Below, in pieces: positions 1 to 20,537 of a stretch of DNA of 20,537 bases. Below the pieces are notes generated by a model. That model was not told the origin of the DNA. It was given only the letters and a program-made list of their open reading frames with translations, and made no database searches. Location of the stretch: positions 1 to 20,537 of the IMG/VR virus record IMGVR_UViG_3300021197_000100. One strand, 5' to 3'. The position numbers and the translations under genes were made by a program. This DNA comes from a virus. Within the stretch, counting starts at the first letter, position 1, and each line of letters starts with the position of its first letter.

Positions 1-2914
1 GGCTTACAAGACCACTGCTTGTGTTCTGGTCAATAATGTAACCAAATGCGGCACTAGATTTTAAACGTAAAGCAGGATTTGTGCCAGCAACATCAACCTT
101 GTAGGTGGGCAAACTCGTCCCAATGCCTACGTTGCCTGAGTTGTCGATGCGCATACGTTCTTCTACACTACCTGATAAAGAAGTGTTAAAAGTTATATGA
201 CCATCATCTTTATTAGTTGTGTCTGACCCTGCTACAGCTATAATCCTAGCAACATCGGCCCCGTTCCACTTGAAGTTAAGCTGTGCTAGATTGTTCCCTG
301 CACCACTTCTATTAGAATCAAAATTTAAATATGGCCTATTATTGCCAGCATTCTTAATTGTAAGCCCTTTAGCATCTGCACTTGTGCTTATTTCAACGTC
401 ATCACTAGGCGAACTCGTCCCAATGCCTAACCGCTCGTCAGCACTCTTCCACACCATTTTTGGTGTCGTGCCTGTGTCCTCGTAGAAGCTGATGTCGCCT
501 GTGTCACGACCAATAGATAATGACTTGTTAGTAGAGCCAGCGGTTTTGCCGCCAATAACAACTTCACTAGAAGCATCATAAAAACTAAAATGTGCGCCAT
601 AGCCAGATGCAGAAGGGTCTTCTATTTCTAAACCCCCTGTACCGCCAATAGATAACCCATCCACAGTCAGCCCATCAGCCGTCACAGTGCCATCTACCGT
701 GAGATTACCCGTCATAGTATCGCCAGCTACTTGAACATAACGAGCATCAGACTGTGCTTCAGTGTAGTGATCTGCCAGTACAAACGTACCATAAGCTACA
801 ATGTCTACTACATCATTTACCGCTGCACCTGTAGCAAGTGTAATGCTTGTACCATTGGTGGCAGTAAAGTCTGTACCAGCTACAAGTTTAACACCGTTGA
901 GGTACACATCTACATAGCCAGTATCATAGGTAGCAGCAAAGACTGTTTGACCTGCAGTGGCAGTGTAAGTTACACGATCAGATGTACCGTTAACAGCAGA
1001 ACCAGCAGACTGCCATCCACCAGAACCATATACGTTCATGATGTTAGTAGTGTTGTTGAAGTACAAAGCACCAACGATAAGTGCATCACCATCGTTATCT
1101 ACTGTAGGTGCAGAAGACTTAGCTCCAAGGTAACGATCATCAAAGTTATCATATGATGCCGCTGCATTGGCTTCACTTGTAGATGCTGCACTAGCTGAGT
1201 TACTTGCGTTAGTCTCACTGGTAGCTGCATTGCTTTCAGATGTAGCAGCGGCAGCGGCACTGGCAGCAGCAGCAGTAGCCGAACCAAGGATACCGTCTAC
1301 ATATGTCTTAGAGGTAGCATCATTAGCATCTGTAGGAGCAGCAAGACCTGTAACTTTGTTGGAACCCATAGCAAGGTTACCAGACATAGTATCACCAGCT
1401 TTAGCTACACGAGTATCACGCTGTGTATCTACATATGCTTTAGTAGCTACGTCCTGTGCCGCTGTAGGATCACCTGCACCAGTAATCTTGTTGGTAGACA
1501 TGGCAATAGCACCAGTCATTGTACCACCAGCCAGAGGAAGCTTAGTGGCAATGCTGTTAGTTACTGTAGTGCTAAAGTCTGCGTCATCACCAAGGGCTGC
1601 AGCAAGTTCATTAAGAGTATCAAGTGTACCCGGTGCTGAATCTACAAGGTTGGATACCTGTGTATCTACATAACCTTTAGTGGCTGCATCACTAGTATTA
1701 GTAGGTGAGGTAAGGTTAGTAATGGTAGCAGTAGTACCAGCATTCATGTTCAACGTACCGTCAATAGTCACGTTGTTAAATGTTGATGTACCTGCAGAAG
1801 TTACGTTACCTGTCAGATCACCTGTAACATTCCCAGTGATTGCACCTGTTACGTTACCAGTGAGGTTACCCGTTACATTACCTGTTAGGTTACCCGTGAG
1901 TCCACCAGAGGCTGATACAGTAGTGAAAGCACCAGAGGATGCACTGGAGGCACCAATGGCTGTACCGTCAATAGAACCGCCATTAATGTCTACTGTAGCA
2001 AACGTACCCTGACCAGTTGTAGACAAAGTAGTGAAGCTACCAGCGGCAGTACCTACAGCACCGATTACAGTACCGTCAATGTTACCACCGTTAATGTCTA
2101 CAGTATTAAGTGTAGCTTGGCCTGTAGATTGAAGTGTAGTGAACTTGCCTGTTGTGTGGCTAGTAGCACCGATAGTAGCACCATCAATAGTGCCACCATT
2201 AATGTCAGCAGTAGCTGCAGTCAAGCTTGTGTTAGCGTTGAGTGTTGTGAATGTACCAGCGGCAGGAGTTGCACTACCAATTACAGAGTTATCAATAGTA
2301 CCGGAGTTAATGTCACCAGATGTAATAACTGTAGTACCTGTGGCAGCAAGGTCAACAGCATCAATATCTGCAAAGGTAGATGTACCTGTAGAAGTAACAT
2401 CACCAGTCAAGTCACCAGTAATGTCGCCTGTAACATTACCTGTCAAGTTACCTGTGATGTTAGCTACGACACCAGCAGGAGCAGTAATAACACCAGTTAC
2501 ATTCAGTGTACCTGCTACTGTAGCGTTTTCATGAACAGCCAGTGTATCAATGTAACCAATACCGTCAATGTACAAGTCTTTAAACTCAGCACCTGTAGCA
2601 CCAAGGTCAATGTCATTATCTGTAATAGGGCGGATAACACCGTCACGTACACTAATCTGTTGTACTGGAACACCGGATACTTCAACGTAGAAGTCTACAG
2701 TGTTAGCACCTGTGTTTACCTGTACTTTATTATTAGCGTCAAGGTCAGCAATAAGGGGAACGTATTCACCCTCACCTGTTGTACCGTCATGCTTGTGACC
2801 ACCAGATGCAGCAAAGGCATCACGTAGCGCATTATACTCTGCGTTAATGGGAGCAGCACGTACCGTTGCTGTAGGGATGATGTCTGCTGTAGATTGTCTT
2901 GTGTAACCTGCCAC
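1..2914 (-). CDS. Tail fibre protein (left end truncated by window)
   Basis: This is an open frame of 971 codons from a GTG start to the window edge with no stop, so the C-terminus is missing. The start is set by AGGAG seven bases upstream and by an N-terminus beginning MAGYTRQSTADIIPTA, followed by APINAEYNALRDAFA and HKHDGTTGEGEYVP, which resembles the fibre N-terminus of many marine podoviruses. Rough layout: conserved N-terminal head, residues 1-120; TGN-type tetrapeptide repeats near 150-175; four 36-residue DINGG/IDGT repeats near 190-330; a second TGN array near 335-373; YVDTQ/KAGDTM segments near 410-510; an Ala/Ser-rich coiled segment near 545-585; DARYVQVAGDTMTGNL near 725; and two GIGTS motifs near 827 and 930, typical of phage fibres ahead of a C-terminal tip. 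By family knowledge it forms a trimeric receptor-binding fibre on the virion. It follows the nozzle-like gene after three bases. Confidence in fibre identity is high; the receptor is unknown. Confidence 0.9.
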   Translation of the reverse strand, partial: MAGYTRQSTADIIPTATVRAAPINAEYNALRDAFAASGGHKHDGTTGEGEYVPLIADLDANNKVQVNTGANTVDFYVEVSGVPVQQISVRDGVIRPITDNDIDLGATGAEFKDLYIDGIGYIDTLAVHENATVAGTLNVTGVITAPAGVVANITGNLTGNVTGDITGDLTGDVTSTGTSTFADIDAVDLAATGTTVITSGDINSGTIDNSVIGSATPAAGTFTTLNANTSLTAATADINGGTIDGATIGATSHTTGKFTTLQSTGQATLNTVDINGGNIDGTVIGAVGTAAGSFTTLSTTGQGTFATVDINGGSIDGTAIGASSASSGAFTTVSASGGLTGNLTGNVTGNLTGNVTGAITGNVTGDLTGNVTSAGTSTFNNVTIDGTLNMNAGTTATITNLTSPTNTSDAATKGYVDTQVSNLVDSAPGTLDTLNELAAALGDDADFSTTVTNSIATKLPLAGGTMTGAIAMSTNKITGAGDPTAAQDVATKAYVDTQRDTRVAKAGDTMSGNLAMGSNKVTGLAAPTDANDATSKTYVDGILGSATAAAASAAAAATSESNAATSETNASNSASAASTSEANAAASYDNFDDRYLGAKSSAPTVDNDGDALIVGALYFNNTTNIMNVYGSGGWQSAGSAVNGTSDRVTYTATAGQTVFAATYDTGYVDVYLNGVKLVAGTDFTATNGTSITLATGAAVNDVVDIVAYGTFVLADHYTEAQSDARYVQVAGDTMTGNLTVDGTVTADGLTVDGLSIGGTGGLEIEDPSASGYGAHFSFYDASSEVVIGGKTAGSTNKSLSIGRDTGDISFYEDTGTTPKMVWKSADERLGIGTSSPSDDVEISTSADAKGLTIKNAGNNRPYLNFDSNRSGAGNNLAQLNFKWNGADVARIIAVAGSDTTNKDDGHITFNTSLSGSVEERMRIDNSGNVGIGTSLPTYKVDVAGTNPALRLKSSAAFGYIIDQNTSSGLVS
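1801..1912 (-). repeat. 12-bp-period array (TGN repeats), copy 2
   Basis: About eight tandem 12-base units encode tetrapeptides of form (L/V/I)TG(N/D). The array is followed in the protein by VTSAGTSTF. The same arrangement occurs upstream in the gene at 2393-2466. Confidence 0.75.
1930..2361 (-). repeat. Four tandem 108-bp repeats in tail fibre gene
   Basis: The plus-strand motif of type ccgtcaatagaaccgccatt recurs at 1965, 2073, 2181 and 2289, a spacing of exactly 108 bp each time. It encodes 36-residue units of form DINGGxIDGTxIGA...GxFTTLxxTGQxT. The units have diverged in sequence but not in length, so the period appears to be kept by structural selection, probably one beta-rich turn of the fibre shaft per unit. 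The outer boundaries are approximate. Confidence 0.85.
2393..2466 (-). repeat. 12-bp-period array (TGN/TGD repeats), copy 1
   Basis: About six tandem 12-base units encode NITGNLTGNVTGDITGDLTG, followed by DVTSTGTSTF. It is a sister of the array at 1801-1912, with the 108-bp repeats lying between them. Confidence 0.75.
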
Positions 2915-2917
2915 GGT

Positions 2918-4456
2918 TTATCTCCTGTCTGCTGTACCATATGTAATGGTAATAGCTTGAATAGTATGACTTGCACTCTGGTTATTAGTAACGTAACTAA
3001 TTGAAACAGAGTTACCTGAGCCAGACACGTTAGTTAGTTTTTTAGGTGAGGGGTTACCATCGTATATGTCACCAGCGTCATAAATTGCAGTACCATACAG
3101 TGCTGCTGCACCTTGTGTAGAGAAGTCATATGTACTGGGATTGTTAGTGTTTACGTCATCATAGTCGTATGATACACCTACAAATACTTCCGTTGTACCT
3201 TCTGACCTCAAGTAAGTATTTACACTGTAAATATTTTTACGTATCTCCGGGTCTTCCATGTAGTAATACGGAGTTTGGTACAAACTAAATATATCCTCTC
3301 CAGCAAAGGATTGTCCTCGCTCTTGGCGATATACCTTGCCAGAGTTATCACCATGTATAACATGCTCAAACTGCCCTATATAGCCAGACGCAACGCAGTT
3401 AGCTTCAATGCCAATAAGCTGACTGTACTCAAAGATACTCTGCTTATTAGCTGATTTACGTATAGCTCCAATAAGAGACAAAGAACTTTCATTCTTAAAG
3501 AAAAATCTAAACTGTGACTTTTTACGAATAACTACAATACTAATGTCTACAATATCTTCTGACAAGTAGTAATTATCAAAGATGTCTTGAATCTCTTTAG
3601 ACACAGGGGCAAGTTCAACGTCACCAATACGGTCAGTACCAGAAATAGGGCGAATGCCATCCGGCCCAAGGAACAATAGGTCACCGCCAAACTCTACCAC
3701 AGAATCCGGTGCAACACAACCCAAGTTAGATGTTACACTTTGTAATGTAAAGTTAGAAGTATTATTACCTACTAACTTTTTAATATTATTAGCACCGAAA
3801 ATAAACAATTCATTACGGAACTTTTTTATGGCGGTAATAGAGTAACCTACGTTAATAACACCTGAACCATTAGCAGGACTAAAGTCTGTAGCGTCTAACG
3901 GTGCACTAAAGTACAAGTTGTAAGGGTCTGTAGTATCACCAGCTAAGAAAATATGTGAAGCAAACTCTTCAGCAAACTTAGGACTATTAGGCGCATTAGC
4001 ATGTGTAATCTGTGTGTATGTAGTACCATCATATGTAGATGCAGGGTTCTGACCGTCTGTGAGAAGCATTACTTCACCAGCCCAGTTATAATTCACAAAC
4101 CTAATACGACTTACGTTTGTCATGTCTGGAGAGCCAGATGTAGTTACAGCATCCCAGCTATCTGTAGTGTCATTCCACTTGTGTAGATAGTTATACCCAG
4201 AACTAGGTTTTCTGCAAGCAAAAATACCATCGTGTATGTTACCATTTACGTTAACACCAAGGATAGCACCTGTACCTGTAACAGTTCCGTAATCGTTTTG
4301 AAACCCACTAATACGGCGATAACCACCAGACAAAGCAGGCTCATAATTAATCATACGAATTGCACTACCGCTAAGTGCTGCCGCCTGTGTTAAAGGGTCT
4401 ACGTTAGTAACCAACCCACCCGCACAAACTGTAACGTGTGTACTAAGCCTATCCAT
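2918..4456 (-). CDS. Tail nozzle/stabilisation-like protein (P22 gp10-like)
   Basis: A 512-residue protein rich in beta-strand and aromatic/Asp/Gly motifs. Recurrent blade-like stretches include IRFVNYNWAGEVMLLTDGQN, HIFLAGDTTDPYNLYFSAPL and DLLFLGPDGIRPISG. This looks like a beta-propeller tail protein of the P22 gp10 (packaged DNA stabilisation) or tail-tube-B type. It starts directly at the stop of the adaptor gene (TAAATG) and is followed by the fibre gene, the place expected for the protein that plugs the short tail below the adaptor. I see no signal peptide or membrane segment. The identification rests on strand pattern and gene order rather than a diagnostic motif, so the exact family is uncertain, while a structural tail role is likely. 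Confidence 0.7.
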   Translation of the reverse strand: MDRLSTHVTVCAGGLVTNVDPLTQAAALSGSAIRMINYEPALSGGYRRISGFQNDYGTVTGTGAILGVNVNGNIHDGIFACRKPSSGYNYLHKWNDTTDSWDAVTTSGSPDMTNVSRIRFVNYNWAGEVMLLTDGQNPASTYDGTTYTQITHANAPNSPKFAEEFASHIFLAGDTTDPYNLYFSAPLDATDFSPANGSGVINVGYSITAIKKFRNELFIFGANNIKKLVGNNTSNFTLQSVTSNLGCVAPDSVVEFGGDLLFLGPDGIRPISGTDRIGDVELAPVSKEIQDIFDNYYLSEDIVDISIVVIRKKSQFRFFFKNESSLSLIGAIRKSANKQSIFEYSQLIGIEANCVASGYIGQFEHVIHGDNSGKVYRQERGQSFAGEDIFSLYQTPYYYMEDPEIRKNIYSVNTYLRSEGTTEVFVGVSYDYDDVNTNNPSTYDFSTQGAAALYGTAIYDAGDIYDGNPSPKKLTNVSGSGNSVSISYVTNNQSASHTIQAITITYGTADRR

Positions 4457-5173
4457 TTAGAAGCCACTTTTTTGTGTGCTACCAAAACCGGAGCTTTGTG
4501 TGAGTGCAGTAGAGTATAGCTGTGTTGGGCTATCAACTACAAGTCGCCGCATTGCCTTTATACCAATGTTAAATTTTTGTTGGTGCATAGCTGCAGACTG
4601 TTCATTAGAGCGGAAACGCATCATGTACATCATAGCACCATCAATAATAACATGCTTAAAGCGAGTAGGTATTACGCATACATCATCTGCAAGAATTAAA
4701 TCTTCAGGATACTTCCAATAATGATACTCTACAGTATACGTTTTATCGGGTACTGGTGTAATACCAAATTTATCTTCTTGAGTTTTGTATACGTGTGTAG
4801 GTTTAGTGTAACCACTAACACCACTGCTATCATCTTTTGGACGATACATACGTAAATACATTTCATATGTTACTGCAGGTAGTACGGCAGGTTCCGAACC
4901 CTCAAAAGGTTTAAGATAAAAAGTTTCCCAATCTGCCTTTGAATAGTTATCTGGGAAATCATAAGACCCGACACCCGCAGTTAATACTTGATTATACGTG
5001 ACTAGTGTAAAAGGCCACTCTTGTGCCTCTTGCAGTATCTCACGTACCGCAGAGTTAATAGCGTCTTTAGCTGTAGCTTGAACATTACGAACACTATCAA
5101 AGTCAGAAGCATTGATAGTTACCTCGTTTAATCTACGAAGTAGTTCGTTTACAAGTGTAATGTATGTAGCCAT
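4457..5173 (-). CDS. Head-tail adaptor protein (gp4/gp11-like)
   Basis: A 238-residue protein beginning MATYITLVNELLRRLNEVTI, then a helical region with AINSAVREILQEAQEWPF and later YHYWKYPEDL. This matches the pattern of short-tail phage adaptor proteins (P22 gp4, T7 gp11 group): a helical N-terminus that docks under the portal and a Trp/Tyr-rich central domain. The C-terminus from about residue 208 is Ser/Thr/Gln/Gly-rich and looks disordered. It lies between major capsid protein and the nozzle-like gene. No good Shine-Dalgarno sequence is seen, so its expression may depend on transcription passing through the hairpin at 5200-5231. Family assignment is by resemblance. Confidence 0.75.
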   Translation of the reverse strand: MATYITLVNELLRRLNEVTINASDFDSVRNVQATAKDAINSAVREILQEAQEWPFTLVTYNQVLTAGVGSYDFPDNYSKADWETFYLKPFEGSEPAVLPAVTYEMYLRMYRPKDDSSGVSGYTKPTHVYKTQEDKFGITPVPDKTYTVEYHYWKYPEDLILADDVCVIPTRFKHVIIDGAMMYMMRFRSNEQSAAMHQQKFNIGIKAMRRLVVDSPTQLYSTALTQSSGFGSTQKSGF

Positions 5174-5199
5174 TAGTTATGCGCCAATCTATAAATACA

Positions 5200-5231
5200 G
5201 GTAAGGGGCCAGCATATAGCCAGCCCCTACC
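5200..5231 (-). terminator. GC-rich hairpin after capsid gene
   Basis: The 65-base gap after the capsid stop holds an inverted repeat. In the transcript, GGTA-GGGGC pairs with GCCCC-TTACC with one bulged T, and an inner GC/GC pair closes a TATAT loop. There is no long U tract after it. It is therefore a possible weak or partial terminator, or a processing/stability element, rather than a standard strong terminator. Confidence 0.5.
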
Positions 5232-5238
5232 GTGTTGT

Positions 5239-6309
5239 TTAGGCCAAGTTGTACTTAGCTGTGACAAGAGCTTCTGGACGAAGAATCTTGCGACCGTATA
5301 GATGCATACCACGAACAATGTCAGCGAATGAATCTGGATCACGGTAAGTTTCAGTCTTGTTGATCTGCTCGGCAGTTGCTACAGAAGAATCATGACCAGC
5401 AACAATTACACCATAGTTAGTGTTTTGGTTTGCTGTACCTGTAGTAGATGCGCCTGTGCCTACAGAAGGAAGGTTGTTTGAAACGTGTACACGGAAACCG
5501 TGGAAGTTATTCAAAACCATACCATTCTGGATGCCAGAACCACCGAAGTCTGCATTCAATAGACGTGAATCTTCATCACGAAGTACTTCCATCATCACGG
5601 GGTCAACAACGATCCAGCGACCTTGTGTCGGTACATTTTGTGCATCCAACAAACGTGCCATACGTGCAACAAGCATTGCAGGTGAGACATAAGCAGTTGG
5701 AAGTGCAGTTGCACCGGGAAGACGTGCAGCAACTGGGATAGAGTGATCCGCAGCAGAAGCTGTTGTGATGTTACCAAACGAACTTTTGATCAGCTTGTTA
5801 GCTGCCAACAATTCGTCAGAACCTGCAGCAGTATTTGCTTTAGTTCCGTTAACGGCATCATTTACTGCTCCTGCATTTGCGTGTAGTGCGGCTTGTTTAT
5901 AACCAGCCAAATAGCCAAGAACTTCTTGGTCATGTTGGTCAGCCAAACGGAAGGCAGCACGATCACTTGCAAGCGTTTGGAAATTGACGTGGCTATGAGC
6001 CTCCTCAATATCGTCTACCTTGAAAGCAAAATAGTTAGCTTTATCAACAACTAACGAGAAATCGTTATCTGTCAAGTCCTGCTGGGTAATAGTTGTACCA
6101 CGAAGATACGCAGAGACGGAAATCTCTGGTTCTTTGATGATTTTAACTGTGTCACCCATGTTGGCGATTTCGCCAAAATAATCGTTGTTAGTGATTGCGT
6201 CAACAATAGATGCCTTGCGGAATGCAAGTTGCACCTGTTTGCTGTAAATTACAGGCGAGAAGTTGCCTGAGTTCAGGTTGGTATAACCTGAAGCCTTTCC
6301 GAATGCCAT
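5239..6309 (-). CDS. Major capsid protein
   Basis: A 356-residue protein. It has a short N-terminal arm (MAFGKASGYTNLNSGNFSP), then YSKQVQLAFRKASIVDAI and NMGDTVKIIKEPEISVSAY. The central part is ANYFAFKVDDIEEAHSHVNF, with a later GRWIVVDPVMMEVLRDEDSRL and a C-terminus LYGRKILRPEALVTAKYNLA. Length, the VDDIE...A segment, the WIVVDP..M segment and the LRPEAL end fit HK97-fold capsid proteins of tailed phages. The gene has the best ribosome site in the window (AAAGGAG, seven bases before ATG), its own predicted promoter and a leader stem-loop, all consistent with the most abundant virion protein. Scaffold lies immediately upstream and tail adaptor downstream, the usual order. Confidence 0.9.
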   Translation of the reverse strand: MAFGKASGYTNLNSGNFSPVIYSKQVQLAFRKASIVDAITNNDYFGEIANMGDTVKIIKEPEISVSAYLRGTTITQQDLTDNDFSLVVDKANYFAFKVDDIEEAHSHVNFQTLASDRAAFRLADQHDQEVLGYLAGYKQAALHANAGAVNDAVNGTKANTAAGSDELLAANKLIKSSFGNITTASAADHSIPVAARLPGATALPTAYVSPAMLVARMARLLDAQNVPTQGRWIVVDPVMMEVLRDEDSRLLNADFGGSGIQNGMVLNNFHGFRVHVSNNLPSVGTGASTTGTANQNTNYGVIVAGHDSSVATAEQINKTETYRDPDSFADIVRGMHLYGRKILRPEALVTAKYNLA

Positions 6310-6475
6310 AATAATTCTCCTTTAGCATTTAGATTACAGATGCAAACTATTAATTACGTATGCGAAGGCTATGTACTACTAGGGTGCGTTCTTTAGAAAG
6401 TTGGCCGACCTTCTATTAAACGGGCCATGAGACATTAGGTTGTCCGATAGAGATTAGTATTGTTTGCTAAGTTAT

Positions 6476-6525
6476 TAATAGTGCCGGGTAACCGTAGTTG
6501 ATACCTAGCGGGGCCGACACTATTA
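6476..6525 (-). promoter_or_regulatory. 12-bp stem-loop in capsid mRNA leader
   Basis: Arms 6514-6525 and 6476-6487 pair over 12 bp (TAATAGTGTCGG with CCGGCACTATTA, one U-G wobble) around a 26-base loop that can form a further GTA/TAC stem. The predicted start of the capsid transcript is only about six bases upstream, so the mRNA would begin with this structure. Such 5' stem-loops are known to protect mRNA from decay; that role here is inferred. Confidence 0.6.
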
Positions 6526-6538
6526 CATTGTACATATA

Positions 6539-6566
6539 GTTATATCATATATAACTAAGATGTCAA
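6539..6566 (-). promoter_or_regulatory. Promoter for capsid gene (TTGACA-N16-TATAAC)
   Basis: On the minus strand there is a perfect -35 TTGACA (6561-6566), a 16-base spacer, and -10 TATAAC (6539-6544) preceded by TGA, an extended -10. CTATATG continues after the -10. The same TTGACA-N16-TAWAACTATAT pattern recurs at 20110-20137 and 20330-20357. A 9-bp inverted repeat, TAGTTATAT/ATATAACTA with a three-base loop (6537-6557), overlaps the -10. The site lies between the scaffold stop and the capsid gene. Confidence 0.7.
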
Positions 6567-6571
6567 TAGGT

Positions 6572-7441
6572 TTATCGGGCATTTCCCGACATATCGTAAA
6601 CAAATTTACCTGTACGAATAGATTCCATAATTTCATCAGAAAGGGATTCGTACTGCTGGGCAGACATTTTGTTTACTTGTGACTCAGAAAATACACCAAC
6701 TTTACTTTCAGTTTCTGGTGCATTGTTTCCGCTACGACTATTTACAGAACGAGCGGCGTCACGATTACTAGATGTTTTCTTTGCCTTGATACCCATGTCA
6801 GCTTTATACAAATCAATTGCACGAGAGGCTGAACGAGCATCACTATCATTTTCATACAGTGCATCCTGTACCCACTTGGGCTGTTCTTCTACCCATTCAT
6901 GGAACTGATCACTGTCACGAATATCACCAAAATCAGGGTGAGCCTGTAACAATTCAACTTCAGCTTTTTTACGACTAGCTTCAGCTTTCATTTCGTCAAT
7001 TTCTTTTACACGGTTTTCCAAACCTTCTGCTTGCTCACGTGCTTTTTTAATTGCAATAGTTTCTACAATAGCCGCTACGTCTGGATACTGTTCCGCCCAA
7101 GCTTCAATGTCACTATCGGACTTAGGTAGTTTAATCTCTTGCTTAGTAGATTGCTCAAGTTGACGTTCAAGTTGTTTAAACTTTTCGTCCCAAGACTTTT
7201 CTTTTTCTTGCATATGGCGTCTAAGATCACCATAGCGTTTCTTAAAACTCTTATCTTCTGCATTTACAGGTTCTTGATCGTCTTCCTGTACTGCCTCTTT
7301 AGTTTCGCCATTCTGTTCAGCAATAAGTTCGTCAAGTTCTTCTTGCTCTTGCTTACGGCGTTCTTCATTAGAGTATTTACGGTTTGCAAATGCTGCAACT
7401 TTAGGTGTCTCTACTTCACCTACAACAGTAGTATCATTCAT
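6572..7441 (-). CDS. Capsid assembly scaffolding protein
   Basis: A 289-residue, highly charged, largely helical protein. Residues 22-60 are Glu/Gln/Lys-rich, 66-105 and 128-165 look like coiled coils, and the segment HPDFGDIRDSDQFHEWVEE near 168-186 is of a kind seen in phage scaffold proteins. The C-terminus (near 255-289) contains NKMSAQQYESLSDEIMESIR, and its basic/helical end would be the expected coat-binding part. By family it guides capsid assembly and then leaves the prohead. Its position directly upstream of major capsid protein supports this. The ATG has only a weak ribosome site. Confidence 0.85.
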   Translation of the reverse strand: MNDTTVVGEVETPKVAAFANRKYSNEERRKQEQEELDELIAEQNGETKEAVQEDDQEPVNAEDKSFKKRYGDLRRHMQEKEKSWDEKFKQLERQLEQSTKQEIKLPKSDSDIEAWAEQYPDVAAIVETIAIKKAREQAEGLENRVKEIDEMKAEASRKKAEVELLQAHPDFGDIRDSDQFHEWVEEQPKWVQDALYENDSDARSASRAIDLYKADMGIKAKKTSSNRDAARSVNSRSGNNAPETESKVGVFSESQVNKMSAQQYESLSDEIMESIRTGKFVYDMSGNAR

Positions 7442-7515
7442 TTTTCAGTTCTTTCATACTGGGGCCACCGTAGCCTATGTTGGTAGGGGGATGAGTAGCC
7501 AGTCAAATTAGCGAA
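7442..7515 (-). other. 74-base gap upstream of scaffold with possible hairpin
   Basis: The gap can fold as ACTGG (499-503 in the 7400s) with CCAGT (7458-7462), and inside it CTACC (7482-7486) with GGTGG (7465-7469). The stems are short and no promoter hexamers of the kind seen elsewhere are present. It may modulate scaffold translation, but support is weak. Confidence 0.25.
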
Positions 7516-7737
7516 TTAAATACGTGCCGCTAAACCACGTTTAGGTGTAGGTTCATCTACAACTATTTCTTCATTGTACATATCCATAGATGCTATGTCC
7601 TGTCCTAGTACTTGACTCAGTACAGCACCTTCAGTAGTTCCTTCTAAAGATCGAATAACATCTTTTTGTTCTTCTTCTAAAGCGTTAAACCTAGTAGATA
7701 CTTCACCTAAGTATTGTGAGTATGTTTTTTCTGCCAT
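7516..7737 (-). CDS. Small acidic helical protein, unknown function
   Basis: A 73-residue protein beginning MAEKTYSQYLGEVSTRFNAL, with an acidic middle (ALEEEQKDVIRSLEGTTEG) and a short basic end (PKRGLAARI). Its start follows the stop of the 1193-residue gene with no gap (TAAATG), suggesting coupled translation. It lies between two head-related genes, so a virion assembly role is plausible but not shown. I do not recognise a family. Confidence 0.75.
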   Translation of the reverse strand: MAEKTYSQYLGEVSTRFNALEEEQKDVIRSLEGTTEGAVLSQVLGQDIASMDMYNEEIVVDEPTPKRGLAARI

Positions 7738-10700
7738 TTACTTGCCTATCTTTTCTTTAATAACACCAGCTACGTATACCAAAGGATGTATGAATTTACA
7801 CCAGACATTACCTAATAGATCGTCTTTAGCTTTTCCTTTAGTAAGTATGTGCCGTAAGTGTTGTGTTCTATGCTTTGCTAGGTTAGAACCTATCTTAGTT
7901 AAGATAGAACTATTTTTCATACCTTTAACGTATGGTTGGAATAACCAATGGTAACCTACTTGGTGATACATTGTCAAGTGCTTTTCTTGATATACATGCC
8001 AGATTTTCATAGCCTGTTGCCAATCCGCAAGTTGTGTTTGCCGATACATTTCCGTACAAACAATTGACTTATCACTGTCACTAGAGGATGCGCTAGATGT
8101 ATCGTTACTACCAGTAGTGTTTTTGTTAACACCAGTATATGTACGAGTAAGTTGCTTGCCGCCATTTTTGTTAAGTGCAGGAGTTCCATCTTCATTCTTT
8201 TTTGACACCCACTCAAAACCATCACCTGCGTACTGACCACCAGCACTAACTGCACCTTCAGTTTTATTACTAGATGGTTTAGTTTCTACAGTAACTTTGT
8301 TGCCGGAGCTAGTAGTTACTTGATCTTTAACTTTTGCACTAGGAGCTTTTGCTTTAGAAGTAGACTTAGAAGTATCCCTATCTTTTTTAGTAGTAACAAG
8401 TTTACCACCTACGTACTCTTTGTTATCAAAGGGCGTAAGTAAATTTTTAGCACTTTGAATAAACGTATTAGTACCTGCAGGTGCAGCTTCTTCAGCAGTT
8501 TGCGTAGTATATCTTTCTGTTTTACCATCGCCATCTCTGTCGTAGCTAAACTCTTTTGCACCTGCTTTGCGTTGTGCCGCAAATTCTTCGTCAAAAGTTC
8601 TTGGTGTAGTTGGGGGTGTTAGTGACATACTAGACGGTTGAGTATATACGCTTGTATCTACAGAAGGCGTAGGCAAGGACATACTAGATGGTTGTGTATA
8701 TACACTTGTATCAAACGCCTGTTGTGTTTGTTGAGCAATACTACCATAACCCTCTGAGCCACCCAAATTTCTAGGGTCAAAAGCATCTGGACCTGAAGCG
8801 GCACTAATACCAGCAAGGGTACTAGTATCCACATTTGTACCAGCTGTACCGACTCTAAATTGATTAGGGTCTGTTTGTTCTGAGATAACAGGTTGAGAAA
8901 TAGTAGCTGGTTTGGCTTGTGGCACTACATCTACATTGGGTGGTGGAACATATCCTTTTTCCATAGCTGCTAATTGAGCTTCTTCTAAGGTAGTTCCTCT
9001 ACCTAAATTTCGAGGTATGTTTAAAAAAGGTCCAGAAGGCTGTGATGTAGACTGAGGTACAGCACTTAGTTTAGGAGCAAAAGAAGGCGCTGACTCTAAT
9101 TGTAAATTAGGGTCAACGTCAGAAAGTGGCTCACGTTGACTTCCTTCGCTAAGTAGTTTTTCCACTTGATCAAAAAGAACTTTTGTATTTGCATCTTCAG
9201 AAGAATCAAGTAACTTTTTATCTGCTTCTTTACGTGAGGCAATACTTGATTTTTGATTACCAAACATATCATATTGTAAAGGACCAGATATAGGAGGTTG
9301 ATCAGTAAATGCTGTAGGTGTAGCTCCAATAGGAGCAATTGGTGGTTGATCAACAGTAGGACTACGAGGATCAAGTTGAATTTGAGGTATTTGATAATTA
9401 GATGCTAAGTCTTTACGTTTTTGAATTTGTTCTTCCGTTGTCATCTGACTTCCCGGCTCAGATAACTTTAAACGCTCAAATCTTTCTCGTTCTTCTTGCG
9501 GCATCCTGTAGAGTTCTCTATCTACATTCTGTAACGCAGCATTTGGAAGTTGTAAGTCGTAGGGACTTACCATATCCGGGCGTACACTAGACTGAATTTC
9601 ACGTAAAGCATCAACACCTAGTTTTTCAATAATATTATTAGTAACTCTTTCTTCAGTTAATCCACTAGGCAAAGGTTTACCCATTAACATATTTCTGTAT
9701 AGTGAAGTAGCTGCTTCTACAGATTGGTCGTAAGCACTGCCTTCCTTTGCTAAATCTGCAGCCATATTGGCAGTAGACACGCTACTAATAGGACCAATTT
9801 CACCTAGTTCAGGAACCATTGCAGTTGCGTCTGTTATTACTTTCATCTCAGTTCGTATTGGCGCAGCTGTAGTGCCAGCTACAGGTAAGTCTGAGGTTTT
9901 TTCCAATGCTCCTGTATTCTTCTTAGCTGCCTCTACATCAGTACCTGTTAATCCAAGTGCACTACCTACAAACTCAATGACTTTTCCAAAAAGGGTAGTA
10001 ACTTTAGCTGGTGCTAATTTTTCTTGTAATTCAGTTAGACTCTTTTTTTGTGTCGCAGTTAATCCACCTTTAGCTAAACGACTAGCAATTTCTGCGGCAA
10101 CTTTCTTTTCTTGATGTCGCATCATGGCGTAACCAATAGCACCTATTGGCCCTAAGAAAGCCATAGCACCTTTAGCAATTGTACTACCTGTCCCTGTTAG
10201 TTCGGCAGAACGCTCTATTAATTCTTTAGTAGATAAACCTGACCAGTTAATAGCTTTTGCTGTAGGCATTGGGGGAGGAGTATCATTATCACTACCCATC
10301 GAAGCTGCCCTAGCTTCAGCAGTAGCAGTATTTGCTGCACGTACAATTGCACCTGCAGTAGTGTTAGTATTTTCTACGGCATCTGTGCCTGTATAGAGTG
10401 TGTATCCTTCCGGTACAGGAAACTGTGGAACACCACCCACAATAGGAATCATCATAGATTCACCTGCAGCGTTACGATATTCTTTGTACTCAATAGATGC
10501 GTCACCCATAAGTTTTTTAAAGTTAACCGGGGCATTAGTTACCGCTGTAGGTTCAGGTGTAAGTCTACGTGTAATTGTTTGCCCTGTAGTTACAGGAGTA
10601 GTTTGAGTAGGTACAGTTTGCGCAACAGTTCTGCCAGAACCTGTGGCTGTAGTAGTAAGCCCACCTTCAGCCATATTAAGTTCTTCACTATCTTCTGGTC

Positions 10701-11319
10701 CCGCACCTACAATAATAAGATCAGCCATACCAAAAGGAAGGTCATCGTCTATAGTGGCTTCATCGCTATTGCCCATTTGACCCATAGCTTCCATGCGCTT
10801 TAAACCCATCTTAGCTTCTTGGCGTAGCTGCATAAGTTTATCAAGGCCAATGTAGCGAGTTACATCTTCTGGAAAAATAAACTCTCCTTCACTAATATTA
10901 GCTGGAATATCATCACGAACACCTTTACGTGTACCGCCTACAGGAACTTCGTTGCCAGACTCTTCATCGACCATGCCACCCTCATCCTTGAGACCGCCAT
11001 CTTCAAAAAGTTCCATTTGATCTTTCATAGTAGTTCCACCTTTATTAAACTCAAGAGAATTACTACGACTTTGCGCAGCCTCAATAGCTTCTTCTAATTC
11101 ATTATGCACACTAGTAGGCTCTATTAAATCTTTGTTTAACATTTCTACTAATTCATTTTCGGAGTATTGCTTACCGCCGTGTATAGTAGGGATATTAATC
11201 CACTTACCTCTATACTCTATAGTTGTAGATTTTTCAGATACCATTTCACCTTCGGTAGTTTCATAAACATCTCTACCTGCTTGTGTTTGTTTACCTGTCT
11301 TTTTACCTACATCAGCCAT
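7738..11319 (-). CDS. Large structural protein with conserved SEGEF module
   Basis: A 1193-residue protein. The N-terminal module (residues 32-92) contains YRGKWINIPTIHGGKQYSE. A second module (98-195) begins MKDQMELFEDGGLKDEGG and continues through SGNEVPVGG and RDDIPANISEGEFIFPEDV, with RYIGLDKLMQLR after it. Modules like this occur in large proteins of marine podoviruses and cyanophages, usually called structural. The middle (about 200-1080) is Pro/Thr/Ser/Gln-rich and low in complexity, with one hydrophobic Gly/Ala stretch (AFLGPIGAIGYAMM, near 390). The C-terminal module (about 1086-1193) starts IVCTEMYRQTQLADWQQAMK and includes YVKGMKNSSILTKIGSNLAK. It overlaps the preceding gene by eight bases. 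By position it may be an ejection or internal virion protein; that is inference. M98 is a possible internal start, since related proteins can begin there. Confidence 0.75.
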   Translation of the reverse strand: MADVGKKTGKQTQAGRDVYETTEGEMVSEKSTTIEYRGKWINIPTIHGGKQYSENELVEMLNKDLIEPTSVHNELEEAIEAAQSRSNSLEFNKGGTTMKDQMELFEDGGLKDEGGMVDEESGNEVPVGGTRKGVRDDIPANISEGEFIFPEDVTRYIGLDKLMQLRQEAKMGLKRMEAMGQMGNSDEATIDDDLPFGMADLIIVGAGPEDSEELNMAEGGLTTTATGSGRTVAQTVPTQTTPVTTGQTITRRLTPEPTAVTNAPVNFKKLMGDASIEYKEYRNAAGESMMIPIVGGVPQFPVPEGYTLYTGTDAVENTNTTAGAIVRAANTATAEARAASMGSDNDTPPPMPTAKAINWSGLSTKELIERSAELTGTGSTIAKGAMAFLGPIGAIGYAMMRHQEKKVAAEIASRLAKGGLTATQKKSLTELQEKLAPAKVTTLFGKVIEFVGSALGLTGTDVEAAKKNTGALEKTSDLPVAGTTAAPIRTEMKVITDATAMVPELGEIGPISSVSTANMAADLAKEGSAYDQSVEAATSLYRNMLMGKPLPSGLTEERVTNNIIEKLGVDALREIQSSVRPDMVSPYDLQLPNAALQNVDRELYRMPQEERERFERLKLSEPGSQMTTEEQIQKRKDLASNYQIPQIQLDPRSPTVDQPPIAPIGATPTAFTDQPPISGPLQYDMFGNQKSSIASRKEADKKLLDSSEDANTKVLFDQVEKLLSEGSQREPLSDVDPNLQLESAPSFAPKLSAVPQSTSQPSGPFLNIPRNLGRGTTLEEAQLAAMEKGYVPPPNVDVVPQAKPATISQPVISEQTDPNQFRVGTAGTNVDTSTLAGISAASGPDAFDPRNLGGSEGYGSIAQQTQQAFDTSVYTQPSSMSLPTPSVDTSVYTQPSSMSLTPPTTPRTFDEEFAAQRKAGAKEFSYDRDGDGKTERYTTQTAEEAAPAGTNTFIQSAKNLLTPFDNKEYVGGKLVTTKKDRDTSKSTSKAKAPSAKVKDQVTTSSGNKVTVETKPSSNKTEGAVSAGGQYAGDGFEWVSKKNEDGTPALNKNGGKQLTRTYTGVNKNTTGSNDTSSASSSDSDKSIVCTEMYRQTQLADWQQAMKIWHVYQEKHLTMYHQVGYHWLFQPYVKGMKNSSILTKIGSNLAKHRTQHLRHILTKGKAKDDLLGNVWCKFIHPLVYVAGVIKEKIGK
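8621..8712 (-). repeat. Two 38-bp direct repeats, 54 bp apart
   Basis: Positions 8621-8658 and 8675-8712 are near-identical and in frame. They encode DTSVYTQPSSMSL twice, 18 codons apart, in the low-complexity middle of the 1193-residue protein. Confidence 0.8.
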
Positions 11320-11530
11320 TTTTTAACACTTCATCTCTAAGTAATTTTAATCTACGAAGTTGGTAAATTGCACCCTGTGCTCTATGCACCGCAACTATAT
11401 TATCCGACTGCTCCATTGCACGATGTTGTTGTGCTATAACAAAGTCTAAGTACTCGCTAAAGTCACCCCACTGCTGGTGGTTGTTGACCAGCGGCTTGAG
11501 CTTGTTGAGGTGCTCCCTGTCCTTCTGCAT
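11312..11530 (-). CDS. Small helical protein after portal
   Basis: A conserved-looking helical protein. From ATG at 11530 it is 72 residues: MQKDREHLNKL, then WGDFSEYLDFVIAQQHRAME, RAQGAIYQLRRLKLLRDEVL. The frame is open further upstream to 11620, and a GTG at 11536 with AAGGA four to five bases before it is an equally good start. The longer forms lie wholly inside the portal C-terminus in another frame. Short proteins of this pattern commonly follow portal in marine phages and have no known function. A head assembly role is possible. It overlaps the portal gene by 68 bases and the next gene by eight. Confidence 0.7.
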   Translation of the reverse strand: MQKDREHLNKLKPLVNNHQQWGDFSEYLDFVIAQQHRAMEQSDNIVAVHRAQGAIYQLRRLKLLRDEVLKNG

Positions 11531-13595
11531 TTCCACTAAATCCTTGTTCTTGCGGTGTTGGTACTTGACCTGTGCCAATATTACCGCCACCCGCACCCGT
11601 TGGGTCTGCTGGATTTGCACCTGCTGGTGCTCCTTGACCTTCGGCTGGTTGTTGAAAACCCTTCATAAGTTCAGCTTGAATTGCAGCTTCATCCATGTTA
11701 TTGGTAACTTTGTCTGGGTCTAGTTCAAGAGACTTTGCAATCTCACGTATAATATACTGGAATTTTGCAAAAGGTGCAAGTGCAGGGCTAGAAGAAATTT
11801 GCATAAACTGCATAAGACGTTGGCTACGTACTTCATTAGCCATAAGGCTTTCAGTTCCACGTGCCTTAACTTCCAAGTCACCTTTAATCTTAGGATCAAA
11901 GTCAAACTGCATATTGAAACGGAACAGACCTTCACCAAGAGGACGCAGTAGATAATCATCTACATTCTTGATAACACTTTTAATACCACCTTGTGCGGCA
12001 CCCATAAGCATTGAAATACCGGATGCTGTTCGCCCTACACCTGATACACCTGTTTGTCCGTGCGCAAAAGAAGGGAAGCCTGTACTTTCATCCGCAAGCA
12101 CACGTGCCTTATCAAATAGCTGCAAGTTTTCTCCAGATACATTGGGAAACTTAGTACCGAAGATAGCCTGTCCGGGTGCGCCACCTTGACGCCGAAACAC
12201 TTTACCGGGATACACAGACATATCCTGTCCCGGTACAAGGTTAGTTTCGTCTACCTCTAAGATAAGGTTACCTGATAGTACAGCATTATCTACCGCCATA
12301 CGCATAAAGCCATTCATAAGTGTTTGCGTATCGTCCATGTTTTCGGCAATACCGACACCAAAGAATGAGTAAGGATTTAACTCATACGGTGCAGCCATGT
12401 AAGGAATACGAGCAGGTTTAAACGGATTAAGAACCATACGAAGTAGTTTACCGTTACAAATCCATACATTTGCCTGTAGTTCATCTACTTCCGATAATTC
12501 ATCTGGAATGTCTACACCTTGATCAAGTAGCATTTCAACGTCTACCATACCCCAGTACTCTAGCACCTCAAAGCGTTCTACGCCATGATCAGGTGAGTAG
12601 TCTGATAGATCATCTTCCCAGTATTCTTTAGTGTAGTTTTCACCAAGTTGAATTGCTTCATCAATTACATTACCACGGAAAAATGGTCTGCGTTTTAGGT
12701 TACGCATTTGACTGCGAGACATCTTGTGCCGTTCAATTACGTACTGAGCCTCATCCATGTTAGTAGCATCTGGATCGGGATAAAAGTTCCATACAGATAC
12801 GTGAGATACTTGTGGAATAGTTTTAATTGTAGGCGTATATTCACCTGCTTCATTCCAGCTTGGGTACTCTTTGTCTACGGCAAATGGACCCTTCATTACA
12901 CCAGTACCAAATAGAGCCATTTCAAATGCCGTACTACGTAAATGTTTACTTGCACCGGACTCTTCTAACTGATCATGAATTTTCTTTTGCATCATTTTAG
13001 CTGCAATCATTGCAGGACTAAACGTAATAGCTGTAGGGGTTTTACCTGTACCTTCACGTACACCTTCTACGCCCTCAAACTTATTCTTTAGTGGACCTAA
13101 ACTCTCAGTTAATGTTTTAGATGTAGCCCCTGCAGGTAAGTCACGATCATCGCCGGGATAGCCATAAGGACTCACAGGCTCATTAAGTTCTGACTCACGT
13201 AACTGTTCAGGTTCTTTAGGATCAAAGTTTACATCCGCAACTACACCCTCTGGTAATTCGGTAGGGTCAACGGACAGTGGAAACTTTTGGGCAGCAAACA
13301 ATACGTCTACAATCTGACCGTATGCAGCAAGGGTTTTAGTCTTAGTTACTTTAATAAATACACGAGACTTTTCAGCTTCAGTAAACTGTACGTCCGGGCT
13401 ATACAGGCCACGATAGTTACGGTAAGAACGCAACCAACGCTGCTCATCTTGCTGACGATAGTCATCGGCACGATTATACTTTTCCATAATAAATGGAATA
13501 ATTTTAGAGGAGTCTACATCGTCAATAGATGAGTCTTCGCTATCTGCCAATGCAATTGCGTCATCTTCGATGAAGCCTTCATTCTCTTCTGCCAT
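11463..13595 (-). CDS. Portal protein
   Basis: A 710-residue protein. It has an acidic N-terminus (1-30), then FIMEKYNRADDYRQQDEQRW and YRNYRGLYSP (36-67). Next come EKSRVFIKVTKTKTLAAYGQ (75-94) and VDVLFAAQKFPLSVDP, and later FEMALFGTGVMKGPF, WNFYPDPDA, YVIERHKMSRSQM, FGVGIAENMDDTQTLMN and GVGRTASGISMLM. These are the hallmarks of the large podovirus head-tail connector. Twelve copies form the ring at the capsid vertex through which DNA is packaged. The last 65 residues are Gln/Gly/Ala/Pro-rich and probably disordered; part of this stretch also encodes the start of the next gene. The gene directly follows terminase large subunit, the usual partner. Confidence 0.9.
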   Translation of the reverse strand: MAEENEGFIEDDAIALADSEDSSIDDVDSSKIIPFIMEKYNRADDYRQQDEQRWLRSYRNYRGLYSPDVQFTEAEKSRVFIKVTKTKTLAAYGQIVDVLFAAQKFPLSVDPTELPEGVVADVNFDPKEPEQLRESELNEPVSPYGYPGDDRDLPAGATSKTLTESLGPLKNKFEGVEGVREGTGKTPTAITFSPAMIAAKMMQKKIHDQLEESGASKHLRSTAFEMALFGTGVMKGPFAVDKEYPSWNEAGEYTPTIKTIPQVSHVSVWNFYPDPDATNMDEAQYVIERHKMSRSQMRNLKRRPFFRGNVIDEAIQLGENYTKEYWEDDLSDYSPDHGVERFEVLEYWGMVDVEMLLDQGVDIPDELSEVDELQANVWICNGKLLRMVLNPFKPARIPYMAAPYELNPYSFFGVGIAENMDDTQTLMNGFMRMAVDNAVLSGNLILEVDETNLVPGQDMSVYPGKVFRRQGGAPGQAIFGTKFPNVSGENLQLFDKARVLADESTGFPSFAHGQTGVSGVGRTASGISMLMGAAQGGIKSVIKNVDDYLLRPLGEGLFRFNMQFDFDPKIKGDLEVKARGTESLMANEVRSQRLMQFMQISSSPALAPFAKFQYIIREIAKSLELDPDKVTNNMDEAAIQAELMKGFQQPAEGQGAPAGANPADPTGAGGGNIGTGQVPTPQEQGFSGNAEGQGAPQQAQAAGQQPPAVG

Positions 13596-13605
13596 TTATC
13601 TTTCC

Positions 13606-15186
13606 TTAATAACCAAACGTAGAATCCGCTACTTGCATTCTACCGTACTGCGTGTTACTTGAATCAAAGTCAAATACACTAAACCGTGGTCTCGACATAA
13701 TACCATATCTTAGCGCATCATACAAGTGATCTTCTGCGTGTGTGTCAATATCTTCTGGGTTTCTTTTATCAATAGGCAAAGCAGGTAACTGTGAAATTAA
13801 GTTAGTACAATTGTTAAAAAATACTAGACGTGGCTCGTCTGTATACTCATCAACCTGTAAACGTCTGTGTACTTCGTTCTTACCTGCTACACGTGATCCT
13901 TTAGAACGATCAGAGGGACGCCATCTACACCCTCTTTGTACCATTTGTTCTGCAAGACTTGGACCTGTATCACCCCGTTTGTGCCACAAAGAACTATCCA
14001 ATACCCCGTATTTTATACCACCATCACCTGCTTCAAGTTCCATAACCATATCGGCAAGATCAACCGCAAGTACTTTACTTACATATAGCTCACGGTAAAC
14101 AATAAGTTGTTCACTAGGGGATACAGCGAACCACACAACGCCAGAATAACTTCCGTAACCATAATCACAAGCCCTAAACTTTATCCAATTACTTGGTATA
14201 TCAAACGGTTCTACTACGTGTACGTTTCTATCAAACTCCGTAAAGGCTGCACCTTCTTTAATATCCCAATCACCTTCCAACAATTGCTTACGTTGTTGTT
14301 CAGGCAAAGAAAGAAGCATTGCTTCGTAGTCACCTTGCTCCGATAAATATGGATTGTCCGATAATCGTGCAGGTATAAACCTACGTTTAAATAAAGGCTT
14401 ACCTGCTTTTTGATGACCTGCAGGATACTTTAATTCTTCGCCTGTGTCAATGTCGGTAGCTATAAAAGACTTTCCTGCAGGGGCAGGATCAATAAACATC
14501 TTCTTAACCCAATGATGTCCCCTACCGCCGGGGTTAGTGGTAGCTCTCATAGAGAGTGGTAATGAAGGGTCTGCAGTACGTAAACGTGAGCGCATATAAT
14601 TCCATGCATAAGGTGTGGCCCACTGTGTAAGTTCGTCAAACCCAATCCAACTAAATGCCAAACCCTGATAACGTGTAACGTCTTGGTCTTTATCTAGGTA
14701 GCTTAACCACAATGTAGCACCAGAGGGTGCAGTCCAAGTCATCTTACGTTCTGACCACTTAATACCGGGCCAAATTTTAGGGTACATCTCTTGTGATTTA
14801 GTTATTAGTTCCCTAAGTTCTTCCGTAGTATGTCGTAACAGTACACCCGCAAACGCTGGAACACCCATATATCGTAGAGGGTCTGCCAACATGGCGTAGC
14901 TCTTACCTCCACCAGCACTGCCACCGTACAAAACCTCACGTTCACTTGATGCAAGGAAGTCCGTCTGTGGGCCAGCGTTAGGTTTAAAGATTACGTTGTG
15001 GTTTTCTTCAACCTTACTTGTAAACTCGTTTAATATTACTGTAGGATCAGGCTGCTTCGCCTTCGCTGCCGTTTTCTTTGGCCCCTGTGCGGTTGTTTTC
15101 GATTTCTTCCGCTTTGGCGATTGCCTTTTTCGCATAGTCTGCCCATTTGCGTAGGCTTCCAGCTTTGTTTTTTCTTTGTCGCTCAT
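13606..15186 (-). CDS. terL: Terminase large subunit
   Basis: A 526-residue DNA-packaging motor. Visible motifs are: Walker A GGSAGGGKS (88-96); Walker B FSWIGFDE (178-185) with D184/E185; coupling motif TTNPG (216-220); a nuclease domain with D341 in CDYGYGS, D397 in GVLDSS and D486/D490 in AEDHLYDALRYG. The ATPase pumps DNA into the prohead through the portal and the RNase H-like nuclease cuts concatemers. The first 47 residues are Lys-rich and overlap the preceding gene by 140 bases in another frame. The upstream ribosome site is weak (TTGGA), and ATG at 15135 is an alternative start. Small subunit and portal flank it as expected. Confidence 0.95.
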   Translation of the reverse strand: MSDKEKTKLEAYANGQTMRKRQSPKRKKSKTTAQGPKKTAAKAKQPDPTVILNEFTSKVEENHNVIFKPNAGPQTDFLASSEREVLYGGSAGGGKSYAMLADPLRYMGVPAFAGVLLRHTTEELRELITKSQEMYPKIWPGIKWSERKMTWTAPSGATLWLSYLDKDQDVTRYQGLAFSWIGFDELTQWATPYAWNYMRSRLRTADPSLPLSMRATTNPGGRGHHWVKKMFIDPAPAGKSFIATDIDTGEELKYPAGHQKAGKPLFKRRFIPARLSDNPYLSEQGDYEAMLLSLPEQQRKQLLEGDWDIKEGAAFTEFDRNVHVVEPFDIPSNWIKFRACDYGYGSYSGVVWFAVSPSEQLIVYRELYVSKVLAVDLADMVMELEAGDGGIKYGVLDSSLWHKRGDTGPSLAEQMVQRGCRWRPSDRSKGSRVAGKNEVHRRLQVDEYTDEPRLVFFNNCTNLISQLPALPIDKRNPEDIDTHAEDHLYDALRYGIMSRPRFSVFDFDSSNTQYGRMQVADSTFGY

Positions 15187-15472
15187 TGTCCAACCGTTTC
15201 TTTAACCCTACGTGCGATATAGACCTACCTGTATTTGTAGTAAGCCAGTTCGCCACTTCCCGATATGAATACTGTTTAATGTATTTCTTTGCTTGCTCAA
15301 GCATATCAAGTTCGTGGTCAATTGGCAAGAGGATTCCTGTGTCCTCTGGATCAATTTCGTATCCAAAAGGAATTGTTCTTGCTACACGTGGGATAGATAC
15401 CCATACGTTATCTTCTTTGAGGTCGGTTGGTTGTGGAAGTTTCCACGTACCTACTTTTTTAGTCATCATCAT
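15047..15472 (-). CDS. Helix-turn-helix protein between terminase subunits
   Basis: A 141-residue protein. Residues 57-95 contain MLEQAKKYIKQYSYREVANW, then LTTNTGRSISHVGLKKRL, which has the spacing of a helix-turn-helix DNA-binding domain. The N-terminal 50 residues include FGYEIDPEDTGILLPI, and the C-terminus is Lys/Glu-rich. It overlaps terminase small subunit by 14 bases and terminase large subunit by 140. Position and fold suggest it helps DNA recognition for packaging, perhaps as a second small-subunit component; this is inference. Proteins of this pattern occur near the terminase genes of other marine phages. Confidence 0.75.
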   Translation of the reverse strand: MMMTKKVGTWKLPQPTDLKEDNVWVSIPRVARTIPFGYEIDPEDTGILLPIDHELDMLEQAKKYIKQYSYREVANWLTTNTGRSISHVGLKKRLDNERQRKNKAGSLRKWADYAKKAIAKAEEIENNRTGAKENGSEGEAA

Positions 15473-15833
15473 CCTGTGGGTTCTTAGCTGGCATTAACAT
15501 AACACCACCCTTTGCTTCTACTTGTACCTTTTCAGTCTTAACCAAACCTGTACGATCAAGTAGTTCTTTAGCTGCCTGCATCTTATCACGAATACCTAGC
15601 TCTGTAGGATCGTATAATGCACCTACCATAGCCATTGCAGCTTTAGGGGCATTACGTGCAAGGAAGCTGTGAGTTACATCAATAATCTCTTCTTTAAGAC
15701 TGTTAGTAACTTCAGTGTTAGAAGTATTAGCTGAGTAACCCGCCAACATTTTAGCGGCGGTAATGTCACCACCTGCTTCATCCATAAGGACAGCTAAGAA
15801 TTTTTGTTGACGTTCTGTTAACTCACGAGCCAT
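15459..15833 (-). CDS. terS: Terminase small subunit
   Basis: A 124-residue protein. The N-terminal segment LTERQQKFLAVLMDEAGGDI, followed by TAAKMLAGYS (residues 5-34), is the DNA-binding helix-turn-helix pattern of small terminases. Next come ARNAPKAAMAMVGALYDPTE and a helical region ending LLDRTGLVKTEKVQV, then VMLMPAKNP and an Asp tail. Small subunits form a ring that recognises the packaging site and stimulates the large subunit. It has a good ribosome site (AAAGGAAG) and follows the endolysin stop by ten bases. Assignment is by motif and gene order. Confidence 0.85.
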   Translation of the reverse strand: MARELTERQQKFLAVLMDEAGGDITAAKMLAGYSANTSNTEVTNSLKEEIIDVTHSFLARNAPKAAMAMVGALYDPTELGIRDKMQAAKELLDRTGLVKTEKVQVEAKGGVMLMPAKNPQDDDD

Positions 15834-15843
15834 AATACTTCCT

Positions 15844-16296
15844 TTACATCAATTCAAAGTGTGGGCCATCAATAAAGGGTCTGCGCCCCTGACTACGGCG
15901 TAAGTCTACGTATGCCATCATTGCATCTTCAGCTGTACCTGCATAAGTACGAATGTCACCCTCTGACCAAGCTGCACCCCACTTGATAGCTACACCAAGC
16001 TCTTTAGCTGCCTCTTTCATTGCGTCACAAAGGTCATCATAGACATTCAGTTCCCATACGCCCTTACCGTCCACATAAGCCATGAGGTCTACTGCACGGC
16101 CCTCTAGGTGCTTAGACTTCATAGTCTGAGACTTACCAGCAGCTACAAGCTTCTTTTGCTCTTCTACTGTACGTAGACCATAGATAACTCCAAAGTCTAC
16201 TTTAGTAAGCTCAATGGCACGTTTGACTACGGCTACAAGGCTTTCATCTACGCCTTCCATCTTAGCTAGGCTACGGTTAGATAGTTTAAATGTCAT
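15844..16296 (-). CDS. Endolysin, M15-type zinc peptidase
   Basis: A 150-residue protein with the M15 (VanY / L-alanyl-D-glutamate peptidase type) metal site: SKHLEGRAVDL gives His63 and Asp70, and DGPHFEL gives His146 with acidic Asp143 close by. It has no signal peptide, so it should need a holin to reach the cell wall peptide links it cuts. Length and the lack of a separate wall-binding domain are usual for Gram-negative phage endolysins of this type. Its start overlaps the stop of the preceding gene as ATGA. Two membrane proteins lie just upstream, forming a lysis block. Confidence 0.9.
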   Translation of the reverse strand: MTFKLSNRSLAKMEGVDESLVAVVKRAIELTKVDFGVIYGLRTVEEQKKLVAAGKSQTMKSKHLEGRAVDLMAYVDGKGVWELNVYDDLCDAMKEAAKELGVAIKWGAAWSEGDIRTYAGTAEDAMMAYVDLRRSQGRRPFIDGPHFELM

Positions 16297-16739
16297 TTTT
16301 GTGGCCTTGCTTTAGGTCGAGGTGATTTTTTAGGTGCTTGTGCAGTCGGTTTTAATTTTTGTTCTTCTAACATAATTTTAGCCAATGTTTTTTCAATGGC
16401 TGTTTGCGTTTTAGCACGTTCCATTTCAGTCTTTGCTGTTTTAAGTTTGGCTTTCATGTCTTTTACTTTGTTCTTCATCGCTACTACACCACCTGCAGCA
16501 CCTGCAGTGGCTCCTACACCTGCAGCAACACGAGTACCGGAGCGATACGCACGTTGCCCCTTTGTAGCGGCTTTAACTTGAGTTTGGCCTGCGTTAGGTT
16601 TAGTGACCATATCTTTGGCATGTTTTTTACCCTCCGCTATAGCCTTCTTAGTAAACTTTTTTGTGGCGGCTTGCAATCCTTTTTTTGCAATATAACGTGC
16701 TACGACAGATGCTGCTGCTGCAATTAATGGTACTGGCAT
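16293..16739 (-). CDS. Lys/Ala-rich protein with Gly/Ala membrane-like segment
   Basis: A 148-residue very basic protein. Residues 1-25 are Ala-rich and hydrophobic (LIAAAASVVARYIAKKGL). A Gly/Ala stretch RVAAGVGATAGAAGGVVAM lies near 70-88, followed by a coiled coil (90-130) and a Lys/Pro-rich tail ending PKKSPRPKARPQK. It lies between the putative holin and the endolysin and overlaps the endolysin gene by four bases (ATGA). It could be a lysis accessory or a virion protein that meets membrane or DNA. I do not recognise a family and do not assign a function. Confidence 0.65.
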   Translation of the reverse strand: MPVPLIAAAASVVARYIAKKGLQAATKKFTKKAIAEGKKHAKDMVTKPNAGQTQVKAATKGQRAYRSGTRVAAGVGATAGAAGGVVAMKNKVKDMKAKLKTAKTEMERAKTQTAIEKTLAKIMLEEQKLKPTAQAPKKSPRPKARPQK

Positions 16740-16742
16740 ATT

Positions 16743-17099
16743 TTATTTCTTCCCTGTAAAAAATTTAGATACTGATCTCATTCCTATGCTTGCACTAACG
16801 ATACCACCCAATGAATACTGATACCATGTAGGCATAGTCTCTAAGGCAGTAAACCCAGCCTGTACAATGGAGTTACCCCACTCACCACAGAATGCTAAGA
16901 TAAGAGGGATACTAAAAAGTAAAGTAATCCACTCGTCCTTCCAACTATTCTGAGTACTGTTCATTGCAGCAATATCCCAGTCAAGCTCACCAGTAGCTTG
17001 CTTAACACGGATTTCTGCATTGGCTTTCTGTACTGCCACCTTACCGTCAAGATAAGATGAAGCAAGTCCACCTACTGCGCCTATGATTTGACCTATCAT
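16743..17099 (-). CDS. Putative holin (GTA/3TM-like)
   Basis: A 118-residue membrane protein. The N-terminus is Gly-rich and hydrophobic (MIGQIIGAVGGLASSYLDGK), followed by an amphipathic region (VQKANAEIRVKQATGELDWD). It then has WITLLFSIPLILAFCGEWGN (57-76) and YSLGGIVSASIGM (94-106). This arrangement resembles holins of the gene-transfer-agent three-TM type, which open the inner membrane for the endolysin encoded two genes downstream. The start overlaps the previous stop as ATGA. Holin identity is likely but unproven. Confidence 0.6.
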   Translation of the reverse strand: MIGQIIGAVGGLASSYLDGKVAVQKANAEIRVKQATGELDWDIAAMNSTQNSWKDEWITLLFSIPLILAFCGEWGNSIVQAGFTALETMPTWYQYSLGGIVSASIGMRSVSKFFTGKK

Positions 17100-17347
17100 C
17101 TACCTACCTCGTACTCTACCTTTGATGTAGTTCCAGTAGAGGTTACACTTGTTTTAGATTCTTTACCCATCCAGATACCAAAGCAACCCGTCAAAGCACC
17201 CATACAAACCGATACAAGCCCTGACTGGGCTACACTGGGGTCAGGTAGTGACATAAACCAATGTACCGCTTGATACGTCAGTACAGTAACCGCAAGCATC
17301 ATTAACCGTGGTAGTACTTTCCAATCATCTAGTACAGTCTTAGCCAC
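17096..17347 (-). CDS. Two-TM small membrane protein (possible holin/antiholin)
   Basis: An 83-residue protein with two hydrophobic segments, LPRLMMLAVTVLTYQAVHWF (12-31) and GLVSVCMGALTGCFGIWMG (43-61). A polar Ser/Thr-rich tail follows (KESKTSVTSTGTTSKVEYE). It starts at GTG overlapping the preceding TAG (TAGTG) and overlaps the 118-residue membrane gene by ATGA. Two adjacent small membrane proteins next to an endolysin fit a holin/antiholin pair, but either one could be the holin. Confidence 0.6.
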   Translation of the reverse strand: MAKTVLDDWKVLPRLMMLAVTVLTYQAVHWFMSLPDPSVAQSGLVSVCMGALTGCFGIWMGKESKTSVTSTGTTSKVEYEVGR

Positions 17348-17604
17348 TACGTCCTCCGAAATCTTTTAGACGTTTTAGCTGCAGCTTTAGGCTGCTTAGA
17401 AAACTGTTTACCAGCTTGAGTATCTTTTCTTTTCTTTGCCGTACTTGCTGCGTACTCTCCACTAGACATAGCTTTAATAGCTTTAGCTGGAAGATAACGC
17501 TCTCCAGTAGCTTTTGGACCTTGTGTAGAAGGTTTACCACTTTTGGTTCTCCAATCTTGCTTTGTCCATTTATTTAGACTACGTTGTGATTTGGAGAGGG
17601 CCAT
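17347..17604 (-). CDS. Conserved small basic phage protein (WTKQ.WRTKSGKPS type)
   Basis: An 85-residue, strongly basic protein beginning MALSKSQRSLNKWTKQDW, followed by RTKSGKPSTQGPKATGERYL, PAKAIKAMSSGEYAASTAKK and a Lys/Arg-rich end. This pattern is familiar from marine phages; from memory it may be the family catalogued as DUF5872, unverified. The function is unknown. It starts at ATG overlapping the previous stop (17604) and is tightly packed in the operon. Confidence 0.75.
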   Translation of the reverse strand: MALSKSQRSLNKWTKQDWRTKSGKPSTQGPKATGERYLPAKAIKAMSSGEYAASTAKKRKDTQAGKQFSKQPKAAAKTSKRFRRT

Positions 17605-17792
17605 TACTTATAGCCCCCACCTTTTGCTTTATATTGCTTTGCAACCATTTGTGCCTTACGTGCGCTCCACTGTCCGGGCTTTCCACCTTTGCCACCAGCT
17701 TTAACGGAGGCAACAAGACGCTTACGCATAGTAGGCTTAGTATAATTACCAGCCGCATTAACCGTTGAAGACTTTTTGGGTAATTTCGCCAC
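17604..17792 (-). CDS. Conserved small basic phage protein (STVNAAGNYTKP type)
   Basis: A 62-residue basic protein from a GTG start: MAKLPKKSSTVNAAGNYTKP, then TMRKRLVASVKAGGKGGKPG, QWSARKAQMVAKQYKAKGGG. I recognise the pattern as common in marine phages, without known function. Net charge and Gly/Lys content suggest nucleic-acid or virion contact, which is inference. It overlaps the end of the DUF1127 gene by 35 bases in another frame. Confidence 0.75.
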   Translation of the reverse strand: MAKLPKKSSTVNAAGNYTKPTMRKRLVASVKAGGKGGKPGQWSARKAQMVAKQYKAKGGGYK

Positions 17793-17907
17793 GAGAAATT
17801 CCTATATCTTTTAGCTCTTTGTCGGACATATTGCGAAGCAACCAATAATCTGCACGGCGTTGTTGTGCTACTGCGATTGCTTCAAACCAATTGATTAACC
17901 ATTTCAT
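17758..17907 (-). CDS. DUF1127 protein
   Basis: A 49-residue protein. The start at 17907 is fixed by a strong AAGGAG eight bases upstream. It begins MKWLINWFEAIAVAQQRRAD, a hydrophobic/amphipathic helix, and continues YWLLRNMSDKELKDIGISRG, the DUF1127 (YjiS-type) signature of form L..LSD.EL.DIG(I/L)SR..I. In bacteria these small Arg-rich proteins occur mainly in Proteobacteria; some are linked to phosphate/carbon metabolism and RNA turnover. Its presence in a phage suggests acquisition from the host. It has its own 106-base leader with -10-like repeats, and the next gene begins inside its last 35 bases. Confidence 0.85.
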   Translation of the reverse strand: MKWLINWFEAIAVAQQRRADYWLLRNMSDKELKDIGISRGEITQKVFNG

Positions 17908-17956
17908 GTTTATAACTCCTTGTTTCATGAACGTACTCTTTTTTAGAGTATAAGGA

Positions 17957-17980
17957 AGTTATACCATATTTAGTTATACC
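17957..17980 (-). promoter_or_regulatory. Candidate promoter/operator before DUF1127 gene
   Basis: GGTATAACT occurs twice in direct orientation (17972-17980 and 17957-17965), 15 bp apart. The first copy reads TGTGGTATAACTAAATATG, close to the TATAACTATATG of the capsid promoter, with a poor -35 (TTGCAT) 17 bases upstream. It may be a weaker member of the promoter set or a repressor site. A 6-bp hairpin TACTCT/AGAGTA with an AAAAA loop (17934-17950) follows in the leader. Confidence 0.4.
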
Positions 17981-17993
17981 ACACTACAGACAA

Positions 17994-18016
17994 TAATGCA
18001 ACCCCGTTATGCATTA
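17994..18016 (-). promoter_or_regulatory. 7-bp inverted repeat at end of the 119-residue gene
   Basis: TAATGCA and TGCATTA flank a nine-base loop containing GGGG, and the repeat includes the stop codon of the upstream gene. No U tract follows, so it is not a standard terminator; an mRNA end or stability role is possible. Confidence 0.3.
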
Positions 18017-18373
18017 GCCGACAGGGATAAAAGTTTCCGTTACAGTAAGGATAGTGTCGATATGCCCAGCGGAAACAGGGACGTTTTGTATTTTGTCACC
18101 TGCTTGTAGTATTAAGTCAATGTTAGTAAAAGTAATATAGTCACCTGAACCTAAACTCTTACCTGAAAGGAAGTGTGATGTGTAGTTATCGGCAGCTACG
18201 TACCACTCTAAATCTACAGAGTTTGTACTTCCACCACCATTAACTATGTGAATAAAGGTAACTTCAGCTACACAGTTAGGAGGGCACGTATATACAACCT
18301 CTGTAGCGGTGCCACTATTGTGACCGTACACAGATCGCATACGTGAAGGTTTACCTTGATTGACTAAAGACAT
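18014..18373 (-). CDS. Small beta-rich protein, possible capsid decoration
   Basis: A 119-residue protein with an alternating beta pattern: ATEVVYTCPPNCVAEVTFIH, SVDLEWYVAADNYTSHFL, DYITFTNIDLILQAGDKIQN, TILTVTETFIPV. Small proteins of this build (TVYTCP..., DL.L.AGD.I) are common in tailed phages and are often taken as virion surface or tail-associated proteins. No signal peptide is seen. It starts one base inside the previous stop (TAATG). The decoration role is inference. Confidence 0.7.
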   Translation of the reverse strand: MSLVNQGKPSRMRSVYGHNSGTATEVVYTCPPNCVAEVTFIHIVNGGGSTNSVDLEWYVAADNYTSHFLSGKSLGSGDYITFTNIDLILQAGDKIQNVPVSAGHIDTILTVTETFIPVG

Positions 18374-18675
18374 TAATCAGCTTTCTTTTTTGAGCTAACT
18401 TTTTTATTTACCTTAGTAGTCCATGCTTCATTTTCAGGTGTAGCTGGATCATCTTTTACAAAATGACCTTTGGCTGTACGTGCTCGTACTTTTAGTGGCT
18501 CAGACAAAAGCTCTTGTACTTTACCGTCTGAACACCAATACGAACCGTAGGGATCATTTGCTGCAAGCACATCACCCATACGTGTAGTTACACCTTCTTC
18601 CGTTACAAGATAGCCATGCTCTTCCAAGGATTCTTTATAATCTAAAAAGTTCATTTCCTCTTCTTCCCAAGACAT
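18373..18675 (-). CDS. Small protein of unknown function
   Basis: A 100-residue protein from ATG at 18675 (MSWEEEEMNFLDYKESLEEH), or 93 residues from ATG at 18654. The second start overlaps the stop of the 29-residue gene as ATGA and may be the real one. Segment VTTRMGDVLAANDPYGSYWC is followed by SDGKVQELLSEPLKVRART, and the end is Lys-rich (VNKKVSSKKKAD). I do not recognise a family. Confidence 0.7.
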   Translation of the reverse strand: MSWEEEEMNFLDYKESLEEHGYLVTEEGVTTRMGDVLAANDPYGSYWCSDGKVQELLSEPLKVRARTAKGHFVKDDPATPENEAWTTKVNKKVSSKKKAD

Positions 18676-18740
18676 TTTCCTACTGCCTTACATTTAAGAG
18701 GGGTAGGACACCCCTTACATGTTTTAAATTTAGGTGCCAT
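18651..18740 (-). CDS. 29-residue basic four-cysteine peptide
   Basis: An ATG one base after the stop of the 297-residue gene opens a 29-codon frame. It starts MAPKFKTCKGCPTPLKCKA and ends in Lys/Arg. The four cysteines are C8, C11, C17 and C23 (CX2C-X5-C-X5-C), the density expected of a tiny zinc-binding knuckle. Its stop forms ATGA with a candidate start of the next gene. The gap has no other explanation, and the arrangement fits the gene packing. Zinc binding is inference. Confidence 0.7.
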   Translation of the reverse strand: MAPKFKTCKGCPTPLKCKAVGKCLGKKRK

Positions 18741-18741
18741 A

Positions 18742-19635
18742 TTATTTCTTACCCTGTGTAGGTTTCATAGATGCACCACAGTTAGCGTACCCACCATCTT
18801 TGTAGTTTTTACGTTTAGCCATGCCACCTTTTTTCATGGGTCTACCAGATTTATCTGTACCTGTATCTTTCATACGTCTTTCCATTCTACGCAAAGTTGC
18901 GTCTTGCTTGTCTTGTTTACTCATACGTTTAAGTTTAGCTAAATTACGCTTTGCTTCTGCGCTAAGATTAGTACGAGCCTCAAGATCACGTATTGCCATA
19001 GCTACCTGATTGGGTGTAGGATTTCCGTACATTTCACCTGTAACCCTGTTAATTCCGTTTTTAGTGTCACCAATCATTTGACCACTAGGCTGTTTTTTTA
19101 CCTCACCAACTTTGTAAGTTTTACCACCTTCTCCTGCTAGGCTAACACCCCTACCTTTACGTACGTTAGAACTAGCTGTACTTGCAGCTTTTGATGCACG
19201 AGATTTATCTTGATCACTAGACTGTTTATTTAAACGGGTAAGTTCTTTTCTTTCCTCTGCGGTAATAGTACCTTTTTCTTTTTTAGTTTCAAGGGAGGCT
19301 ACACGTTTGTTACGGCTGACACGATTTTTATTACTTGTTTCTTGATCCATAAAAGAAACGACTGCCTTTTTACCGGACTGAACCTTACCAGCTTTACCCT
19401 GCTCAATATCTTTTTCTGCATTGCCTGTAAAGCCACTACGCTCACGGCTACCAGCAACTTCATTTGCTGCATCATTAATAGAGGCTGCGGCTTTTTTAGC
19501 CTTGCTTTTGGCATCTTTAATTTTTTGTAGCCTAGCTTTCTCTGCAGCCTTAGCTTTTTCTGCTGCTTTCTTAGCTTTTTCTGCAGCTTTCTTAGCTTTT
19601 GCAGATGCCTTTGCGGCGGTTGTCAATACACCCAT
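18742..19635 (-). CDS. Lys/Ala-rich coiled protein with GGYANCGASMKPTQ end
   Basis: A 297-residue, very basic protein. Residues 8-36 are heptad-like AEKAKKA repeats, and 90-140 and 210-250 look helical and charged. The C-terminus is MKKGGMAKRKNYKDGGYANC followed by GASMKPTQGKK, an ending I associate with marine phage proteins of unknown role. It has a good ribosome site (AAAGGAT) and follows the preceding gene by 12 bases. It may be a DNA-associated or internal virion protein; this rests on composition only. Confidence 0.7.
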   Translation of the reverse strand: MGVLTTAAKASAKAKKAAEKAKKAAEKAKAAEKARLQKIKDAKSKAKKAAASINDAANEVAGSRERSGFTGNAEKDIEQGKAGKVQSGKKAVVSFMDQETSNKNRVSRNKRVASLETKKEKGTITAEERKELTRLNKQSSDQDKSRASKAASTASSNVRKGRGVSLAGEGGKTYKVGEVKKQPSGQMIGDTKNGINRVTGEMYGNPTPNQVAMAIRDLEARTNLSAEAKRNLAKLKRMSKQDKQDATLRRMERRMKDTGTDKSGRPMKKGGMAKRKNYKDGGYANCGASMKPTQGKK

Positions 19636-19647
19636 TTTAGTAATCCT

Positions 19648-19926
19648 TTACCATTTTACTTTATCTGCCCAGTAAGCTGCACTTAACTTACCACGCTTAA
19701 TGTTCTTCGCATGACGTGCCTTAAAACTTGCACGTTTCTTTTTCATCTTATCTGATTCACCTGCTTTAGGCTTACCTGCAGTACTTGCACCTTGCTCACC
19801 AAAGCGTATCATCTTAATGGTAGTACCTTCCTTAGCGAGTACTACGTGAGATTTGGTAGGATGTTTAGGTGTACGCTTGGGTTTGTTGTACCCACTGAAT
19901 GTCTCACCTCTGTATTCAACCGTCAT
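19648..19926 (-). CDS. Conserved phage protein (MIRFGEQG...AAYWADKVKW)
   Basis: A 92-residue basic protein: MTVEYRGETFSGYNKPKRTP, then KMIRFGEQGASTAGKPKAGE, RASFKARHAKNIKRGKLSAA and a C-terminus YWADKVKW. The KMIRFG and SFKARH...AAYWADK...W pattern is one I recognise as widely conserved in marine phages and cyanophages, with no known function. It overlaps the previous gene by 11 bases. Confidence 0.8.
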   Translation of the reverse strand: MTVEYRGETFSGYNKPKRTPKHPTKSHVVLAKEGTTIKMIRFGEQGASTAGKPKAGESDKMKKKRASFKARHAKNIKRGKLSAAYWADKVKW

Positions 19927-20131
19927 GTCCGTCTGTCCAACCTTCCATACGCATAGCCCACTCTACGTGCTCTAACGTAAATGATTTACCGTAGTGGGCA
20001 TCCACTGCAGTCTTTACATAAAATACATCACTATGAGGAATGTGCAACTTATCTAAGTTACCATCTAATACATGTTTATAGAACTCTTCCAAAACATTGT
20101 CTGTATATAGTTTTACTGATTTCTTTGCCAT
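19916..20131 (-). CDS. Small protein of unknown function, first gene of the block
   Basis: 71 residues from ATG at 20131 (MAKKSVKLYTDNVLEEFYKH). A TTG two codons upstream (20137) is possible, but that triplet is part of the TTGACA promoter hexamer. The C-terminal half FYVKTAVDAHYGKSFTLEHV, then EWAMRMEGW, looks like a small helical domain of phage type. The ribosome site is weak. It is the first gene after the right-end regulatory region. No function can be named. Confidence 0.7.
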   Translation of the reverse strand: MAKKSVKLYTDNVLEEFYKHVLDGNLDKLHIPHSDVFYVKTAVDAHYGKSFTLEHVEWAMRMEGWTDGHDG

Positions 20132-20137
20132 TGTCAA
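20110..20137 (-). promoter_or_regulatory. Promoter motif TTGACA-N16-TAAAAC over first gene start
   Basis: Perfect TTGACA (20132-20137), 16-base spacer, TAAAAC (20110-20115), then TATATA. The layout is the same as the capsid promoter and the 20330-20357 copy. Its -35 touches the start codon of the first gene, so if active it would drive the second gene and those after it. Confidence 0.5.
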
Positions 20138-20537
20138 TACTTAATTACAAGTTTCTCGCCTAAAGGCAGATTTCACTTACGTATTAGTACATTTAAGTGT
20201 ATTCACTGTACGTGTTTACTTATATGTTTATATAGTTAAATATAATTAATAGATAAGTATATATACATTTAACTGTATCACTGTACGTGTATCACTGTAA
20301 GTGACCCTACCCAACACCCAACATATATAGTTTTACACATTCTATAAAACATGTCAACCCTTAATCGTACAGTGTGTCAATAATAGGGATATTATCCCAC
20401 ATATCGTGACTAAAACGGGACAATGTTCCACATATAATAGGTCCACATCGGCCCTATGTACATGTAAACCAGTATATATGTAAAGTGGTTAACAGTGATA
20501 TTTCCTGATCTGTGTGTTTGTCTGTATATACTAACGT
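20138..20537. other. Gene-free AT-rich regulatory region
   Basis: I see no supported gene here on either strand. It holds the promoter at 20330-20357, direct repeats of type TCACTGTACGTGT (20203-20215, 20278-20290) with variants TCACTGTAAGTGA (20292-20304, a 5-bp inverted repeat) and TTCACTTACGTATT (20172-20185). An inverted CGTACAGTG is at 20366-20374. Three (C/T)CCACAT boxes lie at 20396, 20427 and 20442, and AACCA/TGGTT arms near 20467-20490. A further TTTAACTATATA, -10-like without a -35, is at 20229-20240. It is likely a control region for the block, perhaps with an origin or regulator sites. Confidence 0.55.
20330..20357 (-). promoter_or_regulatory. Promoter motif TTGACA-N16-TAAAAC in right-end leader
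   Basis: Perfect TTGACA (20352-20357), 16-base spacer, TAAAAC (20330-20335), followed by TATATATG. A second TTGACA lies at 20375-20380, and a GGGATA/TATCCC inverted repeat (20386-20398) sits upstream as a possible operator. It would give a leader of about 190 bases before the first gene. Confidence 0.6.

Follow-up and report, generated by a model that had tools for sequence, protein, structure and literature searches.

The window, by which we mean the whole stretch of 20,537 nucleotides analysed here, is a viral record of 20.5 kb. The coat protein it encodes shares 88% identity with that of Roseobacter phage CRP-1 and 81–60% with those of CRP-13, CRP-9, CRP-345, HMO-2011 and CRP-2, which identifies the window as a fragment of an HMO-2011-type podovirus (roseophage). 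The genomes of complete relatives are divided into two arms, one for replication that runs rightward and one for structural genes that runs leftward, and these diverge close to the ends of the records. Of the two, the window represents the leftward (late) arm, with all homologous genes on the minus strand. The gene directly upstream of the capsid promoter Pcap belongs to a PHROG of unknown function (Table 1), and judging by its position its product could be a scaffold protein. Phages of the HMO-2011 type form one of the dominant viral groups in the sea (PMC9038755). The literature searched, with partial coverage, yielded no statement on transcription control in these phages and no paper on their promoters.

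Table 1. Positions of the features discussed, in window coordinates unless another record is named. Promoters are predicted.
Feature	Position	Strand	Remark
Major capsid (coat) protein gene	5239..6309	-	88% identity to CRP-1 coat protein
Capsid mRNA 5' leader	6310..6532	-	start predicted about 7 nt after the -7 base
GTTTGC strand	6342..6347	-	can pair with GCAAAC (6462-6467), closing the domain, or with the strand beside the Shine-Dalgarno sequence
Structured leader RNA core (model R1)	6362..6448	-	57.4 bits, E 2.4e-12
Leader 5' hairpin, stem flanking a GCC/ACC internal loop	6477..6524	-	flank pairing
Promoter Pcap, TTGACA-N16-TATAAC(TATAT)	6539..6566	-	exact match; before the capsid gene
Gene directly upstream of Pcap	6572..7441	-	phrog_13678, E 2.4e-64
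DUF1127 small protein gene	17758..17928	-	PF06568, E 6.3e-8, above curated cut-off
Variant promoter TTGCAT-N17-TATAACTA	17973..18001	-	upstream of the DUF1127 gene
Conserved 71-aa ORF, 5' end carries P2	19916..20131	-	unknown function
Promoter P2, TTGACA-N16-TAAAAC(TATAT)	20110..20137	-	exact match; overlaps the start of ORF 19916-20131
Promoter P1, TTGACA-N16-TAAAAC(TATAT)	20330..20357	-	exact match; intergenic, head of the leftward arm
DNA-polymerase-stop sites (records of four relatives)	12503, 13358, 12686, 10304	+	conserved motif

Three exact sites and their conservation

The pattern TTGACA-N16-TAWAACTATAT has exactly three matches in the window, at 6534-6566, 20105-20137 and 20325-20357, each on the strand (minus) that also carries the surrounding phage genes. 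The initial annotation had listed these three sites with coordinates that span TTGACA to TAWAAC only, and had found no other exact TTGACA site of this layout. Both observations hold once strand and extent are corrected, since even with up to three mismatches the window contains just these three, where shuffled sequences predict 0.26. The spacer, described there as an identical 16-base element, is common in length and not in sequence. The expected intergenic placement applies to P1, which lies about 200 bp upstream of the first ORF, and not to P2. Pcap begins 5 nt past the stop codon of ORF 6572-7441, and about 220 nt separate it from the capsid ATG. A simple promoter scan of the stretch up to position 20000 reported none of the three sites, because it demanded T at the last position of the -10 element and ended at 20000.

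The proposal of a recurrent, phage-wide promoter class is borne out in the relatives. In the window together with eight relatives (nine phage sequences), TTGACA-N16-TAWAAC occurs 15 times compared with 0.4 in shuffled sequences, an enrichment of about 40-fold. For the other spacers we observe 5 versus 0.4 with N17, none with N15 and 1 versus 0.2 with N18. This restriction to N16 and N17 fits the spacing that sigma-70 requires. CRP-1 carries all three sites at homologous places. In the fetched IMG/VR loci, every contig that reaches this far has a counterpart of P1 about 180–320 bp before the homologous ORF; counterparts are also present in CRP-1, CRP-345 (N17), CRP-13 (TATAAT), HMO-2011 (TATAAT, N17) and CRP-2 (TATAAT), the last three with T at -7. 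Before the capsid gene of CRP-235 the motif is absent; by eye, a weaker -35 element and TATAAT are present there. Aeromonas phage MQM1 was considered as a control with a gammaproteobacterial host for a change from C to T at -7, and was set aside: the gap upstream of its capsid gene is short and the site is absent.

The conservation is strictest at the capsid gene. All 55 distinct leaders drawn from 80 capsid loci fetched from IMG/VR contain TTGAC[AT]-N16/17-TATAAC, 231–330 nt before the coat ATG. A second set of 63 distinct leaders from the same collection, partly overlapping with the first, was fetched by the DNA pattern of the leader RNA and scored without regard to position 3 of the -10 element, -7 and -6. 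TTGACA, TATAAC and T at -6 are each found in 63 of 63, with a spacer of N16 in 59 and N17 in 4. Spacers and flanks diverge widely while the -35 and -10 elements persist, so that the conservation is that of the two elements themselves. The expression behind our class logo required C at -7, and the statement on this base rests on the 55-locus and 63-leader sets instead. Among TTGACA-N16/17-TAWAAN sites in the phage sequences, the base at -7 is C in 20, T in 4 and G in 1. Across relatives the extension consists of an invariant T at -6 followed nearly always by A, which gives CTA. The further TAT is kept at the two head-of-arm sites and is not general at the capsid site, where only some leaders have it. 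We conclude from these alignments that the three sites are real, strictly conserved and not due to chance; their sequence, position and extreme conservation are direct observations.

P2 has an unusual location. Its -35 element ends directly before the ATG (20131) of the 71-aa ORF, whose product has no Pfam or PHROG match, and the -10 element with its extension forms codons 6–9 (V-K-L-Y). In 59 distinct homologues, codons 6–8 are GTA in 58 of 58, AAA in 58 of 58 and CTA in 58 of 59. Adjacent codons for Ala, Lys, Ser, Tyr, Thr and Asp show synonymous variation, and CTA is rare at the other Leu positions of this gene. Since GTA-AAA-CTA is frozen at its synonymous positions, P2 looks functional rather than an accident of coding. 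A transcript start at P2 would fall inside codons 10–11, and P2 therefore probably serves genes downstream. In CRP-13 this gene starts differently and a TTGACA-N16-TACAACTA site is located upstream of its ATG instead. Between P1 and P2, positions 20160-20310 contain AT-rich repeats (CACTGTACGTGT, ACATTTAA-type), which may be protein-binding sites. Around 20231 the match to CRP-1 is to its other strand, as would result from the inversion of a short segment.

Two further sites belong to this survey. The variant promoter upstream of the DUF1127 gene had been missed in the initial annotation because its -35 element differs. Its pattern was retrieved in 77 IMG/VR stretches, and a DUF1127-like signature lies within 420 nt in 58 of the 76 that could be tested. 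The DUF1127 gene appears to have its own host-like promoter, GGGGTTGCAT-N17-TATAACTA (17758-18001 for gene and promoter, minus strand). The fifth site belongs to the rightward arm: TTGAC[AG]-N16/17-TATAACTA straddles the stop codon of the DNA polymerase gene in CRP-1, CRP-345, CRP-2 and HMO-2011, and is absent in CRP-13, CRP-9 and CRP-235.

The polymerase predicted to read the sites

The three sites combine TTGACA at -35, a spacer within the 16–18 bp range, T at -12 and A at -11, and they lack T at -7. With C at this position they do not have an E. coli-type consensus -10 element. The combination of TA at -12/-11 and a -7 base that is not T is found in alphaproteobacteria, where transcription start site maps indicate that more than 60% of sigma-70 promoters lack T at -7 and where CarD is proposed to compensate (PMC8407463). 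The best reading of the -10 element, TAWAAC followed by TA, is this alphaproteobacterial type. In 47 distinct rRNA promoters of the Roseobacter clade, with the form TTGCGG-N17-TARAAC, we count at -7 C 24, G 11, A 10 and T 2. Planktomarina (RCA lineage) has two PF02559 matches per genome in 4 of 4 genomes, one in a long ORF that is Mfd-like by length and one in an ORF of 176–190 aa that we take as CarD. No match to sigma70 region 2 (PF04542) was obtained in the eight relatives, while the positive control was detected. The host-like C at -7, the CarD-family gene and the lack of any such match in the relatives together favour host sigma-70 polymerase acting with CarD.

We therefore regard the sites as likely to be strong promoters for the housekeeping sigma-70 RNA polymerase of the host; activity, strength and timing are what we infer from the sequence. 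The consensus TTGACA, the 16–17 bp spacer and TAWAAC plus TA would together recruit this polymerase. P1 and P2 would drive leftward transcription from the start of the late arm, and Pcap would fire again just upstream of the capsid gene, providing extra transcripts of the structural protein needed most. Host CarD could compensate for the absent T at -7; by analogy with host promoters, we consider such a CarD dependence plausible, with about even chances. We found no paper on phage promoters and CarD in our partial coverage of the literature. TTGAC-N-TAWAAC is not enriched in the host genome, so that the host does not usually combine the elements as the phage does. The phage is also stricter, with its C at -7 and T at -6, than the roughly even base use reported for host promoters (PMC8407463), which could mean an additional phage-specific constraint. 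This strictness may tune strength or escape at a promoter that otherwise follows the consensus, may impose dependence on CarD or may be due to a phage factor.

The last of these options leads to the alternatives. The initial annotation had taken CTATAT as the sign of a phage-specific class, possibly read by host RNA polymerase with a phage factor. The host polymerase is the favoured reader here as well. CTATAT as a class mark is not supported, given that only CTA is general and that host-clade rRNA promoters have C at -7 more often than any other base. A phage-encoded activator or RNA-polymerase-binding protein could recognise CTA with its C at -7 and T at -6, or remodel the host polymerase for a late class. 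The invariance of both bases in all 63 capsid leaders, beyond host usage, would agree with such a protein, as would the mostly uncharacterised early genes of the relatives. Yet the elements alone already fit host sigma-70, no additional upstream motif is common to the site classes, and with no match to sigma70 region 2 in the relatives a phage factor is not needed, nor was one found. We consider it quite unlikely. A single-subunit, T7-like phage polymerase reading AACTATA as its promoter core is very improbable: ACTATA superficially resembles T7-type cores, but TTGACA at a fixed distance of 16–17 bp would have no role and CTATA beyond CTA is not kept at the capsid site. The T7-type domain PF00940 has no match in the eight relatives, where the control likewise remained unmatched and the window is a fragment; a comparative paper on this phage group does not mention an RNA polymerase (PMC9038755). 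Scarcely credible, finally, is conservation as a mere by-product, of coding at P2 and of shared ancestry at Pcap and P1, with no promoter function at all. P2 does lie within a coding region and the contigs are related, but both elements stay while their surroundings diverge, the synonymous sites of P2 are frozen and the enrichment depends on spacing. Host sigma-70 polymerase remains the preferred reader of the sites.

A structured leader RNA before the capsid gene

The leader between Pcap and the capsid gene is about 220 nt long in the window and mostly 195–305 nt in relatives. RNAalifold applied to the whole leader after plain MAFFT alignment detects no structure because the stems are variable in length; anchoring on the core solved this problem. 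In the core alignment A1 of 35 sequences, 14 of 18 pairs from the energy-based prediction are changed on both sides. For the fuller named structure, 86.6% of cells are paired and covariation is 0.476, compared with 0.173 when shuffled and 0.06–0.10 when slid. In 60 model-aligned sequences covariation is 0.473 versus 0.156 shuffled, in an alignment that leans towards the structure. The flanks of the 5' hairpin pair at 5.73 of 7 compared with 3.61 for swapped partners, an optimistic value owing to selection; its GCC/ACC internal loop is also visible in the core.

At the 3' end, leaders carry the strand GTTTGC or GTTTAGC. It can close the domain or form an alternative hairpin adjoining the Shine-Dalgarno sequence. 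Pairing in the closing helix is modestly above the partner-swapped control (-9.99 versus -8.88, sd 0.35). Such a pair of alternative folds would suit a switch, with modest support for the closing helix.

The distribution of this RNA is strict. With the model, a single copy is detected in the window and one in each of the eight relatives, in every case immediately upstream of the coat gene, and the 487 kb searched contain no other match. The matches include CRP-2, CRP-235 and a freshwater genome, none of which was used in building the model. A search with the DNA pattern of the core, made blind to the capsid gene, retained 80 loci. In each of them the coat gene starts 82–185 nt downstream, and every one of the 75 with enough upstream sequence has the promoter. 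Both capsid promoter and leader RNA are absent in the Rhizobium and Sinorhizobium relatives and in pelagiphage HTVC033P. In 61 Rhodobacteraceae genomes the model has no match, in a run without a positive control. Neither the leader of the window nor seven other loci match Rfam at E values up to 1, and we found no paper on this RNA in partial literature coverage. Within the databases and literature searched, it is an undescribed family.

Covariation establishes the structure of the leader: a conserved fold with compensatory changes upstream of one gene. It probably acts as a cis-regulator of capsid expression, a function that we read from sequence and position. The transcript from Pcap would then open with a structured RNA that regulates the capsid gene in cis. 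The main rival is that the leader serves the transcript and not translation, as a cis-acting antitermination element (put-like) or as a stability element of the long late transcript. Its location beside the promoter, where a long operon begins, speaks for this. Against it, each genome has a single copy with none after P1, and the leader abuts the ribosome site of the capsid gene at a tight distance, as translational leaders do. In MW202701, moreover, a putative HNH endonuclease gene (29516-30256) splits the promoter from the RNA, and the RNA stays beside the capsid gene. An antitermination or stability role is therefore, in our view, rather unlikely. Regulation of the capsid gene in cis is the reading we prefer. 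In its furthest form, which we put forward only tentatively, the leader would represent a new class of phage regulatory RNA that, in the closest relatives, always comes with the host-type promoter with C at -7. It would sense a viral protein or metabolite and set capsid synthesis by exchange between the closed multi-helix domain and the ribosome-site hairpin, in a highly abundant group of ocean viruses. Since RNA binding is known for a DUF1127 protein of Rhodobacter, the DUF1127 protein of the window is a candidate partner of the leader RNA.

Comparison with known systems

The promoters vary a known kind, and the leader RNA is the more interesting part of the locus: its family is uncatalogued, its structure clear and its genomic address exact. 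For the promoter set, the match to the rRNA-type -10 element of the host leads to a testable model of host sigma-70 polymerase capture, which predicts a CarD dependence that can be measured. The promoters of Rhodobacter sphaeroides and Caulobacter without T at -7 (PMC8407463) share T at -12, A at -11, a base other than T at -7 and a spacer of 16–18 bp with the phage sites, and the host genus has a CarD-family gene. Unlike these promoters, in which A, C and G are about equally frequent at -7, the phage sites have a full TTGACA at -35 and fixed C at -7 and T at -6. Roseobacter rRNA promoters resemble the phage sites in having C at -7 in half of the cases and T in only 2 of 47. In 21 of 48 they carry GGGG before TTG, as do P1 and the DUF1127 promoter. 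They differ in the G-rich -35 element TTGCGG, the spacer of 17 and the -10 element TAGAAC, which is followed by a C-rich stretch with C and not T after -7.

Phages that lack an RNA polymerase of their own have late and internal sigma-70 promoters, located where an arm begins and upstream of the capsid gene, that are read by the host polymerase. What the literature searched does not describe for such promoters is the architecture with C at -7 or a structured leader attached to them. Translation-controlling leaders such as riboswitches and ribosomal-protein leaders are likewise multi-helix structures that end at the ribosome site, with a possible hairpin beside the Shine-Dalgarno sequence. In contrast to these families, the phage leader has no Rfam match and is located before a capsid gene.
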